From positions 682,001 to 746,000 of the forward strand of contig NZ_CP012670.1 in assembly GCF_004135735.1 (NCBI RefSeq): DNA of 64,000 nucleotides, given 5' to 3'. The position numbers were made by a program, and so were the translations under genes. The notes under the pieces are model-generated. The model was not told the DNA's origin and did no database searches. It saw nothing but the letters and a program-made list of their open reading frames with translations. Below are positions 1 to 64,000 of this stretch, piece by piece; within the stretch, counting starts at the first letter, position 1; each line of letters begins with the position of its first letter. The stretch comes from Sorangium cellulosum (GTDB lineage: Bacteria; Myxococcota_A; Polyangia; Polyangiales; Polyangiaceae).

Positions 1-2983
1 GTTGCGCCCTCCACGGCCCTCCCGCCTCCCCGGCACCGCGTGACGGCTGTCCCTCTCGCTCCGCGCGCCCCCGCTGCCGCGCCGAGAGCAGCGCCCCCAC
101 GGTCGCCCCCGTGGCCGCCGGATCCGCCGCGGCGCCGGCGCCTCGCCGCCTCGCGCGCAGCCGCTCGCCGGCCCGCGCGCCCCACGCGAGCGCCGCTTCC
201 GGCACGGCGAGCCGCCGCGCCGCCACGGCGAGCAGCAACCCGAGCGCGGCCACGAGCACCAGCGGCGGCGTCGCGTCCCGGTACGCGAAGCGCCTCGTGC
301 CCCGGTCCTCGAAAATGCCCGCGAGCGTGTCGCGCCGCTTGCCTCCGGTGAACTCCGCGATCCGCCCGAGCAGCGACAGGTCGCTGCCCGTCGGGCGCAG
401 CTCCTCGCCCGCCGTCATCACCGCGCCCGTGGTCCCGACGGCCTCCCCGGTCAGCTCGTCGCGGGCCACCGCGATGTAGGTCCCCGGCCGCGACAGCGGC
501 AGCGCCGCCGTGTACGCGCCCGCGCCCGTCGCCTCCAGCGGGAGCTCGCGCGAGAAGCCGCCCGGCCCCGCGACGTGCACGACCAGCCGGCGGAACGACT
601 GCGCCCGCCCGTCGTCGCCGACCACGCTCGCCCGCACCGACAGCTCGCCCCCCGACGCGGTCGCGTCGAGCCGCACCCGCGGATCCTCGGCCTTGCGCGC
701 CACGTCGCGCGCGGCCTGCGCGATCATCCGCGCCGCCCCCGGCCAGCGGGTCCACGCCGCCCCCCAGCGATCCTTCAGGTCGCTCGTGAACGCCGCGGCC
801 CGGCCGAGCCCCGCCGGCCACACCGCGAGGATCGGATCCCCCTCGGGCCCGGACAGCAGCACCGTCGCCCGCCCCTTCGGCAGCGTCACCACGTAGCCCG
901 CGAGCGGCGGCGCCTCCCCGAACGGAATGCCGGCCGTGATCGACGAGGGCGCGCCCGGCGCGACCCGGAACGGCTCCTCCACGATCGCGCTCCTCGCCGC
1001 CAGGATCGTCTCCTGCGTGAACACCGCGGGCAGCCGCGTGGCGTCCTCGACGAGGTAGAAGCGGCCGCCGCCGAGGCGCGACAGCACCTCGAGCTCCGGC
1101 ACGTCGCTGCCCTGGCCCAGCGCGACCACGCTCGTCGTGATGCCGCGGCGCCTCGCCGCCTCCACCATCGCGCGGCTGGACCCCATGTTCTCCGCGTCCG
1201 ACCCGTCCGCGAAGAGCAGCACGTGCTTCAGGTTCACGGCCTCGCGGTCGAGCGCCCCGTAGGCCGCCGCGAGCGTGATGTCGACGAAGATGCCGCCGCC
1301 GCCCGGACCCACGGCGCGGATCGCCCGGTCGATGGCGGCCTCGTCCGTGACCGGCCCGAGCGGCACGCTCCACTTCACCACGGTGTCGACGTGCGCGACG
1401 CCGAGCCGATCCCCGGGCCCGAGCAGCGACGCCGACCGGGCGGCGGCCTCGTTGGCGAGCTCGAGCTTCGTGTGGGCGCCGGCGCTCGCCGCCATCGAGC
1501 CGGAGATGTCGATGCCGATCACCTCCGCGAGGCTCGCCCGCCGGCGCTCCTGCTTCAGATCGAACGAGACGGGGGAGACCTCCTCGAGCGGCGTCCGCGC
1601 GTAGCCGCCCGGCCCCATGCTCCGGTCGCCGCCCATCAGGACGAGCCCGCCGCCGAGGTCGCGGACGTAGCTCGCGAGCGCGTCGATCTGGCCCGGCGAC
1701 AGGTCGGACGCGCGGATGTCGCTGAGCACGACCACGTCGTAGCCGGCGAGCCCCCCGAGATCGGCGGGGACGCGGCCCAGGTCCCCCTCGTCCACCCGGA
1801 ACGCGCCGTCCGCGAGCGCCCGCGCGACGAACGCGCCCTGGCCCGCGTCGCCCTCCAGCACGAGCGCGGCGGCGGGGCCGCGGACGCGGAGGAACGCGCT
1901 CCCGGCGTTGTCCTCGGCGGCCCCGTCGAGCGCCGGATCCTTCGCGGTGATCTCGACGTCGTAGCGGTGCAGCCCCGGCCCCGGCGCCACCTCGCGGATG
2001 CGCAGCACGTCCTCGCCCGCCGCGATCGAGGCGTCGGCGCGGGCGATGAGCTCACCGTCGCGGCGGAGGCGGATCTCGATCTCGGCCGGGGCCGGCGACG
2101 AGGTGACGAGCCGCAGATCGAGCGCCTCGCCCTCGTCCGCCCGCGCGGGCGCGCGGAGGGCGACCACGCGGACGTCGGGGACGAGCCGCTGCTCCAGCGG
2201 GAGCACGTCGATGGGGAGGCCGGCCGCGACCGCGGCCGCGGCCGCGGCCATCGTGTCGCCGCGGGTCGGCACGCCGTCGGTGAGCAGCACCACGCGCGCC
2301 GCGGAGTCCGACGGCACCTCGGCGAGCGCGCGCCGGATGCCCGCGGCGAGGTCCGTCCCGTCGCGGCCGAGCGCGACCCGCTGCGGGGCGGGGAGCTGCG
2401 AGCGCGGGCGCGGAGGATCCTCGGTCGCGGCGCCGGCGGCGAACACGATCGTGGCGATCCGGTCGTCCTCGCGCATGCCGAGCTCGGCCACCGAGAGCTC
2501 GTGCGCGATCCGCTCGTCGGCGCTCGGCACGAGGTCGATCGAGCGGCTGCGATCGATCGCGAGCAGGACGGTGAGCCGGTCGAGCGGCCTGCCGAGCTCC
2601 GGCCCCGCGACGGCCATGGCGGCGGCGAACCCGGCGAGGGGCGTGAGGAGATCCCGGAGCCGCGCGCGCCACGGGCCCTGCCGCTGGGCGTGCGGCGCGG
2701 CGCGCGCGAGCGCGAGGTACCGGAGCGCGATGAACGACGTGGCGCCCAGGGCGAGCAGGGTGCCCCAGGGGCGCGCGAGGCGGAGGTAGACGTCCTCCAG
2801 CAGCCCGCACCAGACGAGGCCCACGTGGAGCGCGGGGAGCGCGCCGGCCACCATCCAGGCGAGCAGGATCGGGCGGCGCGCCGCGCCGCGCCGGAGGGCG
2901 ACGCGGAGCAGCGCGGCGAAGGCGAGGGCGCCGGCCAGCGTGACGGCGCAGGGCAGGGCGCGCAGCACGGCCGCCGGGATCAA
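1..2983 (-). CDS. vWA and amidotransferase-like membrane protein, 3' end outside window
   Basis: The reading frame is open from a TTG at 2983 to the left edge (at least 994 codons), so the C-terminus is missing. The TTG has GGAGG six bases upstream and no usable ATG lies close by. Three hydrophobic segments (about residues 5-26, 36-60, 69-87) are followed by a first vWA domain whose metal site reads DRSRS (about 135). A region resembling a class I glutamine amidotransferase fold comes next (about 390-450), then a second vWA domain with DISGS (about 490), and another membrane segment near 905-920. This order matches large membrane proteins found beside MoxR ATPases, DUF58 proteins and BatA-like proteins; they are thought to act in metal-dependent assembly or stress complexes of the envelope, but no reaction is known. 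The partners DUF58 and BatA lie on the same strand 8 kb away, and no MoxR gene is visible. Confidence 0.85.
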   Translation of the reverse strand, partial: MIPAAVLRALPCAVTLAGALAFAALLRVALRRGAARRPILLAWMVAGALPALHVGLVWCGLLEDVYLRLARPWGTLLALGATSFIALRYLALARAAPHAQRQGPWRARLRDLLTPLAGFAAAMAVAGPELGRPLDRLTVLLAIDRSRSIDLVPSADERIAHELSVAELGMREDDRIATIVFAAGAATEDPPRPRSQLPAPQRVALGRDGTDLAAGIRRALAEVPSDSAARVVLLTDGVPTRGDTMAAAAAAVAAGLPIDVLPLEQRLVPDVRVVALRAPARADEGEALDLRLVTSSPAPAEIEIRLRRDGELIARADASIAAGEDVLRIREVAPGPGLHRYDVEITAKDPALDGAAEDNAGSAFLRVRGPAAALVLEGDAGQGAFVARALADGAFRVDEGDLGRVPADLGGLAGYDVVVLSDIRASDLSPGQIDALASYVRDLGGGLVLMGGDRSMGPGGYARTPLEEVSPVSFDLKQERRRASLAEVIGIDISGSMAASAGAHTKLELANEAAARSASLLGPGDRLGVAHVDTVVKWSVPLGPVTDEAAIDRAIRAVGPGGGGIFVDITLAAAYGALDREAVNLKHVLLFADGSDAENMGSSRAMVEAARRRGITTSVVALGQGSDVPELEVLSRLGGGRFYLVEDATRLPAVFTQETILAARSAIVEEPFRVAPGAPSSITAGIPFGEAPPLAGYVVTLPKGRATVLLSGPEGDPILAVWPAGLGRAAAFTSDLKDRWGAAWTRWPGAARMIAQAARDVARKAEDPRVRLDATASGGELSVRASVVGDDGRAQSFRRLVVHVAGPGGFSRELPLEATGAGAYTAALPLSRPGTYIAVARDELTGEAVGTTGAVMTAGEELRPTGSDLSLLGRIAEFTGGKRRDTLAGIFEDRGTRRFAYRDATPPLVLVAALGLLLAVAARRLAVPEAALAWGARAGERLRARRRGAGAAADPAATGATVGALLSARQRGRAEREGQPSRGAGEAGGPWRAQ

Positions 2984-3190
2984 GGAGGCCTCCGTTCGGT
3001 CCGCATGCGATGGCCCCGGAGTAAATCATTTTGCGGCGCCCGCGGGGGGGCCGCGCTCCGGGGGCGGAGCCGCTTCGGTGCGGTGTGGCCGAGTGCCCCA
3101 TCGGGGCAGCCGTGCGGCGCGTCCGTCGCTCTCACGGGCATCTCGGGCGGCGTTTCTGCCCTTCCGGGGCGATTTCAGGTTTCTCCAGGA

Positions 3191-3206
3191 TGGCACGCTG
3201 TCTGCT
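3191..3206 (+). promoter_or_regulatory. Probable sigma-54 (RpoN) promoter
   Basis: The sequence TGGCAC, five bases, CTGCT matches the sigma-54 -24/-12 consensus TGGCAC-N5-TTGCW at all but one position, with the GG and GC dinucleotides correctly spaced. It lies 54 bases before the start codon of the kinase gene and points toward it. Myxobacteria use many sigma-54 promoters with enhancer-binding proteins; no enhancer site was identified here. Confidence 0.6.
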
Positions 3207-3259
3207 TGAGCGTGATCACGGCGCGGCGAGGCCGCGCGGCACCGAGGGCAGGAGAGATC

Positions 3260-4420
3260 ATGTCGCGCATCGAGACCACGGACGCCTGGAGCAGCACGGA
3301 CGACAGCGCATGGGACCTCGGCGAGGCGTCGTTCGAGCCCGCGTGCGGCGCGCACCACCACGCCGGGGATCTCGTCGCGGGCCGGTACCGGCTGCTCCAC
3401 AAGATCGGCGAGGGGTCGATGGGCGCGGTCTGGGTCGCGACGAGCGCGATGACGAAGGCAGCGGTCGCGCTCAAGCTCATGCGCCCCGAGCTCCGGTCCG
3501 CGGAGCTCGGGGTTTACTTCCTGCGCGAGGCGCGCGCCGCGGGCCGGCTGGATCATGCGGGGATCGTGCGGATGCTCGACGCCGGGCAGACCGAGGGCGG
3601 CGACCCGTACCTGGCCATGGAGCTCCTCGAGGGCGAGTCGCTGCGGAGCGCGCTCGCGCGCGAGGGGGCGATGTCGCCCGAGCGGGCGGTCGCGCTGCTC
3701 CTCCCGGTCGCGGGCGCGATGCACGCCGCCCACGAGGCGGGGGTCATCCACCGCGATCTCAAGCCGGACAACGTGATGCTGGTCCGCCGCGAGGGCGGCG
3801 CGCTCCAGCCGACGGTCGTCGATTTCGGCGTCGCGAAGATCGTCGCCGAGCAGGACGAGGAGCAGGCGTCGGGGGACTTCGAGGTCTTCGGGACCCCGGA
3901 CTACATGCCGCCGGAGCAGGTGCTCGCCCTCCCGACCGTCGACCGCCGCGCCGACATTTGGTCGTTCTGCGCGATGCTCTACGAGGTGCTCTCGGGCCGC
4001 CCGCCGTTCTCGTCGAGGAACGCGCTCGACGGCCTGCGGGCCGTCCTGCAGGACGCGGTGCCGTCGCTGGTCGACGCGCGCGGCCTCGACGCGGACCTCT
4101 GGGCGATCGTGGAGCGCGGCCTGCGCAAGGAGCCGTCGTCGCGCTGGTCGAGCCTGCGCGAGCTCGGCGAGGCGCTCGCGGCGTGGCTCTGGTCGCGGGG
4201 CGTCCGGGAGGACGCGCGCGGCGTGCCGCTCCAGGGCGAGTGGCTCCCCGGCGGCGGGCTGCCCGCTGATGCGGAGCGCGCTCCTGCGCGCTGCGGCGCC
4301 GCGCCGTGCGCTGGCCGGGGGGACGAGCGCAGCCGGCCGGACCGCGGGGGCGCGTCGCGCCGGCGGACGCTCGGGCTGCATCGCGCGCGGCAGCAGGTCG
4401 AGCAGGCGGCCTGCCCTTGA
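3260..4420 (+). CDS. Ser/Thr protein kinase (Hanks type)
   Basis: A 386-residue soluble protein kinase. All core motifs are present: glycine loop IGEGSMGAV (about 46-54), the lysine in AVALKLM (about 71), catalytic loop HRDLKPDN (about 163), metal-binding DFG in VVDFGVAK (about 188), and PDYMPPEQ in place of the usual APE (about 214). After the kinase fold the W-L-x-x-x-G-x-x-E-D block, common in myxobacterial kinases, is followed by a basic tail rich in Arg and Ala. No transmembrane segment or sensor domain is seen, so it is probably cytoplasmic. The ATG at 3260 was chosen because it has GGAG just upstream and a sigma-54-like promoter 54 bases away; the frame stays open far upstream only because of high GC. 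Substrates are unknown. Confidence 0.92.
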   Translation: MSRIETTDAWSSTDDSAWDLGEASFEPACGAHHHAGDLVAGRYRLLHKIGEGSMGAVWVATSAMTKAAVALKLMRPELRSAELGVYFLREARAAGRLDHAGIVRMLDAGQTEGGDPYLAMELLEGESLRSALAREGAMSPERAVALLLPVAGAMHAAHEAGVIHRDLKPDNVMLVRREGGALQPTVVDFGVAKIVAEQDEEQASGDFEVFGTPDYMPPEQVLALPTVDRRADIWSFCAMLYEVLSGRPPFSSRNALDGLRAVLQDAVPSLVDARGLDADLWAIVERGLRKEPSSRWSSLRELGEALAAWLWSRGVREDARGVPLQGEWLPGGGLPADAERAPARCGAAPCAGRGDERSRPDRGGASRRRTLGLHRARQQVEQAACP

Positions 4421-4887
4421 GGGGAGGGCGAGCGGCTGCCGCGGCGTCGGCGCGGCAGGCCTGCGCCGCAACGCGTCGATGTGGCTCGCGTCGGTGACGC
4501 GAGCATGCGGCTCGAAGGCGCGGTCACGCCGCGCCACCAGCGCTGTTCCCACCAGACGCGGACCTCGCGCCCGCCGACGATCGCCGCGCGCCAGTTTGTG
4601 ATTGACGTGAGTTATGTGAACGTTCACAATCTGCATTGCAGACATTCCAGTGCCGTTCCCTGAAAGGTCGTCGTGGGAACCGGGCCCTGCGCTCTCATGC
4701 GCGTTCGTCTTGACGGGCGCGCCATGGCTCCAGACGAGGCGCACGCAGGGGGAAAGGAGCAGCGGCTGGGCTGACATCACGGCGCGCTCCAACGCAGAAC
4801 GCCTGGCGACCATCCGTCTGCCAGTTTCGCCATCGTCGGCCTGAAGCGAGCGCTTCGCGCCGGCGTGACGCGACCAAGTGAGGCCTC
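4421..4887. other. Intergenic region between kinase and hydrolase genes
   Basis: No convincing gene. GC drops toward the right, and the region holds a good sigma-70-type promoter with an embedded palindrome at 4602-4630, listed separately. Small open frames here have no recognisable product. Confidence 0.5.
4602..4630 (+). promoter_or_regulatory. Sigma-70-type promoter with overlapping palindromic operator
   Basis: TTGACG (4602-4607), exactly 17 bases, then CACAAT (4625-4630) form a near-consensus housekeeping promoter pointing at the hydrolase gene, whose start is 258 bases downstream. A perfect 14-base palindrome, TGTGAACGTTCACA, occupies 4615-4628, overlapping the spacer and the -10 box. 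That placement suits a repressor operator. The half-site TGTGA resembles Crp/Fnr-type sites, but the centre is 4 bases instead of Crp's 6. Confidence 0.55.
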
Positions 4888-5964
4888 ATGCACGATCAAA
4901 AGAAAGCCGTCAGGCGCTTCAATGTCTTCTGCTTGCTCTCGAGCGTCGCGCTGCTTTCGTGCGGCGAAAATAGCGGCGACGCGGCACAAGCTGCCGGTGC
5001 GGGCAGCTCGGGCGTGTCAGCCACCAGCGGGGCATCGACCAGCGTAACCGCTGGGGTAACCGCTGGGTCGGGTGGCGCTGCCAGTGGCAGTGGCGGTGCC
5101 GACATCAGCGACGGTGGAATGGGCGGGGCAGGCGCGGGCGGGGCAGGCGCGGGCGGAGCAGGCGCGGGCGGGGCAGGTGACGGCGGCGATGCAGCGGGGG
5201 GGGCCGGTGGCTCGCCGCTCCCGCCGATCACGGATTATTCTGCGGAGGGGCCGTTCGCGACGACAGTGGAGCGGAGCTCGGGGCCCAGCGGAGACCACAC
5301 GATATTCAGGCCTGAACGCCTGGGTGAGGACGGTTTCTTGCACGCGCCGATCATCTTTGGACCCGGGATCAATACGCAGGTGACCAGCTACACGGCTCTC
5401 CTGACGAACTTCGCTTCTCACGGCTTCGTGGTGGTTGGAGCCAATCTCCTCACCGGCGGTCCCAACGACCCGAACAATCGCGCGGCCATGCTGGAGGGGC
5501 TCGACTGGATCATCGAGCAAAACAGCAAGGCGGGCAGCGCCTACCAGGGCAAGATCGACGTGAAGCACGCCGTTTCCATGGGCTACTCGGTCGGCGGTAC
5601 CGCCGCCGTGGAAATCGGCGGTCATGAAGCCGTGGCCACCGTCGTCTCGATCCACGGCCACATCGCGACAGCGGCCCTGCACGGGCCCATGCTGCAGACC
5701 AGCGGAACGCAGGACACGATCGGGCTGCCGATGCAGCAAAAAACCTACGACATGTCCCAGACCCAGACGTTCCTGGCGACGGTCATGGGCGCGGATCATG
5801 GGTACATCACGCGCGATGTGGGCGGCGTCCAACGGCCAGCGATCGTGGCCTGGCTTCGTTACTGGATCTACAACGACACTGGTGGGAAGCACTATTTCTA
5901 TGGCGACGATTGCGTGATGTGCACCTCGCCCTGGGTGAATCCCCAGCGCAAAAACTGGGAATGA
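4888..5964 (+). CDS. Secreted lipoprotein alpha/beta hydrolase
   Basis: A 358-residue exported hydrolase. The N-terminus has a basic stretch, a hydrophobic core and a lipobox LLSC with Cys25, so it is probably a lipoprotein. Residues 26 to about 108 form a Gly/Ala/Ser linker built from short repeats. The catalytic domain follows, with the nucleophile elbow GYSVGG (Ser about 234), an acid in the SGTQD segment and a late His in GADHGY (about 304), as expected for the dienelactone-hydrolase/cutinase-like group of alpha/beta hydrolases. The substrate is probably an ester, but this is inference. The gene stands alone, its base composition is lower in GC than its neighbours, and an esterase pseudogene lies directly downstream, so this segment may have been acquired. 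The promoter at 4602-4630 probably drives it. Confidence 0.85.
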   Translation: MHDQKKAVRRFNVFCLLSSVALLSCGENSGDAAQAAGAGSSGVSATSGASTSVTAGVTAGSGGAASGSGGADISDGGMGGAGAGGAGAGGAGAGGAGDGGDAAGGAGGSPLPPITDYSAEGPFATTVERSSGPSGDHTIFRPERLGEDGFLHAPIIFGPGINTQVTSYTALLTNFASHGFVVVGANLLTGGPNDPNNRAAMLEGLDWIIEQNSKAGSAYQGKIDVKHAVSMGYSVGGTAAVEIGGHEAVATVVSIHGHIATAALHGPMLQTSGTQDTIGLPMQQKTYDMSQTQTFLATVMGADHGYITRDVGGVQRPAIVAWLRYWIYNDTGGKHYFYGDDCVMCTSPWVNPQRKNWE

Positions 5965-6003
5965 CCTCGCTGGCGCTGGATAGGCAGCGCCGACGATGCT
6001 GTC

Positions 6004-6655
6004 GTGAATGGCCAAGCCTCGAATGGGATCTGGGCCTACTATGGCATCAAGAATCAAGCGGATGGTTCGGGCGAGCCTGCCATTGGTCGCGCCCCCAGTC
6101 AAGGGACTGGTATTTGGGATCAGCGAGGCCATGTCTTGTTTGGCGATTTGTTGGCCCTGGTTCAAGACGAGCTGTGTGTCGACATTACGCGGGTCATTGC
6201 TGCCGGCTTCAGTTTTGAGGTCATGTAGACTTGTTCTCTTTCAACCAATCACCAGAGGCGGTTGCGTGCGGTCTCTGCCCTGGTCCCGGCGAATTATGAC
6301 ATCGATCTTCCTGTCAACGCCCATGAGCCAATCGCGCACATGGGCGTGACCGGCATGAGCGATGGAACTTGCCCTTGGGACGGGGGCAGGGAGAGGGGCG
6401 AAGCGCGCCGCTCTGGGGCACGCCGAACACGCCGAAGACAACGGGTGAACCATACCGGAGATGGTGCCCACGACAACGCAGGATAGCAAATCGCATCGCT
6501 GCTATGATTTCATGGGATGCAGGGCCGGGTGTCCCGTTGACGTGTGCACGTTTGACGGTGGATATGTCGCTGCTCATGCCGACGGCGGGACCGGTGATAA
6601 TGGCGCCACGACCTGGATACCTAAAGTGACCCGGGAGTCCTTCGCCCAGTTCTGA
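6004..6655 (+). pseudogene. Decayed CE1/PHB-depolymerase-like esterase
   Basis: Three pieces in two frames read together as the C-terminal two thirds of a feruloyl-esterase/polyhydroxybutyrate-depolymerase-like protein. Frame 1 from 6004 gives an esterase-like stretch ending ITRVIAAGFSFEVM; the family has GFSFGG, the nucleophile elbow. It is broken by TAG at 6226-6228 and then continues in the same frame (RAVSALVPANYD, GMSDGTCPWDGG). Near 6380-6395 the frame shifts, a TGA at 6446-6448 sits where the family usually has Cys, and the rest reads YDFMGC, VCTFDGGYVAAHADGG and a typical W-I-P ... F-A-Q-F end. The signal peptide and N-terminal part are missing, and the elbow Gly residues are lost. 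With two stops, one frameshift and a missing start it cannot make an active enzyme. It is lower in GC than its surroundings. Confidence 0.8.
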
Positions 6656-6992
6656 CTTCAAGTTCCGCACTTCTCGCACATGAGCCGAACCGGCTCGGCA
6701 GAAGGACAGCCCGGGTCTGTTCCCGCGGGCGTCGTCCGGTTGCTCGAACCGCACGGGCCCCGCACGCCGGCGCGGCTCTGACCGCTGGGCTCGCAGCGGG
6801 GGCTGCGGCAGAGGCGCGGTGGAGCGCGACGTGCGCGGAGGGCCGGCGCAAGGGCACTCCTGACAGCCGGCATGTGATGTGTGATGTCTGTCGATGACCG
6901 TGTTGGGGCGCGCCCTCCTCGATGAAGGGAGGAGGAGACGACGGCTGCCCCGAAGGGCTCGATGGTCGCCCCGAAGGGCTCGGTCGAGCCGA
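6656..6992. other. Intergenic, nothing recognised
   Basis: This stretch lies between the esterase pseudogene and the 3' end of the DUF5995 gene. Open frames on both strands have no recognisable product. No clear hairpin or promoter was found. Confidence 0.4.
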
Positions 6993-7895
6993 TCATCGCG
7001 GCGCTGGGCGCTCTCGCTCCTGCTCGGCGCGGACTTCCTCGGTGCCTGCTCGCGCGCGACCCGCCGCGGAGCGGGACGATGCATCGACGAACGGTGACCG
7101 TCGCGCGCTGGGTCCGCCAGGGGATGACCAAGGCCGTTCATCGCCGCCAGGCGCGTCCAGGAGCTCCAGAAACCGCCGAGGGCTCATGTTTCGCTCCGTG
7201 AGGCGCACCGCGGCGAGCAGCAGCCGGTCGCGCAGCGGCGGCTGGAGCAGCCGCTGTCCGATCCGCAGCGCGCAATCCTCCGCCTCGGCGATCAGCGCAG
7301 GGCGCTCGGCTTCCGGCGCTGCCCGCAGCCGCTGCGCGACCTCGAAGGCGTGGCGCCGGGCGGCCTTCAGGCTGAAGATGGTGAGCATCTCGTCGAATTC
7401 GCCGGCGACCATGTCCATCACGCGCAGCACGAGGGTGGTGCGGTTCAGGCGACCCTGGACGCGGCGGACACCCCGAGCCAGGATGGCGTCGACCCGTGAG
7501 AAGTCGGACCAGGACAGGCCGGTCTCCGCGGCGGCCGCGGCGAGGTCCACGTTGATATGGGCGTTCATGGCGAGCAACAGGTGTTGCACCACCAGCGCGG
7601 GCGACGCGCGCGCGGCCCGAAACGAAAGCCCCCAGGCCTTCGGCGCGGGCTCCCCCGCACGGAACCGCTGGCGCGCCGCGAAGTAACGGTTGGCAAACGC
7701 CACGATCATGCGCCGCAGGTCGTCGGGGGCGTCGAACACCCCGTCGTCGGCGGCCGCCGCGATGTCCCTCGTCTCCCACGAATAGAGGAGTGGAAAGTAG
7801 CCCTCGGCCGAGTTCTCGGCGCGCGCCGTCTCGATGCAGCGCTCGAGCAGGCGCAGGACGTCATCCACCGATCGAGCGATATCGAGGTAGCTCAT
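6993..7895 (-). CDS. DUF5995 family protein
   Basis: A 300-residue soluble protein. The segment MNAHINVDLAAAAAETG, with the His-Ile-Asn-x-Asp-Leu core, and the flanking helical regions match the DUF5995 family, which is common in actinobacteria and myxobacteria and has no assigned reaction. The last 40 or so residues are Arg/Ala/Ser-rich and probably disordered. The ATG at 7895 was chosen because AGAGAGG lies eight bases upstream; an ATG 17 codons earlier (7946) is possible but has no clear ribosome site. It is divergent from the FAD enzyme gene, 151 bases away, so the two may share a control region. Confidence 0.75.
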   Translation of the reverse strand: MSYLDIARSVDDVLRLLERCIETARAENSAEGYFPLLYSWETRDIAAAADDGVFDAPDDLRRMIVAFANRYFAARQRFRAGEPAPKAWGLSFRAARASPALVVQHLLLAMNAHINVDLAAAAAETGLSWSDFSRVDAILARGVRRVQGRLNRTTLVLRVMDMVAGEFDEMLTIFSLKAARRHAFEVAQRLRAAPEAERPALIAEAEDCALRIGQRLLQPPLRDRLLLAAVRLTERNMSPRRFLELLDAPGGDERPWSSPGGPSARRSPFVDASSRSAAGRARAGTEEVRAEQERERPAPR

Positions 7896-8046
7896 GGGCT
7901 TGCCTCTCTTGCATGTAAAGTGGTAGCGCAGAAAAGGCCAGGGCAACGCAGCATTACGACCGCCTCTGTTTCACCGTCGCGCCGAGCGATAGGGGGGATG
8001 GAGCCACGGTGTCGACGCCGCACACTGCAGCACGAGGGATGCGCCC

Positions 8047-10014
8047 ATGACACGAGTGCGCATTTTCGGTGGCGGAGTGGCAGGGCTCACGGTGGCCCAT
8101 GAGCTCGCCTGCCGTGATGGGTTCGAGGTGATCGTGCACGAGCCGCGCCCCGCGTTCGGCGGCAAGGCGCGCAGCCAGCTCAGCGGCGGGTTGCCCGGCG
8201 AGCACGGATTCCGCTTCTTCCCGGGCTGGTACCTGCACGTGACGGACATCATGCGCCGCATCCCGCGGCAGGCCGGCGCCACCACGCGCGAGCAGGCGCT
8301 GCGCGGCTACCCCGAGGCCGCGTCGGTCGCGTCGCGCCTGCGGGAGGTGCGCTCCACGCTCACCTTCCATCGCGGGCGCGCCCCCGACTCTTTCCTGCAG
8401 ATTCCGAGGAGCATCTGCGAGTTCGGCGAGTTCGTGCGCGGCTTCGAGTGGCTGGCCGCGGGCCTGCGGGCGAGCGAGCGGCTGCGCGTGCTGAAGCGGG
8501 TCGCGCTGAAGCTGTTCTTGTTCTACTCGACGCCGCCCTGGCTCCGCGCCGAGCGCTTCGATCGCCTCTCGCTCGCCGAGCTCCTGGGCGCGGCGTCGCT
8601 GCCGGAGCCCGTGCAGGAGTCGTTGAAGACGGTGCCGCGCGCGCTCGTCGCGATGGACGCCTACGACGGGAGCGCGCACACGTTCCTCAACACCAGCCTG
8701 CTGAACCTCGCGCCGGCGTGGCGGTCCGAGCTGCCGCGCGACCGCGTCCTGCGGGGGCCGACGTCCAGCACCTGGATCGAGCCCTGGGTGGACACGCTGC
8801 GCGCGCTCGGCGTGCGGTTCGAGCAGGGGGACGCGGGCCAGGCCGAGCGCGTCCTCGTGCGGGACGGCCGGGTGGCGGCGGTGCTCACGCGCTCGGGCGC
8901 GCGCTGCGAGGCGGACGTGACGGTGCTGGCGATGCCGGTGGGGCCGCTGCAGGAGCTGGTGCGCGCCTCGGGCCTCGCCGATCACGGGGAGGAGTTCGGG
9001 CCGATCGCGCGGCTCGATCTCGCGGAGCAGACGTCCGAGATGGTGGGGCTGCAGCTCTACTTCGACGAGCCGCTGACGACGCAGCCCGGGCACCTGTTCT
9101 TCCCGGACAGCCAGTATGGCCTGACCGCCATCTCGCAGCTCGAGGTGTGGGACGACGAGTTCGTCGCGCCGCTCGTCCAGCGCGGCGTGCGCGGCGTGCT
9201 CTCGATCGACATCACCCAGTGGCGCTCGGACCCCTTCGGCCACACGCCGCCGCGCTTCAAGCTGCCCATCGACGTGTCGAGCGGCGAGGAGCTCAAGGCG
9301 CTCGTCGTCGAGCAGCTGCGCGAGTATCGGCTGGCGAGCGGCGCGCCGCTGCTGCGCGCCGAGCGCGTCGTCGGCTACCACGTGGACGACGACATCGACC
9401 TCGCGAGCGAGCAGAACCGCTCGGCGCTGCTCGTGCACCCGCCCGGCACGTGGGCGCGCCGACCGCTCGCGCAGAGCTCGATCGGCGGCCTGCTGCTCGC
9501 CTCCGATTTCACGAAGAACCCGGCGGACCTCGCCACGATGGAGGGCGCGTGCAGCGCGGGCAAGCTCGCCGCCCGCGCGATCGTCGAGGCGCGCGCGCCC
9601 GGCGCGCCGGAGGTGCGCGTGCACGAGCTCGTGGAGGAGCTCGAGCCGCCGTGGCTGAAGGTGCAGCAACACGGCTTCGAGTCGCTGGTGCAGGCGCTCG
9701 GCAGCTTCGAGCGGGCCGAGCGCGCGGTGGATCTCCTGCTGGACGCGGGCGACGAGGCGCTCGCGGCGCTGCGCGCGCTCGAGCAGGCGCCCTCGCGCCT
9801 CGCGCGCTCCTTGCACGTCGGCGGGCTCGCGCTCGTGCCCGGCGTCTCCCTGCTGGGCCAGCTGAGGAACGGGCTCGCCGAGCTCGGCTCGCGCGCGCTG
9901 CGGCGCGTCCGGCCGGGCGCGTACCCCTCTCCGCGCGCGGACGTCGAGCGTGTCGCGGCGCAGGCCCAGCGCGTCGCGTCCGCCGTGAGCTCGCTGCCGG
10001 GCGGCTCCGGCTGA
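8047..10014 (+). CDS. FAD-dependent desaturase/amine-oxidase-like enzyme
   Basis: A 655-residue flavoprotein. The N-terminus RVRIFGGGVAGLTVAHEL is a GxGxxG FAD-binding fold, followed by the second part of the dinucleotide motif (E-P-R-x-x-x-G-G-K). The C-terminal FAD contact, with IGGLLLASDFTKNPADLATMEGA (split about 480-505), is typical of phytoene-desaturase, hydroxysqualene-dehydroxylase and amine-oxidase relatives. About 120 residues beyond that motif form an extra helical region that most desaturases lack. No carotenoid or isoprenoid genes flank it, so the substrate cannot be named. A GAGGG ribosome site precedes the ATG. The Uma2 gene runs convergently downstream. Confidence 0.82.
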   Translation: MTRVRIFGGGVAGLTVAHELACRDGFEVIVHEPRPAFGGKARSQLSGGLPGEHGFRFFPGWYLHVTDIMRRIPRQAGATTREQALRGYPEAASVASRLREVRSTLTFHRGRAPDSFLQIPRSICEFGEFVRGFEWLAAGLRASERLRVLKRVALKLFLFYSTPPWLRAERFDRLSLAELLGAASLPEPVQESLKTVPRALVAMDAYDGSAHTFLNTSLLNLAPAWRSELPRDRVLRGPTSSTWIEPWVDTLRALGVRFEQGDAGQAERVLVRDGRVAAVLTRSGARCEADVTVLAMPVGPLQELVRASGLADHGEEFGPIARLDLAEQTSEMVGLQLYFDEPLTTQPGHLFFPDSQYGLTAISQLEVWDDEFVAPLVQRGVRGVLSIDITQWRSDPFGHTPPRFKLPIDVSSGEELKALVVEQLREYRLASGAPLLRAERVVGYHVDDDIDLASEQNRSALLVHPPGTWARRPLAQSSIGGLLLASDFTKNPADLATMEGACSAGKLAARAIVEARAPGAPEVRVHELVEELEPPWLKVQQHGFESLVQALGSFERAERAVDLLLDAGDEALAALRALEQAPSRLARSLHVGGLALVPGVSLLGQLRNGLAELGSRALRRVRPGAYPSPRADVERVAAQAQRVASAVSSLPGGSG

Positions 10015-10078
10015 GCGGCCCCGGCCGATCCGCGAGCGTCAGAGCGCGCTGCTCATCCTGCCGATGCTTTCGAGTCCA

Positions 10079-10687
10079 TCACGACTCACGGAGTCCTTGC
10101 TCCGCCTCCGTCGCGACCTGGGCGAGCGGATCTCGGTAAACCTCGTCGACCGACAGGGGGCACCCGATCGCCTCCAGGTGCGCTCCTGCTCCGGCGCGGG
10201 CCTCCCGGAGCGTCCACGAGCCATCCTCGTTGCGATGGAATACCTCGATGCGCGGTTCGTGCTGCGAGACGAGCACGTACTCCCGAAGCGAGGGGATCCG
10301 TCGGTAGTGCGCGAACTTCTCCCCCCGGTCGTACGCCTCCGAGCTGTCGGAGAGGACCTCGACCAGGACGATCGGATTGAGCGCGGCGTCCTTGTCGTCC
10401 GGATCGCGCTCGAGCTTGCCGCAAACCACACTGACGTCAGGGTACGTGGAGAGCCCGGTCGCCTGCACCCGGACGCGCAGGTCGGAGGAGTAGACCGCGC
10501 AGGGGCGCCCGCGGAGATGCGCCCGGAGCTCGGCGCCGACGCTCATGCAGAGGCGCGCGTGCTCCGGTGTTCCGCCGGCCATCGCGAAGATCTCGCCGTT
10601 CAGGAACTCGTGCTTCGTCGGGCTCGCCCGCTCCTGCTCGAGATACTCGGCGTACGTCCAGGTGATCTTGCGCGCCGGCTCGTTCAT
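10079..10687 (-). CDS. Uma2 family (DUF820) endonuclease-like protein
   Basis: A 202-residue protein of the Uma2/DUF820 family, restriction-endonuclease-like PD-(D/E)XK folds that occur in many copies in myxobacteria and cyanobacteria. Visible family marks are the start TWTYAEYLEQE, the glycine-rich FLNGEIFAMAGGTPEHARL, YPDVSVVCG with its catalytic Asp, the LVEVLSDSSEAYDRGEKFAHYRRI block with the catalytic Glu, and YVLVSQHEPRIEVFHR. Its biological role is not established. It is a single gene in tail-to-tail arrangement with the FAD enzyme gene. Confidence 0.88.
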   Translation of the reverse strand: MNEPARKITWTYAEYLEQERASPTKHEFLNGEIFAMAGGTPEHARLCMSVGAELRAHLRGRPCAVYSSDLRVRVQATGLSTYPDVSVVCGKLERDPDDKDAALNPIVLVEVLSDSSEAYDRGEKFAHYRRIPSLREYVLVSQHEPRIEVFHRNEDGSWTLREARAGAGAHLEAIGCPLSVDEVYRDPLAQVATEAEQGLRES

Positions 10688-11090
10688 GGCCCAGCCGAGT
10701 ATGCCACGCGGGCTCCTCCAGGGGCCAACGGCGCCCGCGAGCCTCTTCCGACCGGCGGTTCGTCACGCAGGCCCCGGGCCAGCACACTTCGGCTGCGTGG
10801 TCCGCTGTCCCAGGGGGCCCGGGCGTGAGCGCCGGGGTGGGGGTGTGCGCGGCAGCGCGCGGGGGGCGCGGTGGAGCACCGAACGAGGTGCCATAAGGTC
10901 TCAGCGGGCACCACGTCTCAGGCGCGCCTCGTGTGGCGCGCGACGAAACGTCTCGGAAGGCATGGCCCGAAGTGAGACATGCCGGGCGGTGGTTCAAGCA
11001 GGCACTCCGGCCCCCGTCTTGGCGGATGGCCGAGCGCCCCCCGCGCGCTGCCGCGCACACCCCCACCCCGGCGCGTGCTCCCGCCTGGGC
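10688..11090. other. Intergenic region dominated by an inverted repeat
   Basis: No gene. Most of the interval is a large palindromic structure with two perfect 41-base arms at 10829-10869 and 11034-11074 (separate entry). Confidence 0.6.
10829..11074. repeat. 246-bp element bounded by perfect 41-bp inverted repeats
   Basis: The 41 bases at 10829-10869 are the exact reverse complement of 11034-11074. The 164-base centre contains smaller complementary words (GGTGCC/GGCACC, GGCATG/CATGCC, GTCTC/GAGAC) but no open frame with a recognisable product. It sits between the 5' end of the Uma2 gene and the 3' end of the BatA-like gene, both on the minus strand. It could be a small non-autonomous mobile element or a recombination-prone palindrome; no target-site duplication is evident. 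Confidence 0.7.
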
Positions 11091-13136
11091 CTAGGCCACA
11101 GGCCGATCGGGCCCCCGCAGCGACCGCGGCGCGCGCGTGAAATACCAGACGTCGACGACCACGAACGCGAGCGCCGCGAGCGCGATCAGCCAGGTCCACT
11201 CGGTGTGCGCGTCCGGCTGCTCCGCGGCGCTGGAGACGGCGACCTCGCCGCCCTCGGCCGCGAGCGGCCGCGGCGCAAGATCGCTCTCGGCGGCGCTCGT
11301 CAGGTTGGCCGGCACCACGACCGACCCGGCCTGCGGCCCCTGCCAGGCGAGCCGGTAGAACCCCGCGCGCGGCGCCTCGGCGATCACCGCGACGCCGGCG
11401 CGCAGCGCCACGTCGAGCCGCTCGCCGGCGGGGCCCGTGGCCTCGAGGTCCCGCGCCGTCCCCGGGACGCTCACGCGCAGCGGCTCGCCGGTGCGCGCGG
11501 GACCCGTGATGCCGTGGGCGCGGTGGGCGCGCGCCTGCTCCAGCAGGTTGCGCATGAAGAGCACGAACGACGCCTTGAGCGGCCAGTCGCTCTCGCCGAC
11601 GTCGAAGCCGAGCAGCGTGCCCGTCCGCGACGCGGTGGAGATGTCGGTCGCGATCGTGCCCTCCTGGGCGCGGATGAGCGCCTGCGTCGCGGACTCCGGC
11701 GTGAGCGACGAGGCCGCGCGCACGAGCACGCCGTCGAGGGTGAGGAAGCGCAGGCGCGGATCGGCCGTGTCCCACGACGTGAGGGCCGGGCGCTCGAGCG
11801 CCGGCCCCACCAGCGTGCCGAAGCAGCGGCCGGGCGGCGGGTTCACGATGAGCAGGTCGCCGCCCGGCGGCGCGGGCGGGCAGGCGCCGTCGATCACCAC
11901 GAACGTGTCCGGATCGAGCGCGGGCGCGGCCAGCAGATCCGCGAGCGTGCCCGAGGTGACCGACGTCATCGGGTCCGACGCGAGCGCCCGCGCGAGCCAG
12001 GCGGCGCCCCCGGACGCCGCGGCCCCGGACGCCGCGGCCCGCGCGCCGCCCGGAGCCTCGCCCGCGGACGCCAGGAAGACCGGGAGCCTGTCCCCGGCCG
12101 GCACGCGGCCGTACGCGACGTCGTCGACCGGCAGCGCGTCGCGCGGGGAGAGCGCGAAGAGGAGCCCCTTGCGGTAGTCGCCGGGCGACGGCCGGAACGT
12201 GAGCACGACCGGCAGCCGCTCGCCGGGCTTCACCAGCACCCGCCGCGAGGCGAGCACGTCCGACGCGTTGTCCTGCCGCATCGTCACGTAGAGATCGCGC
12301 GGGTGCGCCCCGAAGTTCGCGACCACGAGGAACGCCTGCACCTCCTCGCGGCCCTCGGCGCCGCCGCCCGCCGCGCCGTCGGGCGCGCTCCCCGAGCGCA
12401 CGTCGACGCGCACGATGGCCGCGTTGTCCGCGGGATCGCCGACGGTGACGACCTCGAGCGGGAGCGACACGCCGCGCAGCGCGGCGGGCCGGGCGAGGTT
12501 GTTGTCGGTGATCACGACGATCCGGCGGCTGCCGCCGAGCTGCCGGAGCCGGTCGACCGCGAGCGCGATCGCGGCCCCGAGATCGCCCTCGACGTCGCGC
12601 GCGGCGACGGCGTCGATGGCGGCCCTGAGCCGGACGGGATCGCGATCGAGCGGCGCGACGAGCCGCGCGTCGCGGCCGGCCTCGAGGACGAGCGCGTCGC
12701 TGCCCGGGGTGAGGCCGGCGAGGAGGTCCCGGGCGACCTGCCTGGCGAGCGCGATGCGCGTGGTCGCCTCGCCGGACGGCGCCCGCGCGGCGGCGGACAT
12801 CGAGGCGCTCGCGTCGATGACGATCGCCACGTGATCGCCGGTGAGCGCGCGCCCGCGCGAGGCGGGGCGGGCGAGGGCGAGGGCGAGGAGCGCGAGCGCG
12901 AGCGCCTGCAGGACGAGCGGGAGCTGGGCGATGAGCTTCCTGAACGGCGCGCGCGCCATGAGGTCGCGCTGCGCGGCGGCCCAGAGCCAGGTGGAGGGGA
13001 CGCGGCGGCGGGTCCGCCGGATCTTGAGGATGTAGAGGAGGACGAGCGGGCCGAGCAGCGCGAGCAGCCACAGGCCGGCGGGGGCGAGCAGGGTGAGCGG
13101 CGAGCCTGCGGAGGCCTGGGCGAGCGGGGCGGCCAC
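11091..13136 (-). CDS. BatA-like vWA membrane protein
   Basis: A 681-residue membrane protein. The N-terminus shows the BatA signature: a hydrophobic helix (LWLLALLGPLVLLYILKI) followed by an Arg-rich turn and PSTWLW. A second hydrophobic segment precedes a vWA domain with DASAS (MIDAS-like, about 115) and VVITDN. The middle part is beta-rich, and one more membrane helix (WTWLIALAALAFVVVDVWYF) lies near the C-terminus. In the family such proteins work with a DUF58 protein and a MoxR ATPase. The GTG start at 13136 overlaps the stop region of the DUF58 gene (TGACGTG), so the two are translationally coupled. The longer open frame upstream is a high-GC artefact because it overlaps the DUF58 gene. 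Confidence 0.85.
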   Translation of the reverse strand: MAAPLAQASAGSPLTLLAPAGLWLLALLGPLVLLYILKIRRTRRRVPSTWLWAAAQRDLMARAPFRKLIAQLPLVLQALALALLALALARPASRGRALTGDHVAIVIDASASMSAAARAPSGEATTRIALARQVARDLLAGLTPGSDALVLEAGRDARLVAPLDRDPVRLRAAIDAVAARDVEGDLGAAIALAVDRLRQLGGSRRIVVITDNNLARPAALRGVSLPLEVVTVGDPADNAAIVRVDVRSGSAPDGAAGGGAEGREEVQAFLVVANFGAHPRDLYVTMRQDNASDVLASRRVLVKPGERLPVVLTFRPSPGDYRKGLLFALSPRDALPVDDVAYGRVPAGDRLPVFLASAGEAPGGARAAASGAAASGGAAWLARALASDPMTSVTSGTLADLLAAPALDPDTFVVIDGACPPAPPGGDLLIVNPPPGRCFGTLVGPALERPALTSWDTADPRLRFLTLDGVLVRAASSLTPESATQALIRAQEGTIATDISTASRTGTLLGFDVGESDWPLKASFVLFMRNLLEQARAHRAHGITGPARTGEPLRVSVPGTARDLEATGPAGERLDVALRAGVAVIAEAPRAGFYRLAWQGPQAGSVVVPANLTSAAESDLAPRPLAAEGGEVAVSSAAEQPDAHTEWTWLIALAALAFVVVDVWYFTRAPRSLRGPDRPVA

Positions 13137-13137
13137 G

Positions 13138-14025
13138 TCAGTCGACGCTCCTCGCGACGAGGCGGCGGACGGCGCCCTCGAGCGGCTCGTCGCTCCGCGC
13201 CCGCACGTACGTGGCGCCGTGGCGGCGGGCCCAGGCGCGCAGCGCCTCGCAGAGGGCGGCGAAGCGCGCCGCGTACGCCTCGAGGGCCGCGGCGTCCATC
13301 GTGACGTCGACGACCGCCCCGGTCTCGGCGTCCTCCAGCGTGAGGTCCCCCTCGAAGCTCGGCGCGACCTCCTCGGCGGCGACGACCTGGACGAGGGCGA
13401 CGTCGTGCCCGGCCTGCGCCGCGCGCCCGAGCGCGGCGGTGACCGGGCCGGGGTCGAAGAAATCCGAGAGGACGCAGAGCAGGCCCGGCCGGGGGCTCTG
13501 CCGCACGACGGCGTCGATGGCCCTGCCGAGGTGGGTCCCGCCGGCCGCACGGACGGCGTCGAGGGCGCGCAGCAGCGCGGCGAGCCCGGGGCGCCCGCGC
13601 ACGGGCGCGTGCTCGCGGGCGATGCCGTCGCCCGCCACGAAGAGCTGCGCGCGCTCGGAGCGCGCGAGCGCCATGTAGCCGATCGCCGCCGCGAGCCGCC
13701 GGGCGGCGTCGAGCTTCGTCGGCTCCCCGAAGTCGAGCGAGGCCGACGCGTCGCACACGATCCGGGCGATGACGTCCTCCTCCGCGCGGAACAGCTTGAG
13801 CACCGGCTCGCCGGTGCGCGCGTAGGCGGCCCAGTCGATGCGCCGCATGTCGTCGCCGGGGGCGTAGGCCCGGTGCTCCTTGAACTCCGCCGAGCCGCCG
13901 CGCCGCCGCGCGAGGTGCTCGCCGATGCCGCCGGAGCGGGCGCGGATCTCGAGCCGTCGCTGCAGGACCTCGAGCTCGCGGACGAAGCTCGCGCCGAGGA
14001 GCGGCTCGCGGGGGGAGGCGGGCAT
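13138..14025 (-). CDS. DUF58 domain protein
   Basis: A 295-residue DUF58 protein. The diagnostic block EFKEHRAYAPGDDMRRIDWAA (split about 48-68) and the following R-T-G-x-P-x-x-K-x-F region are complete. The vWA-like half carries DASASLDFG and LCVLSDFFD. These proteins pair with MoxR AAA+ ATPases and BatA-type vWA proteins. Here the BatA-like gene follows with its start touching this stop. The ATG at 14025 has no ribosome site; the upstream bases are pyrimidine-rich on the coding strand, so the true start may lie a few codons inside or the message may be leaderless. No MoxR gene lies upstream, where a short tandem repeat and then a plus-strand cluster begin. Confidence 0.88.
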   Translation of the reverse strand: MPASPREPLLGASFVRELEVLQRRLEIRARSGGIGEHLARRRGGSAEFKEHRAYAPGDDMRRIDWAAYARTGEPVLKLFRAEEDVIARIVCDASASLDFGEPTKLDAARRLAAAIGYMALARSERAQLFVAGDGIAREHAPVRGRPGLAALLRALDAVRAAGGTHLGRAIDAVVRQSPRPGLLCVLSDFFDPGPVTAALGRAAQAGHDVALVQVVAAEEVAPSFEGDLTLEDAETGAVVDVTMDAAALEAYAARFAALCEALRAWARRHGATYVRARSDEPLEGAVRRLVARSVD

Positions 14026-14354
14026 GGGAGGGAGGAGGAGTAGACCGCGTTGCGGGCGGAGGTGCCAGCGGACGCTGCCTCCGCGAGGCGGGCGCCGGGC
14101 GCCGGCGACGCGCCGGGCGCCAGCGACGCGCCGGGCGCCGGCGACGCGCCGGGCGCCGGCGACGCGCCGGGAACGCGCAGACCGGGCTGCCTGACACCAG
14201 CGTCAGGGGCGCGCTGCTGGGCTCGGCGTGAACACCGCGAAAACACGGATCTCCCATCAGGGCATGTCGCTTGCCCTGGCGCGGTCTCCAGCAGGCTGCT
14301 CGCTTGCTTGGCCGCCCGTGCCTGGGCCCCTCGACACACGGAGGGATAGCTCTG
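14026..14354. other. Divergent intergenic region
   Basis: This separates the DUF58 gene from the plus-strand membrane-protein gene. It contains an 18-bp tandem repeat (14089-14178); no promoter was identified with confidence. Confidence 0.4.
14089..14178. repeat. 18-bp tandem repeat, about 4.7 copies
   Basis: The unit GACGCGCCGGGCGCCGGC repeats from 14107 to 14160 with one substitution (CAGC for CCGGC), with partial units on both sides. Each unit contains the self-complementary GGCGCC, so the array can fold. It is non-coding and lies 64 bases upstream of the DUF58 start. Confidence 0.8.
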
Positions 14355-15935
14355 ATGACCCGAGATCTGCGCTCGATTCGATCGCTCGTTCACCCCCTGT
14401 GGCTGGGCGCCCTGGCCCTCCTCGTCCTCAACGATCACGCCCTCAAGGGCTCCGGCCTGCTCCCCGGCTGGATGACCGGGAAGCTCAGCGATCTCGCTGG
14501 CCTCCTGGTCGCGCCCGCGGTCCTCGCCGCGCTGCTCCGCGTCTCCTCGCGCCGCGGCTTCCTCGGCGCGCACGTGGCCACCGGCGCCGTCTTCGCGGCG
14601 ATCAAGGTCGCCCCGGAGGCCGCCCGCGCGGTCGAGGGGGTCATGGCCCTCACGCCGCTCCCGTGGCGCATCACCGTCGATCCGACGGACCTCCTCGCGC
14701 TGCCGATGCTCCTCGTCTCCTACCGCGTGCTCGGCGGCGCAGCGCGGCGGCCCGAGCCCGCGCAGGCGCCGGCGCGGACGCCGATCGCGCTCCGGCTCGC
14801 GCTGATGGCGGGCAGCCTCGCGTGCGTGGCCACGAGCTACGAGCCGGTCCCGTGCGACGGGGCCGAGGGGTGCGTGCCGCCGGCGCCGCAGGAGCTCGCG
14901 TCGCTCGTGATCGGCAACATGACGGACGACGTGCAGCTCGTCCGCGTGCGCCGGCTGCGGGATCCGGTGCGGGCCGACTGCGGCGTCGTGCTCGCGGATC
15001 CGACGGGCGCCCTCTCGGGCGATCTGTTCGCGAACGCCGAGACCTGGCTCGTCGAGCCGGGCCGCGCGCTCCCGCTGGAGAACGACGGGTGCGACGCCTA
15101 CCTGGTCGACGCCGACGGGCTGCCGCTCACGTTGCTCGCGTGGTCCGCGGCGGAGTTTCCGATGCGGTCCCTCGTCACGTCGACGGCGGGCGCGGCGCCG
15201 GAGACCCTGATCGCGCTGCAGCGCGCCGGGTCGAGGCTCGAGCTCGCCGAGCACCCGGCGGTGTTCCCGGCGCCGCCCGCCGAGCCGCCGCCGCCCGCGG
15301 GCGCGTGCACCGTCGCCGTCGAGGGGGGCAGGCTCGACTGGACCACGCCCACGTGGGCGACCTCGGCGATCGCCAGCGTGACGTCGTCTCCGGACGGGTG
15401 CCACGCGATCACGCCGGAGCGGGGCGAGCCCTTCTATCTCTGCGTGCCCGCCGGGGCGATGCCGTTCCGCGCCGGCGACGTCATCTCCGTGCGCGCCATC
15501 GAGCTCAAGGGCTGGGCGTCCTACCCGGAGGTGCCGCCGGGCGAGGTGGCGTCCGTGCGCGGCCTCCACGTCGAGAGCGAGGCGGCCGCGGTCCTCGCGG
15601 TGCGGGGCAACGCGCTCGCCCGCTGGTCGATGGCCAGCGCCGACCCGCGCGCGCCCGACTTCTCGGCCGACGTCTCGCCGCTCGCGGGCTGCGATGGGTT
15701 CCACGACGCGTGCGGCAGCCTCGTCGCGCCGCTCGAGGCGTCGCTGCTCGGCGAGGGCGTCTCCGGGATCGTCTCGCTGCGCCCCGGCGAGCGCGCGGAG
15801 CTCGCCGAGGGCGCCGGCGTGCTCCACCTCGTGCGCGCCGAGGACATGCCCGTCCGCGACGCCGGGTGCTTCACCGCGCCCCTCGATCAATCCCGCTCGC
15901 TGGAGTCTGTCTTGATCGCCGTCGCGGCGCCGTAG
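14355..15935 (+). CDS. Conserved membrane protein with exported C-terminal region
   Basis: A 526-residue protein with about four hydrophobic segments in the first 155 residues (for example HPLWLGALALLVLNDH and LLVAPAVLAALL) and a long hydrophilic, probably extracytoplasmic remainder containing paired cysteines. The family is not one I can name. Its start, ATG 14355, follows a stop-like spacer and was preferred over an in-frame ATG 28 codons earlier because the hydrophobic region begins right after it. It ends 11 bases before the vWA lipoprotein gene, so the two are probably one operon. Confidence 0.7.
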   Translation: MTRDLRSIRSLVHPLWLGALALLVLNDHALKGSGLLPGWMTGKLSDLAGLLVAPAVLAALLRVSSRRGFLGAHVATGAVFAAIKVAPEAARAVEGVMALTPLPWRITVDPTDLLALPMLLVSYRVLGGAARRPEPAQAPARTPIALRLALMAGSLACVATSYEPVPCDGAEGCVPPAPQELASLVIGNMTDDVQLVRVRRLRDPVRADCGVVLADPTGALSGDLFANAETWLVEPGRALPLENDGCDAYLVDADGLPLTLLAWSAAEFPMRSLVTSTAGAAPETLIALQRAGSRLELAEHPAVFPAPPAEPPPPAGACTVAVEGGRLDWTTPTWATSAIASVTSSPDGCHAITPERGEPFYLCVPAGAMPFRAGDVISVRAIELKGWASYPEVPPGEVASVRGLHVESEAAAVLAVRGNALARWSMASADPRAPDFSADVSPLAGCDGFHDACGSLVAPLEASLLGEGVSGIVSLRPGERAELAEGAGVLHLVRAEDMPVRDAGCFTAPLDQSRSLESVLIAVAAP

Positions 15936-15946
15936 GAGGTCACGTC

Positions 15947-17509
15947 ATGAAGCATCGAATCAACGTCCACCTGGCGCTCGGCGCCGTCCTCGCGCTCGGC
16001 GTGGCCGGCTGCGCCTCCGACGACGCCCGCGTGAGCGCCGGCGCCGTGGAGCCCGGGCCGGGCAGCGTCGGTGTCTCGCAGGGGGGAGCGCAGGACTTCG
16101 GCCTGTTCCGTCAGATCCTGGAGGACGGCCTGATCCCCGGCCCGGACACGCTCGACGACGTCGGCTTCTTCGCCGAGCACAAGCTCGACTACCCGGCCGC
16201 GGACTGCGGCGAGGACGTGTGCATGCACGGGCTGCTCGGGATCATGGGCAACATGATCAGCGGCTCGCCCTGCACGCTCATCCAGATCGGGATGACCTCG
16301 CCGGTCGACCTCGGCGCGCTGGAGCGGCCGCCGCTGCACCTCGTCGTCGCGGTCGACACGAGCGGGTCGATGCAGGGCGACCCGATCACCTACCTCAAGG
16401 CGGGGCTCGTCGAGATGATCGGCGCGCTCGAGCCGGACGATCGGATCTCGCTCGTCCGCTACGCGGAGCGCGCCGATGTCGTGCTCGAGATGGCCGAGGC
16501 CTCGGACGCGGCGGCGCTCACGCGGGCGTTCGAGGGGCTCGCGTCGGGCGGGGCGACCAACCTGTACGACGGGCTGTTCACCGCGTTCGCGGTCGCCGAG
16601 CGGCACCTCGATCCGGCGCGGCAGAACCGGGTGATCTTCCTGTCCGACGGCGTGGCCACCGCCGGGCTCACCTCCCCGGCGCGGATCGAGGCGCTCGCCC
16701 GGGGCTATGCGGAGAGGGGGATCGGCGTCACCGCCGTCGGGGTCGGCGGCGAGTTCGACGTGGCGCTGATGCGCGGGCTCAGCGAGATCGGCGCGGGCAA
16801 CTTCTACTTCCTGGAGGACCCGAGGGCGGTGCGGGAGGTCTTCACGGAGGAGGTGAAGACGTTCCTCGTGCCCCTGGCGCTCGACGTCGATCTCGACATC
16901 GCCGTGGGCGACGGCTACGTCGTGCGCGGCGCCTACGGCACGAACGGCTTCCGGGCCCGCGAGGGCGGCGGCTCCGTGCACATCCCGAGCCTCTTCCTCG
17001 CCGGCCGGACCAGCGCGGAGGAGCCCGTCGAGGGCGGCCGGCGCGGCGGCGGCGGCGCGATCCTGCTGGAGCTCGTGCCGCGCGCCGACCAGCGCGGGGT
17101 CGAGGAGCCGCGCGCCGTGGGCAGCCTCGGGCTGTCGTGGAAGCACCCGCTCACGGGCGAGGCGCGCTCGCAGCGGATCGACATCGAGGCGCCGAGCGCG
17201 CCCGACGCGCCGCCCGAGGCCGGCTATTTCTCCGGCGACACGGTCGAGAAGGGGTTCGTGATGCTGAACCTGTTCGCGGGCTTTGAGCTCGCCGCCCAGC
17301 TCGCGGCGGACGCCGATCCCCGCACCGCGCGCCGCACGCTCGAGGCGCTGCGCCCGAACGTGGAGGCGTGGCTCGAGGAGCACCCGGATCCCGACATCGA
17401 GGACGACCTGCGCTACGTCGACCTGTTCATCCGGAACCTCATCGCCGCGGAGGCGGACGTGCAGCCCTACACGCCGGCGGATCCGCCGAACCCCTGGCCT
17501 GCCGACTGA
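15947..17509 (+). CDS. vWA domain lipoprotein
   Basis: A 520-residue exported protein with a lipobox GVAGC (Cys22). The vWA domain carries a complete metal-ion site: DTSGS in VVAVDTSGSMQG (about 135), GATNLYDG as the Thr loop and FLSDGVATAG. A beta-rich region follows and a helical C-terminus ends in a Pro-rich tail. This arrangement resembles the TIGR03503/YfbK-like class of secreted vWA proteins. GGAGG lies seven bases before ATG 15947, which fixes the start; the open frame running 1.7 kb further upstream overlaps the preceding gene and is an artefact. It follows the membrane protein gene by 11 bases and probably acts on the cell surface with it. Confidence 0.88.
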   Translation: MKHRINVHLALGAVLALGVAGCASDDARVSAGAVEPGPGSVGVSQGGAQDFGLFRQILEDGLIPGPDTLDDVGFFAEHKLDYPAADCGEDVCMHGLLGIMGNMISGSPCTLIQIGMTSPVDLGALERPPLHLVVAVDTSGSMQGDPITYLKAGLVEMIGALEPDDRISLVRYAERADVVLEMAEASDAAALTRAFEGLASGGATNLYDGLFTAFAVAERHLDPARQNRVIFLSDGVATAGLTSPARIEALARGYAERGIGVTAVGVGGEFDVALMRGLSEIGAGNFYFLEDPRAVREVFTEEVKTFLVPLALDVDLDIAVGDGYVVRGAYGTNGFRAREGGGSVHIPSLFLAGRTSAEEPVEGGRRGGGGAILLELVPRADQRGVEEPRAVGSLGLSWKHPLTGEARSQRIDIEAPSAPDAPPEAGYFSGDTVEKGFVMLNLFAGFELAAQLAADADPRTARRTLEALRPNVEAWLEEHPDPDIEDDLRYVDLFIRNLIAAEADVQPYTPADPPNPWPAD

Positions 17510-17586
17510 GCGCCGGCGGCGCTTCCCCAGGGCGACGCCCCTGGGTACGATCTTCTGTTTCTGTCCGTCGAGAAGGAGAATTCTTC

Positions 17587-18444
17587 ATGCGAAGAGCCAT
17601 GTTTCTTGGGGTTTCGGCCGTCACCGTCTGCCTGACGGCCGCCCTCCCGGCGAGCGCGGGGGTCGAGGCGTGCGGCAACATCCGGTTCGAGGGGCTGTCG
17701 AACTGTGAAGTGCGGCTCACGGCCGAGTGCTCCGCGGGGTGCAGCGAGCTCGGGATCTACAAGACGGCGTGCGCCACGAGGCTCGTCCCGGTCTGCAAGA
17801 CGAACTGCACCCTCTCGGCGGACGCGACCTGCACGGACCAGTGCACCACGCAGTGCACGTCGGATTGCGATCGAGGCATCAACGTCATCTGCTCCCACAA
17901 CTGCTTCGTCGAGTGCACCGCCGGCCGGGAGGCCGGGTGCTCCGACGCGGCGGACGTCGCGCAGTGCGGCGCGACGTGGGACGCGAACTGCGACAGCGAG
18001 TGCGACGCCCAGTGCGTGACGGTGGATGGAGGCTGCTACCAGCACTGCATCGAGTGCTGCGGGGGCTCCTGCACGGCCGAGGCGAACATGGACTGCCAGA
18101 CCACCTGCCAGGACGAGGAGTTCGAGCAATGCGAGCACGACCTCCGCGTGAAGTGCGACGCGTCCTGCAGCGGCGACGGCGCGCTCTTCTGCGATGGGAA
18201 GTACATCCTCTCCGGATCCGAGATCCCGGCGTGCGTGAACGCGCTGCTCGAGCGGGGCGTCTCCGTGGAGGCCGAGGCGCAGGTCAGCATCGGTCCAGAG
18301 GGCATCGACGGGAGCCTCTCCGGCGGGATGTGCGCCTACAGCCCGGGGAGCAGGGCCGCCCTCGCGGCGCCGTTCGCGGCGGTCGCCGCGGCGGCAGGGT
18401 GGCTCGCGCGGCGCCGCAGGCGTCCGTCGCGCGCGTCGCGCTGA
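17587..18444 (+). CDS. Secreted Cys-rich protein with MYXO-CTERM-like tail
   Basis: A 285-residue secreted protein with signal peptide (cleavage near ALPASAG). About 32 cysteines in the mature part are spaced mostly 3-5 residues apart in C-x3-C and C-x4-C patterns, suggesting a disulfide-knitted or metal-binding rod. The end reads GGMCAY, then a hydrophobic helix, then RRRRR. This Cys + helix + Arg order resembles the MYXO-CTERM sorting tail that anchors proteins at the myxobacterial surface. AAGGAG lies eight bases before ATG 17587. It follows the vWA lipoprotein gene by 77 bases. Possible roles are adhesion or a surface layer; nothing in the sequence decides. Confidence 0.8.
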   Translation: MRRAMFLGVSAVTVCLTAALPASAGVEACGNIRFEGLSNCEVRLTAECSAGCSELGIYKTACATRLVPVCKTNCTLSADATCTDQCTTQCTSDCDRGINVICSHNCFVECTAGREAGCSDAADVAQCGATWDANCDSECDAQCVTVDGGCYQHCIECCGGSCTAEANMDCQTTCQDEEFEQCEHDLRVKCDASCSGDGALFCDGKYILSGSEIPACVNALLERGVSVEAEAQVSIGPEGIDGSLSGGMCAYSPGSRAALAAPFAAVAAAAGWLARRRRRPSRASR

Positions 18445-18454
18445 GCGGCGGCAG

Positions 18455-19360
18455 GTGATCGTGCGGTCGACCTCGAAGGCGCTGCTCGCCCTGCTCGTCC
18501 TGGGCTCCGCGGGGTGCGCGGACGACGGCGCCGACGCGCTCGTGGTGGTCGGCCTCACGACGGACATGGCGGTCGGCTTCGATATCGACGAGATCGAGAT
18601 AACCACGGAGGTGGCTGGCGTCGTGACGCGCCGAGAGCGCCTCTCGTATGGTGGGGGCGGTCTGGCGCTCCCGGCGGAGCTCGTGGTCGGGCCGGCGCAT
18701 GACGGCGCAGCGGTCGAGCTGTCCGTCGCGGCGTTCCGCGACGGCGAGGCGTTGCCCATCGTGACGCGAGCGGCTGCGACCCGCGCGGTCAGCGGGCGGA
18801 GGCTGCTCCTGCCTGTGCCGCTCGACGAGGCGTGTGTCGCGGTCCCCTGCGCGGGGGGCGCGACCTGCGCGGAGGGGGCGTGCGTCGATCCGTTCATCGC
18901 CCCGTCTGCCCTCGCCGGCCACGATCCGATGTGGATCGTGTCGGCGAGGGATGCGTGCAAGACGCCCGATTCGGGGGCGCCGGCGGTCATGATCGGGCAG
19001 GGGGAAAGCGGGTTTGCTCCGCTGGAGGAGGGCGAGGTGGTGTCGATCGAGGCGGGCCCTCAAGGGGGCCATCACGTGTGGCTCGCGCTGCGCGTGACAG
19101 GCCTCCGCCAGATGGGCTCGCGCCTCCGGGTGGGGGGCCACTACCCCGAGCTCGGGGTCGAGCTGCTCCCCTTCTCCGCGCACATCACGCTGCACAGGGC
19201 AGGACAGGGCCTGTGCGGCATCCACGGCGTGCGCTTTCAGGTGGACCGGGGCCTCCTGGTCGAGTCCGTCCGGGGGCGAGCGCTCGACATCGACATCGCC
19301 GTGGAGGACCCGAACGGCGACGTCGCGACCGCTGCGCGGCGGGTCGTCATCTCGCCCTGA
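18455..19360 (+). CDS. Lipoprotein with small Cys-rich motif
   Basis: A 301-residue lipoprotein. Signal peptide with lipobox LGSAGC (Cys21). The centre holds an EGF-like cluster (C-x4-C-x5-C-x4-C, about 127-145). The remainder is beta-rich and matches no family I recognise. The GTG at 18455 lies ten bases after the stop of the Cys-rich gene; a second GTG two codons later is equally possible. Its position makes it the last gene of the four-gene surface cluster that starts at 14355. Its 3' end runs straight into a REP-like array. Confidence 0.7.
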   Translation: MIVRSTSKALLALLVLGSAGCADDGADALVVVGLTTDMAVGFDIDEIEITTEVAGVVTRRERLSYGGGGLALPAELVVGPAHDGAAVELSVAAFRDGEALPIVTRAAATRAVSGRRLLLPVPLDEACVAVPCAGGATCAEGACVDPFIAPSALAGHDPMWIVSARDACKTPDSGAPAVMIGQGESGFAPLEEGEVVSIEAGPQGGHHVWLALRVTGLRQMGSRLRVGGHYPELGVELLPFSAHITLHRAGQGLCGIHGVRFQVDRGLLVESVRGRALDIDIAVEDPNGDVATAARRVVISP

Positions 19361-19369
19361 CGAGAATCC

Positions 19370-19682
19370 GCCGCACCCGGGATGGGATCCGCCCAGGTTG
19401 GGTTCCGCAGGATCGGATCCGCCGCACCCGGGTTGGGATCCGCCCAGGTTAGGTTCCGCCGCACCCAGGTTGGGTCCCGCGGCACCCAGGTTGGGTCCCG
19501 CGCCCGCACCCAGGTTGGGTTCCGCGCACCCAGGTTGGGGTCGGTTCGCCCGCACCCAGGTTGGGTTCCGCGCACCCAGGTTGGGGTCGGTTCGGGTTCG
19601 GTTCCGCCCGCACCCAGGTTGGGTTCCGAGGTTGGGCTCCGCCCTCACCCCGGTTGGGATCCGCCCAGGTTGGGCGCCGGCG
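19370..19682 (+). repeat. REP-like array 1, about 14 copies
   Basis: Some 14 direct copies of a roughly 19-base unit, best form CACCCAGGTTGGGTTCCGC, lie between two convergent genes (stops at 19360 and 19686). Variants include CCCGGGTTGGGATCC and CCCAGGTTGGGGTCGG. Copies are 18-25 bases apart without unique spacers. The core CCC(A/G)GGTTG is shared with arrays 2 and 3 around the RAYT gene. The array supplies the last bases before the stop of the beta-propeller protein gene. Confidence 0.85.
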
Positions 19683-19685
19683 CGC

Positions 19686-21191
19686 TCAGGTCTGGTCCAG
19701 GCCATCCTCGGTACGGCTCCCCGCGGCCACGCCGCCCCGCTGCCGTCGCCCGACCGCGGCCGCCGCCAGCGCCGCGGCGGCGAGGGCACCGGCCCTGCCA
19801 TCGCCCGAGCCCCCGGTGCGGCAGCCGCAGCCTCTGTCGTCCGGCCGCGGTGCGCTGCCCGACGGCTCGGACGCTCCGCTCGAGCCGCCGGTGCTCGCCA
19901 CGCCTCCTCCCCCGCTCGCCGCCGTCGCTCCGCCGGTCTCGGCGGGGCCGCTCGTGCCGGCGCCGGGGTCGGTCCCGTCGCCCGGGGGACCGGCGTCCGG
20001 CGTGCAGTCTTTGTGGCCGGTCATCAGCGCGATGCGCGGCCAGTCCGCCGGACAAAGCTCCCCGGCCGGCGTGCCCGCCGCGCACGCGAGCGGGCCGCGC
20101 AGGCACGGCTGGCGCAGCAACGGCTCGAACGTCGCGCCGCCGTCGGCCGAACGGCCGATCGTGAAGCCGTCCAGGAACTCGGTCGCGCACGCGTGGAGGC
20201 CCGCCTCCGTCCAGGCGAAGCAGCGCGGCGCCACGCTCGAGACCTTCTCGAACTCGAGCGTGGACGAGGGCGCGCGCCACACGCCGTCGATGTCGCTGCC
20301 CACCGCCACCGTCGCGCCGTCCGGCGAGATCCCGAATGCGCGCGCGAAGCCCTGCGTCTCGAACACGGGCGCGAACGTCGCGCCGCCGTCGGTCGAGACG
20401 AGCAGCGACCCCGGCGCGCCCGCGAGCCGCACGTAGAGCACGCCGGCATCGAAGGGATCGATCCCCGCGATGTACGGAGCGCGCGCGGTCGTGCTCCCCG
20501 GGACCGTCGCGGCCTCCCACGTCTCTCCGCCGTCGAGCGACCGCGCGAGCGCGCCCTGGACCGTTGCGCCTGCGTTCACGAGGCCGCTCACGTACACGCG
20601 CTGCGGATCCGAGGGGGCGATGTCGACCGTGCGCACCTGAAGACCCGGCGGCATCGGCGCCCCCGCCCTCGCCCAGCTCGCGCCGCCGTCGCGCGACTCC
20701 CAGAGCCTCGGGCTGACGCCGCCCGCCACCGCGACCACGTGCGACGGGTCGCCTTGCCGGACCGAGAGATCGATCACCTCCTGCCCGGCGAGCTCCGCGG
20801 CGACCGCCCAGCCGCAGCCGCCCTCGGTGCCGACCGCGATCCCGTTGCTCAGGGCGGCGAGCACCCTGCCGCCCGCCGCCATCGCGATCGGCGGATACAC
20901 GCCGTTCGTGTCGTCGTACCCGACCGCGCGCTCGCAGATCCAGTGCCAGCTCGCGCCCCCGTCCCGCGTGGTGAGCAGCCCGTACGTCATCCGGGCAACG
21001 GCGCGCGCAGGATCCGACGGGTCGAACACGATCTGGTCCGCAGCCGGGAAGACGCCGTTCGCGGCGGCAGGGGAGGGCAGCGCCGCGAGCGTGGAGGTGA
21101 CCGCCACGGCCGTGGCCAGCGCGGCGCCGCGCCGCGGGCGAGCGCGCGGCGCGCGGACAGGCAAGGGGAAGGACGGCATCAGGGGACGCAT
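19686..21191 (-). CDS. Secreted BNR/Asp-box beta-propeller protein with MYXO-CTERM-like tail
   Basis: A 501-residue exported protein. After a signal peptide (cleavage near PAAANG) several repeats carry the Asp-box pattern S-x-D-G-G-x-(S/T)-(W/F) (RDGGASW, SLDGGETW, STDGGATF, SADGGATF), as in sialidase-like and Ycf48/VPS10-like propellers. No sialidase Arg triad could be assigned, so an enzyme activity is doubtful. A Gly/Ser-rich linker leads to GCGCRTGG, a hydrophobic helix and RRQR, a good MYXO-CTERM-type ending, though about 16 residues extend beyond the Arg cluster. ATG 21191 or the ATG four codons later could be the start. The 3' end abuts REP-like array 1. Confidence 0.8.
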   Translation of the reverse strand: MRPLMPSFPLPVRAPRARPRRGAALATAVAVTSTLAALPSPAAANGVFPAADQIVFDPSDPARAVARMTYGLLTTRDGGASWHWICERAVGYDDTNGVYPPIAMAAGGRVLAALSNGIAVGTEGGCGWAVAAELAGQEVIDLSVRQGDPSHVVAVAGGVSPRLWESRDGGASWARAGAPMPPGLQVRTVDIAPSDPQRVYVSGLVNAGATVQGALARSLDGGETWEAATVPGSTTARAPYIAGIDPFDAGVLYVRLAGAPGSLLVSTDGGATFAPVFETQGFARAFGISPDGATVAVGSDIDGVWRAPSSTLEFEKVSSVAPRCFAWTEAGLHACATEFLDGFTIGRSADGGATFEPLLRQPCLRGPLACAAGTPAGELCPADWPRIALMTGHKDCTPDAGPPGDGTDPGAGTSGPAETGGATAASGGGGVASTGGSSGASEPSGSAPRPDDRGCGCRTGGSGDGRAGALAAAALAAAAVGRRQRGGVAAGSRTEDGLDQT

Positions 21192-21300
21192 CCTACGCCC
21201 GCGACGCGCGTCCAGAGCGGGCGTCCCGCCGCGCGCCGCCGGAGCGCGCGCCCGGCAGAGAAGCGCCCACGCGCGCCGCTCGCCCGCTACACTCGCCGCA

Positions 21301-24003
21301 ATGCCGGAGCGCATCGTCGTCTCCTTTCGAGGAACCGCGGCCCTTTCGCAGCCGGACAGCACGGACGCGATCACCACGCGGCCCCGCCGCGCCCCTGCGG
21401 CGGCGCCGCGCCGCAGGGGCGCGGCGGGCGACGCGAGCAGGGCGGTGCGCGGCGACGAGAGCTACCTCGCCAGGGCGATCGCGCTGAAGAAGCGCGCCGA
21501 GGCGCTCGGCGCCACCCTGTGCGCCTGGAGCGCGCAGACCTTCTCCTTCGAGTTCGCCCCCGACGACATCGAGGAGGCCGTGCTGCTCTCCGCGCTCGCC
21601 GCGGAGGACGCGACCGTGCCCCCCGACGCGCGCTTCGCGGCCGGCATCGCGCAGGGGGACATGACGTACGTCGGCGAGGCGGGGCGCTTCTCCGCGCTCT
21701 CCTGGGGGCAGCCGCTGCTCGTCGCCGTCATGCTCGCCCGCATCGCGCTCCCCGGCGACGTGCTCCTCGATCCCGCGCTCCCCGCCGTGCGCTCGGGCGA
21801 GCTCATGACCCTCGGGACCCACCGCGGCATCGACGGGTCGCGCAGGGTGCGCGGGCTGCGCCTCGACGCGCAGCAGCCGCTGCGCAGGCAGGTGCTCGAG
21901 AGCGTGGCGCGCCTGTGCACGCCGGCGCTGATCGGCCGGGACAGCGAGCTCGCGGAGCTCTCCGTGCCGCCCGGCTCCCTCGCGATCGTCCGCGCCGAGG
22001 CGGGCGCCGGCGGCTCGCGGCTCCTCCGTGAGCTGCTCCGGCACCTCGCGCCGTCGCGCGGCCTCTTCGTCTCGCCGATCGGGGCCTCGCGCGAGCCGCT
22101 CGGCGCGCTCCGGCGCGCCTTCGCGCGCGCCGCACCCCGCGCGGACCGGCGCGGCGGCCGCGCGCCCGCGCTCCCGGACCGGCTGCGGCCCGCGCTCGCG
22201 CGGCTCCTCGCCGGCGAGGGCGTCGAGCCGTGGACCGCGGCCGAGCTGCTCGCCTCGTGGCTCGCGCCGTCGGACGGCCGCCTCGACCTGCTCGCCGTCG
22301 ACGACGCCGGCGAGGTCGACGCCGCGAGCCTCGACGCGATCGCGATGGCGATGGGCATGGACGCCGGCTTCCGCGCGGTGGTCCGGCTCGGGCGCTCCGA
22401 GCCGCTCCCCGCGCCGCTCACCGCGATCACCACCGCCTCGGCGCTCACGCTGGGGCCGCTCTCCGCGGCGAGCGCCCAGGAGCTCGTCCGCCGCCTCCTC
22501 GACGGCTGCATGGACGAGGCGGGCGCGCGGAGGTGGGCCGCGCGCGCCCCGGCCTTCCCGCTGGCGCTGCGCGAGCTGATCTGCGAGGGCCTCGAGGGCG
22601 GCGCGCTGCGCTGGATCGGCAGGAGCGTGGGGACGCGCCGGCGCAGCGCCGGGCGGGGCGCGCCCGCGCGGACCATGACCGGGGCCGAGCTCGCGGCGCC
22701 GCCCGCGGCCGGCCCGATCGCCGGCCGCCTGCGCTTCCTCTCGGTCGGCCACCGCGCGGTCCTCACCGCGCTCGCGACGCTCGGGGGCGACGCGTCCGAC
22801 GCGGCGATCGACGCCCTGTGCGTCGGCACCGGCGCCCCGAAGGTCGCGGCGAGCGAGGCGGCGCTGCGCGGCGCCGGCTGGGCCTTCCGCCCCGAGCCCG
22901 GGTGGCTGAAGCTCACGTCGCGCACGCTGCGCGACGTCCTGCTCGCGTCCGTCCCGCCGGGCGAGCGCGCCGCGTGGCACCTCGCGGCGGCGCGCGTCGT
23001 CGAGGACCACGCGGGCGCGCTCGGGCTCGCGGACGCCGCGTGGCACGCCGCGCAGGCGGGCGACCGGCGCGCCGCGGCCGATCTCGCCGCGCGCGCGGCC
23101 CGCGCCGCGAGCGATGCGCTGCTCGAGCCCTCGGCGGCCGAGCTGCTCGCGTTCGCCGACGAGCAGGAGACCTCGCGGGGACCCCTGTCGGACGACGGAG
23201 AGGCGGACAGCAGCTCGAGTCAGCCGCCCACCTACCGCACGCCCATCGAGGTGGTCGGCGACGCGATCGAGCCGCAGCGCGCGCCGCCTGCCCGGGAGCA
23301 CCCCGGCTCCGGTGCGGCCCGCGAGGAGGCGGAGCGCTCCGCGCGCTTTCGGGGCGCAGCGCTCCCGGAGGGGGCAGGCGACGGCGCGCCGGGGGCGACG
23401 CGATCGAACGGGCTGCGGGCCGCGGGCGCAGGCGCGGACGAGGCGCCCGAAGAGCTCGCCGATCCGACGCTCCCAGAGCAGCGGACCGCCGCGCTCGGCG
23501 CCCCGGGAGATCCGCTCGCGAAGACCTCGGAGTCGCCCGTCCTGTCGATGAACGACGTCGCCGCTCGCCTCGCCGAGCTGGCCAGGCAAGCGCTCGTGCA
23601 GGGGGATCTCCGCACGCTGGAGCGGCTCGTGGGCGAGCTCCACCGCATCGGCGAGCACCCCGCGCTGGTGGAGCGCATGAGCGGCCTGATCTCGCTCGGG
23701 CGCGGCGCGAAGGAGGATGCGCTCCGGCGCTTCCGGCGCGCCGCGGAGGCGGACGCGCCGCCCATGCAGCGGGCGCGGTCGCTGCTCGCCCACGGCGTCG
23801 CGCTGGCCGCCGCGGGGCGCGCGGAGGGAGCCCTCCTCGAGGCGCTGAGCGCCCTCGCGCGCGCCCGCGAGGCCGAGGACCGCCGCGGCGAGCAAGCGTG
23901 CGCGCAGTTCCTGGCGCGGCTCGCGGCCGCCACGGGCCATCACGAGGCGGCCCGCACCTGGGCGCAGGTGGCGCGCCTCGCGGCCGCGGTGCCCCCTCCG
24001 TGA
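21301..24003 (+). CDS. Large signalling-type protein: cyclase-like, degenerate ATPase and TPR regions
   Basis: A 900-residue cytoplasmic protein. Residues 1-200 resemble the cyclase-like input region often fused to AAA-type ATPases, without clear catalytic metal Asp residues. About residue 235 reads AEAGAGGSRL where STAND/AAA ATPases have GEAGxGKSRL: the Walker A lysine is replaced by Gly. A Walker B-like LLAVDDAGEVD follows (about 335), also lacking the usual pattern. A charged low-complexity linker (about 620-740) leads to TPR-like helices at the end. Nucleotide hydrolysis is therefore unlikely, and a scaffold or regulator role is inferred. No ribosome site is obvious at ATG 21301. It is divergent from the propeller gene with a 109-base spacer. 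Confidence 0.65.
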   Translation: MPERIVVSFRGTAALSQPDSTDAITTRPRRAPAAAPRRRGAAGDASRAVRGDESYLARAIALKKRAEALGATLCAWSAQTFSFEFAPDDIEEAVLLSALAAEDATVPPDARFAAGIAQGDMTYVGEAGRFSALSWGQPLLVAVMLARIALPGDVLLDPALPAVRSGELMTLGTHRGIDGSRRVRGLRLDAQQPLRRQVLESVARLCTPALIGRDSELAELSVPPGSLAIVRAEAGAGGSRLLRELLRHLAPSRGLFVSPIGASREPLGALRRAFARAAPRADRRGGRAPALPDRLRPALARLLAGEGVEPWTAAELLASWLAPSDGRLDLLAVDDAGEVDAASLDAIAMAMGMDAGFRAVVRLGRSEPLPAPLTAITTASALTLGPLSAASAQELVRRLLDGCMDEAGARRWAARAPAFPLALRELICEGLEGGALRWIGRSVGTRRRSAGRGAPARTMTGAELAAPPAAGPIAGRLRFLSVGHRAVLTALATLGGDASDAAIDALCVGTGAPKVAASEAALRGAGWAFRPEPGWLKLTSRTLRDVLLASVPPGERAAWHLAAARVVEDHAGALGLADAAWHAAQAGDRRAAADLAARAARAASDALLEPSAAELLAFADEQETSRGPLSDDGEADSSSSQPPTYRTPIEVVGDAIEPQRAPPAREHPGSGAAREEAERSARFRGAALPEGAGDGAPGATRSNGLRAAGAGADEAPEELADPTLPEQRTAALGAPGDPLAKTSESPVLSMNDVAARLAELARQALVQGDLRTLERLVGELHRIGEHPALVERMSGLISLGRGAKEDALRRFRRAAEADAPPMQRARSLLAHGVALAAAGRAEGALLEALSALARAREAEDRRGEQACAQFLARLAAATGHHEAARTWAQVARLAAAVPPP

Positions 24004-24046
24004 CAGCGCATTGACAGCCTCGCCGCGGCTGTCCATACCCGCGGCC

Positions 24047-24817
24047 ATGTCGTCTCGAGAGCCCTCCGGCGAGCCGAGATCGCGTCCGAGCGAGCCGGCG
24101 TCCGAGCCGGGAAGCGGAGGGGGCCGCGCTGCGCCGGGGGCCAGTCAGGGCCGCGCCGCGCGCTGGGGCGTCAGGGCGCGCGCCGTCGTCGTGCTCCTCG
24201 CGCTCGCGCTCTCGCTCGGCGCGGTCGCCGCCGTCGCGTTCCAGCGTTACGTGTCGGTGCATCTGCGAGCGCCGCCCAAGGTCCCGACCTGTGTCCGCGG
24301 GGCGCGGGTCGCGTTGCGCAAGCCGGTCGAGGCGTCCGGCACGGAGCCACGGCTGACGGCGGCGGGCGAGACGGTCTATCTCACGCCCGGGGAAGACCGC
24401 GCCGTCGCGTGCGCGTTCCAGCTCGACGAGGCGCTCTCGCGCCGCCTCGCCGGGGCGCTGGCAGAGCACGATCCTGACCAGCGCGCGGCCCGGCTGCTCG
24501 AGGTCGTGCGCGATCACGTCCCGGCGGAGCCGGCGCACGATCGCGTGGCCGTCGCGGCGTACATGATGGCGTCGGCAGCCCTGCGCGCGTTGCCTGCGGA
24601 GGTGCCCGCGGTTCGCGCCGCGTCAGAGTCGCTCGAGCAGGTCCACGCCTGCCGCTTCCGCACGCGGCGCCCTTGCTCGACGCGCCCCTCACTGCCCGCG
24701 CTCGTGTGGCTTGCCGGCATCCCGGCGGCGCTGAGCTGGCTCGCGCTCCTCGGGATCGGCCTCGCGGCGAGCGCGGCGCGGTACCGGAGGCGCGACCCGC
24801 GACCCGACCCGGGTTGA
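24047..24817 (+). CDS. Membrane protein of unknown function
   Basis: A 256-residue protein with a Pro/Ser-rich N-terminus, one transmembrane helix (about 38-60), a hydrophilic exported region with four cysteines, a second helix (about 226-246) and an Arg-rich end. I do not recognise the family. The last codons (D-P-R-P-D-P-G-stop) are made from REP-like repeat units, so the array has probably replaced or extended the original 3' end. It begins 43 bases after the preceding gene and may be co-transcribed with it. Confidence 0.6.
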   Translation: MSSREPSGEPRSRPSEPASEPGSGGGRAAPGASQGRAARWGVRARAVVVLLALALSLGAVAAVAFQRYVSVHLRAPPKVPTCVRGARVALRKPVEASGTEPRLTAAGETVYLTPGEDRAVACAFQLDEALSRRLAGALAEHDPDQRAARLLEVVRDHVPAEPAHDRVAVAAYMMASAALRALPAEVPAVRAASESLEQVHACRFRTRRPCSTRPSLPALVWLAGIPAALSWLALLGIGLAASAARYRRRDPRPDPG

Positions 24818-25077
24818 CCCGACCGGGGTTGACCCGACCGGGGTTGACCCGACCCCGGGTTGATCCGTCCCAGGTTGAGGGTCGCGACCCGACCCGGGTT
24901 GACCCGTCCCAGGTTGAGGGTCGCAACCCGACCCGGGTTGACCCGGCGCGATCCGACCCGGGTCGATGCTCAACAACCCGACCCGAGTTGGATCCTCGAT
25001 CCGGGTTGCGGCCTGCGACCCGGGTTGCGGCCTGCGCAACCCGATCCGGGTTGACCCGACCCGGGTTGAGCATCGAC
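24797..25077 (+). repeat. REP-like array 2, about 13 copies, 3' of the RAYT gene
   Basis: About 13 copies of the core CCC(G/A)GGTTG in the same orientation as array 1, separated by GACCCG-type spacers. Many copies are palindromic (CGACCCGGGTTG reads nearly the same on the other strand). The right half is bounded by a 13-base inverted repeat, GTCGATGCTCAAC at 24962-24974 and its complement at 25065-25077, a layout like the paired inverted REPs of enterobacterial BIMEs. The array overlaps the end of the membrane protein gene at 24817. Confidence 0.85.
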
Positions 25078-25324
25078 TGGTTCGTCTATCCGCACGACCG
25101 GCCGCGTCCGAGCCGGCAGAGCCCATCGCACCCTGCCGTAGACGCCGCTGCGCGTGCGCCCGACACCGCATGGCGCATGAGAATCCGCCCGCGCAGCGTC
25201 ATGCGAACGAACTGCCGCCCACTTCGCCTCCTCGAGGAGATGGACGTTTCCCACGACGACGCGTCGGTGTTCCCGCCCGCCCCTGACCGTCTCGCGTTCT
25301 CGCTTTACCGAGCCCGTGCAGTCA
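25078..25324. other. Spacer between array 2 and the RAYT gene
   Basis: No gene or repeat core was found. It could contain the right-hand recognition site of the RAYT element, but none was identified. Confidence 0.4.
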
Positions 25325-26245
25325 CTACGTCGTGAGCACGGCGTCGGTCACGCAGGCGCCGTGAAACGTGCGCATCCACCACGTCCCCGCAGGGAATACA
25401 GCGCTGCGTACGCCGGCACGCCATCGTTCGAGCGCCGCGCGGTACGATGCGCGAAACGCACGCACCGTGGCTGCAGCGATCCGCCACGCGCTGTCCTGCT
25501 CACGCCCGACCGCGAACGTCGGATTGCGGTCGCGCAGCGATTCGAAGCTCGTGGCCCGCTCGTAAGGGGAGATCTTGCTGGCTCGCTCGGCGCCCAGAAC
25601 ATGGAGCCCCTGCCGCTGCATCTCCGCATGTGCCTGCGCCTCCTGTCGCTCGAGCTCGGCCGCGACGTCACGGCGGAAGCTCTCTGCGCTGTCCCGCTCG
25701 ACGGCGGGCGGCAACGCGAGCGGGAGCGCCACTTCTTCGGGCCACTGTGGGTTTTCCGGGTCGAGGTACACCGTGGGACGCACGGCGCGCAGCACACCGT
25801 GGCCGAGCTCGCCCACATCCACCTTGGCGCCCGGCCACTCACGTGCATGCCGGACCAGGCCAGCGGCCACAGGGTTCGCGAGGACGTACGCGATCTTCTC
25901 GACCACGGCCGCGCGCGTCAGGAGTCGTACCACGCTTGTGGCCTCGTGGTCCCATACCGGCCCCTCCCACTGGCGGAGCACCTTCGTCCCGAGAGCGACG
26001 ATGCGATGGAAAAATTGCAAGAAGCGCGGCAGGACGCCCTGCGTATCGGTCACGATGACATGCAGATGCGATGACATCGCGCACAGCGCATGGACCTCGA
26101 TGCCGTGGCGGCGGGTCGACACGGCGAGCGCGTAGATCAGGAGCTGGGTGATAGCCGCATCTGGGCGGAAGAGCAGATGCCGGCGCAGGACGCGGCGGGT
26201 GATCAGGTAGGTGGCGCCGGCTGCAATCTCGCGGGGCTGGCTCAT
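25325..26245 (-). CDS. REP-associated tyrosine transposase (RAYT)
   Basis: A 306-residue Y1/HUH single-strand transposase of the IS200/REP-associated family. The HUH motif is HLH (His60, His62) in AMSSHLHVIV, and the catalytic tyrosine is Tyr120 in EKIAYVLANPVAAGLV, the usual Y-x2-x-N-P-V-x-A-G-L block. Known RAYTs cut and join single-stranded DNA at REP palindromes and are thought to disperse them. Start ATG 26245 is favoured because homology starts there; the longer frame upstream is made of translated repeats. REP-like arrays lie on both sides: array 2 on the 3' side in plus orientation, array 3 on the 5' side in minus orientation. The residues needed for catalysis are intact. The C-terminal part past residue 170 is longer than in typical RAYTs. 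Confidence 0.88.
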   Translation of the reverse strand: MSQPREIAAGATYLITRRVLRRHLLFRPDAAITQLLIYALAVSTRRHGIEVHALCAMSSHLHVIVTDTQGVLPRFLQFFHRIVALGTKVLRQWEGPVWDHEATSVVRLLTRAAVVEKIAYVLANPVAAGLVRHAREWPGAKVDVGELGHGVLRAVRPTVYLDPENPQWPEEVALPLALPPAVERDSAESFRRDVAAELERQEAQAHAEMQRQGLHVLGAERASKISPYERATSFESLRDRNPTFAVGREQDSAWRIAAATVRAFRASYRAALERWRAGVRSAVFPAGTWWMRTFHGACVTDAVLTT

Positions 26246-26356
26246 GGCCGGCGAACACTGACAAATGCCGTGCCGGGGCTCAGGGGGAATTATTTCAAGG
26301 ACTTGTCCCGTTCGGCGGGTGGCGGCCGCCAGGTTGTCCGCCAGCTTGGTGCTGCC

Positions 26357-26457
26357 CAACCTGGGCCAACCCGAACTGCGACTCAACCTGGGTCGGGTCG
26401 CGGCGTTCAACCTGGGTCGGGTCGCGGCGTCCAACCTGGGTCGGGTCGCGGGTCGCG
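26357..26457 (-). repeat. REP-like array 3, 5' of the RAYT gene
   Basis: Four copies of CAACCTGGG at 26357, 26384, 26408 and 26432; the last three form a perfect 24-base period with GTCGGGTCGCGGCG. On the minus strand the core is CCCAGGTTG, identical to arrays 1 and 2 but inverted relative to them. It fills the space between the RAYT start and the 3' end of the MATE gene. Confidence 0.85.
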
Positions 26458-26459
26458 GC

Positions 26460-27827
26460 TCATGCGACCCGCGCAATGTCGCGTCTCGTGAGGCGCAGGA
26501 GCCGGATGACGAGGACGATCGAGTTCGTGACGAGCCCTGTCGTGAGCCCCCACCAGAGCCCCTTTGCGCCGAGGCTCAGCGCGAACCCGAACAGGAGCGT
26601 GAGCGGAAAGCCGACCAGCCAGTGCGAGGCGATGTTGGCGAGGAACGGCAGCCGCACATCCCCTGCGCCCCGCAGCGCCCCGGCCGCGACCACCTGAACG
26701 CCGTCGCAGAGCTGGAACAGCGCGGCCACGTGGAGGAGCTGCGCGCCGATGTCGATGACCTCCGCGTCGGACGTGAACAGGCCCACGAGCGCGCGCGGGG
26801 CCAGGGAGAACACGAGCGCGCCGCACGCCATGACCGACGTCCCCAGCGCGAGGCCGAGCAGCGCGGAGCGCCGCGGGGACGCGCCGGCGCCGATCGCGTG
26901 GCCGACCCGCACCGACGTGGCGCCCGCCACCCCGAGCGCCCCCATGAACGTGAAGCTCGAGAGCCCGATCGCGATCTGGTGGGCCGAGGCGGCGTGCGCC
27001 CCGAGGCGCCCCACGATCATCCCGAGCAGCGAGAAGGCGCCGCCCGCGACCGAGAGGTGCAGCCCGATGGGCACGCCGAGCCGGAAGATCGTCCCGGCCG
27101 CGACGGGCTCGCGCGCGGACGCGGGGCGACGCGACCGCGCCGAGGCCACGACGATCGCGGCGAGCACGACGCTCCCCGCGCTCGTCGCGAGCCCGGCGCC
27201 CAGGGGGCCGAGGCGCGGCAGCCCGAGCCGCGGCAACCCCAGCCACTCCAGCATGTCGTCGCCGCGGACGAGCAGCCCGCACATCGCCGCGTTGACGACG
27301 TTGCCGGCGATCGCGGCGACCAGCGCGGGCCGCGTCTCGCCGTGGGCTTGCAGGAACGTCCTGTACACGATGTACGCGAGGAACGGGAGGAACCCGGGCG
27401 CGTGGCCGACCAGGTACGCGCGCACGCGCGGGATGAGCGCGGCCTCGACGCCCATCGGCTCGAGCAGCAGCGTCGCGGCGAGCGACAGCGCGACGCTCGG
27501 CGCCGTGAGGAGCGCGCAGCCACGCATCGTCGACCGGAGCGCCCCCCACGCCCGCGCGGGCTGGCCGGCCCCGATCGCCTGCGCCGCGAGCGGCTCGAGG
27601 GCGAACGCGATCCCCATCCCGAACGCCGTCAACGCGAACACGATGGAGCGCGCGATCCCGATCGCCGCGAGATCTTGCACCGAGTCGCGGCCGATGATGG
27701 CCGTGTCGACCAGGCCCATGGACACGAGGCCGAGCTGGGCGAGGGTGATCGGCAGCGCGAGGCGAGCGAGCGTGCGCAGCTCGGTGCGCGCATCGGCCCC
27801 GGGAGGCCCGAGCGAAGTGCGGCTCAT
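26460..27827 (-). CDS. MATE family efflux transporter
   Basis: A 455-residue inner-membrane exporter with about 12 hydrophobic helices in two similar halves, the usual length for the family. Recognisable MATE features are the early helix with LVDTAIIG, R-x-F-L-Q-A-H-G-x-T in the fifth helix region, and the second half with VGRLGAHAASAHQIAIGLSS and VRVGHAIGAG. It probably exports cationic drugs or metabolites by sodium or proton antiport. ATG 27827 has a GGAGCCAGG ribosome site; an ATG 25 codons upstream lies inside a tandem repeat and is rejected. The stop codon abuts REP-like array 3. Confidence 0.92.
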   Translation of the reverse strand: MSRTSLGPPGADARTELRTLARLALPITLAQLGLVSMGLVDTAIIGRDSVQDLAAIGIARSIVFALTAFGMGIAFALEPLAAQAIGAGQPARAWGALRSTMRGCALLTAPSVALSLAATLLLEPMGVEAALIPRVRAYLVGHAPGFLPFLAYIVYRTFLQAHGETRPALVAAIAGNVVNAAMCGLLVRGDDMLEWLGLPRLGLPRLGPLGAGLATSAGSVVLAAIVVASARSRRPASAREPVAAGTIFRLGVPIGLHLSVAGGAFSLLGMIVGRLGAHAASAHQIAIGLSSFTFMGALGVAGATSVRVGHAIGAGASPRRSALLGLALGTSVMACGALVFSLAPRALVGLFTSDAEVIDIGAQLLHVAALFQLCDGVQVVAAGALRGAGDVRLPFLANIASHWLVGFPLTLLFGFALSLGAKGLWWGLTTGLVTNSIVLVIRLLRLTRRDIARVA

Positions 27828-27852
27828 CCTGGCTCCGTGGTTCCCGCGTCTA

Positions 27853-27921
27853 GCCCCGGGGCCGCGCTGCGTCAACGCGGCCCCGGGGCCGCGCTGCGTC
27901 AACGCGGCCCCAGGGCCGCGC
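27853..27921. repeat. 27-bp tandem repeat, 2.6 copies
   Basis: Two identical 27-base units and a partial third lie at 27853-27879, 27880-27906 and 27907-27921. Each contains GGCCCCGGGGCC-type palindromes. It is located between the MATE start and the 3' end of the next minus-strand gene, and could act as a folded spacer or terminator. Confidence 0.75.
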
Positions 27922-27926
27922 GCGGC

Positions 27927-29375
27927 TCATCGCGCTGCCGACCCGACCGCTGCGTGAGACGGGGCCGGGTCTGCCTTCTCCGTGGCGCCGTGCTGGCCAC
28001 CCTCGTGCGCGCCGAGCCCGGCGTCGGCGCCGTCCGGCCCGAGGCCGATGGCGCGTCTGTGCAGGAACATCAACAGCCGCTGTGGCTCGTCGCCGAGCGG
28101 AACGAGCCCGATCCGCTGCTCATTGCTGGCCTGGGCGATCCCGCTGAGGAGCAAGCTGACCGTGAGATCGCTCTTCGCGTGAGGGAGCGAGACCCCGGCC
28201 CCGGTGAAGTTGACCGGGCAGCCGCCATTCACGAGGTGGACCACGCGCCCGGCGAGGCTCACGCAATACCAGTAGTGGGACGGGTCCTCGCGATCGCCCA
28301 GGAAGAGCGCCTGTCCCCGGAGGGACCCGTGCTCGAGATCCGACCCGTCCCGGCGGACGACCAGCTCCGGCGGGCGCGGCTGGGAGCGGATCTTCCACGC
28401 CGCGAACTCCAGGTCGAGCGAGGAGCAGCTGACGAGCCACACGCCGTCCTTGAGGTGGGGCCAGTGCGCCTCGTTTAGGGTCGTCCTGCCGCTGCACCCG
28501 AACACCATGTCGGCCCGCTCGAGGAGCCGCTCGTACGGCGCGTCGGCGCCGCCTCGCAGCGCCGGATCGTGGACGAGCACCTCGATCCCGCGCCGCCTGA
28601 GGCACGCCGCCACCGCCTTGCCGATGGCGCCGTAGCCGACCACGAGCGCCGTCTTGCTCGGGTCGATGCGCCCGACGCGGCGCTCCAGGTGCGCGTCGAC
28701 GCTCTCTCCGATGTACGTCGACTCGACGTTCCTCTTCGTCCACGAGCGCGCGACGTCGACGACCGGCATCCGCAGATCGGTGCTCTCCAGCTCGAAGATC
28801 CCGCGCGAGGTGTGCTCGACCGACGCGAACACGTCGACGAGCCCGCGGAAATGGTCGTGCGCGACGCGGATGAGCTTGCCGCCGTCGTCGACGAGCAGGA
28901 TCTTGCGCCGGCCGCCGGCCTTCGCCCACCTGGCGACCGTCGCGGTCAGCGCGTCGATCGCGGCCGCCTCCAGCGCCTGGCCGAGGGGGAGCCGCTCGTC
29001 CATCGAATAGCTCGAGCTGTGCACCGTGTAGCCGCGGTCGAGGAGACAGGCGACGACGCTGAGGTTCGTCGAGTAAGGCTTGCCGAGCACGACGGCGTTC
29101 CGGGGATCGAGCCCCCAGCGCTCCAGCTTGCGCAGGACGGCGTCGCTGTCCTGCAGGAGGTGCATCGAGGCGACCAGGAAGCAGTCCCCGAGGTCGACGT
29201 CCGGCGCCAGCGCGTGCGCCATGGCATCGAGGACGGGCAGGGTCACGCCGGCCTCGACGCCCACCCCCACACGACCGGAGACGAGCCCGTGCTTGCCGTG
29301 GGTCTTGAACAACCGCCGTCGCTCCGAACGATTGTTCCGCGCGACGCTCGAGAATGTCGAAGAGAGAGGGTGCAT
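27927..29375 (-). CDS. S-adenosylhomocysteine-hydrolase-like NAD-binding protein
   Basis: A 482-residue protein with a Rossmann NAD motif VVGYGAIGKAVA (about 237-248) set in an SAH-hydrolase-like frame: the KPYSTN and VEHTSRG segments correspond to the substrate-side STQDD and VEETTTG regions of AhcY, and VFGCSGRTTLNEAHWPHLKDG matches the T-G-N/D-x-x-x-H region. The catalytic residues of AhcY are not conserved clearly, so it is a divergent relative with unknown substrate. The C-terminal 50 residues are low-complexity. ATG 29375 has AAGGAC upstream; the open frame continues for 88 codons upstream without support. Confidence 0.7.
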   Translation of the reverse strand: MHPLSSTFSSVARNNRSERRRLFKTHGKHGLVSGRVGVGVEAGVTLPVLDAMAHALAPDVDLGDCFLVASMHLLQDSDAVLRKLERWGLDPRNAVVLGKPYSTNLSVVACLLDRGYTVHSSSYSMDERLPLGQALEAAAIDALTATVARWAKAGGRRKILLVDDGGKLIRVAHDHFRGLVDVFASVEHTSRGIFELESTDLRMPVVDVARSWTKRNVESTYIGESVDAHLERRVGRIDPSKTALVVGYGAIGKAVAACLRRRGIEVLVHDPALRGGADAPYERLLERADMVFGCSGRTTLNEAHWPHLKDGVWLVSCSSLDLEFAAWKIRSQPRPPELVVRRDGSDLEHGSLRGQALFLGDREDPSHYWYCVSLAGRVVHLVNGGCPVNFTGAGVSLPHAKSDLTVSLLLSGIAQASNEQRIGLVPLGDEPQRLLMFLHRRAIGLGPDGADAGLGAHEGGQHGATEKADPAPSHAAVGSAAR

Positions 29376-30307
29376 GTCCAGGGGTCCTTCTTGCCGAGGT
29401 GAGCTGCCGGGGCGGCTCGCGGCGCCCGGCCGAGCTCCTGTTGCTGGTTTTCGCGAGAGCACCGACGGCCTCGAGTCACCGCGAGGCGGGGACGCGCGAC
29501 GGCGCGGGCGGTGCCTCTCGGACCGCTCCGGAAGACGCAGAGACGCCAGCGACCCCCCTCGCGCCCCGAGCGCCCATGGCGTCAGGCCGCTGTGCTGTTG
29601 ACGCGCCGAGGCCTCGCCCCGTGCGCACCTCCCTGTCAATGCAACCCGAGGGCCAGGCCCAGAAGAGCGGAATCACGGCCGTTCCTGCGAGCCCGCGGGC
29701 CGAGGAGGCGGCCCGCGGGTGTGACATGTCACGGCGCGCTGGCAGGTCGAGCAGCGCCGGAAGCGGCGGCGCAGCTCCCGGCGGGGGCGCCCGGGCGCTC
29801 ATTTCCGCGGCGCGAGACGCCTCGAGCGCGCCACCGCCCCGGCGGGCGATGTCACGTGACATGTCGCACCCTGGCGTGACATGCGCCACGCGCCTGGGCG
29901 ACAACGCGCAGGCGCGGACGCCGAAATCGCTGCCGACGGCGGACCTGGAGGCGTTCATGACGATCGGCCGTGTCCTGCGGAATGGCTTCGGCTTTCCGAC
30001 GACCCCCTTCAGCGTGACGTGGCGGCCTTCGTGATCGAACGGCGCGTCCTCCATAGCAGGCGGACAGGCGCGCTCATAGCAGGCGGACAGGCGCGCTCGT
30101 CCACTGACTTGAATCGACCTGGGGCCAGCACACGTTCAAGCGGTATCGCGGCGCCGCGGGGGAGCGGCGGTGGGCAGAGGGCGCGGGGCGGGGGGGACGA
30201 GGGCTGCCCCGGGGGCCAGGCGGGGGCGGGGCGGTGGCCCTCCTCGGCGAGGGCTCCTCCGCGGCGCACCAGGGACGGGCCTGGGCGACGGTGCTAGGCT
30301 CTGGACC
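29376..30307. other. Long divergent intergenic region
   Basis: There are 932 bases without a credible gene; the open frames on both strands are low-complexity Ala/Arg/Pro translations. It contains a cluster of palindromic TGACAT/ATGTCA sites at 29721-29883 (separate entry). It must hold the promoters of the SAH-hydrolase-like gene (leftward) and the DinB-like gene (rightward). Between 30055 and 30090 the block AGCAGGCGGACAGGCGCGCTC is present in two tandem copies. Confidence 0.5.
29721..29883. promoter_or_regulatory. Cluster of GTGACATG palindromes
   Basis: GTGACATGTCAC (29721-29732) is a perfect 12-base palindrome, ATGTCACGTGACAT (29849-29862) a perfect 14-base palindrome, and GTGACATGCG follows at about 29876. 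Four to five copies of the half-site TGACAT in 160 bases of intergenic DNA between divergent genes suggest binding sites for a dimeric regulator. The regulator is not identifiable from this window. Confidence 0.45.
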
Positions 30308-30919
30308 ATGCAGCACGACGGTCCTGCCGCCCCGCATCAGCCCGTGGCCGGCGAAGCTCGTGGCTATCTGATCCGGCAGTTCGAGATAGCGTGGCAGCTC
30401 GCCAGCTATCACCTCGACGGGCTCGGCACCGAAGAGTGCTTGTGGCGCCCTGCGGACGAGGGATTGCACGTTCATCGGGCCGCCGATGGCGCGTGGCGCG
30501 CCGACTGGCCGGAGCACGAGGGGTATGATCTCGGCCCGCCGAGCATCGCGTGGCTGACGTGGCATCTCGGCTTCTGGTGGTCCATGGTGCTCGACCGCTC
30601 GTTCGGCGCCGGAGCCCTCGCCCGCGAGGACGTGACGTGGCCTGGCAGCGCCGACGGCGTGCGCGCGTGGCTCGGCGGGCTACAGGGACGGTGGCGAGGG
30701 GCGCTCGAGCGGGCCACCGACGACGATCTGCGATCGCCGCAGCGAACCCGATGGCCCTTCCAGGACCGCCCGTTCGGTGACGTCGTCGCGTGGGTCAACG
30801 TCGAGCTCACGAAGAACGCCGCCGAGATCGGCTACGCACGCTTCCTCCACGCTCGGAGGCCCCCTGAGAGCGCCGAACAGAGCCGGACCTGGCCAGGCGG
30901 CCGAGGGGGGCAAGGCTAG
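30308..30919 (+). CDS. DinB-like (DfsB-type) protein
   Basis: A 203-residue four-helix-bundle protein of the DinB/YfiT superfamily. The pattern has an early L-x-x-F-E-I-A-W-x-L-A-S-Y-H-L, the central I-A-W-L-T-W-H-L-G-F-W-W with a His that in the family belongs to a three-His metal site, and a late helix with E-L-T-K-N-A-A-E-I-G. Family members act as metal-dependent thiol transferases (bacillithiol, mycothiol, glutathione) or have unknown roles. ATG 30308 was chosen over an upstream in-frame start because the preceding 46 codons are low-complexity. Confidence 0.75.
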   Translation: MQHDGPAAPHQPVAGEARGYLIRQFEIAWQLASYHLDGLGTEECLWRPADEGLHVHRAADGAWRADWPEHEGYDLGPPSIAWLTWHLGFWWSMVLDRSFGAGALAREDVTWPGSADGVRAWLGGLQGRWRGALERATDDDLRSPQRTRWPFQDRPFGDVVAWVNVELTKNAAEIGYARFLHARRPPESAEQSRTWPGGRGGQG

Positions 30920-31307
30920 TCCTGCGTCACCGAAGTTCGTCCCGGGATCGTCGCGGAGGGGCCGGAGCGCAGGCGGGCCACAGAGTGCCGCGGAGCGGTG
31001 TGCGGGTACGAGGGGGCGCCATTTGAAAAAATGAACGATAGAGGGGCGCCAATTAAACAATGTAAATCGAAGCCTCGAACAATCCGCTCCAGATAGAACC
31101 AGTGCTTCTGGTGTGCCGCCATGGAGGCACGGGAGGCGCAAAGAGAGACGTCAGGGAGAGCAAAGACTCGCTCTTTGCGCGATTTGTGCTTTCCTCATGT
31201 CGCCTCTGGAGAGAGGCTTTCGATCGGGGCACCACGGTGTGCCGGGTGGGCGCCGATGCGCCCATGTCGGAGCGGTCGAGCTCCGGAGCGAGGAGAGGAG
31301 CGTGATT
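30920..31307. other. Intergenic with AT-rich imperfect direct repeat
   Basis: No gene. At 31013-31068 two copies of a block GGGGCGCCA-(T/A)TT-AAA-A-ATG-AA occur about 28 bases apart in an AT-rich island (TTTGAAAAAATG and AATTAAACAATG), which stands out against the surrounding DNA. This may be a promoter or leftover of an insertion. It lies 240 bases upstream of the GH114 gene. Confidence 0.4.
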
Positions 31308-32390
31308 ATGCGTCGTTCGTGTCCTGGGGTGGTCAAGTCGCTGATCCCTGTCCTTTCGACAGTGCTTGTCGCGTGCAGCGATGCCGGCACCGAGGCGGGC
31401 GGCGCAGGAGGCATGGGCCACGACGCGCCCGAGCGCTCGAGCGCGCCGGCCTCGGTGTCCGGCTCGGCGACGACCGGCTCGGCGACGACCGGCTCGGCGA
31501 CGACCGGCTCGGCGACGACCGGCTCCTCGACGACCGGCTCGGCGACGACCGGCTCCTCGACGACCGGCGCCTCGACGACCAGCTCGTCGACGGCCTCGGG
31601 GAGCGGCCCCGATCTCTGGATCCCGGCGCTCGAGACGTCGTGGCACTGGTTGCTCAGCCACCCCCTCGACCTGAACGATCCCAAGGACATGGGCCTGGTC
31701 GATCCCACCGGAGCGCCCCTCGATACCCCACCTCCCACGGTCTACGACCTCGACTGGGAGCACACGCCGGCGGAGACGGTCGCCGCCCTCCACGCGAGGG
31801 GCGCCAGGGTCATCTGCTACGTCGACGTCGGCGCGTTCGAGGACTACCGCTCGGACGCCGGCGGCTTCCCGGAGTCGGTCAAGGGCAACCCGGATCACCA
31901 CTGGGAGGGCTCGTTCTGGCTCGACATCCGGCAGATCGACGTCCTCGGGCCGATCATGCAGGCCCGGTTCCAGGTCTGCAAGGACAAGGGCTTCGACGCC
32001 ATCGAGCCCGACGAGGTCGACGGCTATGCCAATGACACCGGGTTCCCGCTCACCTACGAGGACCAGATCGCCTACAACCGATTCATCGCCGATCTCGCCC
32101 ATTCGATGGGCATGTCCGTCGGGCTCAAGGGAAACGTCGAGCAGGCCGAGGACCTGTGGCCGTACTTCGACTGGACGCTGAACGAGCAGTGCTTCGAGTA
32201 CGACGAGTGCGAGATCCTCTTCGATACCTTCGTGGCCAACGGAAAGGCCGTGTTCCACGTGGAGTACGACGATCCCTACTCGGGTCACATGACCGACAGG
32301 TCGCTCTTCTGCGAGCAGGCGAACGCGTGGAACTTCAACAGCATGGAGATGCCGCTCTACCTCGACGGCGGCCGATGGCCCTGCCGGTGA
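31308..32390 (+). CDS. Secreted GH114-like glycosidase (endo-alpha-1,4-polygalactosaminidase type)
   Basis: A 360-residue lipoprotein enzyme. Signal peptide with Cys23 after LVA, then a low-complexity linker of nine or so SATTG/SSTTG units encoded by a 15-base tandem repeat (about 31460-31590). The catalytic domain carries the GH114 marks: W-x-W-L at its start, VYDLDWEHTP, ARVICYVDVGAFEDYR, WLDIRQ, GFDAIEPDEVDGY with the acidic pair, and the late FVANGKAVFHVEY. The family cleaves galactosaminogalactan-type polymers, so attack on fungal or self exopolysaccharide is plausible for a predatory or soil myxobacterium. ATG 31308 has GGAG eight bases upstream. Confidence 0.85.
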   Translation: MRRSCPGVVKSLIPVLSTVLVACSDAGTEAGGAGGMGHDAPERSSAPASVSGSATTGSATTGSATTGSATTGSSTTGSATTGSSTTGASTTSSSTASGSGPDLWIPALETSWHWLLSHPLDLNDPKDMGLVDPTGAPLDTPPPTVYDLDWEHTPAETVAALHARGARVICYVDVGAFEDYRSDAGGFPESVKGNPDHHWEGSFWLDIRQIDVLGPIMQARFQVCKDKGFDAIEPDEVDGYANDTGFPLTYEDQIAYNRFIADLAHSMGMSVGLKGNVEQAEDLWPYFDWTLNEQCFEYDECEILFDTFVANGKAVFHVEYDDPYSGHMTDRSLFCEQANAWNFNSMEMPLYLDGGRWPCR

Positions 32391-32453
32391 CCACGGCCCT
32401 CCTCGCGCCGGGCCCGCCGCGGGCGTCGCGCCCCGTGCCGGCGTGCTCTCACC

Positions 32454-33455
32454 TCAGTCGAGCGCCTCGACGTGGAAGCTCGACTGGATCACGCGATGCT
32501 TCCGCGCGCCGATGTCGGAGATATCGAACCCGAAGCCCGCGCCCTGGTGCTGGATCCCGCTCGACGTCGCGCCGCTCGGCATCCTCTCCGACGAGCTCAC
32601 CGTCACGTAGACCTTCGCGCCCTTGGCGAACGCGGCCGTCATCGCGAGCGCGCGCCCGGCGAGCAGCGCCGCCGCCTCGCGCGCCACGTGCGCCCACACC
32701 GCCGCGGCGCCGGCCGAGGACGACCGCGCGCGCACGCCGAGCACCAGGCCCGCGCCGCTCAGGTGCACCTCGAACACCACGCGCACCGTCGCGGGCGCAT
32801 CGGCGGCGGCGCGCACCGCGTCCGCCACCACGGACGCGATCGTCCCGGCGGCCGGCAAGTCCAGCCCGATCGTCTTGTCCCGATCGCGCATCGCCTGGCG
32901 CAGCACCTCGCCGGCCTTGTCGGCCGGGGTCTCGCGCGGCGCGGGCGGCGCGGTCGGCGCGGGCGGCGGCGCCGCGCGCTCCGGCAGCACGCCGGGCAGC
33001 TGCCACACGGGCACCCCGCCGAGCCCGGCCACGCCCGGCCGCCCGTCCGCGCTCGGCGGGCCCCCGTACTCGTCGTGCCCGGTCGAGGGCGCCGGGACCG
33101 CAGGCGCCTCGGGCGGGACGGGGCCTCCTCCCGGCTCGACCGGCGCCTCCTGCGGCGGCCTCTCCGGCCGATCCCGCCGCTCGCGGCGCGCTGTCCGTCC
33201 AGGGACCGGCGGCGCCGCGTCGTCGCGCGGCCGCGCCTCCGGCTCCTCGGGCGCGGGCGGCGTCGTGGCGCGCTCCTCGGCGTGCTCCGGCCCGGGCGGC
33301 GCCACGGGCTGCACCTCGATCTCCACCTCGCGGTACGCGCCGCTCGAGCGAGCCATGAGCGCCGGGGCCCGGTCGCCTGCGAGCCACGCCATGAACGGAA
33401 TGGCGGCGTGGAGCAGCGTCGCTGCGATCAGGAAGCGGACCTCGCGGGAGAGCAA
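32454..33455 (-). CDS. TonB-like periplasmic protein, Pro-rich
   Basis: A 333-residue protein with one N-terminal membrane helix (FLIAATLLHAAIPFMAWLAG), a long Pro/Glu/Arg-rich spacer (about 40-185) and a folded C-terminal domain of about 140 residues. The layout is that of energy transducers (TonB/TolA), but the usual TonB C-terminal Y-P motif is not seen, so the assignment is structural only. It starts with TTG at 33455; no ATG is available nearby. It runs convergent with the GH114 gene. Confidence 0.55.
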   Translation of the reverse strand: MLSREVRFLIAATLLHAAIPFMAWLAGDRAPALMARSSGAYREVEIEVQPVAPPGPEHAEERATTPPAPEEPEARPRDDAAPPVPGRTARRERRDRPERPPQEAPVEPGGGPVPPEAPAVPAPSTGHDEYGGPPSADGRPGVAGLGGVPVWQLPGVLPERAAPPPAPTAPPAPRETPADKAGEVLRQAMRDRDKTIGLDLPAAGTIASVVADAVRAAADAPATVRVVFEVHLSGAGLVLGVRARSSSAGAAAVWAHVAREAAALLAGRALAMTAAFAKGAKVYVTVSSSERMPSGATSSGIQHQGAGFGFDISDIGARKHRVIQSSFHVEALD

Positions 33456-33850
33456 GCGCGGTGCACCTTGCTGGGTACAGCGGAGGGGCGCAAGTGCGCG
33501 TTACGTCACCAGCGCGCTCGCCTCGCCACGCGCGCCTCATCTGTACATCCGAGCACAGCCCGGGCACATCCCTCCCGCCTCCTCGCTTCACTGTCCGAGG
33601 CACCTGCTCCCGCGTGATCCAGCAGGATACAGGGTATTACGGCCGCGCTTAAATATGCGCCTGCGGCACGGTTGCCGCTTGAGCTTGATGCCGTGCTGGT
33701 CGATCCTCCGGCCCCCGTGACGCCTGGGGGCTCGCGGCAGGAGCAGAGAGTCAGCGCGGAGCCGGCAGTGCAACGCGCTCACGAGCACGAAGCCGCGCCT
33801 GGGCGGCCTGGGCCGGGTGTGGCGTCCCCGATGTAAGGAGGGGGATCGAA
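33456..33850. other. Divergent intergenic, nothing firm
   Basis: No gene. An AT-rich patch with GCTTAAATATGCG near 33648-33660 and a small hairpin GCGGCA-CGGT-TGCCGC at 33663-33678 could belong to the promoter of the hydrolase gene at 33851. No consensus promoter could be assigned. Confidence 0.35.
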
Positions 33851-35284
33851 ATGAAGGGAAACGTGCGCGCTGACAGGTGGCCTGCGGACCTCTCGCCGAC
33901 CCCCACGCCGCCGCCGGTCGCCCTGGAGCACGAGCCGCCCGCCGAGCGCGGCCTTTCGCTCGGCCCGCCGCCGTTCGCAAAGGCGCACGATCCGCTCGAT
34001 CGCGGCCTCCCGCTCGGCCTCGATCCGGCGCTGCACGGGCCGGCCTCGTTCCCCCTGGGCGAGGTCGCGCCGGTTGCTGCCTGGTCCCCGCCGTCGCCGG
34101 CCGAGCGCCGCGCGCGCAGGCGGCGCGCCCTGGGGGCGGCGGTCCTGGTCGCGGCGACCCTGGTCGCCGTCGTCCTGATCACCGCGCGCGAGATCGCCGC
34201 GCGGGTGCCGGCCGCCGCGGTCGCCGCCTTGCACGCCACGACGCCCGCGGGCCACGCGCTGGTCCCCGCGAGCCGCGCCCTCATCCTCGCCGCCCGCCCG
34301 GCGCGCGAGGGCGCCGGGGCGGAGGCGCCCGCCGCCGCTCCCGAGCAGGCCGCTCCCCAGCAAGCCGCTCCCCAGCAGCAGCAGGCCGCGCCCCAGCACG
34401 TCGCGCCCCTGCAGCTCGAGCGCGCCCAGGCGGCGACGCCGCCGCCCGCGATCCGGCACGACGGGTACGCGTCGATCCGCGGCGGCGTGCTCTTCACGCC
34501 CGTCACGTTCACGCCCGCCGGGTCGAGCTACGATCTCCTCGTCCACTTCCACGGCAACACCCAGCTCGTCCGCGAGAGCGCCGAGGTCGCCGGCCTCGAC
34601 GCCGCGGTGGCCGTCATCAACCTCGGCGTCAGCTCCGGCGCCTACGAGGACAGCTATGCGGTGCCGGGCACCTACGAGCGCCTGCTCGCGGACGTCGATC
34701 GGGCGCTCGCGCGGCGCGGGTTGCCGAGCCCGCGGCTCCGCCGGGTCGCGCTCTCCTCGTGGAGCGCCGGCTACGGCGCGGTCGCGAAGATCCTCGAGCG
34801 CCGGCGCGACCTCGCGTCGCTCGACGCCATCCTCGTCACCGACGGCATCCACTGCGGCCTCGCGCCCTGGCACGAGAGCGGCCTCAACACGCCGCAGCTC
34901 GCCTCGTTCGCGCGCGCCGCGCAGCGCGCCGCCTCGGGCGAGATCCTGTTCACGATCACGCACTCGGAGATCGACCCCGGCTCCTACGCGAGCTCCAGCG
35001 CGACGGCGAGCTACCTGCTCGAGATGGCGGCAGGGCGCCCGGTCGAGCGCTCGATCTCGCGCGACGCGCCGCCGCACCTGCGCCTGCGCGCGGCCGAGGG
35101 CGCGGTCTCGAGGAAGCTCGAGAAGCGGATGGTCCCGACCACCGAGGCCAGCGTCGGCGACCTCCACGTCCGCGGGTACCAGGGCAACACCGCCGAGCAC
35201 CACATGGCGCACCTGTTCCAAATGGCGTCCACCGTCCTCCCCGAGCTCGTCGAGCGCTGGCGCGAGGGCGGCGATCCCCCCTAG
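33851..35284 (+). CDS. Membrane-anchored alpha/beta-hydrolase-like protein
   Basis: A 477-residue protein. A Pro-rich cytoplasmic N-terminus (1-95) is followed by one transmembrane helix (about 97-116), a Gln/Ala/Pro linker with repeated PQQAA units, and an exported domain. That domain has LLVHFHGNTQ (oxyanion-like HG) and the elbow SSWSAGYG (Ser about 303), placing it near esterase/lipase-type alpha/beta hydrolases. The presumed His lies in EHHMAH near the end. Substrate unknown. AAGGAGG precedes the ATG. Its TAG stop shares CTAG (35281-35284) with the stop of the convergent TPR gene. Confidence 0.75.
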   Translation: MKGNVRADRWPADLSPTPTPPPVALEHEPPAERGLSLGPPPFAKAHDPLDRGLPLGLDPALHGPASFPLGEVAPVAAWSPPSPAERRARRRRALGAAVLVAATLVAVVLITAREIAARVPAAAVAALHATTPAGHALVPASRALILAARPAREGAGAEAPAAAPEQAAPQQAAPQQQQAAPQHVAPLQLERAQAATPPPAIRHDGYASIRGGVLFTPVTFTPAGSSYDLLVHFHGNTQLVRESAEVAGLDAAVAVINLGVSSGAYEDSYAVPGTYERLLADVDRALARRGLPSPRLRRVALSSWSAGYGAVAKILERRRDLASLDAILVTDGIHCGLAPWHESGLNTPQLASFARAAQRAASGEILFTITHSEIDPGSYASSSATASYLLEMAAGRPVERSISRDAPPHLRLRAAEGAVSRKLEKRMVPTTEASVGDLHVRGYQGNTAEHHMAHLFQMASTVLPELVERWREGGDPP

Positions 35285-36252
35285 CTCCGGCTCCGCGCCT
35301 CCTCGATCCACGCCGTGATCGCCGCCGCGACCGGGTGATCCGGGCCGAGCTCCGCCTCGGCGATCGCCCGCGCCCGCTCGTAGAGCGGCAGCGCCGCGGA
35401 CGGCCGCCCCGCGGCGTGGTGGATCTGCGCGAGCCGGACCAGCGTCGGGCGGAGCGACGGGTGCGCGCCCCCGACGAGCGCCTCCCGCGCGGCGAGCGCG
35501 CGCTCGTACAGCGACGCCGCCTCGCCCGCGTCGCCGAGCGCCTCGCGCGCGGCGGCCAGGTTGTGGAGGATCGACGCGTGGAGCGCCCCGTCCACGGCCG
35601 GGTCGGCCGCGGCGATCTCGAGCGCCCTCCGGAGCATCGCCTCCCGCTCGGCGACGGGGCGATCCTCCTCGAGGAACGTGGCCGCGTTGTAGAGCGCCTC
35701 CGCGACGAGCGGGTGCCCTCCGCCGAGCGCCGCCTCGCGCAGCGCGATCGCCCGCTGGAAGAGCGGCGCCGCCTCGGCGCGCGCCCCCTTCCGGCCGAGC
35801 AGCAGCCCGAGCCGGTTCAGCAGGGCCGCGAGCTCGACCGGATCCGGCTCCCGCGTCCGGTCGTGGCCCGCGAGCATCCGGCGGAACAGCGCCTCGACGT
35901 CGTCGCTCTTGCCCTGCCGCTCCAGGATGGCGGCGAGCTGCTCGAGCAGCCTCGGCAGCGGCGGGTCGGTGTCCGCCCCGGCCGCCTCGGCGATGGCGAT
36001 CGCCCTCGCCGAGCTCGCGCGCGCCTCGTCCAGCCGGCCCTGCGCGAGCTGCGCCGAGCTGAGCGCGTAGAGCGGCGCCGAAAGCTCGGCGTCGTCGGTG
36101 CCGTAGATCACCTCGGCGAGGCCGAGCGCGCGCGCGCACGCCGCCTCCGCGTCGGCGTGGCGGGAGGCGGCGAGCGCGGAGGCCGCCTCGTCGAGCAGGC
36201 GCCTGTACTCTCTTCCCTTCCACCAGCGCAAGAGGGCGCGATCGGGTCGCAT
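35281..36252 (-). CDS. Tetratricopeptide repeat protein (TPR_12 type)
   Basis: A 323-residue protein made of about seven TPR-like helical pairs of the kinesin-light-chain type (A-x-x-L-x-x-x-A-L-x-I-x-E-x-x-x-G-x-x-H-P), for example QRAIALREAALGGGHPLVAEAL and ERALAAREALVGGAHPSLRPTL (split across repeats). Such domains are protein-protein scaffolds. The ATG at 36252 has AAGGAGAGG upstream, which fixes the start against the longer open frame. It is divergent from the PEGA kinase gene and tail-overlaps the hydrolase gene by four bases. Confidence 0.85.
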   Translation of the reverse strand: MRPDRALLRWWKGREYRRLLDEAASALAASRHADAEAACARALGLAEVIYGTDDAELSAPLYALSSAQLAQGRLDEARASSARAIAIAEAAGADTDPPLPRLLEQLAAILERQGKSDDVEALFRRMLAGHDRTREPDPVELAALLNRLGLLLGRKGARAEAAPLFQRAIALREAALGGGHPLVAEALYNAATFLEEDRPVAEREAMLRRALEIAAADPAVDGALHASILHNLAAAREALGDAGEAASLYERALAAREALVGGAHPSLRPTLVRLAQIHHAAGRPSAALPLYERARAIAEAELGPDHPVAAAITAWIEEARSRS

Positions 36253-36687
36253 GCGCCTCTCCTTACCCCGCCGCCCCCGGGGAGGGCGAGAAGGTGGGCG
36301 GCGTCCGACGCCGCGCGGCGAGGGCGGCGCGCCGCAGAGGCGCGCGCGGAAGGGGACACCTGGACGCGGAGCCGTGTATCCTGCGAGCAGGATCTGCGTG
36401 GGACCGAGGTGGGATGCAGACACGGGATGCCAGCAACTGGCGGTTCCTCTGGATCGGGGCTATGGCGCTCGGCGCACGGTGCAGCGGCTGCCGCACAGGG
36501 CGGACGGCCTGCCGCACGGGACGATCGAGGAAAGGTCGCCAAGGACTTTTCTTCCGTTTAGACTGCCCGGACGGCCCCACGCGCCGAAGCCCCCCACGAT
36601 CATGAGGTCCAAGCTCACGCATCGCGAGGCATCGTTACCGAGGGGAGGGCTCGCCCGCGCCCGCACGGGGAAGGCGACGGAGTTCAT
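36253..36687. other. Divergent intergenic region with 16-bp palindrome
   Basis: A perfect palindrome ATCCTGC-GA-GCAGGAT lies at 36378-36393 between the TPR gene (leftward) and the PEGA kinase gene (rightward). No gene was found. The palindrome is a candidate operator for either gene. Confidence 0.45.
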
Positions 36688-38400
36688 ATGAGTGCCAACG
36701 AAAACGTCGTCGATGATGTAGCGCGCAGCGAGCCGATCGATCCGTTGCTCGGGAAGGTGCTCAACGGAAAGTTCAAGATCCTTTCCATGCTCGCGACCGG
36801 CGGCATGGGGACGATCTACCGCGGCGAGCAGATCCCGCTCGGGCGCCCGGTGGCGATCAAGGTCCTGATCCCGAACCAGGCCTCGCGGCAGCTCGACCCG
36901 AACTTCCACAAGCGCTTCTTCCTGGAGGCGAGCATCCTCGCGCGCCTGCAGCACCCGAACATCGTCACCGTCTTCGACTACGGCAAGATCGAGGCCGATG
37001 ATCAGGAGCGGTACTTCATGGCGATGGAGTTCCTCGAGGGCGAGACGCTCTTCCGGCGCGTGCGCCGGCAGGGGCGCCTCCCGCCGCCCGAGGCGATGCG
37101 CATCGCGCGGCAGATCGCGCGCGGGCTGCGCGAGGCGCACAAGCACGGCGTCGTCCACCGCGATCTCAAGCCGTCGAACATCATGCTCGTCTCCAACGAG
37201 GACGCCGAGGAGGCTGTCAAGATCCTCGACTTCGGCCTCGTGAAGCAGCTCGGCGACGACTCGGAGGAGCTCACGCAGCAGGGCGCCTTCCTCGGGTCGC
37301 CGCGCTTCATGTCGCCCGAGCAGATCTCGCACGGCAAGGTCGATCTGCGGACCGACATCTACTCGCTGGGCGTGATCCTCTACCAGATGCTCTGCGGCAA
37401 GGTGCCGTTCGAGTCCGAGAAGTCGATCCAGATCCTGATGGCGCACCTGCAGCAGCCGGTGCCGCGCATGAAGGAGCGGAACCCGGACATCGACATCCCC
37501 GAGCCGCTCGAGGCGCTCGTGATGCGCTGCCTGGCCAAGGATCCGGACGGCCGGCCCGCGACCATGGACGCGCTGATCCAGGGCCTCGGCGAGTGCGCGC
37601 GCGGCATGGGCGTGGCGACGGCGTTCGGCTCGACGCAGATCACGTCGTTCGAGTCGCTGCCCGGCGTGCAGATCTCGTCGCGCTCGTCGACGATGCAGGC
37701 GCTCAAGGAGGCGGTCACGCTCCCGGCGCCGACGGACGACGAGGCGAGCGGCCGCACGTCCGGGGTGGGGACGTCCCTGGGCGCCGCGACGACCTCGGCG
37801 ACGGACGCGAAGGGCGGCGCGGGCGCGCAGGACGCGCGGCCCGGCTCGGGGAAGAAGACGGCGATCCTCGCCGCGGTTGGCGCCGTCGTCGTGGCGGGGC
37901 TCGCCTTCGTCTTCACCCGCAGCCCCGCGGAGCCCCCGCCCACGCCCGTGGCCGCGGCCGATCCGGCGCCCACGTCCGCGCCGGCCGCGCTTCCCAGCGA
38001 CAACAAGGGCTCGTCGACGTTCGTGCTCATCCTCGACTCGATCCCGTCGGGCGCGGACGTCCTGGAGGACGGCAAGTCGCTCGGGCAGACGCCGCTCCAG
38101 CTCTCGATCGAGAACGAGAAGGTGCGCGACGCGCCTCGCCGGCTGACGGTGCAGAAGGAGGGCTTCCAGCCGTACTCCGTTGCCCAGGGGCCGTCGGACG
38201 TGTCCGTGCGCCTCGTCGCCCCGCTCGTGCAGACCGCGGCGCCGGAGAAGGAAAAGGAAAAGGAAAAGGAGAAGGAAGAGCCGACGAGCAGCAAGCGGCC
38301 CACGTGGACCGTCCGCCGCGCGCCGCCGCCTCCTCCTCCTGCCACGACGTCGGTGAAGCCGAAGGAGCCGCCGCCCCCCATCATCCGCAACGAACGGTAG
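36688..38400 (+). CDS. Transmembrane Ser/Thr protein kinase with PEGA domain
   Basis: A 570-residue kinase. The kinase domain (about 28-290) has LATGGMGTIYRG, the Lys in VAIKVL, HRDLKPSN (about 157-164), ILDFGLVK, and SPRFMSPEQ. A charged linker leads to a single membrane helix (about 392-410) and an outer PEGA domain (about 446-515, SIPSGADVLEDGKSLGQTPL). A KE-repeat and a Pro-rich C-terminal tail follow. PEGA domains are found on surface-exposed receptors, so this is a candidate sensor kinase for a cell-wall or surface signal. GGAG lies just before ATG 36688. Its TAG stop forms the first bases of a large palindromic element (38399-38525). Confidence 0.93.
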   Translation: MSANENVVDDVARSEPIDPLLGKVLNGKFKILSMLATGGMGTIYRGEQIPLGRPVAIKVLIPNQASRQLDPNFHKRFFLEASILARLQHPNIVTVFDYGKIEADDQERYFMAMEFLEGETLFRRVRRQGRLPPPEAMRIARQIARGLREAHKHGVVHRDLKPSNIMLVSNEDAEEAVKILDFGLVKQLGDDSEELTQQGAFLGSPRFMSPEQISHGKVDLRTDIYSLGVILYQMLCGKVPFESEKSIQILMAHLQQPVPRMKERNPDIDIPEPLEALVMRCLAKDPDGRPATMDALIQGLGECARGMGVATAFGSTQITSFESLPGVQISSRSSTMQALKEAVTLPAPTDDEASGRTSGVGTSLGAATTSATDAKGGAGAQDARPGSGKKTAILAAVGAVVVAGLAFVFTRSPAEPPPTPVAAADPAPTSAPAALPSDNKGSSTFVLILDSIPSGADVLEDGKSLGQTPLQLSIENEKVRDAPRRLTVQKEGFQPYSVAQGPSDVSVRLVAPLVQTAAPEKEKEKEKEKEEPTSSKRPTWTVRRAPPPPPPATTSVKPKEPPPPIIRNER

Positions 38401-38525
38401 AGCGGCGGTCGCCCGCTTCGGATACGGGCCCACCTCGGCGTTTTCGGTGCTCGGCGTCCTTTCGTACGCCTGCGCGCCGAAAACGCCGATCTGGGCCCGT
38501 CTCCTGTGCGGGCGACCGCCGCTCT
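38399..38525. repeat. Structured stop-codon palindrome, copy A
   Basis: A 127-base near-palindrome that begins inside the kinase stop codon. Outer stem: 38399-38416 pairs perfectly with 38508-38525 (18 bp). Symmetric internal loop TTCGGAT/CTCCTGT. Inner stem: 38424-38450 with 38474-38500 (27 bp, 3 mismatches). Apical stem GGCGT/ACGCC. A second copy follows the PurU gene (46021-46145). Between copies the outer stem has a compensatory G-C to A-T change and the apical stem differs in sequence but still pairs. Confidence 0.85.
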
Positions 38526-38674
38526 GTGGCGAGCGCGCCAGGGCGTCGTGCGTGAGGGCGTCGGGCGCGTGAGCGTTGGGCGTGGGAGGATCGTCGCGCG
38601 CGCGGTCGTCGCGCGCGCGAGCGTCGTAGGTGGGGACATCGGCGCGCGGTCGCCGCGCGCGCCCGCGTTGCGGG
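38526..38674. other. Spacer between palindrome A and beta-helix gene
   Basis: About 150 bases of low-complexity GC-rich DNA with GCGCGC and GTCGGGCGCG repeats. No gene or firm signal was seen. Confidence 0.4.
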
Positions 38675-40327
38675 TCAGCCCCTGGAGCGGCCGGCGCGCC
38701 GCCGGAGCGCTGCCCCGAGGAGCGCCGCGGCCGCGGTGAGGGCGGCGCCTGTGCCCGCGAACGGACCGCCCGCGAGCGCCCCGCCGTAGCTGCACGATCC
38801 ACCGACGCGGTTGCAAGGAGCGTCCGCGTCGCTCCGGGACGTCACCACCGGCGCGCCCGCAGGCTCTGCCGCGTCGTCGCCGTCCATGTCGTCCTCCGTG
38901 TCGCACCAGGGGGCCCCGGCGCCGTCGTCCTCGTCCCGGACGTCGTCGCCCGCGCGCTCGGCGTCATCCAGATCGTCCCAGGCGCCCATGTTCCCCGCGA
39001 ACTCCAGGGCCTTCGCGGCGATGGCCGTCCCGTGCTCGTAGGCCCCGATGTCGATCGCGCCCGCGGCCGGCCGCCGCGGCGCCCCGCCGGGCGCGCGCAC
39101 GCTTCGCTCGGGCGCGAACTGCGGCGCGTCGAGCGGACGCGGGAACGGGTACCCCGACGGGCTCGCCGTCTTCCTGGCGCCCGCGTCGACGAGCGGGCTG
39201 CGCGCCGACGGGCGGAGATCCAGCGCGCCGAGGTTCGCGAACCCCGGATCGGCGCCGCGCACCGTGCCCGTCCAGCTCGCCGGGATGGCCGAGGAGCCCG
39301 CCGACACCCAGTTGTTCGCGCCCGAGATCAGCGCCCTGCCCGCCGCCCAGCTCGCCGAGCGGTCCACGTAGACGTCCACGCCGCCGCCGCCGACCCGGTA
39401 GAACACGTTGTTGCTCATCTCGACGCTCTCGATGCCGTCGAACATCCGGATCGCCGAGTTCGACCCCGGGGCGAGCAGGAACGTGTTGTTCACGAACCGG
39501 AAGCGACCGAACGTCTGCCCCGTCCCGTCGCCGCCGACGCGCGCCACGAAGTGCTTGCCGGTCTTGCGGAAGACGTTGCCGACCACGTCGGAGTCCTCGC
39601 GCGCGAGCCCCTCGGCCTGGCCGTCGGGCCCGATCAGCTCGATCTCGTGGTATTTCGCGCCCTCGATCCAGTTGTAATAGATCTCGTTCCGCTCCGCGCG
39701 GCTCTTCACGTTGTTGCCGCCATTGCCGTCGTGCACGTAGGAGTGCCGCATGCGGAACACCGAGCCGGGGTACGTCTCCTCGTCGGTCGCGATGTAGATG
39801 GGGTGCCTGGTGTCGCCCCTGCCGGACGCGTAGACCTCGACATACTCCAGCGTCAGCGAGCCCGACCCCGAGTCGGCGCCGAGGATCCCGTGGCCGGGGC
39901 AATCGCGCACGACCGTGTCGCGGATCGTCACGTCGTGCGCGCGGTTGAACACGCATCGGCTCGTGCCCCGCGTGATGTCGAAGCCCTCGAAGACGTAATG
40001 GTTTCCGCCGAAGACCACCGTGTTCGCGCCGCCCGATAGCACAGGGCGACGGCCGTTCACGCGAACTCCGCGGATCGTGATCTTCTTCGACGCGGTTCCG
40101 GACTTCTTGAAGGTGATATCCCCTGAATAGGTCGCGTCTCCATGGACCTCGACCACATCCCCGGCAGCGAGGCGAGGGGCGACCGCCTCGAGGCTCGCAT
40201 ACGGCTTGCCTCGACCCACCTCGTACGTCGCTCCGCTCGCCGGCGATGCCGTGAGCAGCAGGGAGAGCCCGATGCCCGGCGCGACGAGGGAGAGCGTTGC
40301 GAGGTGTCTTGTGTTGAGTTGCTGCAT
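38675..40327 (-). CDS. Secreted right-handed beta-helix protein with MYXO-CTERM-like tail
   Basis: A 550-residue secreted protein. Signal peptide (cleavage near ASPASGATY), then repeated short strands with the N-x-(F/V)-x-x pattern (YVFEGFDITRG, VTIRDTVVRDC, VVGNVFRKTG, RFVNNTFLL, VEMSNNVFYR), typical of right-handed parallel beta-helices such as polysaccharide lyases and pectate-lyase-like adhesins. The D-I-G-A-Y-E-H close (about 430) is common in these. An acidic linker precedes GGSCSYGGALAGG, a hydrophobic helix and RRRAGRSRG: a MYXO-CTERM-like anchor. No catalytic lyase residues could be fixed. ATG 40327 was chosen for the signal peptide. Confidence 0.85.
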   Translation of the reverse strand: MQQLNTRHLATLSLVAPGIGLSLLLTASPASGATYEVGRGKPYASLEAVAPRLAAGDVVEVHGDATYSGDITFKKSGTASKKITIRGVRVNGRRPVLSGGANTVVFGGNHYVFEGFDITRGTSRCVFNRAHDVTIRDTVVRDCPGHGILGADSGSGSLTLEYVEVYASGRGDTRHPIYIATDEETYPGSVFRMRHSYVHDGNGGNNVKSRAERNEIYYNWIEGAKYHEIELIGPDGQAEGLAREDSDVVGNVFRKTGKHFVARVGGDGTGQTFGRFRFVNNTFLLAPGSNSAIRMFDGIESVEMSNNVFYRVGGGGVDVYVDRSASWAAGRALISGANNWVSAGSSAIPASWTGTVRGADPGFANLGALDLRPSARSPLVDAGARKTASPSGYPFPRPLDAPQFAPERSVRAPGGAPRRPAAGAIDIGAYEHGTAIAAKALEFAGNMGAWDDLDDAERAGDDVRDEDDGAGAPWCDTEDDMDGDDAAEPAGAPVVTSRSDADAPCNRVGGSCSYGGALAGGPFAGTGAALTAAAALLGAALRRRAGRSRG

Positions 40328-40615
40328 CGCCGCAATCTCGCGTGTTGACAACCCGGAGTGCAAGCTGCTTTTTAGTGAAATGCATGATGGGTAATTGGGG
40401 AAACACCTGACGCCCGGGGAAATCTACAGGTCCTTCAAGGATGCCTGGCGTTCGCTCCCTTGTCGTTTATCCATTGAAGCGGTCATGTTCATTGAAATGC
40501 AGGTGAATCTGCGGATCATCGCACGATCGAATGCGCCGGCGCACGCGGGGGCCGCGAGGGTCGGGTGGGGCGGTTTCCCTCGGCACGGGCGGCGTCCCGT
40601 GCCATGGATCCGACC
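40328..40615. other. Divergent intergenic region
   Basis: About 290 bases, AT-richer than average near 40360-40510. No defined promoter could be assigned to either the beta-helix gene or Maf. Confidence 0.4.
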
Positions 40616-41236
40616 ATGTCCCGGATTGTCCTCGCCTCCACGTCTCCTTTCCGGCGGGCGCTCCTCGACCGCCTCGGGCTCGCGTACGAGGCGGTCGCGC
40701 CGGTGTTCGACGAGATCGCGCCGGAGGGCCTCTCGCCCATCGAGTGCGCCCGCCGCTTCGCGGAGGGGAAGGCGATGAGCCTCGAGGGCGCGCGCCCGGG
40801 CGCGCCGATCGTCGGCGCCGATCAGGCGCTCGACCTCGATGGCGCGCTCTTGCGCAAGCCGGCGACGCTCGACGAGGCGGCCGACCAGCTCTCGCGGCTC
40901 GCGGGGCGCGCGCACGCGCTCCACACCGCGGTCGCGGTGCACGCGCCCCCGGGGCTCCCGGGCGTGCCCGCGGGGGCGCCGCGGACGCTGTCCGAGGTCG
41001 TGACCGTGGAGCTCCGCGTCCGCCCGCTCGACCGGGCGCAGATCCGCCGTTACGTCGCGCTGGATCGGCCGATCGGCAGCGCGGGCGGCTACCTCTTCGA
41101 GCAGCGCGGGCCGTGGCTGTTCGACGAGGTGCGCCACGCGGACGAGACCGCCATCGTGGGCCTGCCGCTCGTCCCGCTCTGCCGCCTGTTGCGCCGCTTC
41201 GGGATCGATCCGCTCTCCGACGCGCCCGCGCGCTGA
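40616..41236 (+). CDS. Maf family nucleotide pyrophosphatase
   Basis: A 206-residue Maf/YhdE protein. Maf proteins hydrolyse dTTP, UTP and modified NTPs to the monophosphate, cleaning the nucleotide pool. Visible signature: LASTSPFRRALLDRLGL at the N-terminus (Ser-x-S/R for phosphate), a Lys in FAEGKAMS, VGADQALDLDG (the metal and base Asp region) and E-T-A-I-V-G-L-P at the end. In canonical Maf the DEVA or GADTV segment carries the Asp; here it is GADQAL. No strong ribosome site; ATG 40616 aligns with family starts, while an in-frame ATG 17 codons upstream does not. Confidence 0.9.
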   Translation: MSRIVLASTSPFRRALLDRLGLAYEAVAPVFDEIAPEGLSPIECARRFAEGKAMSLEGARPGAPIVGADQALDLDGALLRKPATLDEAADQLSRLAGRAHALHTAVAVHAPPGLPGVPAGAPRTLSEVVTVELRVRPLDRAQIRRYVALDRPIGSAGGYLFEQRGPWLFDEVRHADETAIVGLPLVPLCRLLRRFGIDPLSDAPAR

Positions 41237-41254
41237 CCGCCCCGGGCGTCGCGC

Positions 41255-41270
41255 CGCGCCCCGGGGCGCG
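41255..41270. terminator. Perfect GC palindrome after Maf
   Basis: CGCGCCCCGGGGCGCG is a perfect 16-base palindrome 18 bases after the Maf stop. It could serve as a hairpin terminator or mRNA end, though no T-run follows. Confidence 0.4.
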
Positions 41271-41389
41271 GGGGCCGTGGCGTGCCCGTTGCAACCGTGC
41301 CTCGAGCCTGCCGCTGGGCTCTTCCGACTGAGCACCTTCTGCCGGGCGACGCCGACGGGCGGGTCAGGCGCTCGAGGAGGTGAGGGATC

Positions 41390-42721
41390 ATGGAACGCTC
41401 GCCCTCCAGCGGGGCCGAGGCGCTCACGGCCGTCGAGCTGTCCAGGTCGTGGTCGGCCCTCGAGAACGACGCGCGGGTGCAGGCCTATCGCCGCCTCCGG
41501 CGCGAGGAGGCGGAGGACTTCTTCCAGGGGCTCTCCTCCGCCGACCAGGGCGCGCTCCTCGTCGCCCTCACGCCGCGCGAGCGCAAGCTCTCGCTCCGCC
41601 TCCTCGCGCCGGACGACGTGGCGGACATCCTCCTCGAGGTATCGCCGGCGGAGCAGGAGGGGCTGCTCTCGCTGCTCGACGCGCCGACGAGGAAGGAGGT
41701 CAGCGCGCTGCTCGCGTACGCCGAGGACGCGGCCGGCGGGCTCATGAGCCCGTGGTTCGCGCGCGTGCGGCCGGAGGCGACGGTCGACGAGGCGATCCGC
41801 TACCTCAAGCGGCAGGCCACGGACCACCTCGAGACCCTCTATTACGGCTACGTGCTCGACCCCGAGCAGCGGCTGCTCGGCGTCGTGTCGCTGCGGCAGC
41901 TCGTCACGGCGCCCGGCGACCAGCGCGTCAGCGACGTCATGAAGACCGACGTCATCGCGGTCAACGAGGACGTCGATCAGGAGGAGGTCGCGCGGCTCTT
42001 CGCCGAGCACGACCTCGTGGCGATCCCCGTCGTCGACGGCGAGGGCCGCATGAAGGGCATCGTCACGGCCGACGACATCGTGGACGTCGTGGAGGAGGAG
42101 GCGACCGAGGACATCCAGAAGCTCGGCGGCATGGAGGCGCTCGACGCGCCGTACCTCCGGACCCCGCTCTTCAGCATGCTCAAGAAGCGCGCGGGCTGGC
42201 TCTCCGCGCTGTTCGTGGGCGAGCTCCTCACGGCCACGGCGATGGGGCATTACGAGGACGAGATCGCCCGCGCCGTCGTGCTGGCCCTCTTCGTGCCGCT
42301 CATCATCTCGAGCGGCGGCAACTCGGGCTCCCAGGCGACGACGCTGGTCATCCGCGCGATGGCGCTCGGCGAGATCCGGCTGTCGGACTTCTTCCGCGTC
42401 ACCCGGCGGGAGCTCGCGTCGGGCCTCGCGCTCGGCGGGATCCTCGGCGCGATCGGCTTCGCGCGCGTCGTGATCTGGCAGCAGCTCTTCGGGGCCTACG
42501 GCGAGCACCACCTGCTGCTCGCGCTGACGGTCGCGATCAGCCTGATCGGCGTCGTGACGTGGGGCACGCTCGCGGGCGCGCTCCTGCCGTTCGCGCTCCG
42601 GGCGCTGCGCTTCGACCCGGCGAGCGCCTCGGCCCCGTTCGTGGCCACGCTCGTCGACGTCTCCGGCCTCGTGATCTACTTCACCGCGGCCGAGCTCCTG
42701 CTCCGGGGCAAGCTGCTCTGA
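41390..42721 (+). CDS. mgtE: Magnesium transporter MgtE
   Basis: A 443-residue Mg2+ channel/transporter of the MgtE family. The N domain (about 1-125) has the superhelical acidic region (VSPAEQEGLLSLLDAPTRKEV), two CBS domains follow (about 130-255, with the D-x-x-A-I-R-Y-L-K linker start), a plug-helix region, and five membrane helices (about 270-443). The pore motif is present as LIISSGGNSGSQATTLVIRAMALGEI, whose central GGNSGSQ contains the conserved Asn-x-Gly. AGGAGGTGA just before the ATG gives strong translation. No M-box riboswitch could be recognised in the 150-base leader. Ends with a huge hairpin (42722-42853). Confidence 0.95.
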   Translation: MERSPSSGAEALTAVELSRSWSALENDARVQAYRRLRREEAEDFFQGLSSADQGALLVALTPRERKLSLRLLAPDDVADILLEVSPAEQEGLLSLLDAPTRKEVSALLAYAEDAAGGLMSPWFARVRPEATVDEAIRYLKRQATDHLETLYYGYVLDPEQRLLGVVSLRQLVTAPGDQRVSDVMKTDVIAVNEDVDQEEVARLFAEHDLVAIPVVDGEGRMKGIVTADDIVDVVEEEATEDIQKLGGMEALDAPYLRTPLFSMLKKRAGWLSALFVGELLTATAMGHYEDEIARAVVLALFVPLIISSGGNSGSQATTLVIRAMALGEIRLSDFFRVTRRELASGLALGGILGAIGFARVVIWQQLFGAYGEHHLLLALTVAISLIGVVTWGTLAGALLPFALRALRFDPASASAPFVATLVDVSGLVIYFTAAELLLRGKLL

Positions 42722-42853
42722 GGCGCCCGGCCGGGGGTGGGGCCCGCGGGGGCTCACCGGAGGGGCTGGAGTGGAGGCGAGCCACGACAGGGGCTCGCCG
42801 GAACGCAAGCCCCGGAGGTGAGCCCCCGCGGGCCCCACCCCCGGCCGGGCGCC
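42722..42853. terminator. 37-bp perfect-arm hairpin between convergent genes
   Basis: 42722-42758 is the exact reverse complement of 42817-42853, with an extra inner stem GGCGAGCC/GGCTCGCC (42776-42783 and 42792-42799). It begins one base after the MgtE stop and ends 11 bases before the stop of the convergent lipoprotein gene, a position suited to a bidirectional terminator. The arm length is far beyond a normal terminator, so it may be a palindromic repeat element. Confidence 0.75.
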
Positions 42854-42864
42854 CTTGCTACGGG

Positions 42865-43470
42865 TTACGGGTCGACGCGCGACGCGAGGTACCTGGCCGC
42901 GAGCGCGCCGACCACGCGGGCGTCCTCTCGCCAGCGGCCGCCGCTCGTGAGCTTGTCCGCGTCGCTGGACGCGGCGATCGTGCCCGGGTTGGGCGCGTGC
43001 GTTCGGTTCGAGAGCTGGATCTCGTCGAGCACCTTGCCGTCGGGCGTCGTGATCCGGAGCGTCAGGATGAGCCGGCTCGGCTTCGAGGAGACGACCGCGT
43101 AGTAGCCGGGCTCCAGGGAGGCGATGTAGGGCCGGATCAGGAACGGCGCGGACGTGGGGCCGTCGGCCGGCGCGACCTCGATGCCCTCCTCCCTGGCGCG
43201 CTCGATCAGCGCCTTCGCGAACTCCTCGTCGATGGTCACCTTGTCTGTCAGGAAGCTTTGCTGCTCGTCCCGGTCCTGGTCGGAGAGGTACACGGCCTCG
43301 GGCTGATCGCCGACGCGGAGCCCCGTGTAGTCGACGGGCAGCACGGCGAAGTAGCGCTGGTTCACGAACGTATCGGGGCTTGCCTGGGTCACGACGCGCC
43401 AGCGCGGCGCGCACCCCGTGAGGGCCGCGAGGCCGAGCAGCGCGGCCGCGACGAAGCTGCGACGGTGCAT
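42865..43470 (-). CDS. Small lipoprotein, TolB/LptE-like size, unknown family
   Basis: A 201-residue lipoprotein with lipobox LTGC (Cys20). The body is alpha/beta and ends ... ARYLASRVDP. It looks like the group of outer-membrane lipoproteins whose N-terminal half reads R-Y-F-A-V-L-P-V-D-Y and later L-x-L-x-I-T-T-P-D-G-x-V-L-D-E, seen in DUF4410/DUF4136-type proteins, but I cannot fix the family. AAGGAG lies eight bases before ATG 43470. Confidence 0.6.
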   Translation of the reverse strand: MHRRSFVAAALLGLAALTGCAPRWRVVTQASPDTFVNQRYFAVLPVDYTGLRVGDQPEAVYLSDQDRDEQQSFLTDKVTIDEEFAKALIERAREEGIEVAPADGPTSAPFLIRPYIASLEPGYYAVVSSKPSRLILTLRITTPDGKVLDEIQLSNRTHAPNPGTIAASSDADKLTSGGRWREDARVVGALAARYLASRVDP

Positions 43471-43726
43471 GGAGATCTCCTTGCGAGGGCCCCGCCTTGT
43501 AGGCCATGTCCGCGCGCCATGGCAAGGGATGGCGGCGGCGCGCCGCGGGCGCGCGGCCGCGCCAGCGCCTTTGCCCCGGACGGGGGGCGCTCCGTCGCCA
43601 AAGGACGCCGGCCGCGCGCGCTCGCCGGATCATGTGCAGTGGGCGGACACGGCCCGAGCTGGCCTGTGAGATGCAATGACCACCTCGGACGAGGATGGAT
43701 GTTCCATCGTGGTTGGAGGTGAAGCC

Positions 43727-44026
43727 ATGATCTCGCATCTCGCAGCAGGTCTCTTCGGCTTTTGGCCCATCGTGGTGTTTCCGATATTCGAGGCCGATCC
43801 ACCCGACGCCGGCGGCGGCTCGCAGGTCGCCGGCGTCGACGAGCCGGGGGTCGTCGGCGCGCAGGACGAGGGCGCCCTGCGGTACGTCTATTCGATCTCC
43901 TGCATCGAGGGCAGCACGGGAAAGAAGAGCTTCAGCACCGCGGACGACTTCTGCAGCGCCCTGCGGGGCGAGCAGGTCTGCTCGGAGAGCGCGGCGCTCT
44001 TCGCGCTCCTCCACGGCTGCCCGTGA
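43727..44026 (+). CDS. Small Cys-containing protein, unknown
   Basis: A 99-residue protein. The start ATG 43727 has an excellent GGAGGTGA ribosome site seven bases away, which argues for a real gene; an in-frame start 17 codons upstream lacks one. A hydrophobic N-terminal stretch (LAAGLFGFWPIVVFPIF) is followed by an acidic Gly-rich part and four cysteines (C-x17-C, C-x8, C near the end). It might be exported or membrane-associated. No family recognised. Confidence 0.55.
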   Translation: MISHLAAGLFGFWPIVVFPIFEADPPDAGGGSQVAGVDEPGVVGAQDEGALRYVYSISCIEGSTGKKSFSTADDFCSALRGEQVCSESAALFALLHGCP

Positions 44027-44283
44027 GGGCGCCGGGCGCGGCGCGGGGCCGCGGCTCGCCGCGCTGCACCGGAGAGAGGTCGTCAGTCAAGATCGTCGGA
44101 TACGATCTCCCGGCGCGCGCCGCGATCGCGCGCCCGCGCGGTCGCGGCGCCCGGTCAACCCTCCTCCGGCGCCATCGACGCCGCGCGGCGAAGGTACAAA
44201 CCCTTGACATCGGGGGTTGGCCTTGCTCTTCCTAGCGGGCGCGGACCTCCATTGCCAGGTCGCGTGCCTCGGAGGCTCAGATC

Positions 44284-45021
44284 GTGACGAATCTCTACCT
44301 CGTCCGGCACGGAGAAGCGCGGGTCAACGTGAACCATATCGTGGGGGGCATGCGCGGCGACACCGGGCTGACGCCGCTCGGCGTCCTCCAGGCGGAGCGG
44401 CTGCGCGATCGCCTGGCGGCCACGCGCGAGATCGCGGCCGACGTGCTGATCGCGAGCACGTACCACCGCGCGCGGCAAACGGCGGAGATCATCGCGCCCG
44501 CCCTGGGTTTGCCGGTCACGCTCGACGATGACGTCCAGGAGCTCCGCCCCGGCGAGGCGGACGGGCTCCCGGTGGGAGAGGCGATGGTGCGCTACGCGAT
44601 CGATTTCGAGCGCGAGCCGTACCGCCCGGCGAGCCCCGGAGGAGAGAGCTGGGCGCAGTTCATGCTCCGGGTCTCTGCCGCGCTCGACCGGATCACGCGC
44701 GAGCACGAGGGGCGGACGATCACCGTCGTCACGCACGGCGGTTTCATCGACGTCGCGTTCCTCCATTTCTTCAAGATGAACGCGCTCGCCTTTCCGGCCG
44801 CGCACTTCTCCACACGACACACCTCGCTGACCCACTGGCAGCGCCGCCGGCGCTGGGGCCGTGCCGAGGCGTGGCACCTTATTTATTACAATGACAGCGC
44901 TCACCTGCGCGACGTGGAGCGGACGGTGCGCATCCCGTGGGCGGAGCTGTCCACGCTGGCCCCGCGGGACGTCGACGATTCGTCCGGGCCGCCGTCGTCG
45001 GAGAGCGGCGAGGGGCGCTAG
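44284..45021 (+). CDS. Histidine phosphatase family protein (phosphoglycerate-mutase-like)
   Basis: A 245-residue member of histidine phosphatase branch 1. Active-site motif LVRHGEA at the N-terminus (nucleophile His9), Arg-rich ASTYHRARQTAEIIAP, the E in ELRPGEADG, and the second catalytic His in VVTHGGFIDVAFLHFF. It could be a phosphoserine, sugar-phosphate or cobalamin-type phosphatase; the substrate is undetermined. It starts with GTG 44284 preceded by GGAGG. A TTGACA at 44204 may be the -35 of its promoter, but the -10 is poor. PurU begins 95 bases after its stop. Confidence 0.88.
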   Translation: MTNLYLVRHGEARVNVNHIVGGMRGDTGLTPLGVLQAERLRDRLAATREIAADVLIASTYHRARQTAEIIAPALGLPVTLDDDVQELRPGEADGLPVGEAMVRYAIDFEREPYRPASPGGESWAQFMLRVSAALDRITREHEGRTITVVTHGGFIDVAFLHFFKMNALAFPAAHFSTRHTSLTHWQRRRRWGRAEAWHLIYYNDSAHLRDVERTVRIPWAELSTLAPRDVDDSSGPPSSESGEGR

Positions 45022-45116
45022 AGCGGCTCTCGGCCGGGGCGACGCGGCGCCGAGGCGGGGACTCCACGGGTCGGCGCTCGCGGCGCGGCTTGCGCCGCTG
45101 CCGGGAGGCGAGCTAC

Positions 45117-46022
45117 ATGAGTTGGATGATGGGTCCCGTTCACGCCACCTTCCTCGTCGCCGCGCCCGATCAGCCTGGGCTCGTCGCGCGGCTCGCAGGG
45201 TTCTTCTACGATATCGGCCTGAACATCATCGACGCGAGCAATCACACCGATGTGTACATGGACGAGGGCCCTCGTTTCTACATGCGCCTCGTCGTCGATC
45301 TGTCCGGCCTCTCGTCGCCGTCCGCGGTCACCGCCCTGGGCGGCTCGGCCACCCGCAGCGCGATCGAGGCTGCCTTTCGCGAGCTCGCCACGGCGCTCTC
45401 GGCGCGCTGGTCGGTCGACTACAGCGATCACATCCCCAAGATGGCGATCCTGGTCACGAAGGATCCGGCGTGCCTCTACGATCTCGTGCTCCGGCAGCGC
45501 GCCGGCGAGCTGCGCTGCGAGATCCCGCTCGTCATCTCGAATCATCCCACGCTCGAGTCGGTGGCCGAGAGCTTTCGGATCCCGTTCTTCTGTCTCCCGA
45601 TCACGCCCGAGATCAAGCGTGAGCAGGAGCGTCAGGTGCTCGAGTTGCTGAAGAGGCACCATGTCGATCTCGTCGTGCTCGCGCGGTACATGCAGATCCT
45701 CTCGGAGGAGATGCTCCACGAGGGGCCGCCGGTCATCAACATCCACCACGGCTTCCTGCCTGCCTTCCAGGGCGCGAAGCCGTATCACCAGGCGCACGCG
45801 CGCGGGGTGAAGCTCATCGGCGCGACGGCGCATTACGCCACCCGGGATCTCGATCAGGGGCCGATCATCGAGCAGGACGTCGCGCGGGTGAATCACCAGA
45901 TGGGTCCGGACGAGATGACGCGGGTGGGGCGCGACGTGGAGCGCATCGTCCTCTCCCGCGCCGTCCGGGCGCACCTGGAGCGGCGTGTCATCGTCGAGGG
46001 GCGCCGCACCATCGTCTTCTGA
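45117..46022 (+). CDS. purU: Formyltetrahydrofolate deformylase PurU
   Basis: A 301-residue enzyme that hydrolyses 10-formyl-tetrahydrofolate to tetrahydrofolate and formate, balancing one-carbon pools for purine and glycine metabolism. An ACT domain (about 6-92, with AAPDQPGLVARLAGF) precedes the formyltransferase domain: SNHPTLESVAESFRIPF, the loop NIHHGFLPAFQGAKPYHQA with the catalytic Asn/His, and IGATAHYATRDLDQGPIIEQD with the essential Asp. Full family length. GGAGG lies nine bases before ATG 45117; the longer frame upstream overlaps the previous gene. The end of its stop codon begins palindromic element B. Confidence 0.95.
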   Translation: MSWMMGPVHATFLVAAPDQPGLVARLAGFFYDIGLNIIDASNHTDVYMDEGPRFYMRLVVDLSGLSSPSAVTALGGSATRSAIEAAFRELATALSARWSVDYSDHIPKMAILVTKDPACLYDLVLRQRAGELRCEIPLVISNHPTLESVAESFRIPFFCLPITPEIKREQERQVLELLKRHHVDLVVLARYMQILSEEMLHEGPPVINIHHGFLPAFQGAKPYHQAHARGVKLIGATAHYATRDLDQGPIIEQDVARVNHQMGPDEMTRVGRDVERIVLSRAVRAHLERRVIVEGRRTIVF

Positions 46023-46145
46023 GCGGCGGTCACCCGCTTCGGATACGGGCCCATCTCGGCGTTTTCGGTGCTCAGCGCACGTGAGTGCGCTTCCGCGCCG
46101 AAAACGCCGATCTGGACCCGTCTCCTGTGCGGGTGACCGCCGCTC
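46021..46145. repeat. Structured stop-codon palindrome, copy B
   Basis: A 125-base element homologous to 38399-38525. Outer arms 46021-46037 and 46129-46145 (17 bp, perfect) start within the PurU TGA. The internal loops TTCGGAT and CTCCTGT are identical to copy A, the inner stem is nearly identical, and the apical stem (AGCGCAC-GTGA-GTGCGCT) is different in sequence yet pairs. Copy A has G-C where this copy has A-T in the outer stem, a compensatory change. Confidence 0.85.
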
Positions 46146-46160
46146 GGCGGCGCATCTACC

Positions 46161-46343
46161 CGAGGGAAGGGCGGGTATGGCACACCCTGGAACTGCGGTA
46201 GGCCCGGGTGGAGGGTGTTCACCGCGCGCGCTGGGGACGGGCCGTGTCTGAGGGAGGAAGGGCGGGTATGGCACACCCTGGAACTGCGGTAGGCCCGGGT
46301 GGAGGGTGTTCACCGCGCGCGCTGGGGACGGGCCGTGTCTGAG
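46161..46343. repeat. 91-bp tandem duplication with 30-bp inverted third copy
   Basis: Two copies with period 91 (46161-46251 and 46252-46343). Within each, a 30-base block (46201-46230 and 46292-46321) is repeated in reverse complement at 46413-46442. Between the second copy and the inverted block lies a hairpin GCCCTGTCTCC (46351-46361) with GGAGACAGGGC (46377-46387). The whole 300 bases can form alternative cruciforms. It is non-coding, between the PurU element and the GST gene. Confidence 0.8.
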
Positions 46344-46543
46344 CCCGGTTGCCCTGTCTCCTCCGGCGGAGCCGGGGGAGACAGGGCTCAGGCGAGTTCG
46401 GCGGGGCCCCGGCGCGCGCGGTGAACACCCTCCACCCGGGCCGGGCAGCACACCGAGACCGCCCCCGCCCCCGCGGCGATCCGCGCCCACGGACAGGCCC
46501 CCCTGGGCGACGACCTGGTCCCGCTAGCGCGGCACCCCGCTCA

Positions 46544-47236
46544 TCAGCCCTCGGGCCTCTTGCCGAAGAGCCACTTCCGCGCCTCCTCGTCGAGCGCCGG
46601 GCTCTGGTTCCTGAGCTCGCTCCCGACCGCGAGCCCGCGCTCCACGGCCGGCCGCGCGCGCACCGCCTCGATCCACCGCCTGAGGTTCGGCAGATCGTCG
46701 AGCTGCCAGCCGTACATCTCGTGCAGCTTCGCCCAGGGGAAGCTCGCGATGTCCGCGATCGAGTACTCGCCCGCGAGGTACGGCCGATCCGCGAGCCGCT
46801 TGTCCATCACGCCGTAGAGCCGGCGCACCTCGTTCGTGTAACGGTCGATCGCGTAGGGGATCTTCTCCTGCGCGTACTGGCGGAAGTGCCCCGCCTGGCC
46901 GCTCATCGGGCCGAGGCCGCCCATCTGCCACATGAGCCACTGGATCACCTCGTGGCGCCCGCGGACGTCCGACGGGATGAGCTTGCCGGATTTCTCCGCG
47001 AGGTAGAGCAGGATCGCGCCCGACTCGAACACCGAGATCGGCGCCCCGCCGCCCTCCGGCGCGTGATCGACGATCGCCGGCATCCGGTTGTTGGGGCTGA
47101 TGGCGAGGAACTCCGGCTTGAACTGCTCGCCCCGCCCGATGTTGACCGGGATGACCTTGTACGGGAGCCCGAGCTCCTCGAGCAGGATGCTGACCTTCCA
47201 GCCGTTCGGGGTGGGCCAGTAATAGAGATCGATCAT
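46544..47236 (-). CDS. Glutathione S-transferase (YghU/GstA-like)
   Basis: A 230-residue GST. The thioredoxin-like N domain has [11 protein letters not shown] at the active site, [27 protein letters not shown] with the cis-Pro, and [20 protein letters not shown], where Glu/Ser bind glutathione. The helical C domain is complete ([13 protein letters not shown]). The N-G-W-K and W-M-W-Q features resemble the YghU/Ure2p nu-class, which act as disulfide-bond reductases. ATG 47236 has GGAGG nine bases upstream. It probably detoxifies or reduces organic disulfides. Confidence 0.9.
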
Positions 47237-47390
47237 CGTGCGCCGCCTCCGTGATGTGCCGCCGAGCCCGGCGGCGTTCTGCCTCGAGCTCCGGTCGGGC
47301 AGCGCGCCGTGCTGCCGCGCGCCGGCCTCGCCTGCGCTCCTGTCGCATCGGTGGCACGTCGACCCGTGGAGGGCAACCGGCGATCGGCGC

Positions 47391-48287
47391 TCAGCCCGCG
47401 GGCCGCGCCCCGTCGACGAGCGCGCGCAGCGCCGCGACGTGCGCGGGCCCCGTCCCGCAGCACCCGCCCACGATCGTGGCGCCCGCCGCGATCCAGCGGC
47501 GCGCGAGCGCCGCGTACCGCGCCGCGGACGCGCTGTCCGTCCCCGCGGGGAAGCCGATCCCCTCGCTCGCCGCGCCCGCGTTCGCGTAGGCCCCGAACGC
47601 GACGCCGCTCGCCGCGAGCTGCTCGACATACGCGAGCGTGCGCGTCGCCGGGGTGCAGTTGACGAGCACGGCCCGCGCGCCGCGGCGGGCGGCCTCGCGC
47701 GCGGCGATCCCCATCTCCCCCGGCGACAGCAGATCCGCCCCCGGGCCCGCCGTGAACGCCACCCACGCCTCGACGCCCGTGGCGACCGCCTCCTCGAGCG
47801 CCACGAGCGCCTCGCCGGGGTGCGGGAACGTCTCGCAGAGGATCAGATCCACGCCCGCCGACGCGAGCGCCCGCGCGAGCTCCCGGTGCTCCTGCCGCGC
47901 GTCGGCCGGGCTCAGATCCGGCCGGTAGCAGTCCTCGAGCGGCGCGACGCTCCCGGCGATCCGGTGCCGCGAGCCCGCCTCGCGCGCGGCCTCGCGCGCG
48001 AGCGAGACCGCGCGCGCCGTGAGCTCGGCCCACGCGGCGCCCGCCTGCCGCCGCCGGGTGCGGAACGTGTTCGCCGTGTGCACCGTCGCGCCCGCGAGCG
48101 CGTACTCCCGGTGGATCGCGCGGACGACCTCGCGGCCGCGCGCGTCGAGCAGGGCCGCCGCGCTCCAGAGCGGCGCCGGCGTCTCGACCCCCCGCGCCGC
48201 GAGCTCGGTCCCGACCGGGCCGTCGAGGATCGTGACGCCGGCCCCCGCCGCGACTGCCCCGCACGCTCCCGAGGACCCGTCCTTCAT
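47391..48287 (-). CDS. Homocysteine S-methyltransferase domain protein
   Basis: A 298-residue enzyme of the homocysteine methyltransferase family, a zinc TIM barrel. The three metal cysteines are visible as VNCTPA (about 210) and GGCCGTGP (about 280). The N-terminus [15 protein letters not shown] matches the family, and [10 protein letters not shown] follows the T-N-T-F pattern. It transfers a methyl group from S-methylmethionine or a similar donor to homocysteine, making methionine. The start is uncertain: ATG 48287 is nearest the family start; ATGs at 48335 and 48380 are in frame. Ribosome sites are weak. Confidence 0.85.
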
Positions 48288-48635
48288 GTAGGCACCGGTA
48301 TGTCCGTGGTCGGCTCTTTCGGCAAGCCCTGACATCACCTCGGAACTCGACGTATCTCGGCAGGTGAGCCCGCCCCGCACAGCGCACCGTCCCGACCACT
48401 ACGCCGCAGAAAGGACGATGGAATTATCTCTCGGACCGGGAATTTGCTTGCCAGACCCGGGGGCCCTGCGGCACCGTTTCAATGAATGCGTCTTCCCCCC
48501 ATTCCACTCACTCGCGGGAGTCGCGGGGGGTCTACAATTCGCGTTACTCCTCGGGACGACAGGGTGTGAAGCCCCCGCTGGCCAGCGAGAGGCCAGACGA
48601 ACGCCGTGTTGAGCCAACAGAAAGGAATGCAAGTC
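48288..48635. other. Divergent intergenic region
   Basis: No gene. A somewhat AT-richer patch (48420-48450) may carry promoters for the lipoprotein gene at 48636. No defined motif. Confidence 0.4.
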
Positions 48636-49262
48636 ATGATTCGACACTCCATCCGTTCTTCCAGGTCGATCGCCCTCTGTTTTTCGCTCGGCGTCATCGC
48701 AGCGGTCGGCATCGCCGGGTGCACCGCGTCAGAGCCGGGGTCGGACGAGCTCCCGGTCGAGCCCAGCGTGCAGCATCAGCGGATCACCCAGGACAAGATC
48801 GCCGCCCTGTCGGAGGGGCAGTTCCTGAGCCTCGACCTGTCCGAGAACACGGTCTTCGCCATCGACTACGCGAAGGCGCCGGTCGACTACTCGCGCATCA
48901 AGCTCTCCACGAGCGACGGCAAGGAGGTCCTGCTCGAGACGCAGATGGCCGCGGTGGAGAACGGCGACTACGGCGACTACCCGGCGCCGGTCCTCCGCGA
49001 GGCCTCGGACCAGCGGTTCCGCATCGCGTCGGACCCGGCGTACTTCGGCGTGCTGACGCAGAGCGAGCTCGATCAGCTCAAGGTCGACGGCTACTTCTAC
49101 TCGGAGACGCCCCCGCCGGCGCCGGAGTCCCGCCCGCAGAGCGACGACGGCTGCGTGCACGCGGTCTGCGAGATCTGCGTCGACAACGACACCGGCGGGT
49201 CGCCCGTGACCTGGGAGCAGGGCACCTACACCTGCTACCTGGTCGAGCACACGTGGTGCTGA
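48636..49262 (+). CDS. Lipoprotein with C-terminal Cys cluster
   Basis: A 208-residue lipoprotein with lipobox GIAGC (about residue 30). The middle is acidic with paired Tyr-rich segments, and the C-terminus has five cysteines in C-x4-C-x2-C-x17-C-x8-C. I do not recognise the family. ATG 48636 has AAAGGA nine bases upstream. It precedes the S53 protease gene by 48 bases and may form an operon with it; the product might be a partner or inhibitor. Confidence 0.6.
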   Translation: MIRHSIRSSRSIALCFSLGVIAAVGIAGCTASEPGSDELPVEPSVQHQRITQDKIAALSEGQFLSLDLSENTVFAIDYAKAPVDYSRIKLSTSDGKEVLLETQMAAVENGDYGDYPAPVLREASDQRFRIASDPAYFGVLTQSELDQLKVDGYFYSETPPPAPESRPQSDDGCVHAVCEICVDNDTGGSPVTWEQGTYTCYLVEHTWC

Positions 49263-49310
49263 GCCGCGCGTGACGATGGCCTCTCCCCCCTCCCGCTCAG
49301 GACATCGTTG

Positions 49311-50942
49311 ATGCGATCGCTCTCGGTCTGGTGCGGTGCGCTGCTCGCCCTCTCGGGCGCGGCCTGCGCCGAGGACGACGGTCCGGTGCTCGCGAGCGGC
49401 CTCCCGAGGCCGCTCGCGGGCGTCTACTTCGACTTCGGCCCGGCGCCGACGGACGAGCGCTTCCGCGCGCTGATGGCGTTCTCGACCCGGGACGTCGAGG
49501 CGCTCGAGCGCACGATCGACGACATCTACGACCCCACGAGCCCGAGCTTCCGGCAGTACATGTCGGTCGAGACCTGGATGGAGCGCCACGCCCCCGACGA
49601 GAGCGACATCGCGATCGTCGAGGGGTGGCTCGTCGAGCAGGGGATGGAGATCAAGCGCCGGGCCACGAACCGGCTGCTCCTCGAGTTCACGGGCACGGTC
49701 GAGCAGTTCAACATCGCGTTCGACGTCGAGCTCCGCGACTTCGAGCGCGAGAACCCGTCGGCCGGCGGCGCGCCGCTCCGCACGTACGGCGCGCTCTCGC
49801 CGCTCAGGCCGCCGCAGAAGATCATCGACCTCGCGGCGGGCGTGGCCGCGGTCGAGATCCCCGCGGACACCGCGCCGCTGGCGCAGGAGGGCGGCTCGAT
49901 CGAGACGACCCCCCCGGAGGACGTGCAGGCGGGGTTCGCGCCCGCGCAGATCGCGCGCGCCTACGCGATCGACGCGCTCCACGACGAGGAGGAGACCGTG
50001 GACGACGGGGTCGACGGGTTCCGCGGGCAGGGCGTGAAGCTCGGCGTCGTGGCGGGGGCGACCTTCAAGATCAAGGACCTCCAGTCGTTCTGGCGGTCGT
50101 TCGGCATCTCCCGCGACAACCCCAAGGTCGTCGTCACGGCGGATCCGATCTCGACGCGCTACGTGGAGACCACGCTGGACACGCAGTGGGCGGGCGCGAT
50201 GGCCCCGAAGGCCGATCTCGTCGTCTACGAGGGGCCCGACGCGCGCACCCTCTCGATCCTCTACGCGTGGAACGAGGCGATCGCGGCGGGCGAGGTGTCG
50301 GTGCTCTCGACGTCGTTCGCGCACCGCGAGGAGACCGAGGCGGAGCCGATCCGGCAGCAGTACCACGCGTCCTCGCGGATGGGCGCGGCGCTCGGGATGA
50401 CGATCGTCGTGGCGAGCGGCGACTCGAGCCGGCCCGACGTGCCGTCGTCGAGCCCCTACGTCACGTGCGTCGGCGGGACGCTGCTCGAGCTCGGCGCCGA
50501 CGGCGAGGTCGAGCGCGAGGCGGCGTGGAGCGGCTCGGGATCGGGCCGGTCCCGCTCCTTCACGACGCCCTGGTGGCAGGAGGACGTCGTGAAGGACGCG
50601 CAGGGCAGGCGCGCCGTCTCCGATGTGGCGCTGAACGCGTCGCCGGAGGCCAGCTACTGGCTCTACTACCTGGGCAAGTGGGAGCGGCGCGCGGGCACCT
50701 CGTTCGCGGCGCCGGTGTTCGCGGGGCTGATGGCGACGGTGAACAGCCGCCGCCTCGCGGAGGGCAAGCCCGTCGCGGGCTGGCTGAACCCGGCGCTCTA
50801 CCTGATGCCGGAGGTGCAGGCGGCCTTCCGCGACATCACGACGGGCAAGACCCCGGAGGGGTTCAGCGCCGGCCCTGGCTGGGACTATCCGACCGGCTGG
50901 GGCGCTCCGCTCGCGGACAGGCTCGCGGCGGCGCTCCCCTGA
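49311..50942 (+). CDS. S53 family serine-carboxyl peptidase (sedolisin/kumamolisin type)
   Basis: A 543-residue secreted protease precursor. A signal peptide with Cys20 (lipobox-like SGAAC) is followed by a pro-kumamolisin activation domain (about 25-170, with R-N-x-L-L-L-E-F-T-G-T-V-E-Q-F-N-I-A-F). The catalytic domain carries the S53 triad: Glu286 and Asp290 in VETTLDTQW, and Ser464 in AGTSFAAP, with the oxyanion Asp371 in VVASGDSS. The calcium-binding end is present (PGWDYPTGWGAP). Such proteases cleave proteins at acidic pH and suit an extracellular digestion role. ATG 49311 has AGGA eight bases upstream; a TTG directly before it is possible. Confidence 0.9.
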   Translation: MRSLSVWCGALLALSGAACAEDDGPVLASGLPRPLAGVYFDFGPAPTDERFRALMAFSTRDVEALERTIDDIYDPTSPSFRQYMSVETWMERHAPDESDIAIVEGWLVEQGMEIKRRATNRLLLEFTGTVEQFNIAFDVELRDFERENPSAGGAPLRTYGALSPLRPPQKIIDLAAGVAAVEIPADTAPLAQEGGSIETTPPEDVQAGFAPAQIARAYAIDALHDEEETVDDGVDGFRGQGVKLGVVAGATFKIKDLQSFWRSFGISRDNPKVVVTADPISTRYVETTLDTQWAGAMAPKADLVVYEGPDARTLSILYAWNEAIAAGEVSVLSTSFAHREETEAEPIRQQYHASSRMGAALGMTIVVASGDSSRPDVPSSSPYVTCVGGTLLELGADGEVEREAAWSGSGSGRSRSFTTPWWQEDVVKDAQGRRAVSDVALNASPEASYWLYYLGKWERRAGTSFAAPVFAGLMATVNSRRLAEGKPVAGWLNPALYLMPEVQAAFRDITTGKTPEGFSAGPGWDYPTGWGAPLADRLAAALP

Positions 50943-50955
50943 AGCCGCGCTTCGT

Positions 50956-51092
50956 GAGCGGACGCTCCGCGCTGGGAGATCGGACGCTCCGCGCCGGGTG
51001 AGCGTGCGCTCCGCGCGGGGAGATCGGACGCTCCGCGCCGGGTGAGCGGACGCTCCGCGCGGGGAGATCGGACGCTCCGCGCGGGCCCGGCG
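50956..51092. repeat. 22-bp tandem repeat, about 6 copies
   Basis: The word GGACGCTCCGCGC recurs every 22 bases at 50960, 50982, 51004 (one change), 51026, 51048 and 51070, with GGGAGATC or GGGTGAGC alternating between copies. It lies 14 bases after the S53 protease stop and upstream of the FGE-like gene. It is not self-complementary enough for a simple terminator. Confidence 0.8.
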
Positions 51093-51135
51093 AGAGGCTT
51101 GCGGTCGCCGGGGCGCGGGTCTACCCGATCGAGCG

Positions 51136-52320
51136 ATGCGTCCGCGAAGCAGCGCTCCGCGATCGAGCTCCCCTGCGGCATGCGAAGACCCGCATCGCGC
51201 CCTCGCGACAGGGCGGAGCGGACGTCGCTCTCCCCTCGCCCCGATCGCCCGGATCCCCCTGCGCGCGCTCCTGCTCGCGGGAGCGGCCGCCTGCGTGCCG
51301 GACGTCGGGCCGGTCGAGCCGGCGCAGTGCGAGACCGTCGGCGAGCAGCGATGCACGGGCGACCGGCTGGAGGTCTGCGACGCGAACTGGCAATGGCAGG
51401 TCGACGCGTCGTGCCCGTTCTGCCTCGACGGCGCGTGCCTCACGGCGCCTCGGCCGCGCTGCGTGGGGCTCCCCGCGACGTGCGGCCCTGACGGCGACGA
51501 GGATTGCTGCGCGACGCTGCCGGTCCCGGGGGGCGAGTTCGATCGCTACAACGATCCAGCGCTCCACGTGACCTTGACCCGCGACTTCGCCCTGGATCGG
51601 TTCGAGGTGACGGTGGGCCGCTTCCGGGGGTTCGTCGCGAGCTACACCGGCGAGCCGCCGGAGGAGGGGGCGGGCGCGCACCCCCGGGTGCCGGGCAGCG
51701 GGTGGGACCCCGCGTGGAACGACGCTCTGCCCGAGGACGCGGAGGCGCTGAAGAAGGCGCTCCTGTGCGGGCAGGTGAGCGCCGGCCTGTGGACCGACGA
51801 GCCCGGCGAGAACGAGGACAAGCCGATCAACTGCGTCCGGTGGGTGGTCGCCTTCGCGTTCTGCGCGTGGGACGGCGGCTACCTGCCGACGGAGGCGGAG
51901 TGGCTCCGCGCGGCGGGGGGGACCGCGCAGAGCCTCTATCCGTGGGGAGGGGAGGACCTGCCGCCCGACGACCGCGCCGTGTTCGGCTGCCGGGGCGACG
52001 GCTCTCCCTCGCCGGACTGCTCGGACGAGGACATCCCGCGGGTCGGCTCGTTCTCGCCGGGCGGAGATGGGGAGTGGGGGCACGCCGACCTCGTGGGGAG
52101 CATGAACGAGTGGGCGCTCGACGTTCGCGGCGATCTCCCCGCCGAGTGTACGGACTGCGCCAGCCTCGACGCGACGGCGCCCATCTACCGGATCCGCTCC
52201 GGCGGGCACTGGCGCGCCGGCGCGGGGGAGCTGAAGCTGGATCCCGGGAACCGCGTTGGCGTCAACCAGTCCTATCAGTACGACGATCTCGGGATCCGGT
52301 GCGCGAGGGAGCTCCCGTGA
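51136..52320 (+). CDS. Formylglycine-generating-enzyme-like (FGE-sulfatase fold) lipoprotein
   Basis: A 394-residue exported protein. A basic N-terminus with RR and a hydrophobic helix ends in AGAAAC (Cys about 53). Then comes a small Cys-rich part (CETVGEQRC, CPFCLDGACL), and an FGE/SUMF1-type domain: VPGGEF, L-D-R-F-E-V-T-V-G-R-F, NCVRWVVAFAFCAWDGGYLPTEAEWLRAAGG, SLYPWGGE, V-G-S-M-N-E-W, and the C-terminal GIRCARE. The active copper cysteine pair of true FGE (around the WxxxD-x-Y-x-G region) is not evident, so it may only bind or modify a substrate. The start is uncertain; no other in-frame ATG or GTG exists before the signal sequence. Confidence 0.8.
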   Translation: MRPRSSAPRSSSPAACEDPHRALATGRSGRRSPLAPIARIPLRALLLAGAAACVPDVGPVEPAQCETVGEQRCTGDRLEVCDANWQWQVDASCPFCLDGACLTAPRPRCVGLPATCGPDGDEDCCATLPVPGGEFDRYNDPALHVTLTRDFALDRFEVTVGRFRGFVASYTGEPPEEGAGAHPRVPGSGWDPAWNDALPEDAEALKKALLCGQVSAGLWTDEPGENEDKPINCVRWVVAFAFCAWDGGYLPTEAEWLRAAGGTAQSLYPWGGEDLPPDDRAVFGCRGDGSPSPDCSDEDIPRVGSFSPGGDGEWGHADLVGSMNEWALDVRGDLPAECTDCASLDATAPIYRIRSGGHWRAGAGELKLDPGNRVGVNQSYQYDDLGIRCARELP

Positions 52321-52414
52321 GCCACCGCCCGCCGCGGTGATCGCCGTCACGCGGGGCCGCGGGAGCGCGCCCGGACGGGTAGCGCTGGGCGGGAAGAGGG
52401 GTTAACGTCGGCGC

Positions 52415-53149
52415 ATGATCGATCCGGATCGGTCCACCGGCGACGTCGAGCGCGCGAGGTCGGGCGACGCCGTCGCGACGCTCGTCGCGGGGTACGGCGA
52501 CTTTCTCCGCTTCGTGGAGCGCAGGGTGGGCAGCCAGGCCGTGGCCGAGGACCTCCTTCAGGAGGCGTTCGCGCGCGGCATCGACCGCATCGGCGAGCTG
52601 CGCAGCGACGAGTCGGTCACGGCCTGGTTCTACCGCACGCTCCGGAACGCCGTGGTGGATCACTTCCGTCGCCGGGGCGCGTCGGAGCGCGCGATGGCGG
52701 CGCTCTCGGCCGAGCTCGACGAGGCCGTGCCGCCCGACGCCGAGGCGCGGCGCGGCGCGGCGTGCCAGTGCGTCCGGGGGCTCGTCGGCGTCCTGAAGCC
52801 CGAGTACGCCGTCGCGCTCCAGCGCGTCGAGGTCGACGGGGTCTCCGTCCAGGCGTTCGCCGAGGAGGCCTCGATCACGGCGAACAACGCGGCGGTGCGG
52901 CTCTTCCGCGCGCGCGAGGCGCTCCGCAAGCGCGTCGCCGCGACGTGCGGCGCCTGCGCCGACGAGGGCTGCGTCGACTGCTCCTGCGGGCCGCTCCCCG
53001 CGGGCGGGATACGAGAGCCCACCGGCTGCGGGGCACGCGAGCCCACCGGCCGCGGGGCACGCGAGCCCACCGGCCGCGGGGCACGCGAGCCCACCGGCCG
53101 CGGGGCACGCGAACCCACCGGCGGCTGCGCGCGCGGCCCAGGGCGCTGA
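52415..53149 (+). CDS. CorE-like copper-responsive ECF sigma factor (ECF44 type)
   Basis: A 244-residue ECF sigma factor. Sigma-2 region (about 22-95: AEDLLQEAFARGI, TAWFYRTLRNAVVDHFRRR) and sigma-4 region (about 120-172: VSVQAFAEEASITANNAAVRLFRAREALRKR) are complete. After sigma-4 comes CGACADEGCVDCSCG (Cys178, 181, 186, 189, 191), and C-Q-C (117-119) sits in the linker; this is the layout of CorE, the copper-sensing sigma factor of Myxococcus xanthus. Downstream copper genes support the role. Unusually, about 45 more residues follow the Cys-rich domain, containing five REPTGRGA-type octamers encoded by a 24-base tandem repeat (about 53023-53126). ATG 52415 was chosen by alignment of the sigma-2 region. 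Confidence 0.85.
   Translation: MIDPDRSTGDVERARSGDAVATLVAGYGDFLRFVERRVGSQAVAEDLLQEAFARGIDRIGELRSDESVTAWFYRTLRNAVVDHFRRRGASERAMAALSAELDEAVPPDAEARRGAACQCVRGLVGVLKPEYAVALQRVEVDGVSVQAFAEEASITANNAAVRLFRAREALRKRVAATCGACADEGCVDCSCGPLPAGGIREPTGCGAREPTGRGAREPTGRGAREPTGRGAREPTGGCARGPGR
53023..53126 (+). repeat. 24-bp coding tandem repeat in the sigma-factor tail
   Basis: About four and a half copies of a 24-base unit (GGGGCACGCGAGCCCACCGG plus 4) encode REPTGRGA repeated at the end of the CorE-like protein. Copies are almost identical at third positions, pointing to recent expansion by slippage. Confidence 0.85.
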
Positions 53150-53197
53150 CCCTCCCGGCAGCCGGGGAGGGCGCTGACCGCCCCCGGCAGCGGGGGT
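53150..53197. terminator. Two adjacent GC hairpins after the sigma-factor gene
   Basis: CCCTCCCGGC-AG-CCGGGGAGGG (53150-53171) and CCCCCGGCAGCGGGGG (about 53180-53196) follow directly after the TGA stop at 53149. They are suited to end the sigma-factor message before the copper operon. Confidence 0.55.
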
Positions 53198-53296
53198 GAG
53201 CCCTCCCAGCAGACTGAGCCCTTGCTTCGCCCTGGCGGCGCAGGAGCGGTCCGGGCGGGTGTAATGCCTCCGGACCGCGCGCGTCAGCCGGTTACC

Positions 53297-53324
53297 GACC
53301 CTCGAACGAAGGGGTTCGAGGGTC
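53297..53324. promoter_or_regulatory. 11-bp inverted repeat upstream of the copper operon
   Basis: GACCCTCGAAC (53297-53307) and GTTCGAGGGTC (53314-53324) form a perfect inverted repeat with a 6-base loop, 86 bases before the His-rich lipoprotein start. It could be an operator or leader hairpin. An ECF promoter recognised by the CorE-like factor should lie nearby, but I could not define its boxes. Confidence 0.5.
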
Positions 53325-53409
53325 ATGACGCGTCTCTTGGTGTTCTCGGGTTTGTCTGTCGTCATCGCGCCTCACAGGCGATCGCACTGCCCCACGCGGA
53401 GTGGCTTCC

Positions 53410-53757
53410 ATGAACTCATCTCTCCTCGCAGGACGGCTGGACCGTCCGCTGACGTTGGTCATCGCTGCCGTCGCGCTCGCCGGGTGCGCGCCGCGCAGCG
53501 TCCCTGTGCCCTTCCCCGCGTCGACCGCCGCCTCGCCCGAGGCCGCGGAGGCGCCCTCGCCGCGGGTCGGCGTCGCCCTGTCGGAGGATCCTCCTCTGCC
53601 CGGGGAGCCCACCGCGGGCTGGGTCGGGCTCGAGCCGGCGCCCGGGGGCGGCGCCGACCCGCACCAGCACCACCATCACCACCATCACGGCGGCGCGCCG
53701 GCCAAGGACGAAGGCCCCGCGCCGGCCAAGGCACCGGAGCCGGCCCATGCGCACTGA
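53410..53757 (+). CDS. His-rich lipoprotein, probable copper binder
   Basis: A 115-residue lipoprotein with lipobox LAGC (Cys26). The mature part is Pro/Ala/Glu-rich with a tract HQHHHHHHHGG (about 78-88) and a closing PAHAH. Such poly-His lipoproteins bind Cu or Zn at the outer membrane or in the periplasm. ATG 53410 has GGAG eight bases upstream. Its last codons overlap the start of the TolC-like gene by 11 bases, so it is the first gene of a three-gene copper operon with the TolC-like gene and the multicopper oxidase. Confidence 0.75.
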   Translation: MNSSLLAGRLDRPLTLVIAAVALAGCAPRSVPVPFPASTAASPEAAEAPSPRVGVALSEDPPLPGEPTAGWVGLEPAPGGGADPHQHHHHHHHGGAPAKDEGPAPAKAPEPAHAH

Positions 53758-55201
53758 ACGCTGGCGATCGCGCGCGCTCGTGGCGCGCTTCGCGCTCCTC
53801 TTTGCGGCGGGCTGCGCCGCCCCGTCCGCGACCGCGGATCTCGCCCGGATCCGCGACCTCTCCTCGGCCGAGCTCCCGGAGAGCGCGGCGGCGGAGGAGG
53901 ACCTCGACCCGGGGGCGGCCGACGCGCGGGCGGTCTCCGAGCAGCTCCGCCAGCCGCTCACGGTCGACGCCGCGGTGCGCGTCGCGCTGCTCAACAACCG
54001 CGCGCTGCGCGCCGCGCTCAAGGAGGTCGGCGTCGCCCGGGGCAACCTCGCGCAGGCGGGCGCGCTGCCGAACCCCGAGCTCGAGCTCGAGATCACGCCG
54101 CAGCAGGAGGGGCTCGAGCACGCGCACGTCGGGCTGTCGGCCGAGATCGACCTGACCGCGGCCATCCTGGCGCCGCTCCACGAGCGGGCGGCGAGATCGG
54201 AGCACGAGGCGGCGCGGTACCGCTCGGCCGGCGAGGTCGTGGCGCTCGGCTACCGGGTGCGCGCCGCGTTCTACGCGGTGCAGGCGGCGCAGCAGCGGCT
54301 CGCCATCGCGAACCGCGCGGTCGACGCGTTCGCGGCGGCCCGCGACGCCGCCCGCGCGCTCTTCGAGGCGGGCAACGTGCCGGAGCTCGACGTGGCGACC
54401 CAGGAGGCGGGCTACGAGGAGGCGCGCGTCACGGCCGCGCAGATGGAGCTCGAGCTCCTCGAGCGGCGCGAGCAGCTCCAGCGGCTGCTCGGGCTCTCCG
54501 GCGCGGCGACCGCCTGGACCATCGAGGCCGCGATCCCGGAGGCGCCCGAGGCGCTGACGACGCCGTCGCGCGCCGAGGCGCGGGTGATCCGGGCGAGCCT
54601 CGAGCTCGCGGATCTGCGCCGTCGCCTCGAGGCGGCGGCGCGCCGGGCCGGGGCGCTGCGGGCGGGCGGCTGGCTGCCGGACATGTCGGTCGGCGTGCAC
54701 GGCGAGCGGGAGCTCGGGGCGAGCGACGAGGCGCACGCGCACCCGTGGGTGATCGGCGCCGGGGTCAGGCTCTCGCTCCCGCTCTTCAACCGGCAGCAGG
54801 GCGCCGTGGCGGCGCAGACCGCGGCGTTCGACAGCCTCCTCGAGCGCTACCACGGGCTCGCCGTCGATCTGCGGTCGGCGGCGCGCGAGGCGCGTAGCCG
54901 CCTGGCCTCCGCGCACGCGCGGGCCCGGCACTATCGGCGCGTCATCCTCCCGGCGCGCAAGCGGGTCCTGGAGCAGACGCTGCTCCAGTACAACGCGATG
55001 CACGTCGGCGTGTTCGAGCTCCTCGCGGCGCGCCGCGCGGAGCTCGACGCCGAGCTCGCCGCGGTCGAGACGCTGCGCGAGTTCTGGACGGCGAAGGCCG
55101 CGTTCGACGCGCTGCTCGCGGGGCGGCGCGTCGAGGCGCAGCGGGCGGAGGCGCCCGCCGCGATGCAGGGGGCCCCGGGGGCCGACGAAGGAGGGCATTG
55201 A
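53747..55201 (+). CDS. TolC family outer-membrane efflux lipoprotein
   Basis: A 484-residue TolC/OMF protein with lipobox AAGC (Cys23). Long helical hairpins (A-x-x-x-N-R-A-L-R-A-A-L-K-E-V-G-V-A-R-G, and later YRRVILPARKRVLEQTLLQY) and the L-P-N-P-E-L motif typical of OMF proteins are present. These form trimeric channels that pass ions or drugs across the outer membrane. In a copper cluster it would work with an RND or similar pump, but no pump gene is visible here. ATG 53747 overlaps the preceding gene; the multicopper oxidase starts one base after its stop. Confidence 0.9.
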   Translation: MRTERWRSRALVARFALLFAAGCAAPSATADLARIRDLSSAELPESAAAEEDLDPGAADARAVSEQLRQPLTVDAAVRVALLNNRALRAALKEVGVARGNLAQAGALPNPELELEITPQQEGLEHAHVGLSAEIDLTAAILAPLHERAARSEHEAARYRSAGEVVALGYRVRAAFYAVQAAQQRLAIANRAVDAFAAARDAARALFEAGNVPELDVATQEAGYEEARVTAAQMELELLERREQLQRLLGLSGAATAWTIEAAIPEAPEALTTPSRAEARVIRASLELADLRRRLEAAARRAGALRAGGWLPDMSVGVHGERELGASDEAHAHPWVIGAGVRLSLPLFNRQQGAVAAQTAAFDSLLERYHGLAVDLRSAAREARSRLASAHARARHYRRVILPARKRVLEQTLLQYNAMHVGVFELLAARRAELDAELAAVETLREFWTAKAAFDALLAGRRVEAQRAEAPAAMQGAPGADEGGH

Positions 55202-55202
55202 G

Positions 55203-56519
55203 ATGGATCGACGCTCATTCATCCACGTGGGCGGCCTGGCCGCCGGGGTCGCCCTGATCTCGCGCGGGGTCGCGCACGCGCAGCAGGGCCCGGGCGCGGC
55301 GACCGCGGGGGCTCGGAGGGCCGCGGCGCCCGGCGGGCAGCCGGCGGTGGTGACGCCGAACGGCAGCACGCTCCCGCTCCGGGTGGTGGACGGCGTGAAG
55401 GTCGGCCACCTCGTCGCGGGGCCGCTCGAGCACGAGTTCTCGCCGGGCCTCTCGTGCGAGGTGTGGGGCTACAACGGGAGCACGCCCGGGCCGACCATCG
55501 AGGCGGTCGAGGGCGATCGCCTGCGCATCTACGTGACGAACGCCCTGCCCGAGCCGACCACGGTGCACTGGCACGGCCTCGTGCTGCCGAACGGCATGGA
55601 TGGGGTCGCCGGGCTCACCCAGCGTCCGATCCCCCCCGGCGAGACGTACGTTTACGAGTTCGTCGTCCGGCACCCGGGGACGTACATGTATCACTCGCAT
55701 TATGACGAGATGACGCAGATCGCGCTCGGCGCGGTGGGGATGTTCGTGGTGCACCCGAGGCGGCCGCGGGGGCCGCGCGTGGATCGGGATTTCGTGCTCA
55801 TGACGCACGAGTGGAAGATCAACGCGGGGGCGCGGCGGCCGGATCCGAACGCGATGAGCGATTTCAACGTGCTCACGTTCAACGGCAAGGCGTTCCCGGC
55901 GGCGGCGCCGCTGCTGGTCGGCCGCGGCGAGCGCGTGCGGATCCGGCTCGGGAACCTCGGCCCGATGGATCACCACCCGATTCACCTGCACGGCCTGTGG
56001 TTCCACATGACGGCGACGGACGGCGGGTATGTCCCCGAGTCGGCGCAGTACCCGGAGACCACGGTCCTGGTCCCGGTGGGCGGCACGCGCGTCATCGAGT
56101 TCGTCCCCGAGGAGCTGGGGGACTGGGCGATGCATTGCCACATGACGCATCACACGATGATGCAGATGGGGCACGGTCTGCCGAACATGGTCGGGGTCGA
56201 CACCCGCACGCTGGATCAGCGCATGAGGCGCGTGATGCCCGAGTACATGACGATGGGGACCACGGGCATGGGCGGGATGGGGGAGATGCAGATGCCGATT
56301 CCGGCGAACAGCCTGCCGATGCGCGGGGGGCCCGGGCCGTTCTCGTACATCGACATGGGCGGGATGTTCACGGTGCTGAAGGTCCGCGAGGAGCCGGACA
56401 AGGCGGATCCGGACGGGTGGTACACGCACCCGGAGGGCACGGTGGCGGGGCCGGCGAGCGCCGAGAAGATGCGGGCCGACGGCATCGACCCGGCGGCGGG
56501 CAAGAAGGCCGGGGGGTGA
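55203..56519 (+). CDS. Multicopper oxidase, CopA/CueO-like, Tat-exported
   Basis: A 438-residue copper oxidase that oxidises cuprous to cupric ion in the periplasm, lowering toxicity. The N-terminus has R-R-S-F-I (twin-Arg signal). All copper ligands are visible: H122-W-H124 and H164-S-H166, HPIHLHG (H258, H261, H263), and the HCH motif H311-C312-H313 with H317 and axial Met322. The C-terminal part is rich in Met (GMGGMGEMQM), as in copper-specific enzymes. Compared with CueO it is short and has two cupredoxin-type domains. Homologues (CuoB in Myxococcus) are regulated by CorE, matching the sigma factor gene here. Confidence 0.93.
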   Translation: MDRRSFIHVGGLAAGVALISRGVAHAQQGPGAATAGARRAAAPGGQPAVVTPNGSTLPLRVVDGVKVGHLVAGPLEHEFSPGLSCEVWGYNGSTPGPTIEAVEGDRLRIYVTNALPEPTTVHWHGLVLPNGMDGVAGLTQRPIPPGETYVYEFVVRHPGTYMYHSHYDEMTQIALGAVGMFVVHPRRPRGPRVDRDFVLMTHEWKINAGARRPDPNAMSDFNVLTFNGKAFPAAAPLLVGRGERVRIRLGNLGPMDHHPIHLHGLWFHMTATDGGYVPESAQYPETTVLVPVGGTRVIEFVPEELGDWAMHCHMTHHTMMQMGHGLPNMVGVDTRTLDQRMRRVMPEYMTMGTTGMGGMGEMQMPIPANSLPMRGGPGPFSYIDMGGMFTVLKVREEPDKADPDGWYTHPEGTVAGPASAEKMRADGIDPAAGKKAGG

Positions 56520-56866
56520 GACGGCGGGGCGCTGGCCGACGGGGCGCGCCGGGGATGCGGTAGCTCCGGGCTGGAGGGCGGGTCCCCCGGGGCTCCCGCC
56601 CTGGGCCGTGCCAGCCCGGCCGTGTTGTGCCAAAAATCGTTCGGGAGAGCGGATTTTTGTGCCATTCGACCGCCGGAGGGGCTCGTTTTTGTGCCACGAG
56701 GGGGGTCGGGACCCCTCCGGGGCGCTCCGCAGAGCGTTCCGGAGGGTCCGGGACCCCCTCGGGAGCGCTCCGCAGAGCGCACGCGGCGGTCCGGGACCCC
56801 TCCGGGGCGCACCGCGGAGCACGCGCGGGGGGCCGGGACCCCTCTGGGGGCACGGGCGTCGCGGGC
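56520..56866. repeat. Intergenic with T-run words and about 42-bp repeats
   Basis: No gene. CAAAAATC (56631-56638) and GATTTTTG (56652-56659) are complementary, and TTTTTGTGCCA occurs twice (about 56654 and 56685). From 56704 a unit with GTC(C)GGGACCCC and GCGCTCCGCAGAGCG repeats at 56704, 56745, 56788 and 56831, spaced 41-43 bases. It lies between the convergent multicopper oxidase and phosphoesterase genes and may hold terminators. Confidence 0.65.
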
Positions 56867-58252
56867 TCAGGCCGGGACGAGCTCGACGAGCGTGATCTCC
56901 GGCGGGCAGTTGATGCGCACCGGCAGCCAGCCGCCGGCGCCGGCGTTGACGTAGAGGCGCCGGCCGCGGTGCTCGAACAGGCCGTTGTGGTAGCGCCCCG
57001 CGGGCAACATCGGGGTGAGGGGGTAATCGCCGATCCGGCCGAGGGAGATCTGCCCCCCGTGCGTGTGCCCGGAGAGCATCAGATCGAAGGGCAGCTCGCG
57101 CGCCGCGACGAACGTGCCCGGGTGGTGGCTGAGCAGGACGCGCGGCGCGCCGTCGTCCCGCATCTGGCCGAGCGCGCGCGAGAGGCCGTCGCGCGTCGGG
57201 CGGCGGGCGGGCTCTCCCGGGCGCGCGCGGCTGGGATAGTCGATGGCGCCCATCCACAGGCGATCTCCGCCGAGGCGGATCTCCCGCGCCTCGTCGACGA
57301 GCACCTGGGCGCCGGCTTCCTCGAGGCCCTTCACGATCGCCCCGACGCTGGCCGACCGGGCGGCGATGTACTCGTGGTTTCCCATGCAGAACACGAGCTG
57401 CCCGCGGACCGGGCGCAGGCCGCGCAGGAACCGCGCGGACAGCTCGAGCTGGGAGACGTGGTTGTCGAGCAGATCGCCGGTGACCACGTGGATGTCCGCG
57501 CGGATCGCGTTCATGGCGTCGCGGATCTCGTCGAGCCGCTCCGCGTCCATGTAGCTGCCGACGTGCACGTCGCTGATCTGCGCGATGGTGACGCCGTGCA
57601 GGTTCGTCAGCTCGCGCCGCACGGGCAGCGCGATCCTCATGACGACCGGCGTCTTTCGCGCGGCGAGCACGCCGCCCATCGACACCGCGACCGCCGCCGC
57701 GGGCAGCGCCCACGTCGTGGCGGCGACGAGGCGACGGCGGCCCTCGTCGACGATCTCCGGCGCCGGGCGGGCGTCGACCGCGAGGGCGGCCTGCGGCCCG
57801 GGGTCGCCTTGCGGCGGGGCCTCGGGGGTCTCGGGGGCGCCCGGCGCCGGCGCGGCCGGGGCCGGCGTGGTCGGGGCCGACACGGCCGGGGTCGGCGCGG
57901 CCGGGGCGGGCATGGTCGGGGCCGGCCGGCGCTGGCGGAGCGCGCCGAGGGCCGCGCGCGCGGCGGCGGCGATGCCGTAGAGCAGCCCGTACACGAGCAG
58001 GCTCATCTGCGCGCCGAAGGAGAGCAACGACAGCGCGTCGGGCGCGTGGCGCTGGAGCGCGCGCAGCCCCGAGAAGCTCGCGATGGCCATGAGCAGCGCC
58101 GGGGGCGCGAGCAGGAGGAGCCCCGCCGCGCAGAGCGCGTTGATCAGCGCGCCGCGCCGCGGGAACGACGCCCGGAGTCGCCGCCAGATGAAGAGGCCGA
58201 GGACCCCGTTGACGAGCGTGACGACCAGTCCGCCGAGCTGGAACACGCGCAC
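56867..58252 (-). CDS. Membrane metallophosphoesterase
   Basis: A 461-residue protein with several N-terminal hydrophobic helices (about 5-105), a Pro/Ala-rich linker built from repeated PAPAAPxP words, one more helix (TWALPAAAVAVSMGGV), and a calcineurin-like phosphoesterase domain with all metal motifs: ISDVHVGSY, TGDLLDN, MGNHEY, LLSHHPG and SGHTHGGQ. It matches the YkuE/YaeI-like phosphodiesterases that act on lipids or nucleotides near the membrane. GTG 58252 has GGAG about nine bases upstream. Confidence 0.88.
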   Translation of the reverse strand: MRVFQLGGLVVTLVNGVLGLFIWRRLRASFPRRGALINALCAAGLLLLAPPALLMAIASFSGLRALQRHAPDALSLLSFGAQMSLLVYGLLYGIAAAARAALGALRQRRPAPTMPAPAAPTPAVSAPTTPAPAAPAPGAPETPEAPPQGDPGPQAALAVDARPAPEIVDEGRRRLVAATTWALPAAAVAVSMGGVLAARKTPVVMRIALPVRRELTNLHGVTIAQISDVHVGSYMDAERLDEIRDAMNAIRADIHVVTGDLLDNHVSQLELSARFLRGLRPVRGQLVFCMGNHEYIAARSASVGAIVKGLEEAGAQVLVDEAREIRLGGDRLWMGAIDYPSRARPGEPARRPTRDGLSRALGQMRDDGAPRVLLSHHPGTFVAARELPFDLMLSGHTHGGQISLGRIGDYPLTPMLPAGRYHNGLFEHRGRRLYVNAGAGGWLPVRINCPPEITLVELVPA

Positions 58253-58474
58253 GAAAGTAGCACTCCACTGCTCCCGTGTCCGGGGGCCGCGCGGTCGCCG
58301 CGGCGGACACACACGCGCGGTCGCATAGCCACACGTCCGGCGAGTTTTTTGGCGAATTTCCCGGTGTTTTTCGCGGATCCGCGGCGGTCCGCGCCTTGCC
58401 ATGAGAGCGCGAAGAACAGCGCGGAGACCGGAGCGCAGGGGAGGGGACGCCCCGGATCGCGGAGGAGGACGGCA

Positions 58475-59104
58475 ATGGTCACGAACACGGGTCGATGGGG
58501 GATGGTTCTGGCGCTCTGCACGGTCACGCTCGCGGGCTGCGGTGAGCGTCATGACACGCAGCCACCGGCGCCTGCCGCCGTCGCGAGCCCCCCGCCGGCG
58601 CCCTGCTCCGAGCCGGCCGCCGCGACACCGGCAGCGCCGGCGCCCTCGCCGGCCGCGACGATGACGGCGCCCTCGCCGGCCGCGACGATGACGGCGCCCG
58701 CGCCGGCCGCGCGCGCCGCGGCGAGCCAGGGGAGCAAGGGGGCCAAGGAGGGGAAGAAGGGGAAAGCGGAGCTCACGGTGAAGCGGCTCGTGGTCGCCGA
58801 GGGCGTGGAGAACCGTGAGCCGGTGGAGCCGGGGACGACGTTCAGCGTGCCGGCGACGGAGCGAATCTATGCGTTCGTGGAGCTCGAGAATCGGGGCGAG
58901 TCGGCGGGGGAGGTCACCGTGGAGTTCGTTCCGCCCGACGGCGGGGAGCCCGTCGGGAACGTGACGCTCGGGGTCGGGGTCTCGCCGAGGTGGAGGACGT
59001 GGGCGTTCACGCGCGGGGCCCGCAAGGTGGGGGAGTGGACGGCGCTCGTGCGATCCGAGACGGGCGAGGTGCTCGCGAGCGCGCCGTTCGAGGTGACGCT
59101 GTAG
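58475..59104 (+). CDS. DUF2914 domain lipoprotein
   Basis: A 209-residue lipoprotein with lipobox LAGC (Cys22). A Pro/Ala/Thr linker made of repeated SPAATMTAP leads to a Lys-rich stretch and a DUF2914 domain (about 105-209: LVVAEGVENREPVEPGTTF, E-R-I-Y-A-F-V-E-L, P-R-W-R-T-W-A-F, V-G-E-W-T-A-L-V). The family is beta-sandwich-like with unknown function and is common at bacterial surfaces. ATG 58475 has GGAGGAGG upstream. Divergent from the phosphoesterase gene. Confidence 0.82.
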   Translation: MVTNTGRWGMVLALCTVTLAGCGERHDTQPPAPAAVASPPPAPCSEPAAATPAAPAPSPAATMTAPSPAATMTAPAPAARAAASQGSKGAKEGKKGKAELTVKRLVVAEGVENREPVEPGTTFSVPATERIYAFVELENRGESAGEVTVEFVPPDGGEPVGNVTLGVGVSPRWRTWAFTRGARKVGEWTALVRSETGEVLASAPFEVTL

Positions 59105-59150
59105 CGGGTGCGATGCAGAGGGCGAGCCGCAGATTCTTCCCGCAGCGGCG

Positions 59151-61250
59151 CTAGCTACCCGCTCCTTCGCCGCTCACCTCCGCCCGGACGGAGATCTCCC
59201 TCGCCTCCAGCCCCTCCAGCGCCGCCTCTCCGGAGAGCGCCTCCAGGCTCCCGCGCGCGCCGCGGAGATATCCGTCGAAGAACGCGGCGAGGTATCCCAT
59301 CGCCATCGCCTGCTGCTCGCGCCGCGGGACCTCGGCCTCCTCGTCGAGCGGCTCGGCGAGGCCGAGCGACGTCGTGTAGCCGAAGTGGTTCGCGCCCGGC
59401 AGGGTCACGAGGTGCTTCGGCGCGCGCGCGCGCTCGTAGAGCGCCGCCGGGCAGGCGGCGGCGATGGGGTCGGCGGTGCCGCGGACGACGAGCACGGGGC
59501 GAGGCGCGAGCCCGTCGACGGCCAGGGGCGGAGCGCGCCCGGGATCGCCCGCCGGCGCGGGCCGATCGCCCGCCGGCGCGAGCAGCGCGAGGGCGCGGAC
59601 CTGGAACGGGCTCGCGGCGTCGAGCGACAGCGCCAGGGCGGCCTGCGCGCCGAGCCCGTGACCGAGCAGGCCCACCCGGTCGAAGTCGGCCAGGAGCGGG
59701 CCCCGCGACCCGGCCCGGAGGTGCGCGAGCGCGTCCCGGAGCACCGCGGCGCGCCGCTGGGGCGCGTCGTCCGGCGTGAGCCACGAGAGATCCGGCGCGA
59801 TCACGACGAAGCCCCAGCGCGCGAGGTGCGCCATGATGCCGGCGAGCTGGCGGTAGTCCTGGCCGGGATCCACGGCCGCCCCGGGCCTGACCACGCTCGT
59901 GCGGAGCCGCCGCTCGTGGCCGAGCGCGATGACCGGGAACGGGCCTCCCGGCGAGAGCGGCGCCTCCTCGCCGTCCGCGGAAGCAGGGTAGTAGAGCAGC
60001 GCGGCGGCCCGCGCAGGACAGCGGTAGAGATCGCCCTGGAACGCCCACATCCCCGGGTAGCAGGCGTCCGCCGACAGCGAGATCGCGCTGATGCGCCGGA
60101 ACCCCGCCCGGTGCGGCCCGCTGCGCAGCCGAGGCGCCGCGCCGGCGGGGATCGGCGCGGGCGGGCACGACGAGGCCGAGGCGGGCGGGCGCGATGGCCT
60201 GGCGGGCGCGGCCGGCGCGTGGGACGGCCTGGCGGCCGCGGCCGGCGGGGGCGACGAGGTGATGGCCGGCGGGCGCGGGGCCTCCGCAGAGGGCGTGGCC
60301 GCCGGGGGAGGGGAGCCGCCGCGGACCGCCCCGCGCCGCGACCAGCGCTCGCCGTCGCGCGCCAGGTGGATCACCTGCCCCGCGGCGCGCACCACGAGAT
60401 CGATCCGCCCGGACGGCCGGCTCGCGACCGCCGCCACCGCCTCGCAGCGGCCCAGATCCGTGGCGAACACCGTCGGTCCGCGAAAGCGCGCCCCGCGGGC
60501 GTCGTCGCCGCGAACCCACCGGGCGAGCCCCACGCCCGCGAGCGGCGAGAAGAGCTCCAGGATCGCCCCTTCACCGGGGGCGTCCCGGCCCGAGGAGGCC
60601 TGGAGGAGCGCCGGCGCCCCCGCGACCCCGGAGACCACCTCCAGGGGGCCCTGCCACGCAGCGCCCGCGCCGGGAGAGCGCCAGAAGAACAGCAGGCGAT
60701 CCCCGAGGCGCGCGACGACCTCCAGGTCCCCCGGCGCGGCGCCCACGCGCTGGGTCATCGCGACGGCGTCGACCCGCCCGAGGTCCGCGCCGAAGATCGT
60801 CGGGCCGTGCCAGCCGAGCTCCGCCGTGTCGTTGTCGCGGTGATAATGCGCGATCCCGCCGCCCGCGTGAGGGACCACGAGCTCGAAGTTGCCCCTCCCC
60901 CCGGACCCGCCCTGGATCAGGGCAGGATCGCCCGCGGCCCCCTCTCCGAAGAAGCGCGGCTCGCTCCACGTCGGCGCGCGCTCCGGCGCGCACCAGAACG
61001 CCGCCAGCCGATCGCCGACGCGCGCCACCGCCTCGAGGTGGCCGGGATCGCCGAAGTTGCTCTGGATCAGCGAGGCCGCGCCGACCGGGCCGAGACCTCC
61101 GGCGAACGTCGCCGCGAGGCGAAAGGGGCCTGCCGGGTCCTCTCGGCGGTGGTGCTCGATGCCGAACGGCGCCCCCACCGCGGGCACGACGAGCTCGAGC
61201 GTGCCGCGCGAGGCGCATTGCAGGAAGAAGCCGCTGGTCGTGGTGGGCAT
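59151..61250 (-). CDS. PLL-like lectin propeller fused to an alpha/beta hydrolase
   Basis: A 699-residue protein. Residues 1 to about 300 carry six or so repeats with the words G-x-x-G-x-L-E-x-V and W-x-x-P-x-x-F, as in Photorhabdus-lectin-like (PLL) seven-bladed propellers that bind fucose or O-methylated sugars. A Pro/Ala/Ser linker (about 305-365) precedes a hydrolase domain of the PAF-acetylhydrolase/chlorophyllase type: P-F-P-V-I-A-L-G-H, GFVVIAPDLSW, GLLGHGLGAQAAL (nucleophile position is G-H-G: the usual G-H-S Ser is replaced by Gly), VLVVRGTADPI (acid) and PGANHFGY (His). No signal peptide is evident. ATG 61250 was chosen because lectin homology begins there. Confidence 0.75.
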   Translation of the reverse strand: MPTTTSGFFLQCASRGTLELVVPAVGAPFGIEHHRREDPAGPFRLAATFAGGLGPVGAASLIQSNFGDPGHLEAVARVGDRLAAFWCAPERAPTWSEPRFFGEGAAGDPALIQGGSGGRGNFELVVPHAGGGIAHYHRDNDTAELGWHGPTIFGADLGRVDAVAMTQRVGAAPGDLEVVARLGDRLLFFWRSPGAGAAWQGPLEVVSGVAGAPALLQASSGRDAPGEGAILELFSPLAGVGLARWVRGDDARGARFRGPTVFATDLGRCEAVAAVASRPSGRIDLVVRAAGQVIHLARDGERWSRRGAVRGGSPPPAATPSAEAPRPPAITSSPPPAAAARPSHAPAAPARPSRPPASASSCPPAPIPAGAAPRLRSGPHRAGFRRISAISLSADACYPGMWAFQGDLYRCPARAAALLYYPASADGEEAPLSPGGPFPVIALGHERRLRTSVVRPGAAVDPGQDYRQLAGIMAHLARWGFVVIAPDLSWLTPDDAPQRRAAVLRDALAHLRAGSRGPLLADFDRVGLLGHGLGAQAALALSLDAASPFQVRALALLAPAGDRPAPAGDPGRAPPLAVDGLAPRPVLVVRGTADPIAAACPAALYERARAPKHLVTLPGANHFGYTTSLGLAEPLDEEAEVPRREQQAMAMGYLAAFFDGYLRGARGSLEALSGEAALEGLEAREISVRAEVSGEGAGS

Positions 61251-61595
61251 GACTGTGCTTACCGAAAGCTGCGCCAGGGGAAAACCCGGCAAAATTCCGG
61301 TTAGTCCGGGAACAGAGGGGCGAGGAGCCGCAGGACCGTCTGGAGGTCGAGCTCTTCGAGTGTACGCGTGACGCGGTCATCGTACCCGCCGCGCGAGAGG
61401 CCGAAGCGCTTTGGCTAGACAGACCTGGTCCGGTGGCTTGGGTTCGCCAATCGACGGGTCGTTGGGCGCGTGTGCCCCGGAGGGGGCATGATGGCCGCCC
61501 TGCTCCGCCATGGCGCCGCCACCCGCTGAGCTGGAGCTCTCCCCGCGTTCTCCCGTCGTTTCGCGTCGGCATGGGGCGTGCTCAAGGCTGCTGTC
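61251..61595. other. Divergent intergenic region, nothing firm
   Basis: No gene. There are short complementary words near 61290-61310. It must contain the promoter of the Rpn-like gene, but no consensus boxes stand out. Confidence 0.4.
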
Positions 61596-62551
61596 ATGCC
61601 GACGCTCGAGCACAATGCCCTCGTCGAGATGTTCCGTGAGCGCCCGGAGCTCGCGCCCCACGTGCTCGCGACGCTCTTCCACGTCGAGGTGCCGCCGCAC
61701 GCCTCGGTCGCGGTGGTCGAGTCGTCGCTCGACCAGCTCATCCCGGCGGAGCTCCGCGCGGACCTGGTGCTCGAGCTGCGCGACGCGAGCGGCAAGCTCG
61801 TGCTGGCGATCGTCCTCGAGGTCCAGCGCAACGTGGATCCGAACAAGAAGTTCTCGTGGCCGACGTACGTCACGGGCGTGCGCGCCAGGAAGCGGTGCGC
61901 CACGGTCGTCCTCGTGGTCGCGCCGGACGCCGGCGTGGCCGCCTGGGCGGCGGAGAGCATCGACCTCGGCCTGGGCCTCGGCACCATCAAGCCGCTGGTG
62001 CTCGGTCCGGCCGTCGTCCCCGAGATCACCGACCCGGCCGTTGCGGAAGCAGAAGAAGCAGAAATGGAGACCGAGCTCGCCGTGCTCTCGGCGGTGGCGC
62101 ACGGCAACGGACCGAACGGCTCACCGTGCTCCAGGCGGCGCTCGCTGCCCTGGGTCGGCTCGACCAAGAGCACGCGATGGTCTATTTTCAACTCATCTGG
62201 GACGGGTTGCGCAAACCCATGCAGCAGGCTCTGGAGGCGTTGGTCATGGAACGGCAGATCGAAGGAGCGGCGACTCTCCCCCCGTTCGTGCAGAGGCTCA
62301 TCGATCGCGGCAAGCTCGAGGGCATGCGTGAGGGCAAACTCGAGGGCGTGCGTGAGGGCAAGCTCGAGGGCGTGCGTGAGGGCAAACTCGAGGGCAAGAA
62401 GGAAACCCTCCTGCGGCTGCTTGCGCGCGCAGGGATCGTGCTCGCCGAGGACGAGAGCGCGCGCGTCCAGGCATGCTCGGACATCGCGACCCTCGACCGC
62501 TGGATCGAGAACGTCCTCGGGGCGAAGACTGCGACCGAAGTGCTCTCCTGA
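61596..62551 (+). pseudogene. Rpn/PD-(D/E)XK nuclease-like gene split by a frameshift
   Basis: Two frames form one gene. Frame 1, from ATG 61596, encodes MPTLEHNALVEMFRERPELAP and a PD-(D/E)XK nuclease-like core (RADLVLELRDASGKLVLAIVLEVQ, with the Asp and E-V-Q typical of Rpn-type recombination-promoting nucleases), up to LAVLSAVAHGN near 62108. The rest continues in the frame two ahead (TERLTVLQAALAALGRLDQEHAMVYF) to TGA at 62551 and ends in GKLEG/VREG repeats and a terminal helix, as in this myxobacterial family. The change is a net two-base gain (or one-base loss) near 62106-62110. It could be a pseudogene, a sequencing error or a programmed shift. Confidence 0.75.
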
Positions 62552-62761
62552 CGGGCGGCCGAGGCGACCCAGCGAAATGGCGTTTTCGGCGGAGGAGCTC
62601 GTGGGCCGGAAGGGGCATGGGTTTGCGCCGATGATCCCGTGAGGTCGACCGCCCCGCCGCTCTTCGCGACGAGCTCCCAGTCCCCGATGCCCATGCGGAG
62701 GAGCGCGCTCGCCAGCGTGCCCCACCCCCCGCGCTGGCGAGGGCGCCGCGCGTCGGCGCGC

Positions 62762-63802
62762 CTACCGCAGCATGTCCTGGAGCCGCTCGCCCGTCGCCGC
62801 GGCGAGGCCCCGGGCGAGCGCCCGCGGGTCGAGCTCGACCGCGATCGCCACGGCGTCGGGCGCGTGCGTGGCGAGCGGCGGCTCGACCGGCGCGTCGAGC
62901 CCGAGCAGGTGGCCGAACGAGCCGTGCGCGAGCTCGTCCCAGGCCGCGAGCAGCTCCTCCGAGGCGGCCTCGCCGCTCGTCGAGAAGTCGCCCGCCACCG
63001 CGATCGCCAGCGCGATGCCCTCGCGCGCGCTCGGCCTCGCGGCCGCGCCGACGGCCGTCGCCGCGGCGAGCAGCCCCCGCGCGCCGCGCGCGAGCTCCCC
63101 CTCGAACGGGCCGGGCGCGAACGCGCGCAACGGCGCCGGGCCGAAGCGGGCCGCGAGCGCGGCCAGCGGGCCGCCCGAGAGCGCCGTGGGCGAGCGCCGG
63201 AGGCGGCCGAGCGCGTACAGCGACGCGATGCGCGCCGGCCCGCGCCCGGGGCTGCCGCCGTCCTGCACCCCGACCACGTCGCGGCCGAGCAGCACCAGCG
63301 TGTGCGGCGCCTTGCCGATGTCGCCCGACAGGCGCACGAGGTCGGGGCGGTCCACGGCGCGCCGCTCCCGGCCCGTGAGGCGGCGCCGGAACAGGCGCTC
63401 GATGGTGCGCGGCTCCCCGCTGTGACGCGCCACGTGGAACGTGACGTCGCCGGCCCTGCCCGCGTAGGACGCGATCGCGGCCTCGCGCACCTGCCGCAGA
63501 TCGATGCCCGTGGCGCGCGCGTGCCGGGCCAGGTTCTCCTCGGGCGCCACGAGGGCTATCCAGGGGATGAGCCACGGCACCGCCGCGATCTCGCGGGGCC
63601 GGGCGAGGACCAGCCACCGGAGCCCCGCCTGCGGCAGGAGGCGCGTGAGGTCCGCCGTGTCGAGCGGCGGCAGCGGCGGGCTCGGCCGGGCGGCAGGCGG
63701 CGGCGCGCCGCCGCACGCGGGCAGCGCGAGGCCGAGGGCGCAGGAGAGGAGGCCGAAGACCACGCCGCGCCGGCGCGGCCCGCGCTCGGGCGCCTCAGTC
63801 AA
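62762..63802 (-). CDS. Putative lipoprotein, unknown
   Basis: A 346-residue exported protein. The hydrophobic segment GVVFGLLSCALGLALPAC ends in a Cys with a Pro before it, a weak lipobox, followed by a Pro-rich linker and an alpha/beta region of about 280 residues with no family I recognise. TTG 63802 lies in the last codons of tyrS (GTTGACTGA), overlapping its stop by eight bases, which suggests translational coupling. A GTG 13 codons later (63763) is an alternative. The longer frame upstream is tyrS sequence in another frame. Confidence 0.55.
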   Translation of the reverse strand: MTEAPERGPRRRGVVFGLLSCALGLALPACGGAPPPAARPSPPLPPLDTADLTRLLPQAGLRWLVLARPREIAAVPWLIPWIALVAPEENLARHARATGIDLRQVREAAIASYAGRAGDVTFHVARHSGEPRTIERLFRRRLTGRERRAVDRPDLVRLSGDIGKAPHTLVLLGRDVVGVQDGGSPGRGPARIASLYALGRLRRSPTALSGGPLAALAARFGPAPLRAFAPGPFEGELARGARGLLAAATAVGAAARPSAREGIALAIAVAGDFSTSGEAASEELLAAWDELAHGSFGHLLGLDAPVEPPLATHAPDAVAIAVELDPRALARGLAAATGERLQDMLR

Positions 63803-64000
63803 CGACGATGTGGGCGAAGCGGCGGTTCTTCGAGCCGACGCGGACCAGGTAACGCTTGCCACGCTCGAGCTTGAGCTGCTCGTCCTTGATCACCTCGCCG
63901 TCGAGGTGCACGGCGCCCCCCTTCACGAGGCGGATCGCCTCGGAGGTCGACCTCGCGAGCCCGGCCAGCGCGAGCGCCTTGCCGATGGGGATGGCGTCGC
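63795..64000 (-). CDS. tyrS: Tyrosyl-tRNA synthetase, C-terminal S4 domain only
   Basis: The last 67 codons of tyrosyl-tRNA synthetase are visible; the rest lies beyond the right edge. The S4-like RNA-binding domain reads IPIGKALALAGLARSTSEAI, GGAVHLDGEVI and a typical close RVGSKNRRFAHIVVD. TyrRS charges tRNA-Tyr with tyrosine, and this domain grips the tRNA. The stop at 63795-63797 overlaps the start of the following lipoprotein gene. Confidence 0.92.
   Translation of the reverse strand, partial: DAIPIGKALALAGLARSTSEAIRLVKGGAVHLDGEVIKDEQLKLERGKRYLVRVGSKNRRFAHIVVD

Follow-up and report, generated by a model that had tools for sequence, protein, structure and literature searches.

A gene for a RAYT-like HUH-Y1 transposase in Sorangium cellulosum lies between two arrays of a short repeat that face it from either side, and the locus raises the question of whether these repeats are REP elements or something different, and whether the enzyme has had a part in making them. 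The window analysed here, the whole 64-kb stretch of DNA at positions 682001-746000 of a genome of 11.26 Mb in a single contig, contains the features listed in Table 1, and the comparisons below extend from it to the complete genome, to the genus and to 144 genomes of the order.

The transposase gene and its flanking arrays

The original prediction was of an intact Y1/HUH transposase inside its own inward-facing repeat, and this arrangement is present in the window: the frame has no internal stop, and H60, H62 and Y120 are invariant across 18 aligned homologues with identities down to 30 %. The four minus-strand copies reported on the 5′ side are all exact and lie at 26357-26440. On the 3′ side the array of plus-strand copies is also there, although the count of about 13 is too high for the core as defined and must include degenerate copies, since GGTTG occurs only 12 times in all and eight copies are exact; the exact and near cores fall within 24808-25068. 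Exact CCCRGGTTG occurs 23 times in the window against an expected 0.76, and none of 100 dinucleotide shuffles reaches 23. The solitary array and the array end at the first four bases were missing from the original list of repeats.

Table 1. Repeat arrays, transposase gene and associated stretch in the 64-kb window
Feature	Position	Strand	Remarks
Array end, last four bases	1-4	plus	Array is genome 681798-682004, mostly beyond the window
Solitary array, no transposase gene	19365-19731	plus	10 exact cores at 19392-19672
7.66-kb stretch with both arrays, transposase, MatE gene and further genes	24788-32451		Left edge is the array start
3′-side array, cores facing the gene	24797-25073	plus	8 exact CCCRGGTTG, 10 CCNRGGTTG
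RAYT-like HUH-Y1 transposase gene	25325-26245	minus	306 aa; H60, H62 and Y120 present
5′-side array, cores facing the gene	26357-26457	minus	4 exact CCCAGGTTG
Single core	42983-42991	plus	

The named proteins nearest to the 306-residue product by sequence comparison are from Sorangium, and the product itself has no Pfam match. The Pfam model Y1_Tnp matches eight of the 18 aligned homologues (E up to 0.1) and, at E 0.001, no gene of the whole genome, so that it is unusable for counting copies; the NCBIfam model REP_Tyr_transpos (REP-associated tyrosine transposase) gives 55 bits, below its cut-off of 80. The top match of a profile built from the 18 homologues is E. coli TnpA_REP (4er8; E-value 4.6e-5, and only 0.043 by single-sequence search), which is also the best PDB match of an AlphaFold2 model of the transposase (pLDDT 85.8, pTM 0.86; TM 0.70 by target), followed in the fold search by IS200/IS605 transposases (2xm3, 2vjv and others). 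The model thus points to an HUH-Y fold nearest to that of TnpA_REP, within the approximately 101-144 columns that the PDB matches cover; no fold is assigned to the long C-terminal region. In the alignment of 18 homologues Y120 lies 58 residues beyond H62 and is followed by VLANPV, of which N124 and P125 are invariant, and dN/dS values of 0.07-0.25 in eight gene pairs indicate that the protein is under constraint.

The core and its arrays in the genome

Both inward arrays have the core consensus CCGACCC(A/G)GGTTG. A profile of 185 cores, taken from 196,012 bp of the genome in stretches picked around genes and arrays, reads CCGA-CC(C)(A/G)GGTTG, with CCGA ahead and (A/G)GG behind, the letters of the search pattern (GGTTG, for example) being fixed in it by construction. 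The repeats had been taken for REPs, an identification that we do not uphold: the GT(A/G)G foot is absent from the 185-core profile, close neighbours are direct rather than inverted, and the folding of 92 distinct cores as single-stranded DNA gives a mean z of -0.19 relative to dinucleotide shuffles, with 21 % of them below -1. A-type cores (69) average -0.05 and G-type cores (23) -0.72; elsewhere the values are +0.51 for G001 (7 cores), -0.09 for genus g65 (16) and -0.96 for genus g39 (19). The core has no hairpin in this genome; in one other clade, g39, there is a weak one at best.

The exact core CCCRGGTTG occurs 703 times in the genome versus 52 times for the reversed word, and head-to-tail pairs 4-34 bp apart number 378 versus two in the reversed control; more than half of the approximately 700 cores stand in such head-to-tail rows. 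Inward inverted pairs at the same spacing number two in this genome and 6, 7, 0, 0 and 0 in five other genomes of the genus, and within the stretches that were read the neighbouring cores are direct in 135 cases, inward in five and outward in five. The original prediction had proposed a genome search for this unit, expecting many clusters with only one or few RAYT genes, and had named confinement of the repeat to this locus as an observation against it. The dispersal is borne out and the core is found genome-wide, but there are nine gene copies, and active dispersal of the repeat by the enzyme is a step that would go beyond these counts. Proximity does not link most cores to the enzyme, because 617 of the 703 lie more than 1.5 kb from the nine transposase genes and only 86 lie within that distance of one.

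The spacers between cores were compared in 49 arrays of at least three cores, 21 of them from this genome. With the outermost bases trimmed, adjacent spacers score 0.37 versus 0.05 between arrays, and 16 of 45 arrays have a mean spacer score above the between-array 95th percentile. For the 5′ flank the score is 0.69 against the array's own spacers and 0.48 against those of other arrays, for the 3′ flank 0.59 and 0.35, and these flank scores exceed the controls' 90th percentile in 22 and 23 of 46 arrays respectively. A spacer is thus often, though not in all arrays, a copy of the host DNA adjoining it.

Local copying of this kind requires no transposase, and the arrays might be ordinary minisatellites produced by replication slippage or unequal recombination, in which case the core would be retained for some host function (as a terminator, a peptide repeat or a binding site) and the transposase would be a mere resident. 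The distance of most cores from any gene copy agrees with this, as do two arrays inside long open frames, which repeat every 21 bp and would translate into heptapeptides such as PTQVGGG. Random minisatellites, however, would not share a single core over hundreds of loci, as the 378 direct pairs against two do; moreover, within the genus the gene is bracketed by one core whose inward direction is fixed, lineage-specific forms bracket its homologues elsewhere, and tandem cores accompany the gene across the order, as described below. We regard an origin as plain minisatellites as unlikely.

Gene copies, inward cores and genomic positions

The nine transposase copies in the genome, of which the others are 68-83 % identical to the window gene, are accompanied by a fragment. 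The copy at 10,559 kb is without its first 18 residues, and query residues 1-28 match the fragment 1.4 kb away; because of this split, and because the sequence between copy and fragment recurs at or near 100 % identity in a dozen places, we take the gene to have been disrupted by an insertion sequence. Inward cores are found within 1.2 kb on both sides of six of the nine copies, on one side of two (1,029 kb, and 10,559 kb, where four minus-strand cores lie beyond the fragment) and on neither side of the copy at 8,526 kb. Among 32 loci of the genus the corresponding numbers are 25, five and two, the core-less pair being one gene copy of this genome and its positional counterpart in G134. All six genomes of the genus that were searched hold both the gene (4-10 copies) and tandem core pairs (23-383 per genome; control 0-8). 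At 34 loci of the genus there are 332 inward versus 40 outward cores, with an inward excess at 31, and the innermost core lies at a median of 184 bp before the gene (range 111-337) and 316 bp after it (range 30-690).

Orientation and distance bear on a second explanation, in which the transposase unit inserts preferentially into pre-existing arrays that would then be its target and not its product. Solitary arrays without a gene do exist, and in G134 two related gene copies have differing arrays beside them, both of which agree with insertion into arrays. Nevertheless, a unit that landed in a one-directional array would have cores of like direction on its two sides, yet the sides face inward, and the spacing between the gene and its innermost cores is roughly constant, as it would be for parts of a unit; we consider this explanation very unlikely.

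In the order, the gene is found in 64 of 144 genomes (E up to 1e-10). At least three tandem core pairs occur in eight of the 64 genomes with the gene versus one of the 80 without it (Fisher p 0.007), or in six of 62 versus one of 80 when the two genomes of the genus are left out (p 0.03), p values that are optimistic because the genomes are related; the exception without the gene, G047, has a plain 9-bp tandem. A similar rate in genomes that lack the gene, which had also been named as speaking against the original prediction, is thus not what the order presents. Outside the genus there are 63 tandem pairs in 62 gene-bearing genomes and 21 in the 80 without the gene, with controls of 10 and 8.

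Around the homologues themselves, 89 loci were fetched from other genomes, of which 79 have at least 300 bp on each side. A 10-mer common to both sides in at least three copies is inverted at 22 of the 79 loci versus direct at five, and removal of six same-genus loci leaves 19 of 73 versus five; three of the 22 (L034, L077 and L098) are not core-like. Shared 9-mers summed over the 79 loci show no inverted excess (607 inverted versus 647 direct), because a few loci with large direct repeats (L056, L057 and L097) dominate the sum; counted by locus, 48 are inverted, 27 direct and four tied. In 29 loci picked for inspection, several of which hold nothing core-like, the shared inverted segments include GACCCAGGTTGA (G001), CCGACCGGGGTTGA (G068), GAGATCCGACCGAGGTTGGC (G054), AACCTTCCCAGGTTCG (G037), GACCCACGTTG (G012) and GAGACCCGTCCTG (G130). 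Homologues from across the order with identities down to 31 % carry clade-specific versions of the inward core, and the core thus changes with the protein lineage; such joint variation of core and protein across one bacterial order offers naturally occurring variants on which specificity could be tested. The G054 core forms tandem pairs in three of 22 genomes (10, 3 and 1 pairs; controls 0) and in none of four genomes of the genus, and 13 of these 14 pairs lie within 0.5 kb of a homologue. For the two cores searched for, the genus core and the G054 core, genome-wide spread is seen only in the genus.

The window locus itself differs between relatives. In G145, G134 and G144 the match to the window reaches 24784-24787 and resumes at 32444-32452 after 71, 65 and 24 bp, respectively, and the 7.66 kb with the arrays, transposase and MatE genes is absent from the matching site. 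In place of the solitary array region, G145 has only 4 bp, G134 has 349 bp with no core, and G144 has approximately 1 kb in which CCGGGGTTG occurs once. Of the two contigs of G146, one stops at the array, and in the other the divergence begins at 24787. The 7.66 kb and the solitary array are therefore present in one genome and absent in three, which does not imply a direction of change. We note that the 7.66-kb stretch carries several genes besides the transposase; a protein scan with its MatE neighbour returned 36 loci, none named Sorangium, and was set aside.

When the nine loci of this genome were compared with 25 of the 36 other loci of the genus, both flanks were common only to the core-less 8,526-kb copy and one G134 locus, and a G134 locus has one flank in common with the 6,482-kb locus, though in a different placement. 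A search with the flanks of seven loci against the genus (2,858 of 5,280 letters) found both flanks of the 2,276-kb locus in four relatives, 1.8-13.6 kb apart and with no homologue reported between them, and flanks of the 6,482-, 5,932- and 7,673-kb loci in relatives with no homologue within 20 kb, some of these contigs being short. Not all gene positions are new, since two relatives have a homologue 1-2 kb away from the flank found at 1,029 kb; the flanks at 10,559 kb occur in multiple copies, and for the left flank at 5,801 kb the only match was to itself. Some copies from a single genome pair with each other in the protein tree. The closest such pair, in G134, has a dS of 0.021 and is near-identical over only about 1,150 bp around the gene, and because this near-identity tapers before the cores the youngest G134 pair seems to fit gene conversion better than a jump. 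Movement of the whole core-gene-core unit is plausible.

A proposed mechanism and its relation to known systems

On balance we favour, with reasonable though far from full confidence, a mechanism in which new copies of the core-host junction are made after the transposase has recognised and nicked the core, so that arrays are seeded and lengthened here and elsewhere. The core would be the likely end sequence of the transposase unit. The HUH-Y1 protein would use Y120 to nick single-stranded DNA at or beside it, and the free 3′ end could then re-prime on a neighbouring core or flank, with the core and adjoining host DNA being copied anew and the array growing at the core-host junction. A core copied into a new single-stranded site might found a solitary array, and now and then the core-gene-core unit may move, leading to gene positions that differ between species. 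This mechanism is supported by the excess of cores and tandem pairs over the reversed word, by the inward cores that bracket the genes of the genus, by the association of tandem pairs with the gene in the 144 genomes, by the inverted repeats that homologues elsewhere have of their own, by the local copying seen in the spacers of about half of the arrays together with the HUH-Y fold and constrained protein, and by the absence of the array and the 7.66 kb from the matching sites of three relatives. Against it, local spacer copying would also be expected from plain slippage, and about half of the arrays are without it; most cores are distant from the genes, the G134 pair resembles gene conversion, the 1,029-kb homologues are near the same flank and the 9-mer sum has no inverted excess; and one gene copy and its G134 counterpart are core-less, while tandem pairs are few outside the genus.

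A further reading, which we offer tentatively and hold to be rather doubtful, is that this RAYT relative is still mobile, its core-gene-core unit re-copying its own host junction into direct arrays wherever it lands and shedding solitary arrays over the genome. If so, the mobile unit would be a living intermediate between IS200-like transposons and settled REP systems. How RAYT repeats spread is an open question, and a genus in which the gene is multi-copy and variable in site, with an end sequence that expands into arrays, would make two questions testable, namely what the enzyme cuts and whether arrays grow via re-copying of the junction.

An identification of the locus as an ordinary REPtron, with a RAYT and REP palindromes that are merely short and G+C-rich, is the least probable explanation, and a REP reading was dropped on the hairpin, foot, orientation and copy-number tests: the fold nearest TnpA_REP, the inverted placement beside the gene, the high copy number of the core, the tendency of the g39 core to fold and the tandem REP clusters already described (PMC3733652, PMC3116915) would all agree with it, but the core of this genome is unfolded and without GT(A/G)G, its close pairs are direct, and there are nine gene copies for one core. 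The likeness to REPtrons, REPINs and BIMEs as published lies in the HUH-Y1 enzyme, the gene between inverted repeats and the genome-dispersed repeat (PMC2817692, PMC3116915, PMC8266576), and also in clusters that repeat flanking DNA and in some tandem REP arrays; REPs, however, are described as a hairpin with a GT(A/G)G foot, mostly in inverted pairs, and the Sorangium core fits none of these. The literature describes RAYTs as single-copy genes that do not move by themselves (PMC3116915), usually with one full-length gene per repeat type, in contrast to the nine copies here and the four to ten in the genus. Exceptions to the one-gene rule are reported for subclass 2.3, with several gene copies per genome (PMC6006769), and several REPtrons for one repeat family have also been published.

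Within the TnpA-Y1 classification, the CnGA foot of class 3, which compares with the CCGA ahead of the Sorangium core, and the copy number in Solibacter (approximately 600 repeat copies with three related genes; PMC6006769) prompted a class 3 reading. It was dropped on the tyrosine motif, which is given as Y----Q in class 3 whereas here Y120 is followed by VLANPV, as in class 2, and the class 3 repeats are furthermore described as secondary structures (PMC6006769). Subclasses 2.3, 2.4 and 2.6 have published median HuH-Y distances of 110, 88 and 82, compared with 58 residues here. The C-terminal extension with helix-turn-helix similarity given for subclass 2.1 (RAYT group 1) has no Pfam match (Bac_DnaA_C, HTH_23 or HTH_28) in 18 members at E up to 0.1; a placement outside this subclass, judged from its published description, is tentative. 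IS200/IS605 elements share the HUH-Y1 fold and the multi-copy gene (PMC2817692, PMC6006769) but are described with subterminal hairpins and no terminal inverted repeats, in contrast to the unfolded inverted cores and arrays here.

The Sorangium system is closest to the published TIRtrons (TIRYT), in which a RAYT-like HUH-Y1 gene lies between inverted repeats other than GT(A/G)G hairpins, as at the 25 of 32 genus loci with cores on both sides; the TIRtron repeats are described at about the same distance from the gene, comparable with the medians given above, and can form families as dimers or clusters. The published families are moderately abundant, whereas here there are some 700 cores, mainly in direct arrays with locus-specific spacers, which occur around and away from several gene copies. 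When the TIRtron motif GGGGWSAS is compared by eye only, GGGTTGAG fits at seven of eight positions and A-type cores fit less well.

The novelty of the system is narrowed by these precedents, namely TIR dimers and clusters, REP clusters reiterated together with flanking DNA (PMC3733652), tandem REP arrays (PMC3116915) and the multi-copy subclass 2.3. What is new is the occurrence of direct arrays genome-wide, with spacers that often copy the DNA beside the array, and of a gene in several copies whose sites vary from species to species. Among open-licence papers we found none on RAYT repeats in Sorangium or other myxobacteria, and such arrays are unmentioned in the portions available of the S. 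cellulosum So0157-2 genome paper (PMC3696898) and of a review (PMC8538405). The epothilone repressor Esi of Sorangium was also considered and set aside, being described as a cupin protein (PMC5442856).

Transposase copies and their lineages

The transposase copy at 10,559 kb in the S. cellulosum genome is probably interrupted by an insertion sequence, since its first residues lie 1.4 kb away from the remainder and the sequence between them recurs in near-identical form at roughly a dozen sites. One transposase lineage, found at 8,526 kb (L016/L025) and at the same position in a second species of the genus (L065, genome G134), lacks cores altogether and exists alongside the array-flanked copies. 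Two further G134 loci (L062 and L033) carry a gene that is 99 % identical between them, but the two copies diverge before the cores are reached, a pattern expected from gene conversion.

Large direct repeats surround the homologues in three other genomes of the order (L057 in G049, L056 in G050 and L097 in G035), and in G049 two transposase homologues adjoin each other.

Arrays in open frames and neighbouring genes

Two arrays of the S. cellulosum genome (L030 and L029) fall within long open frames, and translation in one frame gives the heptapeptides PTQVGGG and PTQVEVR, so coding sequence may also be a place where the core grows.

Elsewhere in G144, a genome of the same genus, there is a match to the MatE gene of the window at 87 % identity.

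Coordinates of the features discussed
Feature	Location	Remarks
Transposase copy in two pieces	Own genome 10,559,823-10,562,209	L015, L018, L024
Array	L030:3806-4063, own genome ~1,892 kb	21-bp period, long open frame
Array	L029:3172-3387, own genome ~1,088 kb	21-bp period, long open frame
MatE, 2-hydroxyacid-dehydrogenase/AdoHcyase-like protein, DinB_2, GH114	Within window 26460-32390	Part of stretch absent from relatives
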